The translations under genes were made by a program, and so were the position numbers. 64,000 bases of DNA, taken from positions 741,571 to 805,570 of the forward strand of contig NZ_JAGGPR010000005.1 of the NCBI RefSeq assembly GCF_018613695.1, written 5' to 3'. This document shows, piece by piece, positions 1-64,000 of this stretch; the first letter of the stretch is position 1, and each line of letters opens with the position of its first letter. The notes under the pieces are model-generated. The model was given only the letters and a program-made list of their open reading frames with translations. It searched no databases and was not told the DNA's origin. The DNA comes from Arthrobacter sp. ISL-95. Lineage in GTDB: Bacteria; Actinomycetota; Actinomycetes; Actinomycetales; Micrococcaceae.

Positions 1-440
1 GTCTTGAATCCGAAGGTGGTAATTCCACGGATTGTACTGCGTTCAGTGATCGAGTCTTTGTGGGCCTTCGAACCGATAACGACATGCGGTTTGGTGGCTA
101 GTTTTTTGTCTTCGTCAAGATCGTCCGTGCCGAAGGGGAGGTCGTCGGCCGTGAGGAGTACCCGGCGGCCGGAGCTGGCTTCGATGCCCCTTCGGTAGGC
201 ATTTCCCATGCCCTTTTGGCTCTGGAGAACCTGGAACGTCACGTTGGGAGTGTCCACCGCGTGCTTGAGGGCGACCTCGAGTGTTTTGTCGGAAGAACCG
301 TTCTCCACGATGATGATCTCGGAGGTGCCACTGGTCAAGTAGCCGGAAAGACGGGCCATTGTTGCCGCCAAAATCCGTTCTCCGTTATAGACCGGGATCA
401 CAACGGAGAGATCCGGTTGGCCTGCCTGGTCGAAAGTCAA
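1..440 (-). CDS. Family 2 glycosyltransferase, N-terminal part (runs off the window edge)
   Basis: Only the first ~146 codons are present; the gene continues beyond base 1. The minus strand reads LSVVIPVYN near the start, then IIIVENGSSD, then GMGNAYRRGI and LLTADDLPFG. These are the nucleotide-binding loops of GT-A fold family 2 transferases, in an arrangement like dolichyl-phosphate or polyprenyl-phosphate sugar transferases. Such enzymes move a sugar from a nucleotide donor to a lipid or polysaccharide acceptor on the inner membrane face. The start is taken as TTG at 440, which has a GAGGAG about 4 bases upstream; no ATG or GTG lies close by, so the start is uncertain. It shares its strand with the secreted-protein genes to the right, but a terminator-like hairpin near 590-627 separates them. 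Acceptor and sugar cannot be told from this fragment. Confidence 0.75.
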   Translation of the reverse strand, partial: MTFDQAGQPDLSVVIPVYNGERILAATMARLSGYLTSGTSEIIIVENGSSDKTLEVALKHAVDTPNVTFQVLQSQKGMGNAYRRGIEASSGRRVLLTADDLPFGTDDLDEDKKLATKPHVVIGSKAHKDSITERSTIRGITTFGFK

Positions 441-592
441 GACTCTCCTCGGTAGTTCGTGCCGACGAATTCTTGAACGCCAGCCGCAGCCCGCAACGCT
501 GGTGTCACGAGTTCCTTGCAAACCCTCAGTCTAGTTCATTGTTGGATGCCTTCTGTGGAAGGGCAGCAGCTTCACCGCTGGCGGCAGACGAA

Positions 593-625
593 AGGGGTGC
601 ACCGGATATTCTCCGATGCACCCCT
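593..625 (-). terminator. Hairpin terminator after the Ig/FG-GAP protein gene
   Basis: The arms 593-606 and 612-625 pair over 14 bp with one mismatch, and a short T-containing stretch follows in the leftward direction. It lies just after the stop of the leftward gene ending at 654, where a rho-independent terminator is expected. Confidence 0.6.
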
Positions 626-653
626 CAAAACAGCAAGCTACGTCCGGCCCCTA

Positions 654-3600
654 TCAGGGGAGCGAGGTGAATCCTTGCCATCCGTTGCCTATCTGGCCCC
701 AAGCCAGCCAGCCGCCGGTACCGTTGCCTGGATAGAGCCACAGATTGCCGCTGGCGTCCCGGGCCAGGACATCAGCTTTTCCATTGCCGTTGAAATCGCC
801 TGGTCCGAGCAGGGCCGTCATGCCGTTCCACCCGCTGCCGATCTGGGAGCGCGTGCCCCACCCGCTGCTGCCGTTGCCGGGGTAGAGCCACAAGACGCCT
901 CCCGTATCGCGGGCAATGACGTCGGTCTTCGCGTCGCCGTTGAAGTCACCAGTGCTGAACATGGCGTTCATGACGTTCCAGCCTGCTCCGACCTGGGTCC
1001 GGCCGGTGCTGAACTTACCCGATCCGTCACCTTTGTAGAGCCACAGGACTCCGGAAGCATCCCTGGCGAGGACATCCGATTTTCCGTCTCCGCTGAAGTC
1101 GCCCGGTGCTGCCACAGCCGTGAAGCCGCTCCAACCGGAGCCGACAACCTCAGGAGGCTGCCATCCGCCTACACCGTTGCCTTTGAAGAGCAGGATCTGG
1201 CCGGAGGCGTCCCGGGCCAGGACGTCACTTCGTCCATCGCCGCTGAAGTCCCGTGTTGGGACGATCAGGTTGTAGTTGTTCCACGATGTACCTGTGTTGA
1301 CCTTGCCCAACCATCCGCCGGTGCCGTTGCCCGGGTAGAGCCACAGGGTACCTGCAGCGTCCCTGGCGAGGACGTCATTCTTGGCGTCGGAGTTGTAATC
1401 CTTCCAAGTATTAGCCGGCGCCGCAGGCAAAGTGTACGTCTGTGATGCCACTGCGGATTGGTTTCCGGCGGCATCAACGGCGAAGTACTTGACCGTGGTG
1501 GTGGCCGCCGGAGTGACTGTCACCGTTGTGGTCCCTGAAGGGCTTGAAACCGTCGGTGTGGAGTTGTCCGTGGTGTAGTAAATCTTCGCCCCGGACTCTG
1601 TTGTCAACGTGACCTTTTGACCAAGGGTGAGGTTTCCACCCAAGGGGCTTGCAGCCACCGTTGGGGCAACGTTGTCCAGAACATACACCTGGGATTGGGG
1701 TGCGGAAGCATTGTTGGCTGCGTCCACGGCAATGTACTTGATGGTCTTGTTTCCCATGGTGATGGGACCGGTGTAGAGGGTACTGGTCGCGGTGGGAGTT
1801 GTGCCATTCTCCGTGTAGTAGATCTTGGCGTCGGCCTCACTCGCGGTCAGTGTGACCTTGGCGGTAGGACCATACGTTCCGCCTACGGGACTGGCTGTCA
1901 CGGTAGGTGGTGTGGTGTCAGCTACGAAGACCGTGAAGTTGACGCCTGCAACGGTGGTGTTGCCTGCAGCATCCCTGGCCTCTACCTCGAACCTGTTTGG
2001 TCCGTTCGCGATGTCCGCATAGACCTTCGGCGAGGTACATGCGGTGAAGGCATCGGTTCCCAATCGGCAACGGAATCCCACCACGTCCGAGGAGGTGGAG
2101 CTGAATTGGAACTGGTAGCCGGCGCCGACGGTGGCTCCGCTGGCCGGAGCCGTGATCGCCACCTGGGGGGCCGTCAGATCAGCTGTGACTGTTTGTGCAG
2201 CAACGGGGCTGACATTGCCCGCCTGGTCGGTGCTGCGGATCCGCAAAGTATGGACACCGGCTGTGGTGAGCGTGAAGGTGTCGCCCGGTACACAGGCCTT
2301 GAAAGCGGTATCTGCAGTGGAGTCAACTGAACAGGTGAGTGTCGTTCCTGGCTCGAAAGTGGCACCCAAGACAGGCTTACCGTTGACCACCTGACCACTG
2401 TTTGGAGCAGTGAAGACAGGGGTAGCAGGTGCGACTGTATCCACCGTGAAGGTCCGTGAAACCGGAACTCCGCCTGGGGCAGGCCTTACGGAGAAGGTCT
2501 GCGGTCCGTTGAGAAGTGCAGTTGACGTATAGGTTCCGCCAGTGCAGTCCGCCCACGTCCCGCCCATGGAACACTCCAAGGCGCTGCCGGCCGGTTCTGC
2601 GGTCACAACGAACGTCGGAGTGGTGTCATTGGTGAACTCGGGGTTGGGGGCCTGTGCGCCGTTTGCCAGCGTGGGACCTGAAGTAATTTTGGCCACTGCG
2701 CCGCCGAGGAGGCTGATACTGCCCCGTCCGGTCCCCGGGGTGGAGCCCAGCTGTCCGGGATCGTCGAGGACCAGAAGTTGACCGCCACGTATTCCCAGGC
2801 CGCTGATCTTGCTGAATCCCAAGGCCCATTGGTTGTCTACTGCGCCGGTGGCGAGGTTGAGGCGTGACACCTTGTCTGCGCCCGCTGTGGTGCCGCTGTT
2901 CGTTCCGGTGTAGATAATGTTGGCGTCGTAGTCGTAGAAGATCGACGATGCGATGCCGACGTTGTAGGAAGCCAACGGCACGTAGTCTGTCATTTCACCG
3001 TTGTCCGGGGCAGAGAACGCCCTGAGGCCAGTGGTTTCGAGAACATAGACACTGACGTGTCCGTTGCTGTCCCAGCCCGCTGCCACAAGGCCCAGTGCGC
3101 GGGTGGTGACCGACGCAATGGATTCAATACTTGGGTGCATGATTGTGGGATCAACGATTTTGATGATGGAGCGGGCATTGGCGAACGACATATAGATGTT
3201 GCCGTCAGGGCCGTCGGAAACCGCATTCGGACGGACGTCGCCATCGAGGACCGTCAGCGTACTGCTGTACTCGAAGAGGTCCAATGGCGGATTCCATACT
3301 GCCCGTACAAGATGAGAACTCCCCACAGCTGAGTCCGGAATGAAGGCTGTTTCATCGCCGTTGCCGATGGACCCAGGAGTCGGATCGAGCATGATGGAAA
3401 CTCCTGGCACCTTAGGTCCCGGCCCTGCTCCTGGCAGACTTCCCCCCAAGCATGTGTCTCCCTCGATGGTGCCTGCATTCCCGTTCACGGGTTCGGACAT
3501 CCGGCAGAATCCGGCCACACTGTCTGAAACCCACATCCGGCCAATGGGGTCCAGAACAGTCCCCGCCGGCTTGGTGAGCCCAACCCCTATGATTTGTTTT

Positions 3601-3737
3601 TGTTGGTCCGCATGGGCGGGAGTGCTTGAGACCACCGCTGTCATGCCTGCAACCGTCAGGAGAACTGCTGCGAGTGCCGTGACGACCTTGTGTCCGCGAA
3701 GCCGCCAACCGGCGTCGGGCCTTGTTTGCTGTTCCAT
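654..3737 (-). CDS. Large secreted protein: beta-propeller, Ig-like and chitobiase-type domains, C-terminal FG-GAP repeats
   Basis: The protein is 1027 residues. Residues ~13-43 form a signal peptide ending AHA before DQQ, so it is exported. Then comes a ~330-residue region resembling NHL-type propellers, Ig-like modules introduced by FTVDTVAP-type linkers, and two copies of a chitobiase/hexosaminidase C-terminal-like module (KIYYTENGTTP, KIYYTTDNSTP). Five C-terminal repeats of ~52 residues follow, each built on D-F-x-G-D-G-x-x-D-V-L-A-R-D, the calcium-binding FG-GAP/VCBS pattern. No catalytic domain was recognised, so adhesion or carbohydrate binding is an inference. The ATG at 3737 shares its A with the TAA of the upstream lipoprotein gene (TAATG), which suggests translational coupling. 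An in-frame extension to 3899 would bury the signal peptide and was not used. Confidence 0.8.
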   Translation of the reverse strand: MEQQTRPDAGWRLRGHKVVTALAAVLLTVAGMTAVVSSTPAHADQQKQIIGVGLTKPAGTVLDPIGRMWVSDSVAGFCRMSEPVNGNAGTIEGDTCLGGSLPGAGPGPKVPGVSIMLDPTPGSIGNGDETAFIPDSAVGSSHLVRAVWNPPLDLFEYSSTLTVLDGDVRPNAVSDGPDGNIYMSFANARSIIKIVDPTIMHPSIESIASVTTRALGLVAAGWDSNGHVSVYVLETTGLRAFSAPDNGEMTDYVPLASYNVGIASSIFYDYDANIIYTGTNSGTTAGADKVSRLNLATGAVDNQWALGFSKISGLGIRGGQLLVLDDPGQLGSTPGTGRGSISLLGGAVAKITSGPTLANGAQAPNPEFTNDTTPTFVVTAEPAGSALECSMGGTWADCTGGTYTSTALLNGPQTFSVRPAPGGVPVSRTFTVDTVAPATPVFTAPNSGQVVNGKPVLGATFEPGTTLTCSVDSTADTAFKACVPGDTFTLTTAGVHTLRIRSTDQAGNVSPVAAQTVTADLTAPQVAITAPASGATVGAGYQFQFSSTSSDVVGFRCRLGTDAFTACTSPKVYADIANGPNRFEVEARDAAGNTTVAGVNFTVFVADTTPPTVTASPVGGTYGPTAKVTLTASEADAKIYYTENGTTPTATSTLYTGPITMGNKTIKYIAVDAANNASAPQSQVYVLDNVAPTVAASPLGGNLTLGQKVTLTTESGAKIYYTTDNSTPTVSSPSGTTTVTVTPAATTTVKYFAVDAAGNQSAVASQTYTLPAAPANTWKDYNSDAKNDVLARDAAGTLWLYPGNGTGGWLGKVNTGTSWNNYNLIVPTRDFSGDGRSDVLARDASGQILLFKGNGVGGWQPPEVVGSGWSGFTAVAAPGDFSGDGKSDVLARDASGVLWLYKGDGSGKFSTGRTQVGAGWNVMNAMFSTGDFNGDAKTDVIARDTGGVLWLYPGNGSSGWGTRSQIGSGWNGMTALLGPGDFNGNGKADVLARDASGNLWLYPGNGTGGWLAWGQIGNGWQGFTSLP

Positions 3738-4270
3738 TACGCCACTTCCTTCAACCACTTGGTCAGGACAGCGGCTTGCGGTGCCATGGGCGCCAGCGTG
3801 AGAGCCCCCTTGACGATGGGAACACCGCCGAGCCCGTAGAGTGCCGTACTGATGGTCGGTGGATTGTTCCTGGTGCAGGCTTTGACAATTGCGAGGCAAA
3901 TGTCATTCCGTGATCCAGCGGCGCCCGCTTCTATAGCGACATTTACTGCGGCATTTTCTTCCGCTGCCAATGTCTGGGGCTGTGGGCCGACATAAGTCAC
4001 TACGACGTCGGCGAATTTCTTGTATTGAGTGTTTGCCCAAACCTCTTCAAGGCTCGACAAGATGATGAGCGGATTTCCATTGGCTCCGCGGCACTCGAAT
4101 TGATAGCGCTTTACTGGTTCGGGTCTTTCGACGCGTGGTTTGTCGGCATCGCCGGCATTCGTGACGCCCAGTTTGAAGGGCTCAACATTTTCTACGACCT
4201 TGACCGAGCAGCCTGTAAGAACGAGACCGGCTAGGCCAAGCTGGACGACAACGCGTCTTGGCATGTCCAC
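3737..4270 (-). CDS. Lipoprotein, short paralogue of the neighbouring lipoprotein
   Basis: The protein is 177 residues with a lipoprotein signal: a hydrophobic run ends in VLTGC, with the lipidated cysteine at residue 21. The mature part carries a pattern shared with the next gene upstream: an aromatic-rich F-x-C segment, SLEEVWANTQY, a Y-x-G-x-x-P segment, an E-E pair and a final A-C-T-R. The two are therefore tandem paralogues, although this copy lacks the ~90-residue C-terminal part of the longer one. The start is GTG at 4270, in-frame ATG at 4264 being the alternative, with GGGGA about 9 bases upstream. It overlaps the start of the FG-GAP protein by one base. Function is unknown; both proteins would sit on the outer face of the cytoplasmic membrane. 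Confidence 0.75.
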   Translation of the reverse strand: MDMPRRVVVQLGLAGLVLTGCSVKVVENVEPFKLGVTNAGDADKPRVERPEPVKRYQFECRGANGNPLIILSSLEEVWANTQYKKFADVVVTYVGPQPQTLAAEENAAVNVAIEAGAAGSRNDICLAIVKACTRNNPPTISTALYGLGGVPIVKGALTLAPMAPQAAVLTKWLKEVA

Positions 4271-4348
4271 CGAGGGATCCCCACTTCATTCGGATGCTCC
4301 CCAGCTCCGCATGCAGTTGGATTTTCGCCCCAGCCGTTACCGGCTGCA

Positions 4349-5146
4349 TTACTCCATCTTCTCCCAAATTCCGCATTTGTCACTAGTTAGGACGTCTTTT
4401 TCTTCAAGGATTATTCCGGATTGACCTTCTACTGCCCCTCCGCTGGCCTTTTTGCTGCCGTCAGAGGCAGACACTGACCACGTGCAGCCCTCAGGCGGGG
4501 TCTTTCGGAGATGGAACTTCCCGGGAACCAGGCCACCGCTCGCTACTGCGTACTCACCGTCTCCAGCCCGTTCGCCGGACGCCCAGAGTCCTATGATTTT
4601 TCCTTGTGGCGCCTTGGGGCAGAGCTCACTGGCCGCTTGCAGCATCTGCCGGCTGCTGCGTCCGAACAGTTCGGAAGCGGCGTCGTCGCTGACGCGTGTG
4701 CAGAGCCCCAGGGCCGTCAAATACGCGTCGAGGCCGTCGGATGGTGTGACGTTGGGCTCTGCTATGGAGATGATCCTCGACTCATCCTCAGTGGGTTCGA
4801 AGGGAACCAGCCCTTCATAGCTCGCAGTGCAGGAAGACAGCCGGACATATTCCGTAGAAGCCCACACCTCCGCAAGACTTGTGAAGGTAACATCCGGAAC
4901 CGCCTCGTTAAGGTTTGAGCATACGTAAGAGAACCGGCCCGAATCGTCGGGGGCTCCGGCGCCCTGTCCGCTGCCATTGCCGGGCGTTGTCGGTTCGGGG
5001 TCCGACGACGCCGATGATGAAGGCCTGGTGGTCGGAGCTGTCGATGCGGAGGAAAGGGATGAAGTGGTGGGCGCGGGTGTTGTTGTGCCGGAGCATCCGG
5101 CAATCAGCAGTATCAGCGCCGCAGCGGCCGGGTACAGGGTTCGCAT
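4349..5146 (-). CDS. Lipoprotein of unknown function, long paralogue
   Basis: The protein is 265 residues. The signal peptide ends LLIAGC (cysteine at residue 18) and is followed by a ~50-residue Ser/Thr/Pro-rich linker typical of surface lipoproteins. The central part (SLAEVWASTEY, then a Y-x-G-x-x-P segment, then L-C-T-R) matches the shorter lipoprotein downstream. The C-terminal ~90 residues are unique to this copy and contain G-L-x-x-S-G-E and G-C-T-W, with cysteines that could form a disulfide. The start at 5146 is set by GGAGGT four bases before the ATG and by the position of the signal peptide. Gene order suggests co-transcription with the short paralogue and the FG-GAP protein. No known family was recognised. 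Confidence 0.75.
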   Translation of the reverse strand: MRTLYPAAAALILLIAGCSGTTTPAPTTSSLSSASTAPTTRPSSSASSDPEPTTPGNGSGQGAGAPDDSGRFSYVCSNLNEAVPDVTFTSLAEVWASTEYVRLSSCTASYEGLVPFEPTEDESRIISIAEPNVTPSDGLDAYLTALGLCTRVSDDAASELFGRSSRQMLQAASELCPKAPQGKIIGLWASGERAGDGEYAVASGGLVPGKFHLRKTPPEGCTWSVSASDGSKKASGGAVEGQSGIILEEKDVLTSDKCGIWEKME

Positions 5147-5245
5147 GGTGACCTCCACCTCCATGGTTGTCAGAACCCGAGTGCTGGTCAATGAGTTTTC
5201 CCGCGATTCGGGTATCAATACCGCTACAAAAGTGTTGCTGTGCAA

Positions 5246-5287
5246 AACGTCGAAGGCCCTGATCCGGTGACCAAGGCCTTCGACGTT
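5246..5287 (-). terminator. Rho-independent terminator after the ceramidase-like gene
   Basis: A perfect 13-bp inverted repeat (arms 5246-5258 and 5275-5287) is followed in the leftward direction by TTTTGC. It starts 9 bases after the stop codon of the ceramidase-like gene and separates that gene from the lipoprotein cluster. Confidence 0.85.
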
Positions 5288-5295
5288 GTTGGTTC

Positions 5296-6642
5296 TTAGG
5301 CGAACATTGAGTTCAGGGTGTTGATGACAGTTGCTTCGACGCCCGTTGTTCCGCCCCTGAAGTGACCGATGTGTCCGTAGACGGTCATGGCGCCCCCCGC
5401 GATTCCCGGATGGTCCGGGTCCCAGCCGCCTTCGTAGCTGCCCCCGGCTGAATAGGGCGGCAGGAACTGGGCACTGGGTAGGTAGTAGCACGACTCGTTT
5501 CCGTAGCCACCAACGATGACGCCATTTGCGCCGCCGAACCTTGCGCGGAAATACGCGGCATAACCGCTGACCAGCTCACCACCTACGATTCCGATCCTCA
5601 GCTGTGGGCTTCCCCCGAACTTCCAGACCTGGAAGGGACAGGCGACCGTCGTTGCATAGCTGCCGCTGTCGATTCGACCAATCATGACTTGGGCGTGGCG
5701 TCCATACCAAGCCGGATTGCCGTCCAGGTTGGGCAACCGAGACACATAGGCGGCGCGGACAGCTGCCATGTTCCCGGCCGTGGGCGTGATGTCCAGCGGA
5801 ATCTGCACTTCCTGGTAGCTGGTTTGCAGGGGGCTGCCAATGGATCTGCCCGGTGTCTGTATGGCCACGTCAACAGCAGCGCCCAGCGTGGTGGCGTACT
5901 CGTCCCTCAACTCCCAGCTGGGTACTCCCATAGGGTTCTGGTCTCCAGCTGCTCCTTGCAGGAACAGGGCAAAGCACTCCGGGTTGTTGTTTTCGATGTA
6001 GTTGCAAGCTCCGGCGGGATAATCGCCGTCGAAAAGCGTGCGCATGCCAGCCGCCACAGGGTGGCAAGCGTAGTTGAAGATGACTGCTACGGCGTTTCCG
6101 TTGGACTTGCGCGCGACGATGATGGGAACGGTGTCTTCAAGGTAGGGCAGTCCTACCCTGTTGTACGCGATGCTGGCTGTTGTGACCTTGTAGTCCAACG
6201 TGACCGGCGTCTGGGCTGCATCGAGTGCCTCGCTGGCAGCCTCCACGAGATCATTCTCCAGGTGCTCGCTGTAGGTCTCCACCATTGACAGGTCCGATAG
6301 TCCGTAGCACATGAACGGGTGGAGGGTGTCGACGACGGCAGGCCCGTTGTGCGTGTGCGTGGACTGAATGAGGATGTCGCCGTTGGACCAACCCGCCAGC
6401 GCCAGGATCCGTTGCCGGGCGCGCTGGTGGATTGATCTGGGCAGGGCCAGAATGTCAACGCTCATGATGAGGTTGGGGGAGCCGTTTTCCCACAGCACAA
6501 TCGCACGAACCCATAACGATTCGTAGGGTGCACTGCTGGTAGCCTCCCGGCCGCCGTCGAGGGTTCCGTACCCCGCCATATAGGGATTGACGTCAAGCGG
6601 CGGCGATATGCTGACCTTGGCCGTTGAAACGGTAAACGCCAT
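5296..6642 (-). CDS. Neutral/alkaline ceramidase-like protein
   Basis: The protein is 448 residues. The N-terminal half matches the neutral/alkaline non-lysosomal ceramidase N-terminal domain: a VSISPP-x-MAGYG opening, LIMSVDIL, the zinc-site segment QSTHTHNGPAV and later FNYACHPV. Known members cleave the amide bond of ceramide using a zinc ion, but many bacterial members of this superfamily have no tested substrate. It is shorter than secreted Pseudomonas-type ceramidases (about 670 residues) and lacks their C-terminal Ig-like domain. No signal peptide is visible, so a cytoplasmic location is inferred and a lipid substrate is doubtful. The start is ATG at 6642, with AAGGAG 9 bases upstream. 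It is a single gene with its own terminator. Confidence 0.75.
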   Translation of the reverse strand: MAFTVSTAKVSISPPLDVNPYMAGYGTLDGGREATSSAPYESLWVRAIVLWENGSPNLIMSVDILALPRSIHQRARQRILALAGWSNGDILIQSTHTHNGPAVVDTLHPFMCYGLSDLSMVETYSEHLENDLVEAASEALDAAQTPVTLDYKVTTASIAYNRVGLPYLEDTVPIIVARKSNGNAVAVIFNYACHPVAAGMRTLFDGDYPAGACNYIENNNPECFALFLQGAAGDQNPMGVPSWELRDEYATTLGAAVDVAIQTPGRSIGSPLQTSYQEVQIPLDITPTAGNMAAVRAAYVSRLPNLDGNPAWYGRHAQVMIGRIDSGSYATTVACPFQVWKFGGSPQLRIGIVGGELVSGYAAYFRARFGGANGVIVGGYGNESCYYLPSAQFLPPYSAGGSYEGGWDPDHPGIAGGAMTVYGHIGHFRGGTTGVEATVINTLNSMFA

Positions 6643-6830
6643 GAAAGATCACTCCTTGATTGTGCGCATTGGTGACCTTCGCTTGCCCCCAAACAAAGCC
6701 CGTTTCCCGAATGCGCTGAACAGCCAATACGTGAGACCACCTTCATTAGATCACGCAATCCTGTGATTTAAGCCAGTCCTTCGACCTAAACATTATTTGT
6801 TTCCTTTACGGAGTTTTTGGCAAATGCGAA

Positions 6831-6868
6831 AGGGCCTGCACACTCCTTTTCGAAAGTGTGCAGGCCCT
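6831..6868 (-). terminator. Strong hairpin terminator after the lysozyme gene
   Basis: A perfect 14-bp stem (6831-6844 with 6855-6868) and a 10-base loop lie 30 bases downstream of the leftward lysozyme stop. The T-rich stretch beyond it is weak, but stem length and placement support a terminator. Confidence 0.8.
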
Positions 6869-6898
6869 TAGCGAATTCCGGGCGTTGAGCCGGAGCGT

Positions 6899-9646
6899 CT
6901 AACTGGCGGGGGTAAGGATTTTCAGGCCGCCCCAGTCGGTGCCGACCCTCGTGGGAGTACCCCAGCTTCCATTCTGTTGGACAGGGTAGTAGCGCAGCTC
7001 GCCGCCGGTTGTCCGCGCGAGGATTCCGGTGGACCCGGCTCCGGCGAATCCGCGGATGGATCCGTAGCTGTTGATCACGTTCCAGCCGATCCCTACGGTG
7101 TCGGCCGCCTCCTGAATGAATGCTCCATTGCCGTTTGATCTGTAGAGCACCAAATCGCCGGCTGTATTTTTCGCCAGTAGATCCATATTCGAGTCCTTGT
7201 CGAAGTCCATCTGGAGGATGCTCAATCCAGCCCAGCCCGTACCAATCTGGACACGCGTTCCCAAGCCGGTGCCGGACGGGTTGCTGATATGGAACAAGCG
7301 ACCTGAGGGGTCGTATCCCACGATGCTCGGCCGGGGATCGGACTTCTTCCACGAACCAACTGTGAGTGTCCAGTCCTTCCAGCCGGTTCCAAGACTGATC
7401 GGCGCTCCATAGCCTCGGCCCTTGAATCCCGGGTAGACGCTGAGTCGACCATCACTCCACTGCGCCAGGATGTCCAAGGCGCCGTCGTCGTTCCAGTCAG
7501 TGAGGAAGCCCGCCTTCATGCCACTCCACTGCGTGCCGATGAGTTCGGCAGGCATCAAGGACGTGGAACCTGACCCCGGGTAGCGGTACAGGTTGCCGTC
7601 TTGGCGGGCAGCCACGACGTCTCGTGTGTCGACGCCCAGGGTGGACTCAACGTTGACAGGCGCGCCACTGATGACATTCGCGTCATTCCAACCGACTCCG
7701 ATGAGGAAACGGTTACCCCAGGACCCGGATACTGCAGGGTAGTAGTAAAGGTCGCCGTTGGCAGTCCGGGCTTGCAGCCCCTGCGAACCGGAGCCACTAA
7801 AACCGGCCGCCGAGCTTACGGACGTCATGGCGGACCAGCCGTTGCCAATCACCCGGCTTGGTTCGGAGAGGAATGATCCCAACCCATTGGAACGGTAGAG
7901 GCGCATGATGCCATCGTTCGTTCGGGAGACGATGTCCTGGTTACCGTCGCCGTCGAAGTCCAGCTGGTTGAACTGGTGCCCCCCGAATCCGGTCCCGATC
8001 AACACGCCTCCGCTGAGCGCACCGGCGCCAGCATTCGTATAGCGGTAGAGGTTTCCTTTGCCATCCTGACCGATGACACCGGGGTATGCGTCTCTGGAGT
8101 TCCACCAGCCAACGGTGAGTGACATCTCCTGCCACCCGGTTCCTACCAGTGTGGGAGCGAGGAAGCCCCCGCCGGATGCTCCCCGGAAGACCTGGAGCGA
8201 ACCGTCCGGCCATTGGGCGAGGATGTCCTGGACGCCGTCCTGGTTCCAGTCAACGACGTGCACGGATTGTGCAGTTCCCCATCCTGAGCCGATGGCCACT
8301 GGTCCTGTGATGCGGCCCTGCCCGTCTGCCGGAAAATTGTTCAGGCGTCCGGAGGGCATGGCAGCGAGCACGTCGGCCCCGGACCGGATCGAGGGGCTTG
8401 AAGGCCGGGAAACACCTCGCGCAAAAGTCCGAAGCTGGTCATATGTGCCGTTGAAGATGTTTGAATCGCCTTCAAAGGGGCCGGTGCTGGTGTACTGCCA
8501 CATGGTGAAATCGCCCCAGCTGAGGGGCATATCCCCGGGCGAGTTGGTGGGGTTGTTCCAGTAGGACGCGATCCACAGGGGATAGTTTCCGAAGGTGGAG
8601 TTCCCCACGCAGGTGTTCCACCAGTCGGTGGTGCTGTAGATGACCGGGAAGCGGCCGGTGAGAGCCTTGACCGTGTTCCCAAAATCAGCTGCCCATTGTC
8701 CGAGCTGGGCCTTGGACATGTCGTAGCACGTGTTTCCGAAGTAGAAGCCGTTGATGGTGCGTCCGGCATAGGGGTTGTATTCGATGTCCAGGACGGGCGG
8801 GAGGGTGTAGCCGTCGGCCGTCCACGCACCACCGTTGGCCACGAAGTATCTGGCTTGATCTGCACCAGAGGACCAGTTGGGGATCGCGAAGTGGTAGGCG
8901 CCCCTGACCATGCCTACGTCCCGGGAGCCGTTGTACTGCTGAGTGTAGTTTTCATTAAGGTAGTAGTTGCCCTCGGACGCCTTGACGTAGGCCCACCGGG
9001 AGCCCAAGTTCCATTGACTTTGCCAATTGACGTTGCCTTGATGGGCGCTGACATCCTGCCCCGCGATGCCGATGGTAGGGCGCCAGTGAGAAGTATCAGC
9101 CGCCATGGGTACGGCTGAATTCACTGATCCGCCAACTCCCCGGGCTCCGGCAGGGGGTGCGGTTTCGTTCTGTTGCTTTGCCGATAACACTCTGGGCGAT
9201 CGCTGGCCCATTTCAGCGCCACCGGCTGGAATAGCCGCCCTCATGGCCGCCTTCATGGCGTCGGCATCGGGCGCGGTACCAGGCGTTGCCTGTGGCGCTG
9301 GCCTCTGCGCTTCAGCCTGCCCCGACGCCTTTGAGACCGGCGGCGGTGTAACGGTTGGTGAAGGTTCGACGGCGGGCAGCGGCTCTTGCTGGTTGGGCAC
9401 CGACGTATGGTTCGGCAACTCGCTGCCGGGGGCCGCTGAACCGGAGCCATTTCCGGCCGGACGGGGCCCTTGGGATGGCGGATTAGCCTGGGTGTCCGAC
9501 TGCGGGGCCGGTTGCGGTCCGGAAGTCTGGGCCCACACGGGCGCTCCAAGGCAACTGCCCCCCACCAAGGCAATAGTAAGCGCCAGGGTTGCACGCGCCA
9601 GCGGGATGCGCCGAACCGGGTCCATCGAATTAGTTTTCATCTTCAC
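6899..9646 (-). CDS. Secreted GH25 lysozyme (muramidase) with C-terminal FG-GAP repeats
   Basis: The protein is 915 residues. A signal peptide (residues 1-39, VWA before QTSG) is followed by a Pro/Ala/Ser-rich linker to ~190. Residues ~193-415 are a glycoside hydrolase family 25 domain: the catalytic-face Asp in GQDVSAHQG (residue 198) and the D-x-E pair in VLDIEYN (287 and 289) are present. GH25 enzymes cleave the MurNAc-GlcNAc bond of peptidoglycan. Residues ~440-915 hold about nine FG-GAP-type repeats in two similar halves, each with G-x-G-W and D-x-D-x-D loops, probably for wall or glycan binding. The start is GTG at 9646, or ATG at 9640; neither has a strong ribosome binding site. It is transcribed away from the Tad pilus operon and may remodel wall for surface structures (inference). 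Confidence 0.9.
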   Translation of the reverse strand: MKMKTNSMDPVRRIPLARATLALTIALVGGSCLGAPVWAQTSGPQPAPQSDTQANPPSQGPRPAGNGSGSAAPGSELPNHTSVPNQQEPLPAVEPSPTVTPPPVSKASGQAEAQRPAPQATPGTAPDADAMKAAMRAAIPAGGAEMGQRSPRVLSAKQQNETAPPAGARGVGGSVNSAVPMAADTSHWRPTIGIAGQDVSAHQGNVNWQSQWNLGSRWAYVKASEGNYYLNENYTQQYNGSRDVGMVRGAYHFAIPNWSSGADQARYFVANGGAWTADGYTLPPVLDIEYNPYAGRTINGFYFGNTCYDMSKAQLGQWAADFGNTVKALTGRFPVIYSTTDWWNTCVGNSTFGNYPLWIASYWNNPTNSPGDMPLSWGDFTMWQYTSTGPFEGDSNIFNGTYDQLRTFARGVSRPSSPSIRSGADVLAAMPSGRLNNFPADGQGRITGPVAIGSGWGTAQSVHVVDWNQDGVQDILAQWPDGSLQVFRGASGGGFLAPTLVGTGWQEMSLTVGWWNSRDAYPGVIGQDGKGNLYRYTNAGAGALSGGVLIGTGFGGHQFNQLDFDGDGNQDIVSRTNDGIMRLYRSNGLGSFLSEPSRVIGNGWSAMTSVSSAAGFSGSGSQGLQARTANGDLYYYPAVSGSWGNRFLIGVGWNDANVISGAPVNVESTLGVDTRDVVAARQDGNLYRYPGSGSTSLMPAELIGTQWSGMKAGFLTDWNDDGALDILAQWSDGRLSVYPGFKGRGYGAPISLGTGWKDWTLTVGSWKKSDPRPSIVGYDPSGRLFHISNPSGTGLGTRVQIGTGWAGLSILQMDFDKDSNMDLLAKNTAGDLVLYRSNGNGAFIQEAADTVGIGWNVINSYGSIRGFAGAGSTGILARTTGGELRYYPVQQNGSWGTPTRVGTDWGGLKILTPAS

Positions 9647-9772
9647 ATCCGGCCCTGTACCGCGGCTCAGCGGCGCATGGGGTGGCTTGCGGACAAGCTC
9701 CGGGGCGGGCGCTTGCGCATGGGACCAAAGGCCAGCTCCTAACGGGCTTTACCCTAACATTCGGAAACTGGA

Positions 9773-9850
9773 GTGACTAGTGGGATCGACGATGCTGATG
9801 TGACTAGTGGTGACAGTTATCCACATGTGCCTCACGGCAACTTGAGGCAC
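9773..9850. promoter_or_regulatory. Repeat-rich control region between the lysozyme gene and the Tad operon
   Basis: Within the 278-bp divergent spacer three ordered elements are visible. An 11-bp direct repeat GTGACTAGTGG occurs at 9773-9783 and 9800-9810. TTATCCACA at 9817-9825 equals the consensus DnaA box. An inverted repeat GTGCCTCA/TGAGGCAC has arms 9827-9834 and 9843-9850 with an 8-base spacer. All lie 75-150 bases before the first pilus gene. The proteins that bind them are unknown. Confidence 0.45.
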
Positions 9851-9924
9851 TGAATGCGCTCGCCTAGCGTGAGGAACTCGAGATGCGCCTCTCGTTTACG
9901 CGCTCGTGATCATCGGGGAGAGAA

Positions 9925-11148
9925 GTGGATGCTGTAGAAATCGTCGAAAGCGAAGTCCGGGAACTTATCCGTCGCCGCGGCCTGGATCCGTCGGAGCAAG
10001 CAAAGGATGTACGGCTCCTTGTGGACGCTGCGGTCAATGATTACGACGAACGGGCGCTCTTGGGCCCGCTGCCATCCCTCGGACACTTGGACGCCGCCCG
10101 GCAGCACATTTTTGATGCCGTGGCAGGTTTTGGTCCGCTGCAGCCGCTTTTGGATGATCCCGGAATCGAAGAGGTGTGGATCAACGCGCCGCATGAGATC
10201 TATGTTGCCCGCAACGGGGAATCCGAATTAACGGCCATAAGCCTCACAGAGCAGCAGGTGCGTGATCTTGTTGAAAGGATGCTCAAGAGTTCGGGGCGAC
10301 GTGTGGATGTCTCGTCCCCGTTCGTGGACGCGGCCCTTCCGGACGGGTCCAGGCTGCACGTAGCAATCCCGGACATCACCCGGAAACACTGGGCCGTCAA
10401 CATCAGAAAGTTCATCGCGAGGGCGAGCCGGCTCGAACACCTGGTAGAGCTTGGGAGCCTGACGCCCCAGGCGGCCAGATTCCTTGGTGCGTCGGTAGCC
10501 AGCGGACTCAACATCCTGGTTTCGGGGGCAACCCAAGCGGGAAAGACCACCATGCTGAATTGCCTGGCTGCAAGCATCGGTTCCCGTGAACGCGTCATCA
10601 CGGTTGAGGAGATCTTTGAACTGCAGCTGCCTCTGCGCGACGTGGTGGGATTGCAGTGCCGCCAACCCAATCTCGAAGGTGAAGGCGAAATTCCTCTGCG
10701 GCGGCTTGTCAAGGAAGCGCTTCGAATGCGTCCGGATCGTCTGATAGTAGGAGAGGTTCGTGAGGCGGAAAGCCTGGACATGCTCATTGCACTGAACTCC
10801 GGGTTGCCCGGGATGTGTACCGTGCACGCAAACTCCGCCCACGACGCCGTCACAAAGATCTGCACCCTTCCCCTCCTTGCCGGGGCGAACATCTCCAGTG
10901 CTTTCGTAGTGCCCACGGTCGCATCGTGCATAGACCTCGTGGTGCATTGCGGGCGCCATGCAATAGGGCGCAGGCAGGTGACCGAGATCCTTTCCCTGGG
11001 ACGCCGAGTGGAGAACGGGATCATCGAGTCCTCTGGTGTCTTCGGAATGGTTGCGGGGCAGTTGCAGCCCAGGGCCAACTCCATGCCTGCAGCGGATAAG
11101 TTTGCGCGGGCAGGTTTTGACGTGGCTGCCCTCCTGGAGCTGAACTGA
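9925..11148 (+). CDS. tadA: Tad/Flp pilus secretion ATPase (CpaF/TadA type)
   Basis: The protein is 407 residues, typical of CpaF/TadA ATPases that power Flp pilus assembly from the cytoplasmic face. An N-terminal domain (FGPLQPLLDDPGIEEVWIN) precedes the RecA-like core. Walker A is GATQAGKT (residues 201-208), with Gln-Ala in place of the common Gly-Ser, a form seen in actinobacterial relatives. Walker B is RLIVGEV (272-278), and the His box lies in MCTVHAN (297-303). The GTG start at 9925 follows GGGGAGA. The stop overlaps the next start (TGATG), so this is the first gene of a tightly packed operon running to 14668. No tadZ/ssd-like partner lies upstream; the neighbour there is the divergent lysozyme. 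Confidence 0.93.
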   Translation: MDAVEIVESEVRELIRRRGLDPSEQAKDVRLLVDAAVNDYDERALLGPLPSLGHLDAARQHIFDAVAGFGPLQPLLDDPGIEEVWINAPHEIYVARNGESELTAISLTEQQVRDLVERMLKSSGRRVDVSSPFVDAALPDGSRLHVAIPDITRKHWAVNIRKFIARASRLEHLVELGSLTPQAARFLGASVASGLNILVSGATQAGKTTMLNCLAASIGSRERVITVEEIFELQLPLRDVVGLQCRQPNLEGEGEIPLRRLVKEALRMRPDRLIVGEVREAESLDMLIALNSGLPGMCTVHANSAHDAVTKICTLPLLAGANISSAFVVPTVASCIDLVVHCGRHAIGRRQVTEILSLGRRVENGIIESSGVFGMVAGQLQPRANSMPAADKFARAGFDVAALLELN

Positions 11149-12002
11149 TGGCGCCACTCCTGGGGATCGCCGGGGGTATAGGAGTATTTCTCGTATGGTG
11201 GTCCACCTGGGTCCAGCCGCCCACTGAGCCTAAAAGGAAGAGGCCCCGGCGCTTGGACCTTCTCCTGATGTCAGCAGGAATCGAGAAAGTCTCCGGTGGC
11301 GGGCTTCTTGCCACCTGCGGCGGTTGTGGCCTCTTTGCTCTGCTTGCGTTCTATGTGTTGACAGGATCCCCGCCAGTTGCACTGTGTTTTGCAATCTTTG
11401 GTTCCTGGGTTCCATTCGCCACGGTGCGCTGGCGGGCGCGGAAGCGCAGGAACGCGCTTCGGCAGCTGTGGCCGGACGTGGTGGATCACTTGCGCTCGGC
11501 GATCCGTGCCGGCCTCGCACTTCCGGAAGCCCTGATTCAGTTGGGACACAACGGACCCGAAGAGTTGAGGGACTTGTTTCTGGATTTCGGGGCAGACTAC
11601 AGAGCGGCCGGCAATTTCGAGGCCGCGGTGAACAAACTCAAAGACCGTCTCGCTGATCCCGTGGCCGACCGCATAATAGAGGCCTTGCGAATGACCCGCG
11701 AAGTGGGTGGCTCCGATCTCGGGCGAATGTTGGGAACTTTGTCCGGTTTCCTTCGTGACAGTGCGCGGACGCGCAGCGAGCTTGAAGCCCGTCAGTCATG
11801 GACCGTCAATGCGGCCCGGCTTGCTGTAGCTGCGCCCTGGATTGTCTTGGTGGTTATGGCAAGCAGGCCGGAAGCCATGCTGGCTTTCAACTCCGGCATC
11901 GGTGCCATGGTGCTTCTTGGAGGCCTCCTGGTGTCGGTTTTCTGCTACTCCATCATGCTTCGCGTCGGCGCCTTGCCAGAGGACGAACGGGTGTTTGGAT
12001 GA
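11148..12002 (+). CDS. tadB: Tad pilus inner-membrane platform protein, TadB type
   Basis: The protein is 284 residues with hydrophobic segments at about 5-20, 55-85, 215-235 and 245-270. Between them lies a cytoplasmic type II secretion F domain: LPEALIQLGHNGPEELRD, then ADRIIEALRMTREVGGSDLGRML. Such proteins form the membrane platform that the ATPase acts on. It overlaps its neighbours by one base upstream and four downstream (ATGA), so translation is probably coupled. The assignment to TadB rather than TadC rests on gene order. Confidence 0.88.
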   Translation: MAPLLGIAGGIGVFLVWWSTWVQPPTEPKRKRPRRLDLLLMSAGIEKVSGGGLLATCGGCGLFALLAFYVLTGSPPVALCFAIFGSWVPFATVRWRARKRRNALRQLWPDVVDHLRSAIRAGLALPEALIQLGHNGPEELRDLFLDFGADYRAAGNFEAAVNKLKDRLADPVADRIIEALRMTREVGGSDLGRMLGTLSGFLRDSARTRSELEARQSWTVNAARLAVAAPWIVLVVMASRPEAMLAFNSGIGAMVLLGGLLVSVFCYSIMLRVGALPEDERVFG

Positions 12003-12940
12003 ATACATCAACCGCTCTCGCCGTGCTCTGCGGCCTGTTTCTGGGTGCCGGATGCTGGTTGATCCTGGTGAGGCTGCCGTTTATGCGCGGAACGACATTC
12101 GCTGATCGCATCGAACCGCAATTGAAGTCGCAGAATCTGGAGTCGCGCCTTCTCCGCGGTCCCGTACACAATCTCACGCCGTTCGGGCCCCTGGAACGAA
12201 TAGTTCGGCCGATTATCCGCGATGCAGTCTCCTCCATGTCCCGCTTGAACGTAGGCTCCGCAGCGCTTGCGAAGCGGCTTGCTCGTGCCGGTTCAACAAA
12301 ATCAACGCTGGACTTCAGGGCTGAGCAGTTTCTATGGGCCGGTGTCGCTTTTGTTCTTGCTGTCATCGTGGTTGTTGCCGGTGCCAGCGCAGGCCGCTTC
12401 AGTCCGGCCGTGTCATTCCTTTCAGTCATCGGTAGCGCACTGGGCGGCTACCTGCTTCGCGATTACCTGTTGGGGCAGATAATCAAACGACGGGAGTCGA
12501 GGATGTTGTCCGAGTTTCCCAGCCTCGCGGAACTAATGGCGCTCGCCGTCGCTGCGGGGGAGAGCGCAATGGGTGCCATGGACAGGGTAAGCCGCAGTTC
12601 CAACGGTGAGCTCTCCGGGGAGTTCGCCACCATCCTGGCGGATACACGATCCGGTAAGCCGCTTACGGAAGCGCTCCAAGCCTTCTCATCAAGGGCGGAA
12701 CTTCCGCCTTTGGTCAGGTTCATCGACGGCCTTGTGGTGGCTGTGGAGCGCGGGACGCCGCTGGCAGATGTCCTCAGGGCGCAGGCGGCGGACGTCCGCG
12801 ACGCCGCACAGAGGGACCTCATGGAGTCCGCTGGCCGTAAAGAGATTGCCATGATGGTCCCGCTCGTTTTCGGCGTGCTCCCTCTGACTGTTATCTTTGC
12901 CGCTTTTCCTGCCATTGCCGCTTTGGAAATGAGTCTCTAA
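11999..12940 (+). CDS. tadC: Tad pilus inner-membrane platform protein, TadC type
   Basis: The protein is 313 residues with an N-terminal membrane segment (LAVLCGLFLGAGCWLILV), two more around 120-160, and a C-terminal pair. The type II secretion F domain is visible in FPSLAELMALAVAAGESAMGAM and GTPLADVLRAQAADVRDAAQ. It is the second platform subunit expected beside TadB. The start at 11999 forms an ATGA overlap with the upstream stop; an earlier in-frame start at 11798 lies inside tadB and was rejected. A gap of 83 bases follows before the next gene, the longest in the operon. Confidence 0.88.
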   Translation: MNTSTALAVLCGLFLGAGCWLILVRLPFMRGTTFADRIEPQLKSQNLESRLLRGPVHNLTPFGPLERIVRPIIRDAVSSMSRLNVGSAALAKRLARAGSTKSTLDFRAEQFLWAGVAFVLAVIVVVAGASAGRFSPAVSFLSVIGSALGGYLLRDYLLGQIIKRRESRMLSEFPSLAELMALAVAAGESAMGAMDRVSRSSNGELSGEFATILADTRSGKPLTEALQAFSSRAELPPLVRFIDGLVVAVERGTPLADVLRAQAADVRDAAQRDLMESAGRKEIAMMVPLVFGVLPLTVIFAAFPAIAALEMSL

Positions 12941-13023
12941 CGTCCCAGCCATCGATCCATCATGGCCAATCCATTCGGAAGCCTCGCCAAGCCAGCAACG
13001 TCTCAAATACATTGGGGAAACTC

Positions 13024-13263
13024 ATGAAACAAATCGCAAGCAAACTGTCCGTCATTTCCTTCCTGCTGCTCTGCTCCTCTTGGTTGTTCGTGGTGGTCGC
13101 ACGGAGGGTGCTGCCTCCGCGGGAGGACCGCGAACGTGGTGACGTACCGGGTTGGGTAATGATCACACTCATGTCCGCGATCCTCGTGGCAGGACTACTG
13201 GCCATCGCCACACCGGCATTGAGCGACCTTTTCAATCAGGCCATGAGCAAGGTAGGCAAGTAG
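13024..13263 (+). CDS. Small membrane protein in the pilin position of the Tad operon
   Basis: The protein is 79 residues. A hydrophobic run at ~8-27 (VISFLLLCSSWLFVVVA) is followed by a charged stretch (PPREDRERG) and a second hydrophobic segment (WVMITLMSAILVAGLLAIA), ending LFNQAMSKVGK. Gene order (after TadC, before the TadE-like genes) is where actinobacterial Tad clusters place the Flp pilin or a DUF4244-type protein. The second half resembles a Flp pilin hydrophobic helix preceded by a glycine that could be a prepilin peptidase site (RG before DVPGWV). The usual Glu-Tyr after that site is absent, however, and an extra N-terminal hydrophobic segment is present. The ATG at 13024 follows GGGGAAA. 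Pilin identity is inferred from position. Confidence 0.7.
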   Translation: MKQIASKLSVISFLLLCSSWLFVVVARRVLPPREDRERGDVPGWVMITLMSAILVAGLLAIATPALSDLFNQAMSKVGK

Positions 13264-13270
13264 GCGCGGG

Positions 13271-13699
13271 ATGAAGAAGCATGCATGGGTCGTCGCCCAC
13301 GACCATGTTCCCTCAGAGCCAACCGGAGACGCGAACGACCGCGGATCCGCGGTGGTCGACTTCGTGTTGGTCGGCGCATTGCTGACCTTGTTTTTTATGT
13401 CGATTGTTCAGCTCATGCTGGTCCTGCATGTTCGAAACACACTCATTGATGCAGCCGCGTCAGGAGCGCGGTACGGAGCTTTATCGGACCGCACGTTCTT
13501 GGATGCCCGGGTCAGGACTGCTGAGTTAATCGGTGGTGCTCTGAACAGCGATTTTGCCCGCGACGTCACGTCGACTGAAATCACCGTTGATGGGATTCGC
13601 ACCCTGGAAGTGACAGTAAGGGCCCCATTGCCGGTTGTTGGTCTAATTGGTCCCGGTGAAATATTGGAGGTCAAGGGGCATGCAGATCTTCCGGGTTGA
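13271..13699 (+). CDS. TadE-like pseudopilin
   Basis: The protein is 142 residues. A hydrophilic leader of ~25 residues precedes RGSAVVDFV, the start of the TadE hydrophobic helix, which continues LVGALLTLFFMSIVQLMLVL and the conserved NTLIDAAASGARYGA. TadE-type proteins are minor pseudopilins processed by a prepilin peptidase and needed for Flp pilus assembly. The C-terminal ~80 residues are predicted extracellular and beta-rich. The gene begins 7 bases after the small upstream gene, and its 3' end overlaps the next gene by 20 bases. No prepilin peptidase gene is in the window. Confidence 0.85.
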   Translation: MKKHAWVVAHDHVPSEPTGDANDRGSAVVDFVLVGALLTLFFMSIVQLMLVLHVRNTLIDAAASGARYGALSDRTFLDARVRTAELIGGALNSDFARDVTSTEITVDGIRTLEVTVRAPLPVVGLIGPGEILEVKGHADLPG

Positions 13700-14216
13700 C
13701 GAGCCAGAGGCACTGCTGACCGCTTTCAGGCAAAGGGTGCGCGAGGCCCTGTGCCTGCCGGCCAGGTCTGACGGCAGAGCGTCTGGTGGCTCTGCGAATC
13801 CTGAAGCACAACGCGGCAGCGCCGTAGTGGAGTTCACGTTTCTCGCGCTGCTGCTCATGGTCCCTGTGGTCTATTTTGTCGTGACCGTAGGCCAGATCCA
13901 AGGAGGCTCGTTTGCCGTGGTGGGTGCTGCGGATCAAGCAGCAAAAGTCTTCGTGACTCAAGGGGACCCTGCAAGCGCGAGGATTGCCGCGGAGCGCAGC
14001 GTGCTTGTTGCCCTCAAGGATTACGGTCATTCGCCGGAATCAACCAGCGTAACGATCGAGTGTGATCGGGCGGGTTGTTTGTCGGCCGGTACAACGGTGA
14101 CTGTGACGGTGCGCCTGGACGTTTCGTTGCCGTTGACGCCGTTCGGGGACTCGCTGGACTTGAAGGCGGGGCGACTCAGTGCGTCCGCATCCCAGGTTGT
14201 GGGGCGTCACCGGTGA
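13680..14216 (+). CDS. Second TadE/TadF-like pseudopilin
   Basis: The protein is 178 residues. A ~50-residue charged leader precedes RGSAVVEFTFLALLLMVPVVYF, the pseudopilin helix with the expected glutamate, then a predicted extracellular domain containing a C-D-R-A-G-C pair that could form a disulfide. The ATG at 13680 lies within the end of the preceding TadE-like gene and has GGAGG 9 bases upstream, so the 20-base overlap looks real. The leader is longer than is usual for TadE proteins. It is likely a minor pilin partner of the preceding gene product. Confidence 0.83.
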   Translation: MQIFRVDEPEALLTAFRQRVREALCLPARSDGRASGGSANPEAQRGSAVVEFTFLALLLMVPVVYFVVTVGQIQGGSFAVVGAADQAAKVFVTQGDPASARIAAERSVLVALKDYGHSPESTSVTIECDRAGCLSAGTTVTVTVRLDVSLPLTPFGDSLDLKAGRLSASASQVVGRHR

Positions 14217-14668
14217 CCGTGGCGTCCTCGAAGAGTCGGCCGCAGGAAGAGGGCCAAATAACGGTTCTCATCGTCGGTTTCGTGCTTTTGGCCCTCCTCC
14301 TGGCTTCAGTGGTGATGGCTGCGTCAACGGTCTATCTGGAGCACAAGAAACTGCTGTCCTTGGCTGACGGCGCGGCGCTCGCAGCCGCGGATTCCTACAC
14401 GGCAGGGGATATCGGGGGAGGCAGCCTCCCTTCCACGTCCTTGGTGGACGTGAGAGTGCTGGCCGCTACGGATTCTTATCTCGAAGCCAGTAGCGCCTCT
14501 TTCCGCCATGATCACCTGGCTATCGCAGGAGGTACCGGGAGCGAGCCCGGCGGCACAGCGGTAGTGGTCCTCAGTGCCGTCGTGCACCCTCCCGTGGTCA
14601 GTTTTCTGCTGCCTGACGGGATTGTCATCGAGGCAAAGGCAACGGCCAGATCCCGACTCATCCAATAA
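14213..14668 (+). CDS. TadG-like/Tad-domain pilus assembly protein
   Basis: The protein is 151 residues. EEGQITVLIVGFVLLALLLASVVMAAS near the N-terminus, followed by LSLADGAALAAADSYTAG, is the N-terminal pattern of putative Flp pilus-assembly TadE/G-like proteins in actinobacteria. The protein consists of this one membrane helix plus a ~100-residue outer domain, and lacks the von Willebrand A domain of proteobacterial TadG. The start is GTG at 14213, overlapping the upstream stop as GTGA. It is the last gene of the operon; no clear terminator separates it from prfB 93 bases on. Confidence 0.82.
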   Translation: MTVASSKSRPQEEGQITVLIVGFVLLALLLASVVMAASTVYLEHKKLLSLADGAALAAADSYTAGDIGGGSLPSTSLVDVRVLAATDSYLEASSASFRHDHLAIAGGTGSEPGGTAVVVLSAVVHPPVVSFLLPDGIVIEAKATARSRLIQ

Positions 14669-14761
14669 TCGTCCGCATGGCAGGGAACTGTTCGGAGGTA
14701 ACTCACGGGCCGCGGTGGGGGCCGTCAGGGAGTGCAGGGAATAGCGTACGCTGGGATGATC

Positions 14762-15880
14762 ATGGCTGAAATTGATTTTCCCGCGGAAATCCGCGCACTT
14801 CGAGCAACGTACAGCTCAATAGAGAATGTCACCGATGTTGATGCCTTAAAGGTTGAGATCGCTGAGCTGAGCGAGCAGGCCGGGGCTCCGGACCTCTGGG
14901 ACGATCCTGCTTCTGCCCAGGTGATCACCTCACGTTTGTCGCACAGGCAGTCTGAAGTTGAGCGCCTGTCCAAGCTTGCTTCCCGGATTGACGACCTCGA
15001 AGTCTTGGTGGAACTCGGCCAGGATGAGGGCGATGAGGATTCCATGGCGGAAGCGGCCAAAGAACTTTCCTCCATCCGTAAAGCATTGGCGGAGCTCGAA
15101 ATAACAACTCTTCTGTCGGGCGAGTATGACGAGCGCGAGGCCGTAGTGACTATCAGGGCTGGAGCCGGTGGCGTCGATGCTGCCGATTTCGCCGAGATGT
15201 TGATGAGGATGTACCTGCGTTGGGCTGAACGCCATGGCTATCCCACCACCGTCATGGACACGTCCTACGCAGAAGAAGCAGGCTTGAAATCTGCCACCTT
15301 CGAAGTGAAGGCGCCCTACGCCTTCGGCACATTGAGCGTCGAAGCCGGCACGCACCGACTGGTCCGCATCAGTCCCTTTGATAATCAGGGGCGCCGTCAG
15401 ACATCCTTCGCAGCAGTGGAGGTCATTCCCTTGATCGAGCAGACCGACTCGGTTGAAATACCGGACAACGAAATCCGCGTTGACGTCTTCCGCTCCTCGG
15501 GTCCGGGCGGTCAGTCAGTCAATACCACAGACTCCGCCGTAAGGCTGACGCACATCCCTACGGGCATTGTGGTCTCCATGCAGAATGAAAAATCGCAGCT
15601 TCAGAACCGTGCGGCCGCCATGCGTGTGCTCCAGTCGCGATTGCTGCTGGTTAAGAAGGAACAACAGGACGCCGAAAAGAAGGCGTTGGCCGGAGACGTC
15701 AAGGCGTCCTGGGGCGACCAGATGCGCTCTTACGTCCTTAATCCCTACCAAATGGTCAAGGACCTGAGGACGGAACACGAAGTGGGCAACACCTCGGCAG
15801 TACTTGACGGCGATATTGATGACTTCATCGACGCAGGCATCCGTTGGCGTACCGGCAACCGAAACGCAGCAGCCAACTAG
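14762..15880 (+). CDS. prfB: Peptide chain release factor 2
   Basis: The protein is 372 residues. It recognises UGA and UAA stop codons and triggers peptide release in the ribosome. The stop-codon reading motif SPF (204-206) and the catalytic GGQ (249-251, in [14 protein letters not shown]) are both present, as is the [14 protein letters not shown] stretch of domain 2. The coding region is one uninterrupted frame, so the UGA-programmed +1 frameshift that controls RF2 in E. coli is absent. The start [17 protein letters not shown] was chosen by resemblance to other actinobacterial RF2 proteins; ATG at 14756 is the alternative. No good ribosome binding site is seen. The gene heads the conserved prfB-ftsE-ftsX-smpB-ssrA order. 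Confidence 0.97.
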
Positions 15881-16065
15881 AGCCTGCAGCGTGAATTGCG
15901 CCTTGTGAGGCTTGGATTCCGCGACACGCCTTTGAAAGCCGCGGAATCATAGCTGCCACATGCGTATAGTCGAGTGGCCGGTGCTCTCACTTCCCCCATC
16001 GAAAGCCCGTGCTCCGGCTGTTGGACTGGGCGGCTACGTCATGTCCGGCGGGGTTCTAAAGGGCC
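15881..16065 (+). promoter_or_regulatory. prfB-ftsE spacer: possible terminator hairpin and ftsE promoter
   Basis: In this 185-base gap an inverted repeat pairs GATTCCGC at 15915-15922 with GCGGAATC at 15941-15948, but it has no T-run. TATAGT at 15965-15970 is a good -10 match for a housekeeping promoter that would serve ftsE. No convincing -35 element was found. Confidence 0.35.
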
Positions 16066-16826
<761 letters not shown>

Positions 16827-16830
<4 letters not shown>

Positions 16831-17741
16831 GGCTTTTGTTTATTCTGGGGGAAATCGGCAGCGGCCTGCGCCGAAATCTCTCCATGGTCATTTCTGTGGT
16901 CCTTGTAACTTTCGTTTCCCTGACGTTCGTCGGTGCGGCAGGAATGCTGCAGATGCAGATCAACCAGATGAAGGGCTTTTGGTACGACAAAGTCCAGGTG
17001 GCAGTGTTCCTCTGCAATGACGGTTCGACGGCGGTTGGCTGTGCTTCGGGTTCGGCCACCAAGGAGCAGCAGGCGAACCTTCAGGCGATGCTGGAATCCC
17101 CGGCGGTCAAGCCGTATATCAACGATTTCCAGTTTGAGTCCCAAGCTGAGGCGTACAAGCATTTCAAGGAGCAGTTCTCCAACTCGCCAATTGTGGATTC
17201 CGTGTCTGAAGACCAGTTGCCGGCTTCTTTCCGGATCAACATGAAGAACCCGGAGAAGTACGAAATCATCAGCGAGACGTTCTCCTCGCAGCCGGGTGTT
17301 GAGACGGTCAGCGACCAACGGCAGGTGCTGGAACGCATCTTTTCCTGGATGAACGGGGCCTCAGTTGCGGCCATAGGCGTGGCGGCGGTGATGATTTTCT
17401 GCGCGGTCCTTCTGATTACCACCACCATCCGCTTGTCAGCGTTCAGCCGACGGCGCGAGACCGGAATCATGCGGCTCGTGGGAGCGTCAAAAATGGTGAT
17501 CCAATTGCCGTTCATCCTCGAAGGTGTCATAGCGGCCGTTGTGGGTGCACTGCTGGCCTCCGTTACGCTCTGGCTCATGGCACACTTCTGGCTCAACGGT
17601 GATTTGTCGCGACAGTTCCTGAATACGCCGTTCATCTCTTCCACCCAGGTCCTGGTGATAGCGCCGGTGCTGATTGCACTTGGTGCCGGACTGGCTGGTA
17701 TATCTTCGCTGCTGACCCTTCGGCGCTACCTGAAGGTGTAG
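16827..17741 (+). CDS. ftsX: Cell division permease-like protein FtsX
   Basis: The protein is 304 residues with four membrane segments: one near 20-40, then an extracellular domain of ~130 residues, then three around 175-200, 225-250 and 270-295. This is the FtsX layout. The extracellular loop ([10 protein letters not shown] to the QVLERIF segment) is the part that binds hydrolase partners in Mycobacterium and Streptococcus. [13 protein letters not shown] in the cytoplasmic loop is the family signature. The GTG start at 16827 overlaps ftsE by four bases. The loop carries two cysteines ([12 protein letters not shown]) that could form a disulfide. Confidence 0.96.
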
Positions 17742-17796
17742 CCGTGGACGCAATGAACGAAACAACAGCCATGCCCACAAGCGAAAAGGACTCCTG

Positions 17797-19212
17797 ATGA
17801 CCACGTTGGACCCGAACCCTCTGCGCCGGCGCTTCGCGTCTGGCCATGCTCGGTTTCTGGGGGTGGTTCTTGCTGTGGGCTTGGCAGTCAGTCTGTTGTC
17901 GGGCGCTCCAACTGCCACGGCCGACAGCCTCGAGGACCAGCAAGCTGCTCTGGAAGCAGAATCGGCCCGCGTTCAGGCATCACTGGAGTTTGTTGACTCA
18001 AACATCGCCAAAGCTGCCGGTGATCTGGTCATCTACCAAGGCCGCCTTCCGGGCGCCCAGCAGGCCCTCTTGGAGGCTCAGGGCCGGGTAGCGAGTGCGG
18101 TCAAAGAAGTCGAAGCACTTGCTGCCAGGGTTGAGCTTGCCCAGCAGAACAAGGCCAAGATCACGGAGCAGCTGGAAAGCGATAAGCAGAAGATCACCGA
18201 CACCAAGAAGCTGATCGGCCAGATCGCCTCCCAGGCCTACAAGTCCGGTGGAGTGCCTACGAACATTGCGCTCCTGTTCGGCTCCAGTGAATCCGGTAGC
18301 CTCACCGAGTCCATGGACTTGGCTGATCAGGCCATGCGTAGCCAAAACGCAGCGATGACCAAACTCACCCAGCAGAACGCCACCAATGTGAACTCCCAGG
18401 CGAGACTTGTTGCTGTTGAGGAAGAAATCCAGGACCTGAAGGGCAAAGCGGATGCCGCGCTTGAGCGCGAGAAGTCGGCAAGGGATGAAGCTGCGAGCAA
18501 GAAGGCAGAAGTCGACAAGCTGATTGAGGACACCACACGGCTGAACGGACAACTACAAGCCGCCAAGCCTGGCATCGAAGCCAACCTTGCCCGGGTAAAG
18601 GCAGAACAGAGTACGGTCGCCGCCGAAATTGTGGAGCGCGACCGGAAGCTGAGGGAAGCCTGGGAAGCTGAACAGCGTCGGATCGCAGAAGCAGCAGCGG
18701 CTGCGGCCGCTGCTGCTGCCGCAGCCCAAGGAAGGCCTGCGCCTCCTGAACCGCCGTATTCTCCTCCGCCCGCCGGTTCACCGTCAGCTTTCGGTCTTCG
18801 TCACCCGTTCGCAAGCGCTGTCCCCATCACCTCCGGTTTTGGCTGGCGTGCAACACCACCAGGCACCATCGACTTCTACGGCACTGGTGGTTACATGCAC
18901 ACAGGAATCGACTTCGGAGCGGCGTGCGGCACGCCCGTTTATGCAGCGGCGGCGGGCGAAGTCTTCAACTCGGGATGGAACTCTGCCGACGGCGGCGGGT
19001 GGCGCGTGAAACTGTCGCATGGTGTGGTGCAGGGCAATTCGCTCACCACCATCTACTACCACAACAGCAGCATTGTGGTCGCGAACGGCCAGCAGGTATC
19101 GGCGGGGCAGCTCATCGCATACTCGGGCAGCACGGGTAACTCGACAGGTTGCCACGCTCACTTCGAAACCTGGCTCAACAGTGCCGCAGTGGACCCCATG
19201 ACCCTCCTGTAG
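17797..19212 (+). CDS. Secreted coiled-coil M23 (LytM) peptidoglycan peptidase
   Basis: The protein is 471 residues. Residues ~20-48 are a signal sequence ending ATA before DSLED. A long coiled coil (about 48-300, rich in Glu/Gln/Lys) leads to an Ala-rich segment and a proline-rich linker, then a C-terminal LytM domain from ~335. The zinc ligands are intact: H-x3-D in MHTGIDFG and H-x-H in GCHAHFETW. This predicts an active endopeptidase rather than a degenerate EnvC-type activator. The layout is close to mycobacterial RipC and pneumococcal PcsB, which are FtsEX partners, though RipC uses an NlpC/P60 domain. It lies 55 bases after ftsX, which supports control by FtsEX. Confidence 0.92.
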   Translation: MTTLDPNPLRRRFASGHARFLGVVLAVGLAVSLLSGAPTATADSLEDQQAALEAESARVQASLEFVDSNIAKAAGDLVIYQGRLPGAQQALLEAQGRVASAVKEVEALAARVELAQQNKAKITEQLESDKQKITDTKKLIGQIASQAYKSGGVPTNIALLFGSSESGSLTESMDLADQAMRSQNAAMTKLTQQNATNVNSQARLVAVEEEIQDLKGKADAALEREKSARDEAASKKAEVDKLIEDTTRLNGQLQAAKPGIEANLARVKAEQSTVAAEIVERDRKLREAWEAEQRRIAEAAAAAAAAAAAAQGRPAPPEPPYSPPPAGSPSAFGLRHPFASAVPITSGFGWRATPPGTIDFYGTGGYMHTGIDFGAACGTPVYAAAAGEVFNSGWNSADGGGWRVKLSHGVVQGNSLTTIYYHNSSIVVANGQQVSAGQLIAYSGSTGNSTGCHAHFETWLNSAAVDPMTLL

Positions 19213-19218
19213 TGTGCA

Positions 19219-19246
19219 GCCAGCGCGGAGGCTCCGCCGCGCTGGC
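19219..19246 (+). terminator. GC-rich hairpin after the M23 peptidase gene
   Basis: A perfect 10-bp stem (19219-19228 with 19237-19246) lies just after the stop at 19212. No T-run follows, so termination may be weak. TACACT at 19247-19252 directly after it could be the -10 of an smpB promoter. Confidence 0.45.
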
Positions 19247-19286
19247 GTACACTAGTTGAAATCCGCATCTAACAAGGAGTTCTACC

Positions 19287-19757
19287 GTGCCCAAGGAAAG
19301 TGGCCGTAAGGTAGTGGCCACCAATCGGAAGGCCCGGCATAACTACCATGTCCTGGACACCTATGAGGCAGGTATCGCCCTCATGGGAACAGAGGTGAAG
19401 TCCCTCCGTGAAGGACATGCCTCGATGGTCGATGGCTTCTGCACCTTCTACAACGACGAATTGTGGATGGAGGGCATCCACATCCCTGAATACCACCAGG
19501 GGAGCTGGACCAACCACGCGGCCCGACGACGTCGTAAGCTCTTGTTGCACCGCGATGAACTGGACAAGATTTCGCAGAAAATCCGCGAGTCCGGATTTAC
19601 GGTTGTACCTCTTCAGCTGTACTTCCTGGATGGTCGGGCCAAGGTGGAAATCGCCATTGCCCGCGGTAAGAAGGACTATGACAAGCGTCAGACCCTTCGT
19701 GAGCAGCAGGACAAGCGTGAGTCACTGCGTGAGTTGCGGGAACGTAACCGCCGCTAG
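19287..19757 (+). CDS. smpB: SsrA-binding protein SmpB
   Basis: The protein is 156 residues. It binds tmRNA and carries it into stalled ribosomes for trans-translation. The family landmarks are present: ATNRKARHNYHVLDTYEAGI, GTEVKSLREG, FTVVPLQLYFLDGRAKVEIAIARGKK and the basic C-terminal tail ending REQQDKRESLRELRERNRR. The start is GTG at 19287 with AAGGAG seven bases upstream. Its RNA partner ssrA follows 99 bases downstream on the same strand. Confidence 0.98.
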   Translation: MPKESGRKVVATNRKARHNYHVLDTYEAGIALMGTEVKSLREGHASMVDGFCTFYNDELWMEGIHIPEYHQGSWTNHAARRRRKLLLHRDELDKISQKIRESGFTVVPLQLYFLDGRAKVEIAIARGKKDYDKRQTLREQQDKRESLRELRERNRR

Positions 19758-19772
19758 GTGGCGTGTGTCCGG

Positions 19773-19798
19773 GGAATGATCCACCGGATGAATGCGTT
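19773..19798 (+). promoter_or_regulatory. SigR-type promoter (GGAAT-N18-GTT) upstream of ssrA
   Basis: GGAAT at 19773-19777 and GTT at 19796-19798 are separated by exactly 18 bases, the consensus published for Streptomyces SigR promoters. Transcription would begin near 19805, giving a ~50-base leader to the mature tmRNA 5' end. TATGAT at 19799-19804 could also serve as a housekeeping -10, so control may be dual. Confidence 0.65.
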
Positions 19799-19855
19799 AT
19801 GATAGGTAGTCCGACGAGAGTTCAAGGACTCTTGCCGGGTTTGGTAACAAAATAC

Positions 19856-20223
19856 GGGGATGATCGGTTTCGACGATGTTAGTCGCGACAGGTGAAGCGG
19901 GCCGAGGATGCAGAATTATCTCGTAAACGCTGTCTGCAAACCAATAAGTGCCGAATCTAAGCGCACTGACTTCGCTCTCGCTGCCTAAGCAGTAAGACAG
20001 TCCGTCAGCCCGGGGTTGCTATCGCCCCGGTTCCTGGCGTCATTTAGATAGCCACTGCTGTTTGCCTTCGTCATTGTGGTAAACGGGACTCTTAGATGAC
20101 TGGGCCCGGATCAGCCACTTGTTCGCAGGATGGCTGGGGCCGAGAAAATCCGACGCGAACTGCGCCCGGAGAAGCCCTGACAAAACGACATCGGACGGGG
20201 GTTCAATTCCCCCCATCTCCACC
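19856..20223 (+). ncRNA. ssrA: Transfer-messenger RNA (tmRNA)
   Basis: This one-piece tmRNA rescues stalled ribosomes by acting as alanyl-tRNA and then as mRNA. The 5' end GGGGATG (19856) pairs with CATCTCC at the 3' end; the T arm GGTTCAATTCC lies just before it; and the 5' D-like region GATCGGTTTCGACG is characteristic. The tag reading frame runs 19950-19988: GCC is the resume codon, and the peptide is AESKRTDFALAA followed by TAA. The FALAA ending is the usual protease signal in actinobacteria. The 3' CCA is not encoded (ACCC follows), so it must be added after processing. Confidence 0.96.
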
Positions 20224-20226
20224 CCT

Positions 20227-20265
20227 GAAAGCCCTCGGATCCTCGTGATCCGGGGGCTTTCTTTG
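20227..20265 (+). terminator. Rho-independent terminator of ssrA
   Basis: GAAAGCCCTCGGATC pairs with GATCCGGGGGCTTTC around a five-base loop and is followed by TTTG. It starts a few bases after the tmRNA 3' end. Confidence 0.88.
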
Positions 20266-20401
20266 TGCCGTGTTCACAACGAGCGTTCACCTACGGCGTA
20301 GCGAGTTCCGGACTACCGGCACCTACTTGGCAGTTGTAGTTTGTAGGCGCCTCGGCGAGGTTTGAGGTGAGGCGTAGCAGGTTGTTGGCAGGAGGCACGT
20401 G

Positions 20402-21391
20402 ATGACAACGAATCCGGCGTTCGAAGAACAATCGTCAGGCGACTCTGAGGCCGTGGACGCTTACTCGCAGATCGTCATACGAGTTGCGGAGTCCGTGACG
20501 CCGCATGTTGCTGCCATCGAAATGACGAGCACGGACCGCCGTGGCCGGGTTAGGGGTGGTAGCGGCTCAGCTGTGGTCTTCACCGGAGACGGTTACATGC
20601 TGACCAACGCCCATGTGGTAGCCGGTATCCGGTCCGGCCGGGCTGTCTTCGCGGACGGAAAGCATACGGAGGTGGAGCTGGTAGGCGCTGATCCCCTTTC
20701 AGACCTCGCCATTGTCCGTGGAGTGAAGTCCGCCCCGCCGCCGGCGTTGTTGGGCAACGCAGAGACGCTCAGAGTGGGTCAGTTGGTGATTGCTGTGGGG
20801 AATCCGCTGGGCCTGGCGGGCTCGGTAACTGCCGGAGTGGTGAGTGGATTGGGGCGATCCATTCCCGTCAGGGCGGGCGAGCACAGGCGTGTGATTGAGG
20901 ATGTCATCCAAACCGATGCTGCGCTCAATCCAGGAAACTCCGGCGGCGCGTTGGCTGATACCAGGGGACGCATCGTAGGCATCAACACGGCAGTTGCGGG
21001 TCTCGGGTTGGGACTGGCTATACCTATTAACGCCACAACCCAACGCATCATTGCCTCATTGCTGAAGGATGGACGGGTCCGCCGGGCTTACCTGGGCTTG
21101 GTGAGCACTCCGATTCCGTTGGATGCCAGTGCAGTGGTGCGGACGGGCCAGAAGGAAGGCCTGCGTGTGGTGGAAGTGATCCCGGGCTCACCGGCGGAGT
21201 TGTCCGGACTCCAGCCGGGAGATATGGTGCTGCGTGCTCTGGACCGTACGGTATGGAGCGCTGAAAGCCTGCAGAAATTGCTGTTTGCCGAGGCTATCGG
21301 CCAGCCGTTCCCGCTGACGGTACTCCGGGATGGGAAAGCACTGAAGCTCACTGCCGTCCCGTCCGAAATGAGTCAGCAGGCTTACGGCTGA
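20402..21391 (+). CDS. HtrA/DegP-like S1C serine protease with PDZ domain, no export signal
   Basis: The protein is 329 residues. The chymotrypsin-fold domain keeps the full catalytic triad: His in TNAHVV, Asp in SDLAIV and Ser in NPGNSGGAL. A single PDZ domain follows (GLRVVEVIPGSPAELSGLQPGDMVL). HtrA proteases normally work outside the membrane, but the N-terminus here (polar, rich in Glu/Ser/Asp) has neither signal peptide nor membrane anchor, so a cytoplasmic role is inferred. The ATG at 20402 has GGAGG six bases upstream; the in-frame GTG at 20399 is too close to it. It is a single gene, convergent with the next. Confidence 0.88.
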   Translation: MTTNPAFEEQSSGDSEAVDAYSQIVIRVAESVTPHVAAIEMTSTDRRGRVRGGSGSAVVFTGDGYMLTNAHVVAGIRSGRAVFADGKHTEVELVGADPLSDLAIVRGVKSAPPPALLGNAETLRVGQLVIAVGNPLGLAGSVTAGVVSGLGRSIPVRAGEHRRVIEDVIQTDAALNPGNSGGALADTRGRIVGINTAVAGLGLGLAIPINATTQRIIASLLKDGRVRRAYLGLVSTPIPLDASAVVRTGQKEGLRVVEVIPGSPAELSGLQPGDMVLRALDRTVWSAESLQKLLFAEAIGQPFPLTVLRDGKALKLTAVPSEMSQQAYG

Positions 21392-21406
21392 TCCGTCCTG
21401 GTCAAG

Positions 21407-21775
21407 CTAATCTTTGCGAACGTCCACCACACCGACGAACCGGCTTCCAACGCCTTCATATTCGCTGCGTACGTCACCGAGGAAGAGCTCGGGCAGTTCG
21501 CTGTTCCGATGGGTGCCACAGAAGACGAAGGAGAAGTCGGGCCACCATTTCTTGGGGCGAACGGCCTCGGTGTAGCCGCATACGGCACACGTCAGGTGGA
21601 CCCAGACGGGTCGCTTTCCGGTGCGGTTGGCCCGGGACTGTACCAGCCACGCCGGGGGATTGTCTTGCATGTCCCTGAGGTCGGCTTCGGAGAGGCGGGA
21701 CGGAATGCCGTGGCGTTGGGCCATTTCCATCGAAATATCCAGGGCCAATGCGGCGTCACGTCTGCTAATCACCAT
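21407..21775 (-). CDS. Conserved protein of unknown function with paired cysteines
   Basis: The protein is 122 residues and was not assigned to a known family. The N-terminal ~50 residues are helical and charged. The central part has T-C-A-V-C-G-Y-T and later F-V-F-C-G-T-H, a C-x2-C plus C-x2-H arrangement able to bind one zinc ion as in zinc-ribbon proteins. The ATG at 21775 lies only 37 bases from the start of the divergent MFS gene, so the two promoters must overlap. The stop is 15 bases from the convergent HtrA stop. Base composition matches its neighbours. Confidence 0.65.
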   Translation of the reverse strand: MVISRRDAALALDISMEMAQRHGIPSRLSEADLRDMQDNPPAWLVQSRANRTGKRPVWVHLTCAVCGYTEAVRPKKWWPDFSFVFCGTHRNSELPELFLGDVRSEYEGVGSRFVGVVDVRKD

Positions 21776-21812
21776 TCAACGATACGGGACTTTCCCGGCG
21801 TAGGCTGTGCAC

Positions 21813-23261
21813 ATGACTGACGCAGCGGCCCTGCTCCCGAGTACCCCGCTCCAAAAGCGCGTCCTCGTGGTGGCAATTGTGGCTTCATTCATCGCAATCC
21901 TTGATGGATTTGTGGTGAATCTCGCACTCCCGGCCATCGGGCGTGAACTTGGTGGTGGCCTGGTCATCCAGCAGTGGGTGGTGGACGCGTACCTGCTCAC
22001 ACTCGGAGCGCTGATCCTGGTGGCGGGCTCGCTGTCCGACCATTTCGGCAGGGCAAGGATTCTTGAGTGGGGACTGGCCGGTTTCGCTGTTACCTCGGTG
22101 ATGTGCGGGCTGGCATGGACCGGCGAAGTGCTTGTGGTTTCCCGGGCGCTGCAAGGGGTTGCCGGCGCCCTGCTGGTCCCGAGTTCACTTGCCATGATCA
22201 TCTCCTCGTTCTCTGGACCCGCGCAGTCCAAAGCCATAGGGCAGTGGTCCGGGTGGACCAGTGCTGCGGCCATTGTGGGTCCGCTGATCGGCGGCGTCGC
22301 CGTGGATCTTTTGTCCTGGCGGGTGATCTTCTTCATCAATGTCATCCCGGCCATTGCCATCTGGCCGATGCTTGCGGGTCTGCGGGCATCCGACGCCGCC
22401 AGGGACAAGAGCAAGAGCATCGACTACCTGGGAGCGTTCCTGGCCATGGTCGGCTTGGGTGGGCCGGTGTATGCGTTCATCGAACAGGGGAGGATGGGGT
22501 GGGGGAGTCCTCAAGTGTGGGTTCCACTCCTGGTGGGCATTGCGGCAATGGTTCTGTTCCTCATCCACGAGGCCCGGACTGCTGAGCCCATGTTGCCACT
22601 CAGGCTGTTCACAATCGGCAACTTTGCCTGGGGCAATCTTGCCACCTTGGCCATCTACGCCGCGATCTCCCTGGGTTTCTTCGTGTTGGGTATATATCTG
22701 CAGCAGGTGGGCGGCATGGGAGCTGCAGTGGCAGGTATGGCGCTGCTTCCAGGCACCGTCATCCTGATGCTGGGGGCGTCCTACTTTGGTGGCCTGGCAG
22801 GTAAGCACGGCCCAAGATGGTTCATGACAATCGGACCGTTACTGTGCGGTGCGGGCTTCCTGATGTCGCTGACTGTTCAGGAGCCGCTGAACTACTGGAC
22901 GCAGGTGCTGCCGGGCCAAATAGTCTTTGGTATTGGCCTGGCGACCTTGGTGGCGCCTCTCACAGCTGCCATCCTCGGTGCTGTCCCTTCCGAGGAGGCA
23001 GGGATTGGTTCGGCAGTGAACAACGCCGTGGCGCGTATTGCGGGTCTGATCTCCATCGCTTTCGCCGGAGTCATTGTAGGTCCGGTCTTCACACGGGATG
23101 GTCTGTACAACGCTTTGCTGGTGACTGCGGGCCTGTTCCTTTTCGGCGCGTTGGCGTCTGCGGTAGGGATCCGGAACCCTGTGCGGGGAGACGCGGCTGC
23201 CGCTCTCAGCGAACCTGATGCAGCATCCGACGACGGCGGTGCGAGCGGGCAGCTCAGCTGA
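21813..23261 (+). CDS. MFS drug exporter, DHA2 (EmrB/QacA) family
   Basis: The protein is 482 residues with about 14 hydrophobic segments, the DHA2 layout. LDGFVVNLALPAIGRELG in the first helix region, then QQWVVDAYLLTLGALILVAGSLSDHFGR (motif A), then SRALQGVAGALLVPSSLA are family signatures. Members export hydrophobic or cationic compounds in exchange for protons; the substrate cannot be predicted. The start is ATG at 21813, an in-frame GTG at 21807 being possible; no strong ribosome binding site is seen. It is divergent from the small cysteine protein and convergent with the metal regulator. The final ~25 residues are polar and acidic. Confidence 0.9.
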   Translation: MTDAAALLPSTPLQKRVLVVAIVASFIAILDGFVVNLALPAIGRELGGGLVIQQWVVDAYLLTLGALILVAGSLSDHFGRARILEWGLAGFAVTSVMCGLAWTGEVLVVSRALQGVAGALLVPSSLAMIISSFSGPAQSKAIGQWSGWTSAAAIVGPLIGGVAVDLLSWRVIFFINVIPAIAIWPMLAGLRASDAARDKSKSIDYLGAFLAMVGLGGPVYAFIEQGRMGWGSPQVWVPLLVGIAAMVLFLIHEARTAEPMLPLRLFTIGNFAWGNLATLAIYAAISLGFFVLGIYLQQVGGMGAAVAGMALLPGTVILMLGASYFGGLAGKHGPRWFMTIGPLLCGAGFLMSLTVQEPLNYWTQVLPGQIVFGIGLATLVAPLTAAILGAVPSEEAGIGSAVNNAVARIAGLISIAFAGVIVGPVFTRDGLYNALLVTAGLFLFGALASAVGIRNPVRGDAAAALSEPDAASDDGGASGQLS

Positions 23262-23279
23262 CCTCAGGCGCGCTTGGGC

Positions 23280-23993
23280 TCACCGGGTTGGAAGAACGCA
23301 TCCTTCGTGTGTTTCGGCGCTCTGGACCCATAACGCCGAGGTGACTTCGTCCGCGAGGTCGAATACCCGGCCCTGGGCCCCGCTGCCGATGCGCACCACC
23401 AAGGCGCCGCCGAAGGGTTTACGCCCCAGCACTTCTACGGGAGCGTCCAAAGCGATCTCTTCTGCGGCCAGGTACCGGAGCAGGTCAGGATTCTCGTCAC
23501 TAATCCGCGTGATGCGGCCAGAGTGGCCCTGATCCAGCTCGATCATGCGGTAGGCATGCGGCAACTCAACCGAGCCGTCGGCCGAAGGAATCGGGTCCCC
23601 GTGGGGGTCCCGGACAGGATGGCCAAGTTTGGCGGACATGCGTTCGATGAAGGTGTCAGACACCGCATGTTCCAACATCTCGGCTTCGTCGTGGACTTCG
23701 TCCCAGCTGTAGCCGAGTTTCTCCACCAGGTACGTCTCGATGAGGCGGTGCCGCCGCACCATGGACAATGCGAGCCGCATGCCCTCTGAGGTCAGTCTGA
23801 TGGCGCTGTAGGGTTGGTGGTCAACCAGGCCTTGGTCCTTGAGCTTGCGCACCATCTCGGACACTGATGAATTAGCCACTCCCAGACGCTGGGCGAGCTG
23901 GGACGAGGTAATTGGCTTGTCCTGCCACTCCGTGTAGGAGTAGATGACCTTGACGTAGTCCTCAATGGAGGAGGAGGGCGTACTGGTCTTCAC
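23280..23993 (-). CDS. DtxR-family metal-dependent regulator, MntR-like
   Basis: The protein is 237 residues. An N-terminal winged helix (ITSSQLAQRLGVANSSVSEMVRKLKDQGLV) is followed by the metal-binding dimerisation domain (SMVRRHRLIETYLVEKLGYSWDEVHDEAEMLEHAVSD) and a C-terminal FeoA/SH3-like domain. In the HDEA-x-x-x-EH segment the position of the iron-sensing cysteine of DtxR/IdeR is glutamate, as in MntR, so manganese is the more likely signal. It would repress metal-uptake genes when bound to metal. The start is GTG at 23993, only nine bases after the methyltransferase stop, so the two form an operon. No Mn transporter is in the window. Confidence 0.88.
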   Translation of the reverse strand: MKTSTPSSSIEDYVKVIYSYTEWQDKPITSSQLAQRLGVANSSVSEMVRKLKDQGLVDHQPYSAIRLTSEGMRLALSMVRRHRLIETYLVEKLGYSWDEVHDEAEMLEHAVSDTFIERMSAKLGHPVRDPHGDPIPSADGSVELPHAYRMIELDQGHSGRITRISDENPDLLRYLAAEEIALDAPVEVLGRKPFGGALVVRIGSGAQGRVFDLADEVTSALWVQSAETHEGCVLPTR

Positions 23994-24002
23994 ATCCCAA
24001 GC

Positions 24003-24833
24003 CTACCGCGGCGTCTGACGCTGAATCTTGAATGCCCGCCAGGTTTGCGTCATGTAGGGCAATCCGATGGCTTCACCGGGGGCATGACCAAGGTGGTCGT
24101 AGAGGTACCACTGGAGATTCCCCATGACCTTTGCCCGGGTGGCGTCATTGGCGCGGAGATAGTAACTCCGGGTCTTGGTGAGTTCCATGATGTCCATCGG
24201 AGTCAGGGCGTCCTCCCACCTGGTCAGGTGGCTTTCCAGGCACTCAAAGTCCGGGCCGATGAGTGGCCGGAAGCCGGGCTTGTGGACATCGCCGGCATGC
24301 ATGATGCGGGAAAGGCGGTGTACCCAAGGAACTGACGTGTCCAGCTGATTCCAGATCAGCCCCAAAACTCCATGGGGCCGCAGGATCCGGGCGATCTCCG
24401 TGCTCGCTGCAAGCGGCTCGCACCAGTGCCAGGCTTGGGCAACGCTGACGACGTCGAATGCTGAGTCCGTCAGTCCAGTTGCCTCTGCCGTTCCCTCCAG
24501 CGCGTTGACGTGGGGGTAGGCCTTTCGCAGTTGCTCCAGCATGTCCGAGGAAGGATCGACGGCGGCGACCTCCAGTCCGCGTTCCACCAGGAGGGCCGTG
24601 AACTTGCCTGTGCCCGCTCCGAGGTCGGCCGCGGTTTGCGCCCCTGGAGGAACGAGCCAATTTGCCGAATCCGCGGGATAGCCCGGACGCACGAGATCGT
24701 AGTGTTCCCCGCCGTCCTGAAAGCTCTGGCCGAGTTCGAGCCTGCGGGTGGCATGAAGCTTTGGACCTCGCGGTCCAGCTGGTCCGGGGATGCCGGCCGC
24801 ATCGCTTGCGGCGCCCTGGGAAGGCAGGGACAC
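24003..24833 (-). CDS. Class I SAM-dependent methyltransferase
   Basis: The protein is 276 residues. Motif I is ADLGAGTGKFT, followed by VAAVDPSSDML, then FDVVSVAQAWHWCEP and RILRPHGVLGLIWNQ. This is the methyltransferase type 11/UbiE-like pattern with the tryptophan-rich AQAWHW seen in a common actinobacterial subgroup. The substrate is unknown. The start is GTG at 24833, with GAAGGAG well placed; the first ~25 residues are low-complexity Gly/Pro/Ala. It lies directly upstream of the MntR-like regulator in the same operon, with no obvious metabolic link. Confidence 0.85.
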   Translation of the reverse strand: MSLPSQGAASDAAGIPGPAGPRGPKLHATRRLELGQSFQDGGEHYDLVRPGYPADSANWLVPPGAQTAADLGAGTGKFTALLVERGLEVAAVDPSSDMLEQLRKAYPHVNALEGTAEATGLTDSAFDVVSVAQAWHWCEPLAASTEIARILRPHGVLGLIWNQLDTSVPWVHRLSRIMHAGDVHKPGFRPLIGPDFECLESHLTRWEDALTPMDIMELTKTRSYYLRANDATRAKVMGNLQWYLYDHLGHAPGEAIGLPYMTQTWRAFKIQRQTPR

Positions 24834-24917
24834 TCGGAACTCCTTCAGAGGGTGGCTAAAAGTACCCTACGAATTTACCGCATTGGATCCTGCCGTCGCG
24901 GTTTCTGCTTGCGCTGT

Positions 24918-26327
24918 TTAGTCGACAGTGCAGGGAGCTGCGCCTGCTGTACCTGGGGTGTTCGGTGCCCACTCGGGGTAGCTGCGGTGGTCGTTGGCCG
25001 GAACCCAGCGCCCTTCGTCCACCACGTAGTCCCAGCCAAGTCCGTTGCGCTTGAGTCCTTCGATGCCTGCCAGCAGCCGCGTGGCATCCTCCAGCCGGGA
25101 GCCCACGCCGAAGCTGGCGCGCAAGGATCCCGAGGGGAGCCCAAGACGCTTGAGGAGCGGGTGCGCGCAGAAGCGGCCATCACGCAAGCCCACTCCGTGT
25201 TCCGCAGCCAGATACGCGGCAACCAATCCGGCGTCGAATCCTTCCACGGAGAAATTGACCACCCCAATGGTATCCAACGAGTCAGCGAAGATTTTGTGCA
25301 CAGTCACACCGTCAATGGCTTCCAGGCCTCGAACCAGGTAGGAGCGAATGGCGGCTTCGTGAGCGTGCCAGGCGTCTTGGTCCAGCCCTGCAAGCACCTG
25401 GGTTGCCCGGGCGAGTGTCGCAGCACCCAGCACGTTGGGGGAGCCGCCCTCGTGTCGCGCGGGTCCAGCGGCCCAACTTACTGAGTCCAGGCGGGCTTCG
25501 CGAACCGCACCGCCACCGGCCAGGTGCGGAGTCCCGGCGTCGAGCCAGTCCGGGCGCCCCACCACGACGCCTGCGCCAAAGGGGGCGTAGAGCTTGTGTC
25601 CCGAGAAGACAACGTAGTCCACGTCAGCCTCGGTGATATTGATTCGGCGGTGCGGAGCGAGCTGGGCCGCGTCTACCACGATTCTTGCGTCGTATTCGTG
25701 GGCAAGCGCAGCCAGCCGGTCGATGGGAAGGATCTCCCCGGTGACGTTCGAGGCGCCGGTCACGGCCAGCAGGCTGACCCCGCCCTGGGCAAGCTCGCCT
25801 CGGAGCTTGTCCAGCGTTTCGGCCAAGGTGGGTGCCGCCACGACACTGCGGTGGGGGACTCCCTGCCAGGGAAGCAGGTTGGCGTGGTGCTCGATGTCCA
25901 GGTACAGGACCTCGCCCGTAAACTCGCCGTCCACCTGCGGGAGGCATCCAGCCAAGAGGTTCAAGGAGTCCGTGGTGTTCCGTGTAAAGATCACGGAGTC
26001 ATCAGGGCGCCCGCCGACGAATTCACGGACGATGTTCCGTGAATTCTCGTACACCGAGGTGCTGATTTGGGAGGCGTACCCGGCTCCGCGGTGGACGCTG
26101 GCGTAGTAAGGAAGGACCTCGTTGAGGTAGGCCGAAACAATGGTCAGGGCCGGAGCCGATGCACCGTAGTCGAGGTTGGCGTAGCGTACGTGACCACCTT
26201 GGATCAGTGGTGCCTGCAGCTCAGCGCCTGTGACAGCGGCAAGAGGACGTGCCGCTGCGGCCGCCTCCGGCAGGGATTCTTCAACAAACGAAGGAATGGT
26301 ATTTGAGTTGAACGTGACAGTGCTCAT
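24918..26327 (-). CDS. Aminotransferase class V / cysteine desulfurase-like protein under a SAM-IV-like riboswitch
   Basis: The protein is 469 residues. The PLP lysine lies in FSGHKLYAPFGAG; EHHANLLPWQ and the aspartate in RIVVDAAQLAPH are cofactor-site motifs. The catalytic-loop cysteine expected of group II (SufS/CsdA) desulfurases is present in the segment DGRFCAHPLLKRLG, so sulfur mobilisation from cysteine is plausible. It is longer than SufS (~406) because of an N-terminal ~30 residues and a C-terminal tail (GWDYVVDEGRWVPANDHRSYPEW). No suf genes flank it. The upstream SAM-sensing RNA ties it to sulfur amino-acid supply rather than Fe-S cluster assembly. The start is ATG at 26327. Confidence 0.85.
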   Translation of the reverse strand: MSTVTFNSNTIPSFVEESLPEAAAAARPLAAVTGAELQAPLIQGGHVRYANLDYGASAPALTIVSAYLNEVLPYYASVHRGAGYASQISTSVYENSRNIVREFVGGRPDDSVIFTRNTTDSLNLLAGCLPQVDGEFTGEVLYLDIEHHANLLPWQGVPHRSVVAAPTLAETLDKLRGELAQGGVSLLAVTGASNVTGEILPIDRLAALAHEYDARIVVDAAQLAPHRRINITEADVDYVVFSGHKLYAPFGAGVVVGRPDWLDAGTPHLAGGGAVREARLDSVSWAAGPARHEGGSPNVLGAATLARATQVLAGLDQDAWHAHEAAIRSYLVRGLEAIDGVTVHKIFADSLDTIGVVNFSVEGFDAGLVAAYLAAEHGVGLRDGRFCAHPLLKRLGLPSGSLRASFGVGSRLEDATRLLAGIEGLKRNGLGWDYVVDEGRWVPANDHRSYPEWAPNTPGTAGAAPCTVD

Positions 26328-26356
26328 GGGACCTCACTCAAGAGGGATCCCCATAG

Positions 26357-26474
26357 GGGAATCCGCGCTTGCCGCATCCGTTCCGGACCGGCCGGGTCGT
26401 CACCCGGGGCACCCCACCGCGAATGGAGGGTTGCCGGCCAGCAAACCGGGGTTTAGCGCTGGCACTCGTGACCT
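26357..26474 (-). promoter_or_regulatory. SAM-IV-like riboswitch
   Basis: Read leftward, the leader contains GTGCCAGCG, CCCCGG, TTGCTGGCCGGCAACCCTCC, CGCGGTGGGGTGCCCCGGGTGA and, further on, GGCAAGCGCGG, in the order known for SAM-IV aptamers of actinobacteria (recalled from memory). The closing helix differs slightly: GTCAC near the 5' end best pairs with GTGAC, not with the outermost GACC. A hairpin formed by GGATTCCCC and GGGGATCC follows, just before the ribosome binding site at GAGTGAGG, and could hide it. SAM binding is expected to reduce expression. Confidence 0.85.
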
Positions 26475-26572
26475 GTAAAAAAGGCTAAGGCACGTCCGGG
26501 GGCCCTTCCAAAGTCGCTGCCTATTATTAAGCTCTTTGTTACGTCGAATGGTATTTCCGCACTTGACCGAAT

Positions 26573-26612
26573 AAAAAACGGCAGAAGCCCCTCGAAAGGG
26601 GCCTCCACCGTC
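26573..26612 (-). terminator. Rho-independent terminator after hisN
   Basis: In the leftward direction GGAGGCCCCT pairs with AGGGGCTTC around TTCG, with outer pairing of ACGG and CCGT, and ends in TTTTTT. It lies ~45 bases after the hisN stop and closes the DoxX-aroA-rsgA-hisN run. Confidence 0.9.
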
Positions 26613-26655
26613 GAAAATTCCGCCGCCCGCTTGATCACCAAGGGCGGTAACGGTG

Positions 26656-27468
26656 TCAGAGAAGGTCGTCCAGTCCAGGGTTCAGCCGCTTGAGGACCTC
26701 CGAGTGCAGGATCGAGTTGGTGGCCAGAGCGTTGCCGCCGAAGGGACCGTCTTCGCCCTCCAAGGAGGTGAAGCGGCCGCCGGCCTCAGTGACGATAGGG
26801 ACGAGTGCTGCCATGTCGTACAGGTTCAGCTCCGGCTCACAGGCGATATCCACTGCACCTTCGGCCACGAGGCAATATGACCAGAAGTCACCGTAAGCGC
26901 GCGTGCGCCATATGTCTTCGGTGAGCCCCATGAATTCATCCAGATTGCCGCGTTCCTTCCACCCCGACAGGCTGGAAAATGACATCGAGGCGTCGGCCAG
27001 GCGGGAAACATTGGACACCTTGAGCCGTGTTGCCGAGGCGAGGGACCGGCCCATGTACGCGCCCATGTCCTTGGCAGCCCACCACCTCTTGCCCAAAGCC
27101 GGCGCGCTGACGACGCCCACCACAGGTTCCCCTTCGTCCACAAGGGCGATCAGGGTCGCCCACACGGGGACGCCGCGGACGAAGTTCTTGGTGCCATCGA
27201 TGGGGTCGATGATCCACCGACGCGAACCGTGTCCACTACTGCCAAACTCCTCACCGAGGACCGCGTCCCGGGGACGTGAACGGGACAATTGGCCGCGGAT
27301 TGCTTCCTCGGCTGCCTTGTCAGCGTCAGTAACCGGCGTGAGGTCGGGCTTGGTTTCGATCTGCAGGTCCAGTGCCTTAAAGCGATCCATGGTCTGTGCG
27401 TCGACTGAATCAGCGAGGACATGGGCAAGACGCAGGTCATCGTTGTAGGTGGAAACGGGTTGGGTCAT
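26656..27468 (-). CDS. hisN: Histidinol-phosphatase (inositol monophosphatase family)
   Basis: The protein is 270 residues. It belongs to the Mg-dependent inositol monophosphatase family: LGEEFG (72-76 for GEEFG), DPIDGTKNF (88-96) and the late [15 protein letters not shown] supply the metal ligands. In actinobacteria this subgroup acts as HisN, removing phosphate from L-histidinol phosphate in histidine synthesis. [21 protein letters not shown] and the YGDFWSY segment fit that subgroup better than inositol phosphatases, but activity on other phosphates cannot be excluded. It lies 55 bases after rsgA on the same strand, a neighbour relation common in Micrococcaceae. Confidence 0.88.
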
Positions 27469-27523
27469 GCCACCAAACTATCCTGAATCGCCCGCTGCGG
27501 TGGGGAGGTCAGGCCGGCAACGA

Positions 27524-28639
27524 TCAGTTGACCGTGCCCAGCTCCTTGGTCTCTTTCGCCTCGAGCCTTGGGTCCGCACCCAGCAGGCGGCGCAGGGAGG
27601 CCAGCCGTGGCACCCCTGATGGGCCGGCATGGCCATCATTGACCCATGGATCCAGCCCGCAATTTGTGGCGTTGGCACCGTGCTTGCAGCCGCGGTCGCA
27701 GGTCTCCGTGCCGGGCTCGAGGTCCGGGAACGAATGCAGAATCCTGTCCGGGTCCACATGCGCCAAACCGAAGGAGCGAATGCCGGGAGTGTCGATAATC
27801 CAGCTGCCGGAGGGGGCATCGTCAAGTTTGAGGGCCAGGGCTGAGGACGAGGTATGCCTGCCCCGGCCAGTCACCGCGTTGACGCCGCCCGTGGCGCGCT
27901 CTGCACCTGTCAGGGCATTGACCATAGTGGACTTACCCACTCCGGAGTGGCCGAGCATGACGGTGACTTTTCCGCCAAGATGTGCGCGCAGTTGGGACAC
28001 TGCGTCCTTGTCCAAACGGGCGGAGAGCCCGTCATCGGAGCGGGCGTCGATGCCGCCGGCCTCGGAGTCAGCCGTGCGGCTGATGATCACGGGAAAATCC
28101 AAGCTCAGGTAATTGGCCAGGAGTTCGGCAGGATCCTTGACATCAGCCTTGGTGATAAGCAGCAGAGGCTCAATGCCGGCGTCGTATGCGGCAACCAGGG
28201 CCCGATCAATGAATCCGGTACGCGGTTCGGGGTTGGCGGCTGCAACAACCACCACGAGCTGATCGGCGTTGGCCACCACAACCCGTTCGATGGGATCGGT
28301 GTCGTCAGCACTGCGGCGAAGCAGGGTCTTCCGCTCTTCCACCCGGACGAGGCGCGCCAGAGTATCCGGATCACCTGAGACGTCCCCTACCAAGGCTACA
28401 AAGTCGCCAGGGACAACGGGATTGCGCCGCAGTTCCCGGGCGCGGGCTGCAATGATAATGCGTTCGTGCGCGGAATCTTCGTCAACAATTGCCCTGTACC
28501 GTCCGCGGTCAACAGTGATGATCCTGCCAATCACGGCGTCATCGTGGCTGGGGCGGTCCTTGGTGCGGGGTCTGGATCCTTTTTTACTGGGACGGATCCG
28601 GACATCGGATTCATCCCAGGAGCGTGCGTCACGGCCCAT
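27524..28639 (-). CDS. rsgA: Ribosome small subunit-dependent GTPase RsgA
   Basis: The protein is 371 residues. RsgA helps mature the 30S subunit. An N-terminal OB-fold (GRIITVDRGRYRAIV) is followed by a circularly permuted GTPase in which G4 (ITKAD) comes before G1 (GHSGVGKST) and G3 (DTPGIRSFGL). A C-terminal zinc site (C-D-R-G-C-K-H then N-C-G-L) completes the family layout. The N-terminus is basic. The start at 28639 is two bases after the aroA stop, so the genes are co-transcribed. Confidence 0.96.
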   Translation of the reverse strand: MGRDARSWDESDVRIRPSKKGSRPRTKDRPSHDDAVIGRIITVDRGRYRAIVDEDSAHERIIIAARARELRRNPVVPGDFVALVGDVSGDPDTLARLVRVEERKTLLRRSADDTDPIERVVVANADQLVVVVAAANPEPRTGFIDRALVAAYDAGIEPLLLITKADVKDPAELLANYLSLDFPVIISRTADSEAGGIDARSDDGLSARLDKDAVSQLRAHLGGKVTVMLGHSGVGKSTMVNALTGAERATGGVNAVTGRGRHTSSSALALKLDDAPSGSWIIDTPGIRSFGLAHVDPDRILHSFPDLEPGTETCDRGCKHGANATNCGLDPWVNDGHAGPSGVPRLASLRRLLGADPRLEAKETKELGTVN

Positions 28640-28641
28640 GG

Positions 28642-30024
28642 TCAGTTGCTGGCCTCATCAAGATCGTCAGTGTCATCGGTCCGCTGCAGCATAGCCCCCC
28701 ACATTTGAGGGAACTCCGGCATGGTTTTGGAGGTCGTGGCGATGTCTTCAACCTGGACCCCCTCGACGGCGAGCCCAAGGATGGCGCCGGCAGTAGCCAT
28801 GCGGTGGTCAGCATAACTGTGGACCACGCCACCGTGAAGGGCCGCCGGGCGGATCACCAAGCCATCGGCGGTTTCTTCGGCGTCGCCACCAAGGCCATTG
28901 ATCTCGGCAACCAGCGCTGCAAGCCGGTCCGTTTCGTGCCCGCGGAGGTGGGCTATGCCGGTCAGTCGCGACGGCCCGGTGGCCAGAGCGCACAATGCGG
29001 CAACAGTGGGTGCCAGTTCGCTGGTTTCGTCAAAGTCGGCACCCCTGATTTCGGCCCCGCCGGTCACCGTAAGGGTTCCGTCCTTGAACGTTACCTCGGC
29101 TCCCATGGCCGCCAGGATGGTCCGCCACTGGTCGCCCACCTGCGTGGTGCCGGCAGGCCAATTGGGAATGCGGACGGTGCCGCCTGTGGCTAGAGCAGCG
29201 GCAAGGAAGGGTCCTGCGTTGGAAAGATCTTGTTCGATCCGCTGGTCAAAAGCCCGAATGGGACCGGGGAAGACCCGCCAGTGGTTGGGCACAGAATCAT
29301 CAACAACGACGCCAACGCTGCGAAGGACTTCCACGGTCATGGTGATGTGGTCCAAGCTGGGAACGGGCTTGCCCACGTGCTCCAGATGCAGGCCCTCAAC
29401 AAACCGGGCACCTACCAGCAGCAGCGCGGAAACGAACTGCGATGAAGCGCTGGCATCAATCACCAGGTGCCCGCCCCGGACCTCGCCGGTACCTTCTACA
29501 GAGAAGGGAAGGGACGACGGCGTCCTGCCGCCATCCGCTGCTACCGGGATGCCGAGGGCGATCAGTGCTTCGATGATGGTGTCCATGGGCCGGTTACGGG
29601 CGTGGGGATCGCCGTCGAAGACTGTAACGCCGTTACGCAGTGCAGCCAATGGTGGAACGAACCGCATCACGGTGCCCGCCAACCCGCAGTCGACTGCGGT
29701 CTCAGCACCGGATGCGGCCGGATCCAGTGGAGAAATTTCCAAGTCAGGCCCGAAGTGGCCATCGCCGGGTACCTCGGTGACCGTGGCGCCCAACTGTCGG
29801 AGGGCTTGGATCATCAGGGCAGAGTCGCGGGAGTGAAGCGGAGCCCGCAAGCGTGAGGGACCATCCGCCAAGGCCGCCAACACCAGGAACCGATTGGTGA
29901 GTGACTTTGAACCGGGGACCGTCACTGTTGCATCCACCGGCCCCTGGGCATAAGGGGCCGGCCACAACGGCAAGGTGGCGGCGGTTTTGTCTGATTCAGT
30001 GTTTGCGGCGGTGGTACCGGTCAT
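28642..30024 (-). CDS. aroA: 3-phosphoshikimate 1-carboxyvinyltransferase (EPSP synthase)
   Basis: The protein is 460 residues. It joins phosphoenolpyruvate and shikimate-3-phosphate in the shikimate pathway. PGSKSLTNR, the [11 protein letters not shown] segment, [10 protein letters not shown] and the [11 protein letters not shown] segment are present. The phosphoenolpyruvate/glyphosate loop reads [10 protein letters not shown], where class I enzymes have G-N-A-G-T-A-M-R-P-L; the proline equivalent to E. coli residue 101 is Phe. It is part of the leftward operon behind a DoxX-family gene. Confidence 0.96.
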
Positions 30025-30030
30025 GCTTCC

Positions 30031-30546
30031 TTATGCTCCAACTGCGTTGTCAACGGCCTTGCGAACTGCTTTATCTGCACGCTTGATTTGCTTGCCCGTC
30101 ACCTTTTTGGCGTCGGCAGCCAGATGCTCTGCCCGCCAAGCAATGCTCGGACGACCAGCGGTATCAACGGACGCCAACAGGACACCGCCAGTGAGGGAAA
30201 TGTTTTTCAGCAACCTGGCCTTGCGGGCGCTGCGGCCTTCCGTGGTGCTGATATCTGCAGAACGCCACTCGACGTAGGAGTTCAAAACCGACGTCACGGT
30301 GAGAACTGTAGCGGCGAAGCGGGAGAGCTTGCCGAGTCCGAGGAGGGCCCCAGCTCCCAGCTGTGCGCCGCCGATCACGCGCGCAAGTGTCTTTTCATCA
30401 GCTTTGAAAGGCAGTGACTCGGAGGCACGGCGAAGGACGGGCGAAAGTTGCTTCGCGGTGTCCTCAGCGTTCCTGAGCTTGTCCAGGCCTGCGACGACGA
30501 AGCTGGACGCGAGCATGGGACGTGCGAGAAAACGGATAACAGACAT
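30031..30546 (-). CDS. DoxX-family membrane protein
   Basis: The protein is 171 residues. MSVIRFLARPMLASSFVVAGLDKLRN is the DoxX N-terminal helix, and two or three further hydrophobic segments follow (GGAQLGAGALLGLG, ATVLTVTSVLNSY, GGVLLASVD). DoxX proteins are small four-helix membrane proteins; one mycobacterial member works with a superoxide dismutase and a thiosulfate sulfurtransferase in oxidative stress. The C-terminal ~35 residues are rich in Lys, Ala and Asp. The ATG at 30546 has AGGAGG six bases upstream. It sits divergently from sigR across 270 bases and 6 bases before aroA. Confidence 0.85.
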   Translation of the reverse strand: MSVIRFLARPMLASSFVVAGLDKLRNAEDTAKQLSPVLRRASESLPFKADEKTLARVIGGAQLGAGALLGLGKLSRFAATVLTVTSVLNSYVEWRSADISTTEGRSARKARLLKNISLTGGVLLASVDTAGRPSIAWRAEHLAADAKKVTGKQIKRADKAVRKAVDNAVGA

Positions 30547-30630
30547 GTCTTGCCTCCTGATGGCTTGCCACATTGGTTCGATGAGTGTTGTGTTCAAGGG
30601 GTGCAGTCTGCTCTAGTCTTGCACTTTTGC

Positions 30631-30656
30631 GGAATATTTACCCGACAGCAACCGTT
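30631..30656 (+). promoter_or_regulatory. SigR-type autoregulatory promoter (GGAAT-N18-GTT) upstream of sigR
   Basis: GGAAT at 30631-30635 and GTT at 30654-30656 are spaced by exactly 18 bases, identical to the Streptomyces SigR consensus. Transcription would begin near 30662-30665, some 10 bases before a GTG (30673) that opens an in-frame 48-codon extension of sigR. This matches the known logic of the induced second sigR promoter in Streptomyces. Confidence 0.75.
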
Positions 30657-30816
30657 GTGAACCACAGGTGCGGTGGAGACCGGACCGCGGCATGGTGTGT
30701 GCCGTCTGTTGAACGGAGTTGGTTTTTTGACTTTGGTTAAGGACCGGGTGGTGCTTCCGGAGCCTGGATATGGAATGCAGCCGAAATCCCGGCAGCTGAC
30801 AGTAGACTTGGCAACG

Positions 30817-31524
30817 ATGAGCACCACTGAACCGGCCGCAGCGGCCATGTACCAGGCAGCCGGCGCGGATGACGACGCGACGGCGGCAAACGACGTCGAT
30901 CCTGTTTCGGAGACTTCCGAACAGCGGAGGGCGCGCTTCGAGCGTGACGCCATGCAATACGTGGACCAGCTGTATTCGGCCGCCATGCGGATGGCGCGCA
31001 ACCCATCCGATGCTGAAGATCTGGTCCAAGAGGCCTACACCAAGGCGTTTTCGGCTTTCCACCAATACAAGCCGGGAACCAACCTCAAAGCCTGGCTGTA
31101 CCGAATCCTCACCAATACCTACATCAACCTTTATCGGAAGCGGCAGCGGGAGCCGCTGCAGTCCAACTCGGACACGATCGAGGACTGGCAGCTGGCCAAG
31201 GCGGAGTCGCATACCTCTGCCGGCTTGCGGTCCGCAGAGACTGAGGCTCTGGACCACCTTCCGGACTCCGATGTGAAGAACGCCCTGCAGTCGATCCCTG
31301 AGGAATTCCGCCTGGCGGTCTATTTCGCGGACGTTGAAGGGTATGCGTACAAGCAAATTTCAGAAATTATGAACACCCCGATCGGCACGGTGATGTCACG
31401 CTTGCACCGTGGCAGGAAGATGCTGCGGGACATGCTGGCGGACTATGCCGCCGAACGGGGCTTCAGGGCCCAAACCGATGATCAGGCCGCGGCCGGAAGC
31501 AAAAATCAGGAGAAAGAGAAATGA
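30817..31524 (+). CDS. sigR: ECF sigma factor SigR (SigH), thiol-oxidative stress
   Basis: The protein is 235 residues from ATG 30817, or 283 from GTG 30673. Region 2 ([29 protein letters not shown], then [21 protein letters not shown]) and region 4 ([44 protein letters not shown]) are complete, and wording is close to Streptomyces SigR and mycobacterial SigH. These direct RNA polymerase to thioredoxin, mycothiol and protein-quality genes after disulfide stress. The stop overlaps the start of rsrA (ATGA). The upstream in-frame extension has no strong ribosome binding site of its own and could be used on a near-leaderless transcript from the SigR-type promoter. Confidence 0.94.
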
Positions 31525-31781
31525 GCGACTGCCAGGGATTGGGCGATTGCGACGATACGCGAATGCAGCGGATCTACGAGTACCTCGACGGTGCATTGAC
31601 CCGCGAGGATCTCACTGAGATCAAGCAGCACCTGGACACCTGCGAGGAGTGTGCCGAGCAGTATGACCTTGAGTGCCTCATTCGCACAATGGTCAAGCGC
31701 TCATGCACCGAATCCGCCCCGGAGAACCTGAAGAACTCCATACTCGACAAGATCCACGCCATCAAGCCAGTAGACGCCTGA
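31521..31781 (+). CDS. rsrA: Redox-sensing anti-sigma factor RsrA (mycothiol system)
   Basis: The protein is 86 residues. The zinc anti-sigma motif H-x3-C-x2-C is HLDTCEEC, with His37, Cys41 and Cys44 at the same numbers as in Streptomyces coelicolor RsrA. Further cysteines at 4, 10, 52 and 62 include the likely redox partner near residue 10-11. In the reduced, zinc-bound state it holds SigR inactive; disulfide formation releases it. It has no membrane segment, so it is cytoplasmic. The four-base overlap with sigR suits a fixed sigma:anti-sigma ratio. Confidence 0.95.
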
Positions 31782-31827
31782 TCCCTGCCGGACGTGGAAG
31801 AGCCTGTTTTTGGGTTCAACTTAACTT

Positions 31828-31871
31828 CGAAGGCCCCGGAAACCGCATGGTTTCCGGGGCCTTCGCTTTTA
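31828..31871 (+). terminator. Long perfect hairpin terminator between rsrA and bL37
   Basis: A perfect 17-bp stem (31828-31844 with 31849-31865) and a four-base GCAT loop are followed by CTTTTAAG. It probably ends sigR-rsrA and, read from the other side, the convergent bL37 gene. Confidence 0.92.
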
Positions 31872-31895
31872 AGCCTGTAACGCTAAGCCGGTGGC

Positions 31896-31970
31896 TTAGG
31901 TGTTGGGACGCTTGCCGTGGTTCGCGCCGCCGCGCTTACGGTCACGACGCTTACGTGCACGCTTGCTCAT
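31896..31970 (-). CDS. Tiny basic ribosomal protein, bL37 family (24 residues)
   Basis: The reading frame encodes 24 residues, opening MSKRARKRRDRKR and ending NHGKRPNT, with 12 Lys or Arg. The NHGKRPN ending and the length match, from memory, the actinobacterial large-subunit protein bL37 found in mycobacterial ribosome structures. The ATG at 31970 has an excellent AAGGAGG six bases upstream, the stop is TAA, and the convergent terminator lies just beyond. It is far below usual gene-finder length limits. Such proteins sit in rRNA pockets of the 50S subunit. Confidence 0.85.
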   Translation of the reverse strand: MSKRARKRRDRKRGGANHGKRPNT

Positions 31971-32083
31971 AGCTGGCCTCCTTCAAGGATTGATACTCAA
32001 TAAAGCTGCCCTCCAGTTTCGCACATTCGGGTGCCGCGCCGCGAACCGGCCGGTGCTGTGGTGCCCGGAATCCGCTTGGCTGG

Positions 32084-32698
32084 TCAATTCCGCAGCGAAT
32101 TCCTGATCGATATTCGGGCTTGGTCCAACACCGTGCGGACGGTTTCAAGCGCGAGCGGTGTCAATGGCTGGGAGGAACCATGTTGGCGTAACTCGACACG
32201 GATGTCGTCCCGGAAACTCTGGACCAGTAACTCCGCCTCTTTGAGGATGCGCTGGCTATCGGGAGTGTAACCCGCCGTCCCGCTCCTGAAGGAAGTCGAA
32301 GAAGCGCTGGTGCGGGCAGCTTCGGCAGTGGCCGCGAGATCTGCCCGAAGGCCGCGCATATTGGTGCGGATGTCCTCCCGAAGGTTGTCGGCCAGCCGCC
32401 TGACGGAAGCGGATATGGTGTCTTCGACGTCAGCCAGCTCCTGCCGGCGGCTGTCCAGCTCGGCGCGGCCGGCTTCCGTAATGAGGTACTTGGTGCGGCG
32501 CCCTTCGGTCTCCGTGACCACGAGGCCTTCCTCCTCCAACTTACCCAAGCGCGGGTAGATGGTGCCGGCGCTGGGGGAGTAGGTACCGCCGAATCGGTCG
32601 CCCAAAGCCTTGATCAGCTCGTAGCCGTGCTTCGGACCTGTTTCGAGCAGGGCAAGCAGGTAAAGGCGCAGGGCCCCGTGCGCGAAGACCGGAGGCAT
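32084..32698 (-). CDS. PadR-family transcriptional regulator
   Basis: The protein is 204 residues. The N-terminal winged helix (LYLLALLETGPKHGYELIKAL, SAGTIYPRLGKLEEEGLV, KYLITEAGRAELDSRR) is the PadR signature. The C-terminal half is a long helical region (DNLREDIRTNMRGLRADLAATAEAA) larger than in short PadR proteins, for dimerisation and possibly effector sensing. The ATG at 32698 overlaps the stop of the DUF4097 gene by one base (TGATG), so the regulator is made from the same message. Twin palindromes upstream of that gene are its probable binding sites, giving negative autoregulation. Confidence 0.92.
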   Translation of the reverse strand: MPPVFAHGALRLYLLALLETGPKHGYELIKALGDRFGGTYSPSAGTIYPRLGKLEEEGLVVTETEGRRTKYLITEAGRAELDSRRQELADVEDTISASVRRLADNLREDIRTNMRGLRADLAATAEAARTSASSTSFRSGTAGYTPDSQRILKEAELLVQSFRDDIRVELRQHGSSQPLTPLALETVRTVLDQARISIRNSLRN

Positions 32699-33546
32699 CA
32701 GAGGCTCGTTTCCCCTGGGGCAGGGCGGCCGTTCTCCGGTGCTGGCGCAGATCCATGCATGATGTAGGTCTTGCCGGATATGGTGTTGGTCCTCACCACC
32801 ATCAATCGCTCATCGGGCCCCACAATAGTGTGCACGTTACTGCCTGGCTGAGCGTACATCTGATCATCGATCACCACGGTTCCGCTGGCTGATTTCGCCA
32901 CGATGTCCAGGCCGACGTCGTGCGGCAGCCGGATGGTGAGGTCTCCGGAGACGGAGTTTGCTCCGAGATCGTTGGTGTAGTCCTGGAGATCAAAGCTGAG
33001 GTCACCGCTCACAGTGCTCGCGCGGACATTCTTGAACTTTCCGGAGGCGGTAACTTCACCTGAGACGCTTTTGGCGGTCAGGACGCCGTCGTGGTTTCTG
33101 GCGATGACCTCGCCGCTGACTGTATTGACGTGCAATTCACCGCTGGTTCCGTCCGCGAGGACTGAACCGGAGACCGTGTTCAGCCGGGTGCGGCCGCTGA
33201 TGCCCGAGACCATGCCGTCACCACTGACGGTACCGGCCTCAACGTCGACGCCGGATGGCAACGCAACGCTGACGATCACCGAGTTGGTGCTCGTGTTGTT
33301 GACGGTGCCCATAAGGTTGCGGAACCAACCCTGCGGTCCCTGGAGTTGGTGGCGTACTTCCAGCCTTCCGTCTACCAGGGTTACGGTCAGGGGGTCCCCT
33401 GTAACCTCGCTGATCTCAATGCGGACGAATGGCTCGTGGTGCGTCACGACGTCAAAACGGCCTTTGACTATGCCCAGCTTAAGTGAGCGGACATTCTCTA
33501 CATCTATGGTTTGCGGGCCCGTCACGGTCCATAGTTCCTCAGACAT
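32698..33546 (-). CDS. DUF4097-type beta-repeat protein
   Basis: The protein is 282 residues. After a ~75-residue N-terminal part come about six tandem repeats of ~20 residues with V-S-G-D/E/S at the turn (TVSGSVLADG, TVSGEVIARN, SVSGEVTASG, TVSGDLSFD, SVSGDLTIR), the pattern of DUF4097 proteins, which form right-handed beta solenoids. There is no signal peptide or membrane anchor, so it seems cytoplasmic. Function is unknown; relatives often occur with PadR or envelope-stress genes. The ATG at 33546 has GGAGG upstream; an earlier in-frame start at 33657 would cross the operator and was rejected. Confidence 0.85.
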   Translation of the reverse strand: MSEELWTVTGPQTIDVENVRSLKLGIVKGRFDVVTHHEPFVRIEISEVTGDPLTVTLVDGRLEVRHQLQGPQGWFRNLMGTVNNTSTNSVIVSVALPSGVDVEAGTVSGDGMVSGISGRTRLNTVSGSVLADGTSGELHVNTVSGEVIARNHDGVLTAKSVSGEVTASGKFKNVRASTVSGDLSFDLQDYTNDLGANSVSGDLTIRLPHDVGLDIVAKSASGTVVIDDQMYAQPGSNVHTIVGPDERLMVVRTNTISGKTYIMHGSAPAPENGRPAPGETSL

Positions 33547-33560
33547 GATCCCTCCAGGTG

Positions 33561-33597
33561 GCGATATATCGCGTTGATGTAAGACACGATATATCGC
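33561..33597. promoter_or_regulatory. Twin palindromic operator for the DUF4097-padR operon
   Basis: GCGATATATCGC (33561-33572) is a perfect 12-bp palindrome. ACGATATATCGC (33586-33597) is an 11 of 12 match, 25 bases centre to centre. They lie 15-51 bases upstream of the DUF4097 start, where promoter elements are expected. PadR proteins bind AT-core palindromes of this kind. Confidence 0.7.
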
Positions 33598-33628
33598 AAA
33601 TACCGGGGAGGCAATGCTCCCCGCAAAA

Positions 33629-34918
33629 TCATGGAGAAGGAGGGTACAACTTACCAATCAGCGTGCGCGCTATGGTGGTCGCAGGATCACGGCCGTCAGC
33701 GGCGGGCGCCAGGTTGGTCCATACCACCAACGTGACGGAGTTGACGGGATCGTTTCCCATGAAGGTGTTGAAGCCCGGCAACTCGCCGGTGTGCCCGTAC
33801 ATCATGCCGAACTTTGCAATTCCCAGACCATACGATGCACCGCCGGGATTGTCCGGGTTGGTGGGCATGAGGCTTTCAAGCCGCTTCTGCTGGAGTTCGG
33901 GCTTCAGGAGCCGTCCATCAGCCAAAGCTTCGCCTAGGATCTTGAGATCGGAAGCGGTGGAGATCCCTGAGCCAGCGGCCCAAGCCCACGACGGATTGAC
34001 TTTAGTGACGTCGTGGGGCGCAAGGGTTCCCGCCGTTGCTTCCTTCTGCATGTCCTCGGGAAGGGCCGGATTGGTCATGGTCAGAACGTTGTCCCCATAG
34101 AAATATCCCTGAGGATGGGGCTCCGGAATTGCATTGGAAGAAACCTCGGGAAAGACCGTCCCCTTCAAACCAAGCGGTTCAAAAATCCGCTCCTTGAAAA
34201 GGGCTGCAAGGGCCTTTCCCTCAAGTTTTTCAGCAATCAGGCCCAGCAGAACCGTGTTGGTGTTGGAGTAATGAAAACCTTGACCCGGGGCGAAATAGGG
34301 CGGATGGGCGAAGGCCAGGGCAAGGAGTTCCTCCGGCTGCCAGATTCTTTGCGGATCCTGGTCCATAGCCGTATTGAGCTCGAGGGTCTCTGTGTAATTG
34401 AACAGGCCACTTCGCATGGTCAGCATCTGTTCGATGGTGATTGCGCTCCCGTTCGGAACGTCGGGGCGAAACTTGGACACGGGGTCACCCAGTGCGAGCT
34501 TGCCCTCCTGCACCAGTTGCAGGACCACAGTGGTGGTCCAAGTCTTGGTGACCGAACCTACCCGGATATGGTCCTCAGCAGATACCGCGCGGTCGGCACC
34601 CCGGGATCCCGTGCCATATGAGGCAGTAAGCGACCCCCCGGGGGTCTGCAACACCACCATGGCACCTGGCACCAGGAGTTCCTTGGCCGTCCGTTCGAAT
34701 TCCGCACGCAATGTCGCAGCGTCGAATGGCTGCAGCACAGCCGGGGCCGGCGATGAAACGGTTGATGGCGTCGCAGAGGGTTGCGTTGTCGACGCCGCCA
34801 CGGACGACGACGCGGAAGGAACCGGCGGGCCGGAACTGCAGGAGACTGTGGCTGCAAGAGCCGCTGCGGTGACCGCTGTAAATGCTGCTCTGACAGAAAC
34901 CTGCATGTTCCGCGTCAT
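33629..34918 (-). CDS. Serine hydrolase lipoprotein (beta-lactamase/D-Ala-D-Ala carboxypeptidase fold)
   Basis: The protein is 429 residues. The lipoprotein signal ends AATVSC (cysteine 27) and a Ser/Pro/Thr-rich linker follows. The catalytic motifs of the class C beta-lactamase-like family are intact: S-x-x-K as SVTK (122-125), Y-x-N as YSN (217-219) and HTG (376-378). The related Streptomyces R61 enzyme is a DD-carboxypeptidase; others are esterases or peptidases. The Lys-Thr-Gly triad is replaced by HTG as in many such proteins. It is expected on the outer membrane face. It starts two bases after the degenerate SGNH gene, so they form one transcript. Confidence 0.88.
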   Translation of the reverse strand: MTRNMQVSVRAAFTAVTAAALAATVSCSSGPPVPSASSSVAASTTQPSATPSTVSSPAPAVLQPFDAATLRAEFERTAKELLVPGAMVVLQTPGGSLTASYGTGSRGADRAVSAEDHIRVGSVTKTWTTTVVLQLVQEGKLALGDPVSKFRPDVPNGSAITIEQMLTMRSGLFNYTETLELNTAMDQDPQRIWQPEELLALAFAHPPYFAPGQGFHYSNTNTVLLGLIAEKLEGKALAALFKERIFEPLGLKGTVFPEVSSNAIPEPHPQGYFYGDNVLTMTNPALPEDMQKEATAGTLAPHDVTKVNPSWAWAAGSGISTASDLKILGEALADGRLLKPELQQKRLESLMPTNPDNPGGASYGLGIAKFGMMYGHTGELPGFNTFMGNDPVNSVTLVVWTNLAPAADGRDPATTIARTLIGKLYPPSP

Positions 34919-34920
34919 GG

Positions 34921-35520
34921 CTACTCCGGTTGAGCGATATTAAGCCACTGGAACCAGCCACGGTGCAGGACGAGCCACGCAATCAATCCGTAGCCGGCCT
35001 GGCCCGGTGTTCCCCCATTGGCTGCGAGGTCCGTCCTCCACTGCTCATGATTGAGCAAGGGAGAGAACGTGTCAACGTAATGATGGTTCCGCCTGGTGGT
35101 GACGTCGGCAAAGGCGGTGTTCAGTTCGGCGAGCCGTTTGTTACGGGCGGGATCCAAGGTGGGCGGGGGACCCACCACAAAAACCTCCACACTGCTGTGC
35201 GAGGCGCCGTCAAGGATATTGGCAAGATTCAGGCGGCTGCGGGCCGTGGACAGTCCAAATTCGAGATCGCGTCCTGAAAGGCCGATCACAAGTCGATTCT
35301 CGTGCTGATCACTGAAGCGCCTGCCGGCTTCATCCTGCCAGCGCGCGGCAAGGCCCTCGGTACCTTCCATGGGGCAGGGGAGTGGGAAACTTTCCACCAC
35401 AACGGAGTCCTGGGGTGTGCGGGCCAGCACTCTTCCGAGCCAACCCAAGGCGCGGGGATCCCCCAGGCCCGCGAGCAGTTCATCTCCTACAGCTGCGATG
35501 CGCAGCTTCCTGTCTTCCAC
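34921..35520 (-). CDS. SGNH/GDSL-hydrolase-like protein with all catalytic residues replaced
   Basis: The protein is 199 residues and cytoplasmic (no signal). The SGNH fold is recognisable: block I is RIAAVGDELLAGLGDPRALGW, where active enzymes have G-D-S. Glu14 replaces the nucleophile. Block III SGRD lacks the Asn. In block V (NGGTPGQAGYG) the usual D-x-x-H-P reads Asn168-x-x-Thr171-Pro. Serine, aspartate and histidine are thus all gone, while the framework is well kept. It is probably a non-hydrolytic binding or scaffold protein, co-transcribed with the lipoprotein hydrolase; this is inference. Confidence 0.75.
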   Translation of the reverse strand: MEDRKLRIAAVGDELLAGLGDPRALGWLGRVLARTPQDSVVVESFPLPCPMEGTEGLAARWQDEAGRRFSDQHENRLVIGLSGRDLEFGLSTARSRLNLANILDGASHSSVEVFVVGPPPTLDPARNKRLAELNTAFADVTTRRNHHYVDTFSPLLNHEQWRTDLAANGGTPGQAGYGLIAWLVLHRGWFQWLNIAQPE

Positions 35521-35608
35521 GGTTACCTCTTCACACTCGTTACGGTCCTTGCACGGTTTGCCGGATGATCAGCCGGTTTGGGAACCGGGTACCTGTCCCA
35601 TTAAACAG

Positions 35609-35655
35609 AACTGCCCGGCCTAAGGCGCGCACATCGCTCCTCAGGCCGGGCAGTT
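35609..35655 (-). terminator. Terminator after kgd
   Basis: AACTGCCCGGCCT (35609-35621) pairs with AGGCCGGGCAGTT (35643-35655), a 13-bp perfect stem with a 21-base loop, four bases after the kgd stop. A weak T stretch follows in the leftward direction. Confidence 0.75.
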
Positions 35656-35659
35656 TCGT

Positions 35660-38600
35660 TTACTTGCGTTCGAACGCCTGCTTGATCAGGGCGTCCTGTT
35701 CAGCGGCGTGGCGCTTCATGGATCCGGCAGCGGTGGATGCCGAAGCCGGACGCGACACGAGGCGAAGCTTGCGGTCAAGCTCCGGCGCCAGGTTCAGGCC
35801 CATGAACGGCCAAGGACCCTGGTTGGCGGGCTCGTCCTGTGCCCAAACGATGTCAGCGTTCGGGTACTTGGCGAGCTCGGCGTCAATCTCAGTCTTAGGC
35901 AGCGGGTAAAGCTGCTCTACGCGGATGATTGCGGTGGAGGTATCGCCGGACTTCTGACGGTTAGACAGGAGGTCGTAATACAAGCGACCGGAAACCAGGA
36001 TGACCCGGTCCACATTGGCCGGCTGAACTTCCGGATCACTAATAACCGGCTTAAAGCCTCCGGTGGTGAAGTCCTCAACAGCCGAAGCGGCACCCTTGAG
36101 GCGGAGCAACTGCTTGGGCGTGAAGATGATCAACGGCTTCCGCGGGCGGCTGTAGGCCTGGCGGCGCAACAGGTGGAAGTGCGAGGCAGCAGTCGTGGGG
36201 TTGGCCACGATCATGTTGTCCTCGGCGCACATTTGAAGGAAGCGCTCAATACGTGCCGACGAGTGGTCCGGCCCCTGGCCTTCGTAGCCGTGCGGAAGCA
36301 TGAGCACCAGCGAGGAGCGCTGGCCCCACTTCTGTTCAGCCGAGGAAATGAACTCGTCAATGATGGTCTGGGCGCCGTTGACGAAGTCGCCGAACTGGGC
36401 TTCCCAAAGGACCAATGCATCCGGACGCTCCACCGAGTAGCCGTATTCAAAGCCCATGGCAGCGTATTCGGACAATAGCGAGTCGTAGATCCACAGCTTG
36501 GCTTGGTCGTCCGAGAGGTTACCCAGAGGCAGCCACTCGTTGCCGTTGGCGCGGTCGTGGAACACGGCGTGACGCTGGACGAACGTGCCGCGGCGCGAGT
36601 CCTGGCCCGCCAGGCGTACGGGTACGCCTTCCATGATCAGTGAGCCGAAAGCAGCGATCTCGCCGAAGCCCCAGTCGATGCCGCCTTCACGGGACATCTG
36701 CTCACGCTTCTCCAGGAGCTGTTTGAGCTTGGAGTGAACGGTGAAGCCCTCAGGAATTTCCAAGTGAGCCTTGCCGATGCGTGCCAAGGTCTCGGTGGAG
36801 ATCGCCGTCGAGGCCGGCGAATTCGTGCCGAAGTCAGCCTGCTGTGCAATGGGACGCTCGATGTCCGAGACAGCCGCGGAGTCCGCAGTGATGATCGGGA
36901 TGGGCGACGTCTGCGCAGCATGCGTCTCGGCGAAGACGCGCTCAAGGCGCTCCTGGTAGTCGCGGAGCAGCTGCTCTGCTTCTTCCTCGGTGATGTCGCC
37001 ACGACCGATGAGCGACTCCGTGTACAGCTTGCGGACGGAGCGCTTGGCTTCGATCAGGTTGTACATGAGTGGCTGGGTCATCGAGGGGTCATCGCCCTCG
37101 TTGTGGCCACGTCGGCGGTAGCAGACCATGTCGATGACAACGTCCTTGTGGAAACGCTGACGGAATTCGTAGGCAAGCTGCGCAACGCGCACCACGGCCT
37201 CGGGGTCGTCACCGTTCACGTGGAACACCGGTGCCTGGATCATCTTGGCAACGTCCGTGGAATACGTGGACGAACGCGAGGACGACGGCGCAGTGGTGAA
37301 GCCAACCTGGTTGTTGACGATCACGTGGATGGTACCGCCGGTGCGGTAGCCGCGCAGCTGCGAGAGGTTGAGGGTTTCGGCCACAACACCCTGGCCGGCG
37401 AAAGCGGCGTCACCGTGGACCATGATGGGCAGGACGGGGAAGGACTCGCCCTGATCCAAGCGGTCCTGCTTGGCCCGGACGATGCCTTCGAGGACGGAGT
37501 CCACGGCTTCGAGGTGGGACGGGTTGGCAGCCAGGTAGACCTTGGTCTGCTTGCCGTTGTCCGAGGTGAAGGTGCCTTCGGTGCCGAGGTGGTACTTGAC
37601 GTCACCGGAACCCTGGACAGAGCGCGGGTCCTGCGTGCCTTCAAATTCGCGGAAAACCTGAGCGTAGGTCTTGCCGGCGATGTTGGTCAGCACGTTGAGG
37701 CGGCCACGGTGGGCCATGCCAATGGCAACTTCGTCCAGTCCGTCGTCGGCTGCGTCCGAGATGACGGCGTCGAGCAGCGGAATCAGCGACTCGCCACCTT
37801 CGAGGGAGAAGCGCTTCTGACCGACAAACTTGGTCTGCAGGAACGTCTCGAAAGCCTCAGCGGCGTTGAGCTTGGAGACAATGCGCAGCTGCTCTTCGCG
37901 GCTCGGCTTGGAATACGGGTGCTCCAGCTGGTCTTGGAACCACTTGCGTTCTGCGGGCTCCTGGATGTGCATGTATTCGATGCCCGTGGTGCGGCAGTAA
38001 GCGTCGCGCAGAACGCCGAGGATGTCGCGGAATTTGAGCTGCGGCTTGCCGCCGAAACCGCCGGTGGGCCACTCGCGGTCCAGGTCCCAGAGGGTCAGTC
38101 CGTAGGTGAGGACGTCAAGATCCGGGTGCTTGCGCTGCACGTACTCCAAGGGATCGGTGTCAGCCATAAGGTGGCCGCGCACGCGGTAGGAGTGGATCAG
38201 CTGCTGGATACGGGCAACCTTGTTGATCTCGTCTGCAGGATCAACTTGGAGGTCCGGGCTCCAACGTACGGGCTCGTACGGGATGCGCAGGGCTTCGAAG
38301 ATTTCATCGTAGAAGTTCTGCGCGCCGAGGAGGAGCTGGTGGACAAGCTTCAGGAACTCGCCGCTGCCTGCACCCTGAATGACACGGTGGTCATAGGTGG
38401 ACGTCAGTGTCAGGATCTTGCTGATGGCGTTCTGGGCGATGATCTTCTCGCTGGCACCCTGGAACTCGGCCGGGTAATCAAGGGCGCCGACGCCGATGAT
38501 GGCAGCCTGGCCCTTGGAAAGGCGCGGTACTGAGTGAACCGTGCCGATTCCACCGGGGTTGGTGAGGGAAACCGTGGTGCCTGCGTGGTCGTCAGCTGTG

Positions 38601-39454
38601 AGCTTGCCGTTGCGGGCGCGCTTGATGAGGTCCTCGTAGGTGTGCCAGAACTCGGCGAAGTCCATGGTTTCGGCCTTCTTGATGTTCGGAACCATCAGGA
38701 GGCGGGTGCCATCGGGCTTGGGCATATCAATGGCGATGCCGAAGTTGACGTGAGCCGGCTGGACGGCGCTCGGCTTGCCGTCGATTTCGTCGTAGTAGAC
38801 GTTCATCGAGGGGAACTGGGAGAGCGCACGGACAACGGCGTAACCGATGAGGTGCGTGAAGGAAACCTTGCCACCGCGGGCGCGGGCAAGGTTGGAGTTG
38901 ATAACCACGCGGTTGTCAATGAGCAGCTTGGCAGGAACTGCCCGGACGCTCGTGGCGGTGGGCACTTCCAGGCTGGTCACCATGTTGGTGGCAATTGCCT
39001 TGGCCGGGCCGCGGAGGACCGAAACGACGTCTTCCTCAGGTGCTGTGGGAGCTTTGGTGCTCTTTGGCAGCTGTGCCGGGATGGGCTGGGCCGTGGCGCC
39101 GGCGACGGGCTTCTTTGCTCCGTCCCTGGCAACCGTGGCGGGTGCCTTCTTCGCCGGGGCGGGTGCCACCGGTGCAGACTCGGGGGCAGCTGCGGGAGCG
39201 GCCGGCGTCGGTGCCGGTGCCGCTGCGGCCGGAGCTACTACGGGAAGTACTTGTGTAGGTGGATTGACAGCCGAAGCGGCTGCGGAGGATCCGTTGGAAG
39301 AAGTGCCGTCACCGGAAGCAAAGGACTCGAACAGCGGCCACCACTTGGCGTCGACCGAATTCTTGTCCTGTTGGTACCGCTCGTACAGTTCGTCAACGAG
39401 CCACTCGTTTCCGCCAAATTCCTCTGGTAGACGGTGGCTGGGCTGCTCTGGCAC
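35660..39454 (-). CDS. kgd: Multifunctional 2-oxoglutarate decarboxylase/dehydrogenase (Kgd/SucA)
   Basis: The protein is 1264 residues. It combines an N-terminal tail (NEWLVDELYERYQQDKNSVDAKWWPLF), an Ala/Pro linker (~45-105), an E2-type succinyltransferase domain with the catalytic DHRVIQG, and a thiamine-dependent E1 domain (GMAHRGRLNVL, HGDAAFAGQGVV, MVCYRRRGHNEGD, LPHGYEGQGPDHSSARIERFLQ). This fused enzyme is specific to actinobacteria and feeds succinyl-CoA or succinic semialdehyde into the TCA cycle; GarA/OdhI-type FHA proteins inhibit it in relatives. The GTG at 39454 fits the conserved PEQPSHRLPEEFGG N-terminus. It is a single gene with its own terminator. Confidence 0.97.
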   Translation of the reverse strand: MPEQPSHRLPEEFGGNEWLVDELYERYQQDKNSVDAKWWPLFESFASGDGTSSNGSSAAASAVNPPTQVLPVVAPAAAAPAPTPAAPAAAPESAPVAPAPAKKAPATVARDGAKKPVAGATAQPIPAQLPKSTKAPTAPEEDVVSVLRGPAKAIATNMVTSLEVPTATSVRAVPAKLLIDNRVVINSNLARARGGKVSFTHLIGYAVVRALSQFPSMNVYYDEIDGKPSAVQPAHVNFGIAIDMPKPDGTRLLMVPNIKKAETMDFAEFWHTYEDLIKRARNGKLTADDHAGTTVSLTNPGGIGTVHSVPRLSKGQAAIIGVGALDYPAEFQGASEKIIAQNAISKILTLTSTYDHRVIQGAGSGEFLKLVHQLLLGAQNFYDEIFEALRIPYEPVRWSPDLQVDPADEINKVARIQQLIHSYRVRGHLMADTDPLEYVQRKHPDLDVLTYGLTLWDLDREWPTGGFGGKPQLKFRDILGVLRDAYCRTTGIEYMHIQEPAERKWFQDQLEHPYSKPSREEQLRIVSKLNAAEAFETFLQTKFVGQKRFSLEGGESLIPLLDAVISDAADDGLDEVAIGMAHRGRLNVLTNIAGKTYAQVFREFEGTQDPRSVQGSGDVKYHLGTEGTFTSDNGKQTKVYLAANPSHLEAVDSVLEGIVRAKQDRLDQGESFPVLPIMVHGDAAFAGQGVVAETLNLSQLRGYRTGGTIHVIVNNQVGFTTAPSSSRSSTYSTDVAKMIQAPVFHVNGDDPEAVVRVAQLAYEFRQRFHKDVVIDMVCYRRRGHNEGDDPSMTQPLMYNLIEAKRSVRKLYTESLIGRGDITEEEAEQLLRDYQERLERVFAETHAAQTSPIPIITADSAAVSDIERPIAQQADFGTNSPASTAISTETLARIGKAHLEIPEGFTVHSKLKQLLEKREQMSREGGIDWGFGEIAAFGSLIMEGVPVRLAGQDSRRGTFVQRHAVFHDRANGNEWLPLGNLSDDQAKLWIYDSLLSEYAAMGFEYGYSVERPDALVLWEAQFGDFVNGAQTIIDEFISSAEQKWGQRSSLVLMLPHGYEGQGPDHSSARIERFLQMCAEDNMIVANPTTAASHFHLLRRQAYSRPRKPLIIFTPKQLLRLKGAASAVEDFTTGGFKPVISDPEVQPANVDRVILVSGRLYYDLLSNRQKSGDTSTAIIRVEQLYPLPKTEIDAELAKYPNADIVWAQDEPANQGPWPFMGLNLAPELDRKLRLVSRPASASTAAGSMKRHAAEQDALIKQAFERK

Positions 39455-39700
39455 TTGAAATACGCCTCTTCCATGAGTGTTGTTTTCCCGCTGGCCACAG
39501 ATGCTCTCCACAATGACGGGCCAGGGTCCGGGTCCCGCGAACTCAGACCCATGTCAGTCTAGTTAGCATCGTTGGTTAACTGCCAATAGTGGTGACCTAA
39601 ATCATGTTGCGGCTGACTTAATGGGCATGTCCTTCTTCTTGGAAGCGTACGTGAGCCCAGCGAGGCGTCCCGGGCCGGCGGACTGTAGACTGGGATTCTT

Positions 39701-39940
39701 ATGGACAGTAAATCTAGGTGCCGGCCTGGGAACTGTCGGGGGAGCCAAACTGGTAACCCCGCACAGCGTGCCCGTCGAGCCGGCAACACCCGTTCACATG
39801 CCCATCACGCGCCGGCGCTCACAGCCGGTGGTGCCGCGGACCGTGCGTCCGCAGGACCCGACCAGCCTCCGCCGGGGCGAATCCCCGCGTCGAAGGCGTT
39901 ATCACCACTGCTCGCGCCCACTCTTGGAGTGATGCGCTAA
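39701..39940 (+). CDS. Possible small basic reading frame before the CNNM genes (doubtful)
   Basis: The 486-base gap between kgd and the first CNNM gene holds one candidate: 79 codons from ATG 39701 ending TAA directly against the next GTG. TAGACT lies just upstream at 39686-39691, close enough to give a very short or absent leader. The product is rich in Arg, Pro and Ala and resembles no known protein, and composition alone could produce it in GC-rich DNA. It may be a leader peptide or simply untranslated leader. The rest of the gap must hold the kgd promoter; no other structure was seen. Confidence 0.2.
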   Translation: MDSKSRCRPGNCRGSQTGNPAQRARRAGNTRSHAHHAPALTAGGAADRASAGPDQPPPGRIPASKALSPLLAPTLGVMR

Positions 39941-41293
39941 GTGGAATGGATTCTTCTTCTTGCCGGCTTTGCTTTGATTCTTGGCACCGGCTTCTTTGTA
40001 GCAGTTGAGTTTTCCCTTGTTGCTTTGGACCAAGCCAGCGTTCAGCGTGCGGTAGATAACGGCGACCACGCTGCCGCGCCACTGCTGAAGTGCCTCAAGT
40101 CCCTCTCGACGCAGCTTTCAAGTTGCCAACTGGGCATTACCCTCACCACTCTATTGACGGGTTTCGTGATGGAACCCTCTGTTGGTCAGCTTTTGGTGGG
40201 ACCCCTCGGTCTGCTGGGCCTGGCTCCTGAAGTAGCTCATTCGGTGGCGTTGATTGTTGCCATGGCTTTCGCCACGCTCCTGTCGATGCTTTTGGGCGAG
40301 TTGGTTCCCAAGAACATGGCCATTGCCCTCGCGTTCCCGTTAGGTAAGCGTCTCGCACGCCCCCAGCTGATGTTCACGGCAGTTTTCAAGCCGGCAATCG
40401 TGGTGCTGAATGGTTTCTCGAACAAGGTGCTGAACCTGTTCGGGCTTGAAGCCAAGGAAGAGATCTCGGGGGCAAGGACCCCTGCGGAACTCGCATCCTT
40501 GGTGCGGCGCTCCGCGGAGTTGGGAACGTTGGATGCAGGCACTGCCAACTTTGTTGCCCGCACACTGAACTTCTCCGGGCGCACGGCGGCGGATGTCATG
40601 ACACCGCGTATTCGCATGGAAACCATCGACGCCGACCAACCGGTCTCCGATGTTCTGGACGCCGCGCGGCGAACCGGGTACTCCAGATTCCCTGTCATAG
40701 GTGATTCCACTGACGACATCCGCGGCGTCGTCCACATTAAGAAGGCGGTGGCTGTGCCCGCGGAGCGTCGGGCCAAGCTTGAGGCCGGTGCGATCATGAC
40801 CGACGTCCTGCAGGTTCCGGAGACGATTCACTTGGACGCTCTCCTGTCTGAACTGCGGGAAGGAAACCTTCAGCTCGCGGTCGTACTGGATGAGTACGGC
40901 GGAACCGCGGGCATCACCACCCTCGAGGACCTTGTGGAGGAAATCGTCGGGGAAGTCGCTGACGAGCATGACAAAGTCCGGCCGGGAGTGCTGCAGAGCG
41001 CATCCGGCGACTGGTACTTCCCGGGCTTGCTGAGGCCGGACGAGGTATCCGAGCAAATCCCCAACCTCACTGTTCCCGACGAATCTGCCTACGAGACCGT
41101 GGGCGGGTACGTCATGAGCCAGCTGGGTCGCATTGCCAGGACGGGTGACGTCGTCGAAACCGTTGGTGGCACGCTTACTGTGACCAGGATGGATGGCCGA
41201 AGGATTGACAGGATCTGTTTCCATCACGTGGAGACGGACGCGTCGGCTGCCGAGGATGCCGAAGATTCGCGTCATGAAGCAGGTGCCCTATGA
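39941..41293 (+). CDS. CNNM/CorC-type membrane protein with CBS domains (hemolysin family)
   Basis: The protein is 450 residues. An N-terminal DUF21 (CNNM) membrane domain with three to four helices contains FFVAVEFSLVALD and the SSCQLGITLTTLLTGF stretch. A CBS pair (~210-340; VMTPRIRMETID, GYSRFPVIGDS, LAVVLDEYGGTAGITTLEDLVEEIVGEV) and a C-terminal CorC_HlyC domain follow. Members are linked to magnesium or cobalt efflux; the hemolysin name is historical. The GTG at 39941 has GGAG 11 bases upstream. It overlaps the next gene by four bases. Confidence 0.92.
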   Translation: MEWILLLAGFALILGTGFFVAVEFSLVALDQASVQRAVDNGDHAAAPLLKCLKSLSTQLSSCQLGITLTTLLTGFVMEPSVGQLLVGPLGLLGLAPEVAHSVALIVAMAFATLLSMLLGELVPKNMAIALAFPLGKRLARPQLMFTAVFKPAIVVLNGFSNKVLNLFGLEAKEEISGARTPAELASLVRRSAELGTLDAGTANFVARTLNFSGRTAADVMTPRIRMETIDADQPVSDVLDAARRTGYSRFPVIGDSTDDIRGVVHIKKAVAVPAERRAKLEAGAIMTDVLQVPETIHLDALLSELREGNLQLAVVLDEYGGTAGITTLEDLVEEIVGEVADEHDKVRPGVLQSASGDWYFPGLLRPDEVSEQIPNLTVPDESAYETVGGYVMSQLGRIARTGDVVETVGGTLTVTRMDGRRIDRICFHHVETDASAAEDAEDSRHEAGAL

Positions 41294-42360
41294 GTGACTG
41301 GGTAGGAATCGTCTGGCTTGTGGTGCTCCTGATTGGCAACGCCTTCTTTGTGGGTGCCGAATTCGCGGTCATGTCCGCGCGTCGCAGCCAGATTGAGCCG
41401 TTGGCCGAAGCCGGGTCCAAACGCGCACAAACAACGCTGCGTGCCATGGAGAATGTCTCGCTGATGCTCGCCTGTGCGCAGTTGGGTATCACCGTTTGCT
41501 CCCTCCTGATCCTCCAGGTTGCGGAGCCTGCGATCCATCACCTGTTGGCTGAGCCCCTTGAGCTGGTTGGCGTTCCGGTTGAACTGGCAGACATCATCGC
41601 CTTTGCCATCGCGCTGCTGTTCGTCACGTTCCTGCACGTCACCTTCGGCGAAATGGTGCCCAAGAACATCTCGGTTTCCGTTGCGGACAAGGCGGCCCTG
41701 TTGTTGGCGCCGCCGCTGATGTTCATCGCCCGGGTGGTGAACCCGGTGATTTGGTCATTGAACTGGCTGGCCAACCACATCCTGCGGCTAATGAAGATTG
41801 AGCCCAAGGATGAGGTGTCCTCTTCATTCACGCTTGAGGAAGTGCAGTCGATCGTCCAGGAGTCCACACGCCACGGGTTGGTGGACGATGAAACGGGTCT
41901 GCTGAGCGGCGCTCTGGAATTCTCGGAGCACACGGCTTCGCACATCATGGTCCCCTTGGACAAACTGGTGGTGCTGAAGACTGCATCTACTCCCGTGGAT
42001 CTGGAGAAGGCGGTCAGCCGCACCGGCTTCTCACGGTTCCCGATGATTGACGACGACGGCGAACTCGCCGGATACCTGCACGTGAAGGACATCCTGTCCA
42101 TTCCGGACGAGGGCAGGAAACATCCGATTGCCGAGGGCCGGATCCGGTCGTTGGCCAACCTTGCCCCCGATGATGAAATCGAGCAGGCCATGTCCGTCAT
42201 GCAGCGCACCGGTTCGCACCTTGCCCGTGTTGTGGGTGCGGGAGGGGAAACCCAGGGCGTCTTGTTCCTGGAGGATGTCATTGAGCAGTTGGTGGGTGAG
42301 ATCCGCGACGCTACCCAGGCAACCGGTATCCGTCGCTTCGGCGGCCAGCAGGTGCAGTAG
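41290..42360 (+). CDS. Second CNNM/CorC-type membrane protein with CBS domains
   Basis: The protein is 356 residues, a paralogue of the preceding gene with the same DUF21 helices (NAFFVGAEFAVMSARRSQ, ACAQLGITVCSLL, FGEMVPKNISVS) and CBS pair (IMVPLDKLVVL, GFSRFPMIDDD, GVLFLEDVIEQLVGEI). It lacks the C-terminal CorC_HlyC domain, which explains the shorter length. ATGA overlap with the first gene implies coupled translation and perhaps a heterodimeric transporter, since CNNM proteins work as dimers (inference). TlyC-type pairs are common in actinobacteria. Confidence 0.92.
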   Translation: MSDWVGIVWLVVLLIGNAFFVGAEFAVMSARRSQIEPLAEAGSKRAQTTLRAMENVSLMLACAQLGITVCSLLILQVAEPAIHHLLAEPLELVGVPVELADIIAFAIALLFVTFLHVTFGEMVPKNISVSVADKAALLLAPPLMFIARVVNPVIWSLNWLANHILRLMKIEPKDEVSSSFTLEEVQSIVQESTRHGLVDDETGLLSGALEFSEHTASHIMVPLDKLVVLKTASTPVDLEKAVSRTGFSRFPMIDDDGELAGYLHVKDILSIPDEGRKHPIAEGRIRSLANLAPDDEIEQAMSVMQRTGSHLARVVGAGGETQGVLFLEDVIEQLVGEIRDATQATGIRRFGGQQVQ

Positions 42361-42415
42361 AACGCGGTAGGGGAGTCTGGCGTTGCCCGCTTAGGGTGAC
42401 GCCAGACCTTTCTAG

Positions 42416-42483
42416 ATAGGAATGATTCCTATTTGTGGCTACACTGGAATCTGCTAGTTATTGTGTTTGATTCTCATTTTGAG
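42416..42483 (+). promoter_or_regulatory. Zur-like boxes upstream of znuA
   Basis: ATAGGAATGATTCCTAT (42416-42432) is a perfect palindrome about one central base. TTTGATTCTCATTTTGAG (42466-42483) contains TGATTCTCATTTTGA, which agrees at 11 of 15 positions with the TGAAAATCATTTTCA-like Zur consensus of actinobacteria. Both lie before the zinc-transport operon, whose regulator gene follows at its far end. A candidate -10, TACACT, lies between them (42440-42445). Confidence 0.6.
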
Positions 42484-42499
42484 TAGATCCGAGGTCTTC

Positions 42500-43453
42500 G
42501 TGCGTCGTTCCGCCACCCGCCTGTCCGTGGCCGCTTCAGCAGCTCTTTCCGCACTGCTGCTTACCTCCTGTGCCGGTACTGCCGGGGCCACTGATCCGTC
42601 GTCAGCAGGCGTCATTGACGTTGTAACTTCTACGAACGTTTACGGGGATGTGGTGAAGGCCATCGGCGGGGACAAGGTCAAGGTGAGCTCCATCATCACC
42701 AAGACAAGTCAGGACCCGCACTCCTATGAGGCAAGCGCACAGGACAAACTGATGATCTCCAAGGCCAAGCTCGTGGTGGAGAACGGCGGAGGCTATGACG
42801 AGTTCCTCCACAAGATTGCTGACGAGACGAAGGTGGGCCACGAGAACATGGTCAGCGCCGTCGAAATCTCAGGCCTTGCTCCTGAAGAGGAAGCCCACAG
42901 CGAAGAAGGCCACAGCCACAACCACGGCGACTTCAACGAGCACGTCTGGTACAACCTGGACACCATGGGTAAGCTCGCCGATGCTGTAGCAAGCAAGCTC
43001 GGCAACCTGGACGCGGACTCCGCATCCACCTTCACCGCCAACGCGGACGCCTTCAAGGCCAAACTCGCCGAACTCAAGGGAAAGCTCGCTGCCCTCAAGG
43101 CGGAAAACGATCATGCTCCGGTGGCCGTGACTGAGCCCGTGCCCCTGTACCTCCTCGAAGCAGCCGGACTGGACAACAAGACACCTGAGGCATACAGCGC
43201 CGCCATAGAAGAAGAGACCGATGTCCCGGCTTCCGTGCTGAAGGAAACCACTGACCTCGTCAGCGCCAAATCCGTCCGGTTGCTGGCGTACAACGAGCAG
43301 ACCGAGGGGCCGCAGACCGAGTCCGTCAAGCGCGCCGCAGAATCGGCCGGCGTGCCTGTAGTGAACTTCACCGAGACGCTGCCGGATGGGAAAGATTACA
43401 TCCAGTGGATGACGGACAACGTCGAATCAGTTTCTTCCGCACTGAAGAACTAG
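42500..43453 (+). CDS. znuA: Zinc ABC transporter substrate-binding lipoprotein ZnuA
   Basis: The protein is 317 residues. The lipobox LLTSC puts the lipidated cysteine at 24. The cluster A-I fold is recognised from VVTSTNVYGDVVKAIGG, a QDPHSYEAS segment with a metal-ligand histidine, and a His/Glu-rich loop (EEAHSEEGHSHNHGD) followed by EHVWYNLD, typical of zinc carriers. It captures zinc outside the membrane for ZnuCB. The GTG at 42500 has GAGG six bases upstream; the in-frame start at 42461 lies within a Zur-like box and would precede the signal peptide wrongly. Confidence 0.93.
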   Translation: MRRSATRLSVAASAALSALLLTSCAGTAGATDPSSAGVIDVVTSTNVYGDVVKAIGGDKVKVSSIITKTSQDPHSYEASAQDKLMISKAKLVVENGGGYDEFLHKIADETKVGHENMVSAVEISGLAPEEEAHSEEGHSHNHGDFNEHVWYNLDTMGKLADAVASKLGNLDADSASTFTANADAFKAKLAELKGKLAALKAENDHAPVAVTEPVPLYLLEAAGLDNKTPEAYSAAIEEETDVPASVLKETTDLVSAKSVRLLAYNEQTEGPQTESVKRAAESAGVPVVNFTETLPDGKDYIQWMTDNVESVSSALKN

Positions 43454-43477
43454 GGTTCCCAACACCCGATGTGGGGT

Positions 43478-43528
43478 AAAGGGCCCCGCCGGCGTCCTAA
43501 GATATTCAGGATGGCTGCGGGGCCTTTT
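43478..43528 (+). terminator. Hairpin terminator or attenuator between znuA and znuC
   Basis: GGCCCCGC near 43482 pairs with GCGGGGCC near 43516, with further pairing of CGTCCT and AGGATG inside, then TTTT. It would end most znuA transcripts so that the binding protein is made in excess over ZnuC and ZnuB. Confidence 0.75.
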
Positions 43529-43587
43529 GGTTGCCACCTGCCCGGTGGCCAGTACCAGCGGCACAACAACTGCGTTCCAGGGAGCGC

Positions 43588-44421
43588 ATGGATCGAGGAC
43601 AACTTTTGACACCGGTAGTGAGCCTCCGCGGAGCCAGCCTGCAGTTCGGCAAGAGGACACTCTGGCGGGATCTGGACCTGGACATCAACCCGGGCGAGTT
43701 CTTTGCCGTGCTCGGCCCCAACGGCAGCGGCAAGACGAGCTTCCTGAAAGTTCTGCTCGGCTTGCAGGAACTGCACTGCGGAACCGTGACCTTGGGCGGG
43801 CACCCGGTGGAACGCGGGAGCAAAAACATCGGGTACATCCCTCAGCAAAAGTCGTTTGCTCCGGACACCCCGCTGCGTGCCCGCGACTTGGTGGGGTTGG
43901 GAATCGATGGGCACCGCTGGGGTATGCGGTTTGCTTCCGGCAAGATCAACCAGCGCATTGACCAGCTGCTGGAGCAGGTGGGTGCATCAGACTACGCCAA
44001 GGTACCGGTAGGACAGTTATCCGGGGGGGAGCAACAGCGCCTCAGGGTGGCGCAGGCGTTGGCCACCGAGCCTCAGGTTCTCCTGTGCGATGAGCCGCTG
44101 CTTTCCCTGGACCTGCATCATCAGCAGGGGGTCAGTTCGCTCATCAACAAGCAATGCCACGAACGGAACAGTGCTGTTGTCTTCGTGACCCACGAAATCA
44201 ACCCTGTGATCGACTACGTGGACCGTGTGCTCTACTTGGCCGGCGGAAAGTTTCGTGTGGGCACCCCGCACGAAGTCATGACCACAGAAGTGCTCTCCGA
44301 GCTGTACGACAGCCACGTGGAAGTCATTCACGCCAATGGAAGGATCGTGGTGGTGGGTCTTCCCGATGCAACCACCCACTTCCATGACGAAGCCCACGCA
44401 ACCACCGGGGAGGACTTCTAA
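43588..44421 (+). CDS. znuC: Zinc ABC transporter ATPase ZnuC
   Basis: The protein is 277 residues. Walker A is GPNGSGKTS, the signature is [15 protein letters not shown], Walker B is VLLCDEPLLSLD and the switch is VFVTHEINPV. The sequence IGYIPQQKSFAPDTPLRARDLVGLG is typical of metal-type ABC ATPases. The C-terminus is unusually long and has histidines (THFHDEAHATTGED), as in several ZnuC proteins. Start choice: ATG 43588 has AGGGAG upstream; TTG 43606 with GAGG is possible. It lies 134 bases after znuA and one base before the znuB start. Confidence 0.92.
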   Translation: MDRGQLLTPVVSLRGASLQFGKRTLWRDLDLDINPGEFFAVLGPNGSGKTSFLKVLLGLQELHCGTVTLGGHPVERGSKNIGYIPQQKSFAPDTPLRARDLVGLGIDGHRWGMRFASGKINQRIDQLLEQVGASDYAKVPVGQLSGGEQQRLRVAQALATEPQVLLCDEPLLSLDLHHQQGVSSLINKQCHERNSAVVFVTHEINPVIDYVDRVLYLAGGKFRVGTPHEVMTTEVLSELYDSHVEVIHANGRIVVVGLPDATTHFHDEAHATTGEDF

Positions 44422-44422
44422 A

Positions 44423-45313
44423 TTGGACCTCGAGAGCATGCTGCAGACCATTTTTAACTTCGAGAACTACGGTGAGTTGTTGGTCCTGGTCCAGAATTCC
44501 ATCTGGGCGGGTGCTGTACTTGGGCTCCTGGGCGGGCTTGTTGGCACGTTCGTGATGAAGCGGGACCTCGCTTTCGCGGTCCACGGCATCTCCGAGCTGT
44601 CCTTCGCCGGTGCGGCCTTTGCCCTGCTGATCGGCGCCGACATCATCTTCGGTTCCCTCATCGGATCCGTGGCTGCGGCCGTGCTGTTGGGGTTTATGGG
44701 AGTCAGGGCGCGGGACAAGAACTCCATCATTGGTGTGATCATGCCCTTCGGGCTGGGCTTGGGCATCCTGTTCCTGGCGCTCTATGAAGGCCGCGCGGCA
44801 AACAAATTCGGTTTGCTGACCGGCCAGATCGTTTCCGTTGACACGGTGCAACTTCAGGTGCTAGCCGGCACGGCGGTGGTGGTGATGATCGCGTTGGTGG
44901 CAATCTGGCGTCCACTGAGCTTCGCCAGCGTGGACCCTGAGATGGCAGAGGCCCGGGGTGTTCCGGTTCGTAGCCTGGCCATCGGGTTTATGGTGCTGCT
45001 GGGTGTCAGTGTGGCCTTGTCCATCCAGATTGTTGGTGCGTTGCTGGTCCTGGCGTTGCTGATCACGCCTGCGGCTGCCGCGCTGAGGGTTACCACCTCA
45101 CCCCGGCTGGTGGTGCTGTTGAGCGTTGTCTTCGCCATGACGGCCACAGTGGGGGGAATCCTCCTGGCTCTCGGCAGCCGGATTCCCATCAGCCCTTATG
45201 TCACCACGCTATCCTTCCTGATCTACGTGGTGTGCCGGGTGACCGGACGTGTCCGCGCCAACAAGGGCTTGAATGGTCGTGTATCACGCGACCAACCCGC
45301 AAGAGCCCTCTAG
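44423..45313 (+). CDS. znuB: Zinc ABC transporter permease ZnuB
   Basis: The protein is 296 residues with eight to nine hydrophobic segments, and belongs to the ABC-3 permease family (VGTFVMKRDLAFAVHGISELSFAGAAFALL, ARGVPVRSLAIGFMVLLG, IVGALLVLALLITPAAAALR). It forms the membrane channel for zinc uptake. The start is taken as TTG 44423, nine bases after GGGGAGG; ATG 44438 is the alternative. Its stop shares CTAG with the stop of the convergent Fur-family gene. Confidence 0.92.
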   Translation: MDLESMLQTIFNFENYGELLVLVQNSIWAGAVLGLLGGLVGTFVMKRDLAFAVHGISELSFAGAAFALLIGADIIFGSLIGSVAAAVLLGFMGVRARDKNSIIGVIMPFGLGLGILFLALYEGRAANKFGLLTGQIVSVDTVQLQVLAGTAVVVMIALVAIWRPLSFASVDPEMAEARGVPVRSLAIGFMVLLGVSVALSIQIVGALLVLALLITPAAAALRVTTSPRLVVLLSVVFAMTATVGGILLALGSRIPISPYVTTLSFLIYVVCRVTGRVRANKGLNGRVSRDQPARAL

Positions 45314-45777
45314 AGTTTCCCGGCGGCTTTATTAGCGGTGCACTCCGGGCATAGCCCAAAGATTTCCACGGTGTGCGCCACCTCGGTGAAACCATGTTCA
45401 GCAGCAGTCCGGGCAGCCCAGGTCTCGACGGCGGGCGCTTCCACTTCTTCGGCCTTGCCGCAATTGCGGCACAGCAGGTGGTGGTGATGTCCGGTGACCG
45501 CGCAGCGCCTGTAGACCGCCTCGCCGTCGCCGTTTCGAAGGACATCAATGAGGCCGTCGTCGGCCAAGGACTGCAGGATCCGGTAGGCCGTGGCAAGCGA
45601 GACGGAGATTCCCTTATTCTGCAGCAGCCGGTAGAGCTCTTGAGTGCTGACGAAGTCATCCAATTCGTCCAGGGCGGCGCTGACGGCCAAGCGTTGCTTG
45701 GTGACACGCTGCTCCTTGACACCGCTGGTGACCGGCGTTTCATTGCCGGTCGCGGCGGAATTGGTGCCCTGTGGCAT
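45310..45777 (-). CDS. zur: Fur-family regulator, probably Zur
   Basis: The protein is 155 residues. The winged helix (TKQRLAVSAALDELDDFVSTQELYRLLQNKGISVSLATAYRILQSLADDGLID) and dimerisation domain (GHHHHLLCRNCGKAEEVEAP, then HGFTEVAHTVEIFGLCPECTA) are complete. The two C-x2-C pairs form the structural zinc site. Position beside znuACB makes zinc the expected co-repressor: with zinc it would shut off uptake. The ATG at 45777 follows GAAGTGAG; a longer in-frame start at 46020 lies inside the divergent gene and was rejected. Confidence 0.92.
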   Translation of the reverse strand: MPQGTNSAATGNETPVTSGVKEQRVTKQRLAVSAALDELDDFVSTQELYRLLQNKGISVSLATAYRILQSLADDGLIDVLRNGDGEAVYRRCAVTGHHHHLLCRNCGKAEEVEAPAVETWAARTAAEHGFTEVAHTVEIFGLCPECTANKAAGKL

Positions 45778-45871
45778 TGAAAGACTCACTTCCCTGGGGA
45801 TGCTGGCAAACCCCAATTTTACCAGTAGGGGAGGCTTGGAAACTGTCAGTGGGCGCCCATAGGCTGTCTCC

Positions 45872-46525
45872 ATGAAGCTCACCAAGTACACCCACGCCTG
45901 TGTCCGGTTGGAGAAAGAGGGAAAGGTCCTGGTGATCGATCCCGGGACGTTCTCTGAGTCTGAGGAAGCGTTGAGTGGAGCCCACGCTGTACTTGTCACG
46001 CACGAGCACAATGACCACATCGATCACACCGCAGTGACGGCAGCCCTGCGGAGCAACAACGCGCTGGAGGTTTACGCGCCGGCCGGGGTGGCTGCTGCGC
46101 TGACGGAAAACGGAGATGTGGCCGATCGCGTGCATACCGTGGAGCCCGGCTCCGGCTTTGAAACCTCAGGGTTCAACATAGAAACATTCGGGGGACAACA
46201 TGCCCTCATCCATGCACAGATCCCGGTGGTAGCCAACATCGGTTACCTGGTGGATGACAATGTCTTCCACCCCGGGGATTCGTTTGTGGTCCCCGATGGG
46301 ATCGACGTCCAAACCCTCCTGGTTCCCATCCATGCTCCATGGTCCAAGGTGGGGGAGGTGGTTGACTTCGTCATCTCCGTCCGTGCTCCCAAGGCATTCC
46401 CGGTCCACGACGCATTGCTCAACGAACTGGGACGAGGCATCGTTGAGGGCCATGTGACCCGTATCGGTGCCCGCTATGGGACCCGTTATGAGCGTCTTGC
46501 ACCCCGCGACTCAGTAGAGGTCTAG
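45872..46525 (+). CDS. MBL-fold metal-dependent hydrolase (UlaG-like)
   Basis: The protein is 217 residues. The metallo-beta-lactamase motif H-x-H-x-D-H is THEHNDHID, preceded by VLVIDPGTF and followed by HPGDSF and the late PVHDALL. It resembles the small L-ascorbate-6-phosphate lactonase-like group, though many members have unknown substrates. No ula genes are near. It is divergent from zur across 94 bases and ends tail-to-tail with the PLP enzyme, sharing CTAG. Confidence 0.87.
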
Positions 46526-47604
46526 CCGGTCCACAGTCCTGTGTCGTGGAACCGTTCCAGGACGGCCTCGTGCGGTGCCGGGTCCAGCCCCTTCGCAGCC
46601 AGCCATGCGGCGTCGTTGTAGCTGCCCGCGTAACGGTCGCCGGCGTCGCACATGAGTGAAACGATGCTGCCCCGGCGCCCCTCCGCAACCATAGCGGCCA
46701 CCAGCTGCCAGACGCCCCAAAGATTTGTCCCTGTTGATGGCCCTGCGTGCAGGCCGGTGAGTTTCCGCAGGTGCCGCATGGCAGCCACCGAAGCGGCGTC
46801 GGGCACTTGGATCATGTGGTCGATGACTGCCGGAACGAAGCTCGGCTCAGACCGCGGCCGGCCGATCCCCTCGATCCTGGAGGGCTGGCCCGTGGCGGCG
46901 GCCGCGTTTCCGTCCCGCCACGCCGGGTAGAAGGCCGAGTTTTCGGGGTCTACAACGGCTAAGCGGGTGTTGTGCCGGTTATACCGCAGGTAGCGGCCAA
47001 TGGTGGCGCTGGTACCGCCGGTGCCTGCGCCCACCACAATCCACTCCGGAATGGGGTGCTCTTCCAGAGAGAGCTGTTCGAAAATCGATTCTGCAATGTT
47101 GTTGTTGCCGCGCCAATCCGTTGCTCGCTCGGCGTAGGTGAACTGATCCATGTAGTAGCCACCCGAGGTCTTTGCGGTCTCCTCGGCAACGGCGTAGACC
47201 TCCGACGCGTGGTCAACCAGCAGGCATGCACCGCCAAACTCTTCGATCAGGGCGATCTTCTCTGGACTGGTGGTCTTGGTCATGACTGCGATGAACGGCA
47301 ATCCGATCAGCCGGGCAAAGTAGGCCTCGGATACAGCGGTGCTTCCGCTTGAGGCTTCCACGATGGTGGTGCCCTCGGTGATCCAGCCGTTAACCAGGCC
47401 GTAAAGGAACAAAGACCGGGCCAAACGGTGCTTGAGGCTGCCCGATCTGTGGGTCGATTCGTCTTTGAGGTACAGCTGGACTCCCCAGTGGTCCGGGAGT
47501 GGGACCGCATAGAGGTGGGTGTCGGCGGAGCGATTGTTCTCGGCCTCGATCTTACGGATGGCCTCGTTGGCCCATGCCCTGTCCTGAATACACGAATTGC
47601 TCAC
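46522..47604 (-). CDS. PLP-dependent cysteine synthase-family protein
   Basis: The protein is 360 residues, fold type II. The PLP lysine is in [13 protein letters not shown]; the [15 protein letters not shown] segment is the cofactor asparagine-loop equivalent with Ser/Thr, and [17 protein letters not shown] binds the phosphate. It resembles a group of cysteine synthase/cystathionine beta-synthase-like proteins common in actinobacteria, possibly L-cysteine desulfhydrase-type; the exact reaction cannot be read. The start is GTG at 47604. It lies divergently from a broken sulfurtransferase gene, hinting at a small sulfur-handling neighbourhood. Confidence 0.85.
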
Positions 47605-47675
47605 CGGATAAGCCTAGGCTGGAATTGAGGCACCGACAGCAACGGAGCCCATGCCGCAGGAACGAAGGAGACATG

Positions 47676-48575
47676 ATGGCTACGTTGATGAGTGCCTCAG
47701 CGCTGTACTAGCGACTCGAAAAAGGGGAGCGTACCGTAATCCTCGACGTCCGCTGGGTCCTGGGCCGCACCGATGGGCGCGGTGAATATCAGAGCGCCCA
47801 TCTTCCGGGCGCGGTGTTCGTGGATCTCCCCACGGAGCTGGCTGACCACGCACAGCCGGGGCTGGGGCGCCATCCCTTGCCAATCCGTGAGCGCTTTCAG
47901 GGATCCGCACGGCAATGGGGGATCAACGAGTACGACACCGTGGTGGCGTACGACAACAGCGGGAACATGGCGGCGGCACGCGCTTGGTGGATGCTGCGGA
48001 ACGCCGGGTTTGACTCTGTGTACCTGCTCGACGGCGGCCTGGCAGCCTGGCGTGCGGCCGGATACCCGGTAGAGACCGGGGAGGTGAGTCCCGCCGTCGG
48101 GAATGTCACCCTGGGTGAGGGTCACATGCCGGCCATCACGGAGCAGGAGGCGGGGCAGTGGCACCACGACGGTGTGTTGCTGGATGCCCGGGCCGGGGAA
48201 CGGTACCGCGGTGAGGTGGAACCTATCGATCCCAGGGCAGGGCACATACCGGGGGCAGTGAGCGCGCCAACCACGGGAAACATCACCGCTGATGGCACGT
48301 TCCTTCCTGTGGAGGAGCTGCGCCGGCGCTTTGAGGAGCTGGGCCTGGAGCAGTCGTCCAAGGTGGCTGTTTATTGCGGGTCCGGAGTGACGGCTTCCCA
48401 TGAGATCGCTGCACTGGAGATTGCCGGATACCGGGCTGCGCTATATCCGGGCTCGTTCTCGCAATGGTCCAACAACGCTGCGAATGAGGTTGCTGCGGGC
48501 AGCGCGGCGTTCGACGTCCAACCCGCTGGCCCAAGTGGCACAAGCACCGCTGCCGGGAGTAGCGTCGGAGCATGA
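47676..48575 (+). pseudogene. Sulfurtransferase (tandem rhodanese) interrupted by an in-frame TAG
   Basis: A well-formed start (AAGGAG, then ATG at 47673/47676) opens MATLMSASALY and meets TAG at 47709-47711. The same frame then continues RLEKGERTVILDVRW and on through both rhodanese domains to 48575, 299 codons if read through. The catalytic cysteine in VYCGSGVTASH of the second domain is intact. The only later in-frame start is GTG 47814, without a ribosome binding site, which would lose ~46 residues of the first domain. This is a single nonsense change in an otherwise healthy gene, or a sequencing error. Downstream genes overlap it as an operon (ATGA). Confidence 0.8.
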
Positions 48576-49720
48576 CTCCCGGACGCCCTGTGCCCCCGCC
48601 CTTCGCCAAGCCTGTCACCATGGACACCAGTGAGGACCGGCCCGGAACGCTGGCTGCAGCATATGGCGCCACCTCCCCGGACAGCGGTTTGGTGCCGCTG
48701 ACGGTTGCCCGACGAAAACCAACAGCGGACGACGTCGAAATCGCCATTGAATTCTGCGGTTTGTGCCACTCGGACGTGCACGCAACGCGCGGTGAATGGC
48801 GGGTCCCGCCGTACCCGCTGGTGCCCGGCCATGAAATCGTAGGCAAGGTTACCCGCGTTGGATCCGCTGTGCAGGACTTCGCTCCGGGCGACCGCGTAGG
48901 CGTTGGTTGCATGGTGGACTCCTGCCGCGAGTGCGAGAGCTGCCTTGAAGGACTGGAGCAATATTGCGAGCGGGGCAACGTAGGCACCTACGGTGCTGCT
49001 GATCCGCGGCATGGCGATGAGATCACGCAGGGTGGCTATTCGACGTCGGTAGTGGTTGACAGACGCTTCGTGCTGCGGGTCCCGGACGCACTGGATCCGG
49101 CGGCGGCGGCTCCGCTGTTGTGTGCCGGAATCACCACGTACTCTCCGCTGCGTTATTTCGAGGTGGAAGAAGGCGACTCCGTGGGTGTTGTGGGCTTGGG
49201 CGGCTTGGGGCATATGGCCGTCAAGATCGCCAAGGCCATGGGTGCCGAGGTCACCGTCTTCACTACGTCCGAATCAAAGTTCGAGGCCGCCCGGGAACTG
49301 GGCGCGGACCACGTGGTCCTGTCCAAGGATGCCGAAGCCATGGAGGCCGCCAATCGGAGCATCGACGTCATCATCGACACCGTGGCAGCACCGCATGATC
49401 TCAACCCCTACTTCCGGACCCTTCGCCTGGATGGAGCCCTCTTCCAGTTGGGGCTTCCCGCAGATGACATGCCACCGGTCAGCCCGGGCTTGCTCATCCG
49501 TAGGCGACTCGCCTACGCGGGTTCACTGATCGGCGGCATCGAGGAAACGCAGGAAATGTTGGACTTCTGTGCCGAGCACGGGGTTGTGAGCGACATTGAG
49601 ATGGTGGAAGCCGGGCAACTGAACGAAGCTTACGACCGCATGGTGGCCGGGGACGTGAAGTACCGTTTCGTACTGGACACCGCAACACTTCAGGAACCAG
49701 CCGAAAGGGCAGACGCATGA
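48572..49720 (+). CDS. Zinc-dependent alcohol dehydrogenase, NAD(P) type (cinnamyl-alcohol/AdhC-like)
   Basis: The protein is 382 residues. Catalytic zinc ligands lie in FCGLCHSDVH and PGHEIVG; the structural zinc lobe is DSCRECESCLEGLEQYC; the Rossmann motif is VGVVGLGGLGHMAVKIAKAMG. The pattern is that of NADP-preferring YahK/cinnamyl-alcohol type reductases of aldehydes. It starts four bases inside the rhodanese gene (ATGA) and overlaps the HIT gene likewise. If the upstream gene is untranslated, coupling could lower its expression. Confidence 0.92.
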   Translation: MTPGRPVPPPFAKPVTMDTSEDRPGTLAAAYGATSPDSGLVPLTVARRKPTADDVEIAIEFCGLCHSDVHATRGEWRVPPYPLVPGHEIVGKVTRVGSAVQDFAPGDRVGVGCMVDSCRECESCLEGLEQYCERGNVGTYGAADPRHGDEITQGGYSTSVVVDRRFVLRVPDALDPAAAAPLLCAGITTYSPLRYFEVEEGDSVGVVGLGGLGHMAVKIAKAMGAEVTVFTTSESKFEAARELGADHVVLSKDAEAMEAANRSIDVIIDTVAAPHDLNPYFRTLRLDGALFQLGLPADDMPPVSPGLLIRRRLAYAGSLIGGIEETQEMLDFCAEHGVVSDIEMVEAGQLNEAYDRMVAGDVKYRFVLDTATLQEPAERADA

Positions 49721-50145
49721 GCACACTGTTCACCAAGATCATCAACGGGGAAATCCCGGGCCGCTTTGTCTGGAGGGACGAGGAGGTGGTGGCGTTCCTG
49801 ACCATCTCGCCCATCACCCAGGGCCACACCCTGGTGGTGCCCCGTGAAGAGGTGGATTCCTGGACGCATGCCAGCCCTGAGCTGCTGGCCAAGGTGATGG
49901 ACGTGGCCCAGCGCATCGGGAAGGTGCAGGAGTCTCTCTTCGACGCCAAGCGTGTTGGCGTGTTGATGGAAGGCTTCGAGGTGGACCATCTGCACGTCCA
50001 TGTGTGGCCGGCCTATTCCACAGCGGATTTTGAACTTCACAATGTGGACCACAACCCGGATCCCGCCATCATGGATGCCACTGCCGTAAAGCTTCGCGCG
50101 GCTCTACGCGATGCGGGCCACAGCGAAGCTGTCCCGGAGGGCTGA
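49717..50145 (+). CDS. HIT-family nucleotide hydrolase/transferase
   Basis: The protein is 142 residues. The histidine triad is HLHVHVW, in EVDHLHVHVWPAYS, with FTKIINGEIPGRFVWRDEEVVAFLTISPITQGHTLVVPREEVDSW upstream as in HINT/FHIT-like proteins. These act on AMP-lysine, dinucleotide polyphosphates or adenylylsulfates; the substrate is not determinable. It is the last gene of the operon, with a clear terminator following. Confidence 0.93.
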   Translation: MSTLFTKIINGEIPGRFVWRDEEVVAFLTISPITQGHTLVVPREEVDSWTHASPELLAKVMDVAQRIGKVQESLFDAKRVGVLMEGFEVDHLHVHVWPAYSTADFELHNVDHNPDPAIMDATAVKLRAALRDAGHSEAVPEG

Positions 50146-50196
50146 GTCTGTTACAGGTAACAGACTCTGCCTGTGTAACTGATTTTCGCGTGAGTT

Positions 50197-50235
50197 AACC
50201 CGGCGGTGCTTCTTAGCACTGCCGGGTTTCTTCAT
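50197..50235 (+). terminator. Terminator between the HIT gene and hrpA
   Basis: AACCCGGCGGTGCT pairs with AGCACTGCCGGGTT (one G-U pair) around TTCT or TCTT, followed by TCTTC. It lies ~50 bases after the HIT stop and 11 before the convergent hrpA stop, so it may serve both. Confidence 0.85.
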
Positions 50236-50245
50236 GCATGTATTG

Positions 50246-53200
50246 CTATGCGGGCGCCAGTGCTTGGTTCAGGACAGTGCGGATGCGTTTCTCCGACACG
50301 GAGTAGGCCGTTCCCAGCTCGACCGCGAAGAGGCTTACCCGCAGTTCTTCGAGCATCCAGCGCACACGGGTTAACTCCGTACCGGCGCGGCGCCCCGGAA
50401 GCAGTGCGGACACGGCGTCGTCGTAGTCGTCCTCCAACGCCTGTACCACTGCCATGTTCAGGCCATCGCGTTGGACGTTGCCCGGAAGCTTTTCCAGCCG
50501 CTTCTCGATCCCCTGGAGGTACCGCGGCAGTTGGCTGAGCTGAGCGTAGCCGGTCTGTGCCACAAAGCCCGGGAACACCAGTTGCTCCAGTTGGCTCTTC
50601 ATGTCATTGAGGGCGCTGATCAGATGCAGGCTGGCGTTGGACTTCAGCTGCTTCTGAATGCGCCGCGTACTGGCCAGAATGCGTTCGACGACGGCGGTCA
50701 CCGTGAAGACGGTATCGATCAGTTCTGCCCGGACAACCTCATACAACGCATCGAAGGACTCCTTGTTCCACGGCAGATCCTGGGGGACCAGCTTGTCGAT
50801 TGCCGCCAGTGCGCAGTCAGCGATCAGCGCACTCACGGATCCGTGTGGGTTCTGGCTGAACGTCAGTTTCTCCATGTTGCTGAGGTGCTCCAGCACGTAG
50901 CGGTCCGGTGGCGGGATCCTCAGGGCAAGAAGCCGGATGACACCGCCACGCATGGCAGCTTCCTGTTCCGGCCGGGTCTGGAAAACCCGGAGCGCAACGG
51001 ACTTGCCTCCATCCACGACCGCAGGGAAGCCGGTGACCGCGTGACCTTTGACGGTTCGGGTTACTTGGCGCTGCACGGTGCCGAAGTCCCACGTGGTGAG
51101 GCCGCTGCGTTCGGCAAGCATTCCTTCCGCGGCGGGAGCTTCTCCGGATGCCGGGGTTCTGCCGTTGGGAGCAACTGTTCCCTTGCCGCCCTTGGCGCGT
51201 GACGTCGTCGCGGGTGTGGCGCCGAGTGATTCTGCGATTGCACGGCGGGTGGCCGGTGCCAGCTTTTCCTGGAGTTCGGCAAGGTCCTTCCCTTCGTCCA
51301 GCACCTTGCCGCTGCTATCCACCACCTTGAAGCTCACACGCAGGTGCGGCGGTACGGCATCCCAGTTCCAGGATCCGGGCGGAATGACGTGCCCGCGGAG
51401 CCGGCGAAGGACCAGTTCCAAGGAGGGCTCGAGTTCATCGGTGGCGGGATCAAAGTCTGCTTCCAAGGCAGCGGTTGCTTGACGCGCAACGTCCGGGGCC
51501 GGGACGAAATTCTTCCGCACCTGCTTGGGCAGCGACTTAATGAGGGCCGTTACCAGCTCTACCCGTTGGCCCGGGATCTGCCAGCGGAAGGGGGCATCGT
51601 CCAACTGGTTGAGGAACAGCACCGGAACTTCAGCGGTGACGCCATCGGAGGGATTGGGGGCAGAGCCGGGCGCCACGGGATGGAACTCGTAGCTCAACGG
51701 GAGCTCGAAGCCCTTGTGGTGCCAACTCTTGGGATAGGCGGAGTCGTCCAGTGCCTCGGCGTCCTCGCTCATCAGCAACGATTGGTCGAAATCCAGGAGG
51801 TCCGGGTCGGACTGGCGGGCATCCTTCCACCACTTATCAAAGTGCCTCTCGGAGACCACGTCCTTGCCTACGCGAGCGTCATAGAACTCGAAGAGCGTCT
51901 GGTCGTCCACCAGGATGTCCCGGCGCCGCATGCGGGTTTCGAGTTCTTCGATCTCCTGGAGCAGGGCACGGTTCCGGTGGAAGAATTTATGGTGCGTCTT
52001 CCACTCGCCCTCCACCAGGGCGTGCCGGATGAACAACTCGCGCGACAATTCCGGATCGACACGTCCGTAATTCACGCGGCGGTTGGGAATGATGGGTACG
52101 CCGTACAGCGTCACTTTCTCGTGGGCCATGACGGCGCCCTGCCGCGATGACCAATGCGGTTCGCTGTAGGACCGCTTCACCAGATCCGGAGCTACCTGCT
52201 CAGCCCACAGGGGATCGAACTTGGCGGCTACGCGCGCCCACAGGCGGCTTGTCTCCACTAGCTCCGCAGCCATCACGAAGGTGGGTGATTTCTTGAACAG
52301 TGCTGAACCGGGGAAGATCGCGAAACGGCTTCCGCGGGCACCGGCGTACTCACGCTTGCGCTCATCCAGGAGGCCGATGTGGCTCAGCAATCCGGAGAGC
52401 AGGCTGATGTGGATGCCCTCGTAGTTGCCTACGGGATCTGCTTCCCGCTTGTTGTCCAGCGCGATGCCGAGGGGTTTGGCCATTTGCCGGAGCTGGGTGA
52501 AAAGGTCCTGCCACTCACGGACACGCAGGTAATTGATGAACTCGTTGCGGCACAATTTGCGGAACTGGGTGGAGGACAGCTCGCGCTGTTTTTCCTGGAT
52601 GTAGTTCCACAGGTTGAGGAAGCCGGTGAAGTCGGAGAGTTCGTCACGGAATCGTGCATGCTTTTCCGCGGCCAACTGTTGCTTGTCTGTTGGCCGTTCA
52701 CGGGGGTCCTGGATGGTCAGGGCAGCCGCCAGGATCATGACTTCGCGGACACAGCCGCGCTTGCCCGCTTCCACGATCATCCGACCCAACCGTGGATCCA
52801 CCGGCAGCTGGGCTAGTTTCTGCCCGACGGCGGTCAGGCCACTGCCGCTGCGACCGTTGCCGCCAGCGTCACCGGACTTGGGTGAGGTCAGGGCGCCGAG
52901 TTCGCGCAGTAGCGTGACGCCGTCGTTGATGGCTCGTGAGTCCGGTGGTTCCACGAAGGGGAAGTTCTCTACATCTTTGGGTCCGCGGGCCACACCCATG
53001 GCGGTCATCTGCAGGATGACTGCAGCGAGGTTGGTCCGGAGAATTTCAGGGTCCGTGAACGGCGGACGTGATTCGAAATCCTCTTCGGAGTACAAGCGGA
53101 TGGCAATGCCCTCAGACACGCGCCCACAGCGGCCCGAGCGCTGGTTGGCCGAGGCCTGGGATACGCGCTCGATGGGAAGCCGTTGGACTTTGGTCCGGTG

Positions 53201-54184
53201 TGAGTAGCGGGAAATACGGGCGGTGCCGGTGTCTATCACGTATTTGATACCGGGCACGGTCAGCGACGTCTCGGCAACGTTGGTAGCCAGGATGATGCGT
53301 CGTTTCCCGCCGGGGTTGAACACCCTGTGCTGTTCCTGCAGGCTCAAGCGGGCAAAGAGCGGCAGGACTTCCGTCCCGGCAAGTCGCCTGTTTGTTTGGA
53401 TGCGGCCGTTGATCGCCTCAGCGGCATCCCGGATTTCGCGCTCACCGGAGAAGAAAATGAGGATGTCGCCGGGCGCTTCCTTGGCGAGCTCGTCCACTGC
53501 GTCGCATACCGCGTCCAGGGGATCGCGGTCCTCTTCGAGTTCGTCGTCCGAAGTATCGTCATCCCCGCCGGCCGGTTGGGACAGCGGCCTGTAACGGATC
53601 TCCACCGGATACGTTCGTCCGGAGACCTCGATGATCGGCGCTGGATCTTCTTCGCTGCCGAAATGCTTGGCGAAACGTTGGGGATCGATGGTGGCCGAGG
53701 TGATGATGACTTTGAGGTCCGGGCGCTGGGGGAGGATGCGCTTGAGGTAGCCCAGAATGAAGTCGATGTTGAGGCTGCGCTCATGGGCCTCGTCGATGAT
53801 GATGGTGCTGTACTTCCGCAGCATTTTGTCCCGCTGGATCTCTGCGAGAAGGATGCCGTCCGTCATCAGCTTGATCTTGGTGGACGCGCTGACCTCACCG
53901 GTGAACCGGACCTGGAAGCCCACTTCCTGGCCAATCTCCACGTCCAGTTCAGACGCGATGCGCTCAGCTACCGTACGGGCTGCCAGTCTGCGTGGCTGGG
54001 TGTGCCCGATCAGGCCCTTGTCTCCAAGGCCAAGTTCGAGGCACATCTTAGGGATCTGCGTGGTCTTACCCGAACCGGTCTCGCCGGCAATGATGGTCAC
54101 CTGGTTTGCGGCGATGGCCGCCATCAGATCCTCGCGGCGCTCGGAGACGGGCAGCTCTGCGGGGTAGGAAATATGAAGTGTCAT
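50246..54184 (-). CDS. hrpA: ATP-dependent RNA helicase HrpA
   Basis: The protein is 1312 residues, the usual HrpA length. Walker A is GETGSGKTTQIPK, the DEAH box is IIIDEAHERSLNIDF, SAT is in ITSATIDPQRFA, and motif VI is QRSGRCGRVSEG. A helicase-associated domain, OB fold and the long C-terminal DUF3418 follow. In E. coli HrpA resolves stalled or collided ribosomes and processes mRNA. It begins 13 bases after the WYL-regulator gene, so it is probably co-transcribed with it. Codon use matches its neighbours. Confidence 0.96.
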   Translation of the reverse strand: MTLHISYPAELPVSERREDLMAAIAANQVTIIAGETGSGKTTQIPKMCLELGLGDKGLIGHTQPRRLAARTVAERIASELDVEIGQEVGFQVRFTGEVSASTKIKLMTDGILLAEIQRDKMLRKYSTIIIDEAHERSLNIDFILGYLKRILPQRPDLKVIITSATIDPQRFAKHFGSEEDPAPIIEVSGRTYPVEIRYRPLSQPAGGDDDTSDDELEEDRDPLDAVCDAVDELAKEAPGDILIFFSGEREIRDAAEAINGRIQTNRRLAGTEVLPLFARLSLQEQHRVFNPGGKRRIILATNVAETSLTVPGIKYVIDTGTARISRYSHRTKVQRLPIERVSQASANQRSGRCGRVSEGIAIRLYSEEDFESRPPFTDPEILRTNLAAVILQMTAMGVARGPKDVENFPFVEPPDSRAINDGVTLLRELGALTSPKSGDAGGNGRSGSGLTAVGQKLAQLPVDPRLGRMIVEAGKRGCVREVMILAAALTIQDPRERPTDKQQLAAEKHARFRDELSDFTGFLNLWNYIQEKQRELSSTQFRKLCRNEFINYLRVREWQDLFTQLRQMAKPLGIALDNKREADPVGNYEGIHISLLSGLLSHIGLLDERKREYAGARGSRFAIFPGSALFKKSPTFVMAAELVETSRLWARVAAKFDPLWAEQVAPDLVKRSYSEPHWSSRQGAVMAHEKVTLYGVPIIPNRRVNYGRVDPELSRELFIRHALVEGEWKTHHKFFHRNRALLQEIEELETRMRRRDILVDDQTLFEFYDARVGKDVVSERHFDKWWKDARQSDPDLLDFDQSLLMSEDAEALDDSAYPKSWHHKGFELPLSYEFHPVAPGSAPNPSDGVTAEVPVLFLNQLDDAPFRWQIPGQRVELVTALIKSLPKQVRKNFVPAPDVARQATAALEADFDPATDELEPSLELVLRRLRGHVIPPGSWNWDAVPPHLRVSFKVVDSSGKVLDEGKDLAELQEKLAPATRRAIAESLGATPATTSRAKGGKGTVAPNGRTPASGEAPAAEGMLAERSGLTTWDFGTVQRQVTRTVKGHAVTGFPAVVDGGKSVALRVFQTRPEQEAAMRGGVIRLLALRIPPPDRYVLEHLSNMEKLTFSQNPHGSVSALIADCALAAIDKLVPQDLPWNKESFDALYEVVRAELIDTVFTVTAVVERILASTRRIQKQLKSNASLHLISALNDMKSQLEQLVFPGFVAQTGYAQLSQLPRYLQGIEKRLEKLPGNVQRDGLNMAVVQALEDDYDDAVSALLPGRRAGTELTRVRWMLEELRVSLFAVELGTAYSVSEKRIRTVLNQALAPA

Positions 54185-54197
54185 GGCTGCTGCCAGT

Positions 54198-55190
54198 CTA
54201 CTGCGGCTGGGGTTCCGCGTCCGCTGTGTCCGTCACAGTCATGGCTGCAGCACTCAGCCGGTGCGAAAGTTTCATGGCGTAGGACTTGAATTCAGCAGGT
54301 TCGAGGATCTCAAAGTCCATGTCCAGTGCGGCCAGATATGCCGCCGGGGCCGCAAGGTTGTCCCATCCGGACCGCAGGAGGGTGGCCTGGGGGCCGTCGG
54401 ACGTCAGAGTCGCGTACTGGGAATTTACGACGGCGGCCACCTCGGCCAGGGGCGCACGGAGCCGCACCACGACGTCGAACCTGTACGGCGAGCGGGTGAT
54501 GGACTGCTGCACATAGGCGGCGAGGTCTTCCGCGGGCAGGGGGCGTGGGGTGTATCTTTTGCGTTCCGATGGCAGCGAAGCAAGGCGGTCAGCCCGGAAG
54601 GTTCTCCAGTCCTCCCGATCAACATCCCACGCCACCAGATACCAGCGCCGTCCAGTGTCCACCAACCTGTACGGCTCCACCAACCGGCGTGCGGCTTCAC
54701 CGTCGGACTTGACGTAGTCAAAGGAGATTTGCCGCCTGTCCGATATTGCGGCGGAGACGACGGTCAGCTGTTGAGGATCCACGGTCCCTGCATTGCTGGG
54801 GAGGGTAGTCACGGCGGCCTTCAGCATGGCGAACTTGGGGCGCAGCCTGGACGGCAGGACCTGCTCCAGCTTCGCCAACGCGCGGACCGAAGCCTCACCA
54901 ATACCGGCTACGGGCCCCGCTGCCACAGAGTTCAGTCCCAGGGCCACCGCCAGGGCTTCATTGTCATCGAGGAGCAGCGGCGGGAGCTGCGCACCGGCAC
55001 CAAGTTGATAGCCGCCCGCGATTCCCGGGGATGCGTGAATGGGATATCCCAGATTGCGCAGTTTATCGATATCGCGCCGCACGGTCCGCTCGGTCACGCC
55101 CATGCGATCAGCGAGTGCCGGGCCCGTCCATTCCCGACGCACCTGCAAGAGCGATAACAGTTGGAGGAGCCGGGCAGACGTTTGGATCAT
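54198..55190 (-). CDS. WYL-domain HTH transcriptional regulator (YafY type)
   Basis: The protein is 330 residues. An N-terminal helix-turn-helix of the DeoR/HTH_11 type (QTSARLLQLLSLLQVRREWTGPALADRMGVTERTVRRDIDKLRNLGYPI) precedes the WYL domain (ISFDYVKSDGEAARRLVEPYRLVDTGRRWYLVAWDVDREDWRTFRADRL) and a WCX domain. WYL domains are thought to sense nucleic-acid ligands. No ribosome binding site precedes ATG 55190, but TAGATT ends seven bases before it, so the transcript may be leaderless. Its own target may be its promoter and hrpA. Confidence 0.9.
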   Translation of the reverse strand: MIQTSARLLQLLSLLQVRREWTGPALADRMGVTERTVRRDIDKLRNLGYPIHASPGIAGGYQLGAGAQLPPLLLDDNEALAVALGLNSVAAGPVAGIGEASVRALAKLEQVLPSRLRPKFAMLKAAVTTLPSNAGTVDPQQLTVVSAAISDRRQISFDYVKSDGEAARRLVEPYRLVDTGRRWYLVAWDVDREDWRTFRADRLASLPSERKRYTPRPLPAEDLAAYVQQSITRSPYRFDVVVRLRAPLAEVAAVVNSQYATLTSDGPQATLLRSGWDNLAAPAAYLAALDMDFEILEPAEFKSYAMKLSHRLSAAAMTVTDTADAEPQPQ

Positions 55191-55367
55191 GCATGTGAAT
55201 CTAGTCCATGTGCCATTAGCGCGGATGCCCGCCGCGGCGTGAGACATAGGAACGCCCGCCGTTCGGGGAATCTGCGCGGAATTCCGTGAACAGGTGGGCG
55301 TCGGGTGGACAGTGTGGGTTGTCGGCGTGCTTCGTCTTTGCTGACGGGTGCAGTGTTTTGGCTTTTC

Positions 55368-55538
55368 CTAGTAGATGCGGGGGTTCCAGTACGGCGTGCC
55401 GGGAGCCTCGGGTGCCGTCCAGGATTCCTTGGACCTGATGGGCGGGTTGTGCCCGCGACCATCCTTCAACAGGGCTGAAACGGTGGCTGAGACGGCGGTG
55501 ATGAGGACGATGACGAGGATGATTCCGACGATTTCCAT
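55368..55538 (-). CDS. Small single-helix membrane protein (56 residues)
   Basis: A short reading frame not long enough for usual cutoffs encodes MEIVGIILVIVLITAVSATV, a membrane helix with its N-terminus outside or free, followed by a polar tail (KDGRGHNPPIRSKESW, then TPYWNPRIY) rich in Pro and aromatic residues. A GAGG lies close to the ATG and AGGAACAGG further up. The helix plus conserved-looking tail argue for a real gene of the kind often missed. Function unknown. It is divergent from the GlxA-type gene. Confidence 0.6.
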   Translation of the reverse strand: MEIVGIILVIVLITAVSATVSALLKDGRGHNPPIRSKESWTAPEAPGTPYWNPRIY

Positions 55539-55574
55539 GCCTCAAGCCTGTTCCTGAGGAAGGACAAGAAACAA

Positions 55575-55609
55575 TGGCAGAAATGCCCTATATGGACAAT
55601 TTTCTGCCA
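55575..55609. promoter_or_regulatory. Inverted repeat before the GlxA-type regulator
   Basis: TGGCAGAAA (55575-55583) and TTTCTGCCA (55601-55609) form a perfect 9-bp inverted repeat with 17 bases between, ending 11 bases before the ATG of the regulator and lying between divergent genes. It fits a two-site operator, possibly for autoregulation by the AraC-type regulator next door. Confidence 0.5.
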
Positions 55610-55619
55610 CACTAGCGTT

Positions 55620-56588
55620 ATGTTGAAATCAGTGGCAGTGATCGTCGTACCCAACTTCTCGATCTTCGAATTCGGGACGGCTTTCGAAGTCTTCGGCATC
55701 GACCGATCGGACCGCGGCGTCGGGGTGCCGGCCTTCGATTTCCGAGTGGTTGCCCCGGAGCCGGGTGACATCAGCATGAAGTCCGGCCTTTCCCTGCATG
55801 TAAACCTTGGCCTCGAAGCGGCAGCCGATGCGGACCTGGTCATCATGGCGCCGTTCGGCCGTGACCAGCACGTCCCCGAGTCTGTGTTGGATGCCTTGCG
55901 CGAAGCCCATGCCAGGGGCGCATGGGTGATGTCCATTTGCTCCGGCGCCTACGCCCTGGCCCGCGCAGGTCTGCTGGACGGGCGCCGGTGCACCACGCAC
56001 TGGCACTATTCCCAGGACCTGGCAAGCAGGTATCCTGCCGCGATCATTGATGAGAACGTCCTCTATGTACAGGACGGGACCATCATCACCAGCGCCGGCA
56101 CTGCCGCCGGAATCGACGCGTGCCTCCATCTGGTCCGTGAGGAGTTGGGGGCGAACGTGGCTGCGGCCATAGCCCGCGACATGGTGGTACCTCCGCATCG
56201 CGACGGCGGCCAAGCCCAGTTCATCGACAGGCCCATGCCCCGCTGCGGTTCAGCGCCCATGGAGGCGTTGCTGCGCTGGATGGTAGAACACCTCGACGAA
56301 GAGCACAGCGTCAACGATTTAGCCGCACGGCTCCATATGTCTCCCAGAACGTTCGCCCGCAAATTCCGGGCGGAAACCGGAGCGACTCCGGCAGCCTGGC
56401 TGAACTCTCAACGCGTGCTGCGTGCGCGGGAGCTGTTGGAAACCACTGAGTTGAATATTGACGAAATTGCCCGGGAAGCAGGGTTCGGACATTCTGTCCT
56501 GCTCCGCCACCATTTCATCAAGGTGCTGGACACGAGTCCACAAAGTTACCGGCGTGCATTCCGTGGGCAGTTGGCAGAAGTCATCTGA
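55620..56588 (+). CDS. GlxA-family transcriptional regulator (DJ-1/PfpI plus AraC HTH)
   Basis: The protein is 322 residues. Residues 1-~170 form a DJ-1/PfpI-like domain with the nucleophile-elbow cysteine in SICSGAYALARAGLLDG and the THWHYSQDLASRYP segment. Residues ~210-315 are an AraC/XylS double helix-turn-helix (HSVNDLAARLHMSPRTFARKFRAETGATPAAWL, IDEIAREAGFGHSVLLRHHFIKVLDTSPQSYRRAF). Such proteins activate catabolic operons (for example carnitine, arginine or glycine betaine use); the ligand is unknown. Ribosome binding site before ATG 55620 is poor; GTG 55632 is an alternative start. Confidence 0.92.
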   Translation: MLKSVAVIVVPNFSIFEFGTAFEVFGIDRSDRGVGVPAFDFRVVAPEPGDISMKSGLSLHVNLGLEAAADADLVIMAPFGRDQHVPESVLDALREAHARGAWVMSICSGAYALARAGLLDGRRCTTHWHYSQDLASRYPAAIIDENVLYVQDGTIITSAGTAAGIDACLHLVREELGANVAAAIARDMVVPPHRDGGQAQFIDRPMPRCGSAPMEALLRWMVEHLDEEHSVNDLAARLHMSPRTFARKFRAETGATPAAWLNSQRVLRARELLETTELNIDEIAREAGFGHSVLLRHHFIKVLDTSPQSYRRAFRGQLAEVI

Positions 56589-56697
56589 GGCAGCTGTGGG
56601 CAGACGGTGGTTACAGGCTTCGCCGGGCGGCCTCGGGCTTCGGCTGCGGCCTTCAGGTTTGGCAGCAGGCCTTCGGCTTTAGCGGTACGTGTTCTGC

Positions 56698-57000
56698 TTA
56701 GCGGCGGCCGCCCAGCTGGCCCCGCGACTCTGATCCTTCAGCTTTGGCGCATTCCACCAGCTCCTGCCAGGGGCCAGTGACGGCGCGGTCCGGCAGGGTG
56801 GCACGGCGTTGGCCCGCCCTGATGGAGTACATGAAGCGGTCCGGCTCGTTGGCCGCCCTTGCCTGGCTCTTGGCTTCATCCCAAGGGCACGCCTCCACGA
56901 TTGGAACCCATCGATCCTTGTCATCGGGGGAGACTGCGTCCACGCTCCAGACGCGAGTCATCGCTGCGATTCCCCCACTGCGTTGGACCGTGATCTTCAT
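56698..57000 (-). CDS. Emfourin-like protealysin inhibitor
   Basis: The protein is 100 residues, cytoplasmic. It opens MKITVQRSGGIAAMTRVWSVDA, contains W-x3-V-E-A-C-P-W, then DRFMYSIRAGQRRATLPDRAVTGPWQELVECA. This matches the small inhibitor family (emfourin) found beside protealysin-like M4 peptidases, which block their active site in a slow tight-binding manner in Serratia. It lies 81 bases downstream of just such a peptidase on the same strand, the expected arrangement. The family call rests on memory of that pattern and on gene context. Confidence 0.8.
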   Translation of the reverse strand: MKITVQRSGGIAAMTRVWSVDAVSPDDKDRWVPIVEACPWDEAKSQARAANEPDRFMYSIRAGQRRATLPDRAVTGPWQELVECAKAEGSESRGQLGGRR

Positions 57001-57081
57001 GACCGGCTGCTTCTCGTTCTTTTGTTCCGTAGTTAGCCGACCGGCAGGGACCGAAGCAAACAGTCCGGTCCCGCCACCTGA

Positions 57082-58125
57082 CTAAACCTTGACCTTCACA
57101 GTCTCCCACGCCTTCAGAACGGCGTCATGCTCCGCTGAACCCGAACCGAAGAGTTCCTCAGCGGTAGCAACGGTGGTTTTGGCAAACTTTCCAAACGTGC
57201 ACGTTGCGGGGAGGCTTCCGCCGGTCAATGTGTTGTACCAGATCTGCCCCGGCGCTTCCCACGCATTGCCACCAAGTTCTGTTGCCACTATGTAGAAAGC
57301 CTTGTTGGGGATGCCGGAGTTGATGTGCACTCCGCCATTGTCAGCGCTGGTCCGTACGTACGTGTCCATGGAGTCCGGCTGGGGATCCTTGCCCAGGACG
57401 TCGTCGTCGTAGGCGGTGCCCGGTGCTTTCATGGAGCGTAAGGCGACGCCTTGGACCTGGTCCGTGAAGAGGCCCTCACCGATGAGCCAGCTGGCTTGTT
57501 CTGCACACTCCTTCTTCAGGTACTGCTCCACGAGGACACCGAAGACGTCAGACATGGACTCGTTGAGTGCACCGGCCTGGTTCCGGTAGGCCAGGTTGGC
57601 GGTGTATTGGGTAACCCCGTGAGCGAGTTCGTGGCCGATAACGCTAAGGGACTTGGTGAAGCGCTGGAAGATCTCGCCATCGCCATCGCCAAAGACCATT
57701 TGGGAACCATCCCAAAAAGCGTTGTCGTAGAGCTTCCCGTAATGCACGGTTGCGTCCAGTGCGAGGCCGGCATCATCAATGGAGTCCCTGCCGAAAATCT
57801 CGCCATACAGTCGGTGAGTGCTCCCGAGGCCGTCGTACGCCTCATCGGCGGCCACGTCCCCAACAGGTCCCGCACCCTCCTTACGGACCACACGTCCAGG
57901 CAACGCTTCTGAAGACTCAGCATCATAAATGGTCCGCTTCGGCGGGCCGGGCTTGGCTTGGCGGGCACTGGGAGGCGCTGGCGGAATGGGCGCTGTGCGG
58001 ATGGCCTGCAACCCTTTGATATGCAGTAGCGACTCTTTGGCTGCTCTGGCCACAGCACGCAGCCGTGGCTCGTTTTGGGCGGCTAACTTGCGAAGCATGT
58101 ACGGCGGGACGATCGAGCACTTCAC
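57082..58125 (-). CDS. Protealysin-like M4 metallopeptidase
   Basis: The protein is 347 residues. The zinc motif HELAH is at 165-169, the third ligand in NESMSD (Glu189), and the catalytic histidine in GGVHINSG (His267). It has no signal peptide. The short N-terminal propeptide carries PPYM (7-10), the hallmark of protealysin-type precursors in place of the long thermolysin FTP/PepSY propeptide. It would self-process in the cytoplasm or exit by an unknown route. A paired inhibitor gene follows. A cysteine pair (KKECAEQ, ATCTFG) is present. Confidence 0.92.
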   Translation of the reverse strand: MKCSIVPPYMLRKLAAQNEPRLRAVARAAKESLLHIKGLQAIRTAPIPPAPPSARQAKPGPPKRTIYDAESSEALPGRVVRKEGAGPVGDVAADEAYDGLGSTHRLYGEIFGRDSIDDAGLALDATVHYGKLYDNAFWDGSQMVFGDGDGEIFQRFTKSLSVIGHELAHGVTQYTANLAYRNQAGALNESMSDVFGVLVEQYLKKECAEQASWLIGEGLFTDQVQGVALRSMKAPGTAYDDDVLGKDPQPDSMDTYVRTSADNGGVHINSGIPNKAFYIVATELGGNAWEAPGQIWYNTLTGGSLPATCTFGKFAKTTVATAEELFGSGSAEHDAVLKAWETVKVKV

Positions 58126-58243
58126 GGCAAACCCCTTTGGCTATCGGTATGACCAACTGAATTCAGCCTAGGAGGAGGGGCGGACATTTTTGCGGTTCAG
58201 GACCGGCAAGCCCTGAACTGATAGTCAGTATCCGGCACACAAA

Positions 58244-58276
58244 ATACCCCGCCAGCAAAGCTGGCGGGGTATTCGT
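58244..58276 (-). terminator. Terminator of the tRNA-Arg gene
   Basis: ATACCCCGCCAGC pairs with GCTGGCGGGGTAT around a three-base loop and is followed leftward by TTTTG. It begins three bases after the tRNA 3' end. Confidence 0.92.
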
Positions 58277-58278
58277 TG

Positions 58279-58351
58279 TGCCCTCGATAGGATTCGAACC
58301 TACGGCCTTCTGCTCCGGAGGCAGACGCTCTATCCCCTGAGCTACGAGGGC
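58279..58351 (-). tRNA. tRNA-Arg (anticodon CCG)
   Basis: Read leftward, GCCCTCG opens the acceptor stem and CGAGGGC closes it with discriminator A. The D arm is AGCTCAGGGGATAGAGC, the anticodon arm TCTGC-CTCCGGA-GCAGA gives anticodon CCG, and the T arm is GTAGGTTCGAATCCTAT. Length is 73 bases without CCA, which is not encoded. It reads CGG arginine codons, frequent in this GC-rich genome. Confidence 0.97.
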
Positions 58352-58459
58352 ATCCAGGGTTCCCTCCGTTGCCGGTGGGACGTCCTAGAGCTTAGCAGTC
58401 ACTGCGCCGCAAATGAAAACCCGACGCCACCGCGGCGACCCCGGCCGGGGACGTGCCTA

Positions 58460-59962
58460 TCAGTAGCCGGCGAACGAGTCCACATGGACCCGGCGCGCTC
58501 CTGCGCCACGTGATGCAGCGCGCAGGGAATCCACACTCGCCGGGGACCCGGAGACGAACACTTCCCTATCCCCAATGTCCGGAACCAGCTCCTTAAGGCG
58601 CGAAGCATCGATCCTGGAGGCACCGGCGTCGAGCATGAACTCCGGGGGAGCGGACCCGTCCGCGAGCCGGGCTATTACTTTGGCGCCTGAGGCTTGCAGT
58701 TGTTCCACACAAGCCAGCTCATCGCGGCCCTTTGCCAGATACAGCACCACGGTGTCACGTGCAACGTCCTTGGTCGCCAGTTGCGACAGGAAAGGTGCGA
58801 TGCCGATTCCTGCGGCGATGAGCAGAACCGGCTCGCCGGCGTCGTTCGGTAGAACAAAGTCTCCACCCACGGCTGTTGCGGAAACACTGTCCCCGGGACG
58901 AAGCGCAAACAGTGCCTTCTTCGCCGTAGAGAGGGGCTCGGCCGTGCCCACTCCGAACGTGACTTCCTCCGCACCAGGCGGGCTGGTGATGCTGAAGACG
59001 CGACGACGCCCCTTGCCATCCGAACCCGCATGCGGAAGGTTCAGCTCCATGAACTGCCCGGCTGCAAAGCGCACTGGCCTCCGCGGTTCGAACCTGAATT
59101 CAGTAGTGGCAGGAGTGAGGGGGCGCGAGCCCTTGAACGTCAGCTGGACCCCACCGCGCTGTCCCAGGAAGAAAGCAATGAGGTTGCCCAGCAACAGTGC
59201 CAGTTCCGGGGAGTTGGCAACGAAACCCAAGTTATACGGAACCGCGAAGACAACACCCACGACGCCGGCAAGTGCCAGCTGCTGCCAGCGACGGGGAGGC
59301 AGGGTGAGGGGTTCCGAAAGCATGAAGCCCACGAAAAACAGCAACGGCCGTTGCGCCAGGGTCTGCCACAGGGCTTGGCCCAAGGTCATATCGCGGCCGA
59401 GCAGTTCCACCGTAATGATGCTGGTGGCAGCCACCAGGAAAACAGTGGCCATCAGCATTTTCCTGGTGCGGTACAGAACCAGGATCACTCCCGGAACCAG
59501 AAGCCAGAGCATGGCTGGCGTGGCAGCCCACCACGTGGCGATGTTGAGCCCGGTCAGACCCGTGATGAACGCTCCCACCGCGGCTGGGTTGAAGATATGC
59601 CGCCCACGGAAGGCCAATGCATATTTGGAGACGCTGGCCAGCACGCACGCCAACGCAACGCCCGCCATATCCATCACCCCGAAGGCAGGCCAAAACAGGA
59701 AGTACAGCAGCAGCCCGGTGATCAGCGAAGACTCCGTATGCGGTTTCACGCCGAAGAGCAAGGCAAGCAGCCGGCCGGATGCGTAGGTCAAGCCCAGGCA
59801 AAGCACTAAATGGACCAACATCTCAGGCAGGCCAAAGGTCAACCACCCTAAGAGGTTCAGGACCATGCTGTAGGCCGCCAGCACGCCAAGTACCCAGAGA
59901 ATCAAGCGGTACATGGTGAAGCGGCCCAACCAGGTGTCCACTCGGGACTTAGCGGCAATCAT
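58460..59962 (-). CDS. NqrB/RnfD-like membrane domain fused to a ferredoxin-NADP-reductase-like domain
   Basis: The protein is 500 residues. Residues ~15-275 hold about eight to ten membrane helices with KYALAFRGRHIFNPAAVGAFITGL, the RnfD/NqrB motif region. Residues ~280-500 form an FAD/NAD(P) oxidoreductase: RFAAGQFMELNLPH, RRRVFSITSPP and LLIAAGIGIAPFLSQL, ending VDSFAGY. It would pass electrons from cytoplasmic NAD(P)H through the membrane to an outer acceptor. The stop codon of the upstream apbE gene overlaps its start (ATGA-like, 59959-59962), and an FMN-binding lipoprotein completes the operon. Confidence 0.88.
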   Translation of the reverse strand: MIAAKSRVDTWLGRFTMYRLILWVLGVLAAYSMVLNLLGWLTFGLPEMLVHLVLCLGLTYASGRLLALLFGVKPHTESSLITGLLLYFLFWPAFGVMDMAGVALACVLASVSKYALAFRGRHIFNPAAVGAFITGLTGLNIATWWAATPAMLWLLVPGVILVLYRTRKMLMATVFLVAATSIITVELLGRDMTLGQALWQTLAQRPLLFFVGFMLSEPLTLPPRRWQQLALAGVVGVVFAVPYNLGFVANSPELALLLGNLIAFFLGQRGGVQLTFKGSRPLTPATTEFRFEPRRPVRFAAGQFMELNLPHAGSDGKGRRRVFSITSPPGAEEVTFGVGTAEPLSTAKKALFALRPGDSVSATAVGGDFVLPNDAGEPVLLIAAGIGIAPFLSQLATKDVARDTVVLYLAKGRDELACVEQLQASGAKVIARLADGSAPPEFMLDAGASRIDASRLKELVPDIGDREVFVSGSPASVDSLRAASRGAGARRVHVDSFAGY

Positions 59963-60831
59963 GTGAACAGTCTCCCCTCAAAACGGTTCGAAAACGCGGC
60001 AACACCAGTGGAGGAGACCGTAAGCCACGAGAATTCAAATTCCTCCTCCAAGCGAGGCGGTTCAACCATGAACAATGCTGTGGCCAGCGCGTCCGCCACC
60101 AAGGCGCTCGCCGCCATGGTCCATGTAGCCACTGTGGCGTTTATTGGCTTGCCCGTGGTCCCGTCCAGAACATGGTGGAAACCGTCTCCCCACATTCGGC
60201 GGTTCGAAGCCGAGGCGCACAGGGCAGCGTTACTGAGCTCCACCGTGCCTATGGCCTGCCGCGGGTTGTAGGGGTGCTCCAGCGCAACGGCGGCTGGATG
60301 GATGCCGGCGTGCAGCATGTCGCCGCTTCCATCCACCAGGAAATCGGTATGGCCACTCTCTTTCAGGACTTCACCCAGCAGGTCAACGAGTTGCCCCTTG
60401 CCGGCGGCTCCCACGTCCAGGACCACCGGCTCTTGAGCGGCCAGCTCCGTGCCTGACCATTCAAGGACGTCCTCCCACCGTGCCGGGGCCAGGGGACTCC
60501 CGGACGGAGCAAGTGCATAAGTGGAGTCGTAGCCCAGTCGCTCCAGACTGCTGCCGATCAACGGGGTCATGGCGCCATCGCTGAGACGATACAGAGCGGA
60601 ATACACCTCCTGGAGGGCGACGGCATGCTCCGGCAACGTGATTCGGCCCGGGGCGCGGGCCAGCCCCGAGACCAAGGAATCGGGCCTGAACCGAGACCAC
60701 GTTTTGTCATATTCTGCAACGCTCTCCAGCAGCTCGCTGCGGATCGCGGGTACCAGACGTTCCGGCGTCGAAATCTCCCACTGCGTACCGATCCCTTCGA
60801 AGCGGAAAGTGCTCCACCCAGGGTGCGGCAT
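59959..60831 (-). CDS. apbE: FAD:protein FMN transferase (ApbE family)
   Basis: The protein is 290 residues. RFEGIGTQWEI, TWSRFRPDSLVSGL, LDVGAAGKGQLVDLL and a late TWTMAASALVADALATALF fit ApbE, which attaches FMN to a Thr or Ser of partner proteins. It has no lipoprotein signal, whereas many ApbE proteins are exported, so location is unclear. The neighbours (an FMN_bind lipoprotein five bases upstream, an NqrB-like reductase overlapping downstream) are the expected substrate and electron donor. Confidence 0.9.
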   Translation of the reverse strand: MPHPGWSTFRFEGIGTQWEISTPERLVPAIRSELLESVAEYDKTWSRFRPDSLVSGLARAPGRITLPEHAVALQEVYSALYRLSDGAMTPLIGSSLERLGYDSTYALAPSGSPLAPARWEDVLEWSGTELAAQEPVVLDVGAAGKGQLVDLLGEVLKESGHTDFLVDGSGDMLHAGIHPAAVALEHPYNPRQAIGTVELSNAALCASASNRRMWGDGFHHVLDGTTGKPINATVATWTMAASALVADALATALFMVEPPRLEEEFEFSWLTVSSTGVAAFSNRFEGRLFT

Positions 60832-60836
60832 GGCTG

Positions 60837-61331
60837 CTACTTGGCCTGGGACTTGATCTGTTCCACGGCTTCGTTGAAGCCGCCGGACGTCAAGGAAGAG
60901 CCGGCAACCTTGGAGACGTTGAGCTCATCGATGTCCTTACCTACGATCTGCGCGGCGATGCCACCGGCAAACTCACCCTGGAACTTCTTGGTATTGGGGT
61001 TGGAAGGGTGAACCGTGATGTTGACCGCAGAGACCTTATCGGCGGCCAGCGTCAGTTCAACACCCACCGTTTCCTGACCATTGGGCGAGGTGTACGTGCC
61101 GTCGGAACTGTAAGTCCCGTCCTTATAGGTGGACGCGCCGGTGGATGCGACAGCCGCTGATGACGACGTGCCTGCAGATGTTGGGCTGCCGGTTGCGGCT
61201 TGGCCACCATCCTGGCTGGCAGGGGTTTGGGTTGCGGGGGCTTCGGTCGTGGGGGCGCATGCCGCGGCCGTTCCTATGATGGAGAGGCCGGTGAAACCGA
61301 CGTAGAGGCTCTTGCGGAGTGGCGTAGTCAT
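60837..61331 (-). CDS. FMN-binding domain lipoprotein
   Basis: The protein is 164 residues. A lipoprotein-like signal ends GTAAAC (cysteine 25), followed by a Thr/Ser/Ala-rich linker and an FMN_bind domain from ~85 (STYKDGTYSSDGTYTSPNGQETVGVELTLAADKVSAVNITVH). The flavin-acceptor segment reads V-A-G-S-S-L-T-S-G-G-F, where classic proteins have S-G-A-T-x-S/T; a Ser or Thr is available for phosphoester-linked FMN. It would carry electrons on the outer face. ATG 61331 was chosen to place the signal; 61373 is an in-frame alternative. Confidence 0.87.
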   Translation of the reverse strand: MTTPLRKSLYVGFTGLSIIGTAAACAPTTEAPATQTPASQDGGQAATGSPTSAGTSSSAAVASTGASTYKDGTYSSDGTYTSPNGQETVGVELTLAADKVSAVNITVHPSNPNTKKFQGEFAGGIAAQIVGKDIDELNVSKVAGSSLTSGGFNEAVEQIKSQAK

Positions 61332-61565
61332 GGTTCTGCTCGTTTCAACTGGACAAGAATTCGTCAAGGTCATTTTTCGGTCAGGGTCACTGCGTGTATC
61401 GGGATGACCTACGAGGCCACCTCCTACGTGTTCACAACGTCGAATTCAGCGTAATGGTTCAGTCTGTGCCGCCAGGTTGCCGTTCCTGTGAGTGACCTGG
61501 GTCCCGGTATCCACATATGGGACCCTCAATTCCGCGACTTTGCGGGCCCCCGGTAGGCTAGAAGC

Positions 61566-63230
61566 GTGACTCCCGAAGAACTCTCTGCTGCCATATCCGC
61601 CTGCCTTAAGGACGCCGTCTCTACCGGCGAAATCACCTTGACGGAATCTGCTGTGCCCGAATCCGTGCGAGTGGAGCGACCCAAGAACCGGGATCATGGA
61701 GACTGGGCCACCAACATCGCCCTGCAGCTCTCCAAGCAGGCCGGCATGAATCCGCGCGAATTCGCGGGAATCCTCAGCAACCATCTGCAGGGCATTCCCG
61801 GTGTCACCGGCGTGGAAATCGCCGGTCCCGGCTTCCTCAACGTCACCGTGGATGCCGCCACGGCCGGTGCCCTCGCCAAGGCCATTGTTGAGGCCGGAAC
61901 CAGTTACGGCACCAACCAAGCGCTCGCGGGCCGTGTGGTAAATATGGAGTTCGTTTCAGCGAATCCCACCGGCCCGCTCCACATCGGGCACACCCGCTGG
62001 GCGGCCTTGGGCGATGCGATTGCACGGGTTCTGCGCGCGTCCGGTGCAGACGTCACCGCCGAGTACTACATCAACGACGCCGGCTCGCAGATGAACGTCT
62101 TTGCCAATTCCGTCCTCTCCCGGCTTCATGGCCGTGGTGTTCCGGAGGGCGGCTACCCGGGCGAATACATTCGTGAACTCGGCGACGAAGTGCTCAAGGC
62201 GCACCCCGGCATCCGCGAACTGACGGACGAGGCAGCCCTGCCCGTTATCCGTGGCGCAGCCTACGAGGCCCAGATGGCGGACATCAAGACAACCCTGGCC
62301 GGGTTCGGCGTGGAGTTCGATGTCTTCTTCTCCGAGAAGGAACTGCACGACGCCGGTGCTATCGAATCCGCTGTCGCCCGCCTTCGGGAGCAGGGGCACG
62401 TGTTCGACGACGGCGGAGCAGTGTGGTTGCGCACCACGGACTTCGGCGACGACAAAGACCGTGTCATGATCCGCGCCAATGGCGAGCCCACCTATTTTGC
62501 TGCGGACGCCGCGTACTACCTCTCAAAGAAGGACCGCGGCTTTACCGAAAAGATCTATCTGCTCGGTGCGGACCACCACGGTTACATTAATCGCCTGAAG
62601 GCTATTGCGGCCTGTGCGGGCGATGATCCCGAAGTCAACATCGAGGTCCTTATCGGCCAGCTTGTGTCCGTCAACGGTGCCAAGTTGTCCAAGCGTGCCG
62701 GCAACATCATTGAGCTCAAGGACCTTATCTCCTGGCTTGGCAAGGACGCTGTCCGGTACTCGCTGGCCCGTTTCCCGGCCGACTCGCCGCTGACGCTGGA
62801 CCCGGAGCTGTTGAAGAAACACAGCAACGAGAACCCTGTGTTCTACGTGCAGTACGCCCATGCACGGTCTCGCGGCACGGCGCGCAACGCCGCCGAAGCC
62901 GGCGTGGAGCGCCAGGTTGATGGAGTGGATGCCTTCGACGCCTCACTCCTGGACCACGCCACGGAAAACGAGTTGCTTTCCTACCTTGGAAGCTACCCGT
63001 CCATCGTGGCCAAAGCCGCCGAACTGCGAGAGCCGCACCGTGTGGCGCGCCACCTGGAGGTCATTGCCGGGGCCTACCACCGCTGGTACGACGCCTGCCG
63101 CGTGTCGCCGCAGGGTGATGATCCCGTACTGGACGTAAACCGCACCCGTCTGTGGCTCAATGACGCCACCAGCCAAGTGCTGGCCAACGGACTCGAACTG
63201 CTGGGCGTTTCGGCGCCGGAACGGATGTAG
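61566..63230 (+). CDS. argS: Arginyl-tRNA synthetase
   Basis: The protein is 554 residues. The class I signatures are HIGH (GPLHIGHTRWAALGDAIARVLRASG) and the KMSKS-equivalent GAKLSKRAGN; the N-terminal Add-1 domain and C-terminal DALR anticodon domain (VFYVQYAHARSRGTARNA to ANGLELLGVSAPERM) are complete. It charges tRNA-Arg, one of which is encoded 3.2 kb away. The start is GTG at 61566. The lysA gene follows four bases later, an actinobacterial arrangement (argS-lysA-hom-thrB) that in Corynebacterium links arginine and lysine supply. Confidence 0.97.
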   Translation: MTPEELSAAISACLKDAVSTGEITLTESAVPESVRVERPKNRDHGDWATNIALQLSKQAGMNPREFAGILSNHLQGIPGVTGVEIAGPGFLNVTVDAATAGALAKAIVEAGTSYGTNQALAGRVVNMEFVSANPTGPLHIGHTRWAALGDAIARVLRASGADVTAEYYINDAGSQMNVFANSVLSRLHGRGVPEGGYPGEYIRELGDEVLKAHPGIRELTDEAALPVIRGAAYEAQMADIKTTLAGFGVEFDVFFSEKELHDAGAIESAVARLREQGHVFDDGGAVWLRTTDFGDDKDRVMIRANGEPTYFAADAAYYLSKKDRGFTEKIYLLGADHHGYINRLKAIAACAGDDPEVNIEVLIGQLVSVNGAKLSKRAGNIIELKDLISWLGKDAVRYSLARFPADSPLTLDPELLKKHSNENPVFYVQYAHARSRGTARNAAEAGVERQVDGVDAFDASLLDHATENELLSYLGSYPSIVAKAAELREPHRVARHLEVIAGAYHRWYDACRVSPQGDDPVLDVNRTRLWLNDATSQVLANGLELLGVSAPERM

Positions 63231-63234
63231 GGCC

Positions 63235-64000
63235 ATGAACACAGCCGCCGATCACGCATCTCCGCTTGCTCCCGAATGGTTGGCCGTCCCCGCGGACCTC
63301 AACGCATTGCAGGAGCCCATGTGGGCTTCCGGCGTGGGGAAGAACGACGCCGGTGAAATCACCGTTGAAGGTCTTTCCGTCAGTGAACTCAAAGAACGGT
63401 TCGGAACTCCGCTGTTTGTCATGAGCGAATCGGACTTTCGATCCCGGGCGCGGGCGTTCAAGGACGCCTTCGACGCCGCCTTTGCCGACATCTGCGGGGG
63501 AGTGGACGTCTACTACGCAGGGAAGTCCTTCTTGTGCACCGCCGTGGCCAGTTGGGTAGCAGAAGAGGGCCTCCGCCTGGATACGTGTTCCGGCGGCGAA
63601 CTCGCCGTCGCTGCCCGTGCCGGAATCGAGGGCTCCAACCTCGGCTTGCACGGCAACAACAAGTCTGACGCAGAGATCAACCGCGCCCTGGACATGTCGC
63701 TGGGCAGGATCGTTGTGGACAGCATCGATGAACTGGAGCGCGTTGCCAAGATAGCTTCCAGCCGCGGCGAGGTTGCCAAGGTCATGCTGCGCCTGACACC
63801 TGGTGTGCACGCGCACACCCACGAGTTCATCGCTACCGCACACGAGGACCAGAAGTTTGGCCTCTCCATGGCCGAGGACTCCACTGAGGAAGCGGGCCTG
63901 TCCGCAGCCGAGGAAGCAGTGGCTGCAGCAACCTCCTACGCCAGCATCGAGCTCCTGGGACTGCACTGCCACATCGGCTCGCAGATCTTTGAGCCTGACG
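63235..64000 (+). CDS. lysA: Diaminopimelate decarboxylase, N-terminal part (runs off the window edge)
   Basis: The first 255 codons are present; the gene continues past base 64000. It makes lysine from meso-diaminopimelate. The PLP lysine lies in VDVYYAGKSFLC, and GLRLDTCSGGELAVAARAG, LGLHGNNKSDAEI and LLGLHCHIGSQIF are the barrel motifs of fold type III decarboxylases. The start ATG at 63235 is four bases after the argS stop, so the two are co-transcribed. The ~45-residue N-terminal extension before TPLFVMSE is usual in actinobacteria. Confidence 0.97.
   Translation, partial: MNTAADHASPLAPEWLAVPADLNALQEPMWASGVGKNDAGEITVEGLSVSELKERFGTPLFVMSESDFRSRARAFKDAFDAAFADICGGVDVYYAGKSFLCTAVASWVAEEGLRLDTCSGGELAVAARAGIEGSNLGLHGNNKSDAEINRALDMSLGRIVVDSIDELERVAKIASSRGEVAKVMLRLTPGVHAHTHEFIATAHEDQKFGLSMAEDSTEEAGLSAAEEAVAAATSYASIELLGLHCHIGSQIFEPD

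What the first reader, a model, noticed from the sequence alone, without database searches (positions are those of the whole stretch)
58460..61331. Compact flavin electron-export operon: FMN_bind lipoprotein, ApbE and an NqrB-reductase fusion
Three overlapping genes encode a membrane protein that joins an NqrB/RnfD-like channel to its own NAD(P)H-flavin reductase, the enzyme that attaches FMN, and an outer-face FMN carrier with an atypical acceptor segment (GSSLTSGGF). Together they could move reducing power across the membrane in a strict aerobe with no Rnf or Nqr complex in sight. The terminal acceptor is unknown.
Basis: partly seen in the sequence, partly recalled or inferred. Interest (0 to 1): 0.55.

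Follow-up and report, generated by a model that had tools for sequence, protein, structure and literature searches.

The report
Actinobacterial NQR/RNF-like flavin electron-export operon
A three-gene cassette in a soil bacterium (an Arthrobacter relative) that probably carries electrons from NAD(P)H inside the cell to a flavin-bearing protein on its surface; the type is already published, but its flavin-attaching enzyme seems to sit on the wrong side of the membrane, which is an open and testable puzzle.

Summary
The operon is real: FMN carrier lipoprotein (60837-61331), ApbE (59959-60831) and an RnfD/NqrB-like membrane domain fused to an NAD(P)H-flavin reductase (58460-59962), minus strand. 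It is a member of a published kind, the 'NQR/RNF-like system' (Meheust 2021, Huang 2024), proposed to pass electrons one way from NAD(P)H to an extracytosolic FMN carrier. The own genome shows no Rnf/Nqr by PF03116 and PF02508. The fusion occurs in 53 of 61 genus genomes, rarely elsewhere in the phylum, and 41 of 42 fusion loci hold the triad. The 'atypical' acceptor is a fixed trait: GSS in 35 of 43 carriers, GAT in 7, GAS in 1, following the fusion tree. Not discussed in what I read: no cassette ApbE shows an N-terminal hydrophobic signal (0 of 41; 9 have no room for one) against 25 of 30 control ApbEs, while the carriers have one, RR being seen in only 2 of 43; the FAD exporter family PF07456 is absent in 21 of 21 genus genomes. 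This suggests flavinylation in the cytosol before export; unproven. Terminal acceptor unknown.

The parts
60837..61331 (-). FMN_bind lipoprotein (electron carrier), 164 aa, signal MTTPLRKSLYVGFTGLSIIGTAAAC with lipobox cysteine at residue 25, low-complexity linker, C-terminal FMN_bind domain
   Evidence: PF04205 18.1 bits (cut-off 22); profile match to FMN-binding chain 8p2a E 1.1e-14; model matches 8p2b, 3o6u, 8p2a and RnfG 8ahx_G only at E above 0.001; coordinates
60876..60905 (-). acceptor segment AGSSLTSGGF; Ser146 (60894-60896) aligns with the flavinylated Thr of SGAT
   Evidence: alignment; coordinates; covalent FMN not tested
59959..60831 (-). ApbE flavin transferase, 290 aa, no evident N-terminal signal
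   Evidence: PF02424 130.2 bits; residues invariant in an 11-sequence alignment kept (among them D139, K145, G170, D171, S207, R212, H220, D247, T251); N-terminus
58460..59962 (-). fusion protein, 500 aa: RnfD/NqrB-like membrane domain (about 1-267) plus FAD/NAD(P)H reductase domain (about 268-500)
59153..59962 (-). RnfD/NqrB-like membrane half, with invariant H122, F124, N125, P126, A128 and E217, P218, T220, P222
   Evidence: RnfD 8ahx_D E 5.9e-6; Z 22.9, rmsd 3.5, 253 aligned (range of the whole model 10-400); invariants
58460..59152 (-). cytosolic reductase half; RRVFS (FAD) and GIGI.P (NAD(P)H) motifs (motif meanings recalled)
   Evidence: benzoate dioxygenase reductase 1krh_A E 5.3e-18, NqrF 7qu3_A E 2.8e-17; 4eh1_A Z 25.2, rmsd 2.6, 221 aligned; coordinates
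61423..61468 (.). conserved block between the operon and divergent argS, probably promoter region(s)
   Evidence: alignment of 13 loci; function inferred only; no sigma-70-type match

Best explanation
It is an NQR/RNF-like one-way electron exporter. The cytosolic half of the fusion takes electrons from NAD(P)H into FAD; the RnfD/NqrB-like half, probably with a non-covalent flavin, passes them across the membrane; the lipoprotein, carrying FMN on Ser146 put there by ApbE, takes them on the outer face and hands them to an unknown acceptor (ferric iron or another soluble or mineral oxidant most likely). Shown here: gene order, domain homology, conservation of the triad, lack of the membrane flavinylation site, absence of Rnf/Nqr. 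Inferred: every electron-transfer step, the covalent FMN, the acceptor. Because ApbE has no evident export signal, I further infer that flavinylation happens in the cytosol on the still unfolded carrier, before Sec export.
For: RnfD-like half (PF03116 in 6 of 12 alignment members, the window not among them) and reductase half (PF00175 at E up to 1 in 12 of 12 members, the window itself at 12.3 bits under the cut-off); FMN_bind carrier (13 of 13 members at E up to 1); ApbE; all three genes in 41 of 42 fusion loci, among them actinobacteria, Saccharimonadia, a Yanofskybacteria MAG and a Herpetosiphonaceae MAG, and also on a Mesorhizobium plasmid; no [STA]GA[ST] motif in the membrane half in 44 of 45 fusion loci, as published for this group; no Rnf/Nqr in the genome; same model in print. 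A VIT-family gene two genes from the Mesorhizobium carrier and VIT1 in six published clusters hint at iron.
Against: No experiment on any member was found in the papers and passages read. The window proteins alone give no PF03116 match and fall below cut-off for PF00175 and PF04205. No acceptor or iron gene lies beside the window's cassette (flanking genes scanned); neighbours sampled in other lineages differ, and no DtxR-like box was found in the window (recalled consensus). A signal-less ApbE does not fit the usual picture of ApbE working outside the cell: in the review, a cytosolically expressed ApbE did not replace the exported one in a knockout, and the cytosolic ApbE of Klebsiella serves a cytosolic substrate (passages).
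Confidence: 0.75

Rival explanations
1. The carrier is exported unmodified and flavinylated outside by a leaderless or otherwise exported ApbE, so the ApbE is extracytosolic after all.
For: Listeria FmnB flavinylates outside (passages of PMC9973259); in the review, location outside the cytosol was needed for ApbE function in a knockout test (passage).
Against: No hydrophobic N-terminal segment in 32 scored ApbEs and no room for one in 9 more; 0 of 21 genus genomes have the EetB family PF07456 (other FAD exporters not tested); neither ApbE gene of the own genome has an evident signal.
Confidence: 0.15
2. The carrier is folded and flavinylated in the cytosol and exported by Tat.
For: Some cofactor-loaded proteins use Tat (passage of PMC9973259); 2 of 43 carriers have RR in the n-region.
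Against: The window carrier and 25 others read RK or KR, not RR; 10 of 43 carriers have no lipobox and look like plain N-terminal anchors.
Confidence: 0.1
3. The cassette works the other way, taking electrons from an outside donor to NAD(P)+, or acts mainly as a redox sensor feeding a two-component system.
For: Two-component genes lie beside the cassette in L036, L039, L107 (kinase), L108 (kinase) and L148.
Against: No such genes among the scanned genes beside the window operon; the published proposal is outward flow.
Confidence: 0.08
4. The carrier is not covalently flavinylated because GSS is not an ApbE site; it is a remnant or binds flavin loosely.
For: The motif departs from D-x-x-[S/T]-G-A-[S/T]: no D, A to S, T to S; Thr to Ser lowers flavinylation in tested cases.
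Against: GSS is kept in 35 of 43 carriers, and an ApbE of the longer type with the invariant residues lies beside it where scored.
Confidence: 0.12

Closest known systems
NQR/RNF-like flavinylation system (Meheust et al. 2021 eLife, PMC8238504; Huang et al. 2024 mSystems, PMC11334425)
   Same: Two subunits plus ApbE; RnfD/NqrB-like domain fused to NAD-binding domain; extracytosolic FMN_bind partner; no Thr flavinylation site in the membrane subunit; Actinobacteria and candidate phyla.
   Different: The window proteins fall below Pfam's own cut-offs for the families named in the 2021 rule (thresholds used there not read); Ser acceptor GSS; ApbE without evident export signal (not discussed in the sections and passages I read).
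Na+-NQR and RNF complexes
   Same: RnfD/NqrB-like subunit, RnfG/NqrC-like FMN carrier, NqrF-like reductase fold.
   Different: No PF02508 (NqrDE/RnfAE) in the genome, no flavinylated Thr motif in the membrane half, no sign of a [2Fe-2S] domain in the fusion, no return path.
Listeria flavin-based extracellular electron transfer (PplA, FmnB, FmnA, EetB; Ndh2 and quinone recalled)
   Same: Electron export to a surface flavinylated lipoprotein in a Gram-positive.
   Different: Exported FmnB and an ECF FAD exporter with EetB; EetB family PF07456 absent in 21 of 21 genus genomes.
MsrQ-like flavinylation systems (PF01794)
   Same: Common in Actinobacteria; one with FMN_bind and ApbE lies at C7 of the same genome.
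   Different: Ferric-reductase-type membrane domain with predicted haem sites instead of RnfD-like; GGAT acceptor at C7.

Membership tests
[quoted passage not shown]
   One alignment: PF03116 in 6 of 12 members, PF00175 in 12 of 12 at E up to 1; RnfD 8ahx_D E 5.9e-6; fold Z 22.9 (rmsd 3.5, 253 aligned) to RnfD, Z 25.2 (rmsd 2.6, 221 aligned) to a flavohaem-type reductase domain
NQR/RNF-like system, as described in 2021 and 2024 | gene cluster with ApbE and an extracytosolic FMN_bind protein | tested here: met
   signal and lipobox judged by hydropathy and pattern, not SignalP
NQR/RNF-like system, as described in 2021 and 2024 | membrane subunit lacks the NqrB/RnfD flavinylation Thr | tested here: met
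   no [STA]GA[ST] in the membrane half of the window fusion; 1 of 45 fusion loci has one (L032); RnfD residues between the two aligned stretches (143-219) have no counterpart in the alignment
NQR/RNF-like system, operational Pfam rule of the 2021 survey | the single protein scores PF03116 and PF00175 | tested here: not met
   window protein: no PF03116 at E up to 1, PF00175 12.3 bits against Pfam's cut-off 22; the filing rests on homology, not on this rule
Na+-NQR or RNF complex | NqrDE/RnfAE and separate NqrB/RnfD subunits in the genome | tested here: not met
   PF02508 and PF03116: 0 matches in own genome
ApbE-flavinylated FMN_bind proteins | motif D-x-x-[S/T]-G-A-[S/T] | tested here: not met
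   window reads S-K-V-A-G-S-S; GSS in 35 of 43 carriers
ApbE-flavinylated FMN_bind proteins | covalent FMN on Ser or Thr | not testable with these tools
   needs mass spectrometry
Extracytosolic ApbE | signal peptide or lipidation site | tested here: not met
   of 42 cassette ApbEs 41 could be placed: 32 scored, none at 1.6 or more (highest 0.85), 9 with under 15 residues upstream; control 25 of 30; own crude hydropathy measure, no SignalP

The most novel reading that the evidence does not exclude
Pre-export flavinylation: in the NQR/RNF-like family ApbE stays in the cytosol, puts FMN on the unfolded carrier, and the FMN-bearing chain is then threaded through Sec (or inserted), so that the cell needs no FAD exporter. 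This would break the rule that Sec-exported flavoproteins must be loaded outside.
Probability: 0.35. Interest if true: 0.65.

Novelty: new member of a known kind. Interest (0 to 1): 0.38.

Why it matters
The cassette is close to core in Arthrobacter-type soil bacteria yet, as far as I saw, untested, and the window's member is missed by single-sequence Pfam scans for its membrane half, so Pfam-based surveys may undercount it. The mismatch between a signal-less ApbE and an exported carrier makes a concrete question testable: on which side of the membrane is the flavin attached, and can Sec pass a chain that already carries FMN?

Tried and rejected
Rejected: a full Nqr or Rnf complex elsewhere in the genome. 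Rejected: a mis-called ApbE start that hides a signal; the frames upstream hold no strongly hydrophobic stretch. No DtxR/IdeR-like box in the window with up to 3 mismatches (consensus recalled). No sigma-70-type promoter match in 58150-61700. The VIA-align list for the fusion model shows RnfD chains but no NqrB chain among the rows listed; that is no evidence against NqrB kinship. The carrier model is only moderate (mean pLDDT 71.6) and none of its PDB matches has E of 0.001 or less. Literature searches: 0 papers; 1; 7 papers, 6 listed; 23 papers, 15 listed; 2; no title or start of abstract in these lists points to a signal-less ApbE with an exported substrate, but apart from the five papers named next the listed papers were not opened. 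Papers: PMC8238504 (abstract, sections 6, 8, 13 and passages), PMC11334425 (section 9 and passages), PMC12052999, PMC5928378 and PMC9973259 (passages only). Supplements could not be opened, so the gene tables of the 2021 survey were not checked.

Full report
What is there. Three minus-strand genes lie between a tRNA-Arg (58278-58351) and the divergent argS (61566-63230): an FMN_bind lipoprotein, an ApbE and a 500-residue fusion. ApbE and fusion overlap by ATGA; carrier and ApbE are 5 bases apart. The window is position 741571-805570 of contig C22 of a 4.73-Mb genome, 99.93% complete; the nearest named relatives are Arthrobacter and Paenarthrobacter (best segment 95% identity).

Domains. Alone, the fusion gives only weak Pfam matches. 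With 11 relatives in one alignment, the reductase half matches benzoate dioxygenase reductase (E 5.3e-18) and NqrF (E 2.8e-17). Of the 12 members, each scanned on its own, PF00175 is seen in 12 and PF03116 in 6 at E up to 1; the window has PF00175 at 12.3 bits (cut-off 22) and no PF03116. A profile of the membrane half finds RnfD of Azotobacter (8ahx_D, E 5.9e-6). An AlphaFold2 model (mean pLDDT 82.6, pTM 0.64) aligns with RnfD chains (8ahx_D Z 22.9, rmsd 3.5, 253 residues, model range 10-400) and with reductase domains of the flavohaem/FNR type (4eh1_A Z 25.2, rmsd 2.6, 221 residues). The membrane half of the window has no [STA]GA[ST] site, and 44 of 45 fusion loci lack it, the exception being L032. 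The published NQR/RNF-like subunits lack the NqrB/RnfD Thr too.

Carrier. The carrier profile matches the FMN-binding structure 8p2a (E 1.1e-14). The window carrier scores 18.1 bits for FMN_bind (cut-off 22), but 13 orthologues beside the fusion in a sample of 31 genus genomes pass at 22.1-23.9 bits (places compared). Its acceptor segment reads S-K-V-A-G-S-S-L-T-S, where canonical proteins read D-x-x-[S/T]-G-A-[S/T]. GSS occurs in 35 of 43 carriers, GAT in 7, GAS in 1. On a tree of 42 fusions the GAT group is one side of a branch (support 91/92) and the labels need 2 changes, the least possible (the tool warns of long branches, so deep joins are unsure). The six GAT loci in which an ApbE was found have a low-scoring, shorter ApbE (131-214 bits, one of them a partial sequence), the GSS and GAS loci a longer one (297 bits or more) on a profile dominated by the GSS type; so carrier, ApbE and fusion seem to be inherited together. 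FMN on Ser is documented for other ApbE substrates (review passages); A to S at the third place of the motif is not mentioned in the passages I read.

Distribution. In the genus, 53 of 61 sampled genomes match the fusion at E up to 1e-40; G408 has only the reductase half, G424 and G446 are partial or split, and G405, G410 and G451 align short of the C-terminus. In 396 genomes of the phylum 29 match, but only 8 over the full length (the own genome and one congener among them; one, G298, with an internal stop); 21 match the reductase half alone. Named relatives outside actinobacteria are Saccharimonadia and Saccharibacteria, Paceibacterota, Yanofskybacteria and Herpetosiphonaceae MAGs, and a Mesorhizobium plasmid. 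Of 42 loci with a fusion of at least 400 residues, 41 have both partners; in L033 no ApbE was detected, and in L044 the ApbE is partial.

The topology puzzle. In the first set of 34 ApbE frames the highest 17-residue hydropathy in the first 90 residues is 1.32 (for L021 and L024 the frame opens far upstream, so that call does not test them). In the cleaned set of 42, 41 could be placed by motif: 32 were scored over the 45 residues upstream, none reaching 1.6 (highest 0.85), and 9 have fewer than 15 residues before the preceding stop. The control, with one measure for both groups, gives 25 of 30 ApbEs of the phylum at 1.6 or more and 0 of 50 cassette-side rows. That control is not a random sample: it is the 30 loci fetched among the best scorers of a search in which 95 of 198 genomes matched, mostly from deep-branching families; the 50 rows include duplicates and the C7 gene, and some were measured over only 25 residues. 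All 43 carriers have an N-terminal hydrophobic segment (lowest 1.53, 41 of 43 at 1.6 or more). A lipobox pattern is found in 33 of 43 (31 with an added hydropathy condition); the 10 without it are L032-L039, L044 and L045. RR occurs in the n-region of 2 of 43 (L047, L050); 26 read RK or KR; L006, L044 and L046 could not be parsed there. The own genome has two ApbE genes, the second at C7 also without an evident signal. The FAD exporter family PF07456 (EetB) was found in 0 of 21 genus genomes, while the control rang in Thermotoga and Lactococcus; other FAD exporters were not tested. The Listeria paper states that Sec-exported proteins need an extracytosolic cofactor supply, whereas cytosol-loaded ones go through Tat (passage). 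The cassette fits neither. Against the bold reading: the known cytosolic ApbE of Klebsiella serves a cytosolic enzyme, and a cytosolically expressed ApbE did not replace the exported one in a knockout (review passages). For it: ApbE needs only a seven-residue site, which works best at a protein's end (review passages), so modification of an unfolded precursor is plausible. That Sec can pass bulky attached groups is recalled from memory, not looked up.

Mechanism. Best reading: NAD(P)H to FAD (reductase half), to a flavin in the RnfD-like half, to FMN on the lipoprotein, to an outside acceptor. This is the published proposal for the group and nothing here contradicts it; each electron step remains inferred. 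Iron is the best guess for the acceptor (a VIT-family gene two genes from the Mesorhizobium carrier; VIT1 in six published clusters), but nothing in the window supports it directly.

Verdict. The worth lies in the conserved GSS acceptor and in the ApbE placement, which I did not find discussed in the papers and passages I read.

Noticed in passing
own genome C7, L005 1761-2797: The MsrQ-like membrane gene next to a second FMN_bind and ApbE pair seems to have lost about 0.4 kb of its middle, and its frame, compared with relatives among L111-L118; the NQR/RNF-like cassette may be the only intact flavinylation system here.
   Followed up: partly
window 61423-61468: A conserved block of about 45 bases between argS and the operon in an alignment of 13 loci, more conserved than its surroundings; perhaps overlapping divergent promoters.
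   Followed up: no
L036, L039, L107, L108, L148: Two-component kinase and/or regulator genes lie beside the cassette in five distant loci, two of which (L107, L108) come from one genus.
   Followed up: partly
L051-L072: Twenty-one genomes of the phylum sample, most of them in one family (f12), have a reductase of about 230-275 aa close to the C-terminal half of the fusion without the membrane half.
   Followed up: no
L149 (Pseudomonas sp. DR48 plasmid pDR48-1): An unannotated 19-kb record filed as a Pseudomonas plasmid carries an Arthrobacter-like cassette (fusion 68.5% identical to the window's); possibly a contaminant.
   Followed up: partly
L119-L125: A further, longer ApbE type in seven sampled genomes of the genus; its N-terminus and partners were not properly examined.
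   Followed up: no
window 57082-58125: Thermolysin-like M4 peptidase with a weak protealysin-propeptide match, on the far side of the tRNA-Arg from the operon.
   Followed up: no
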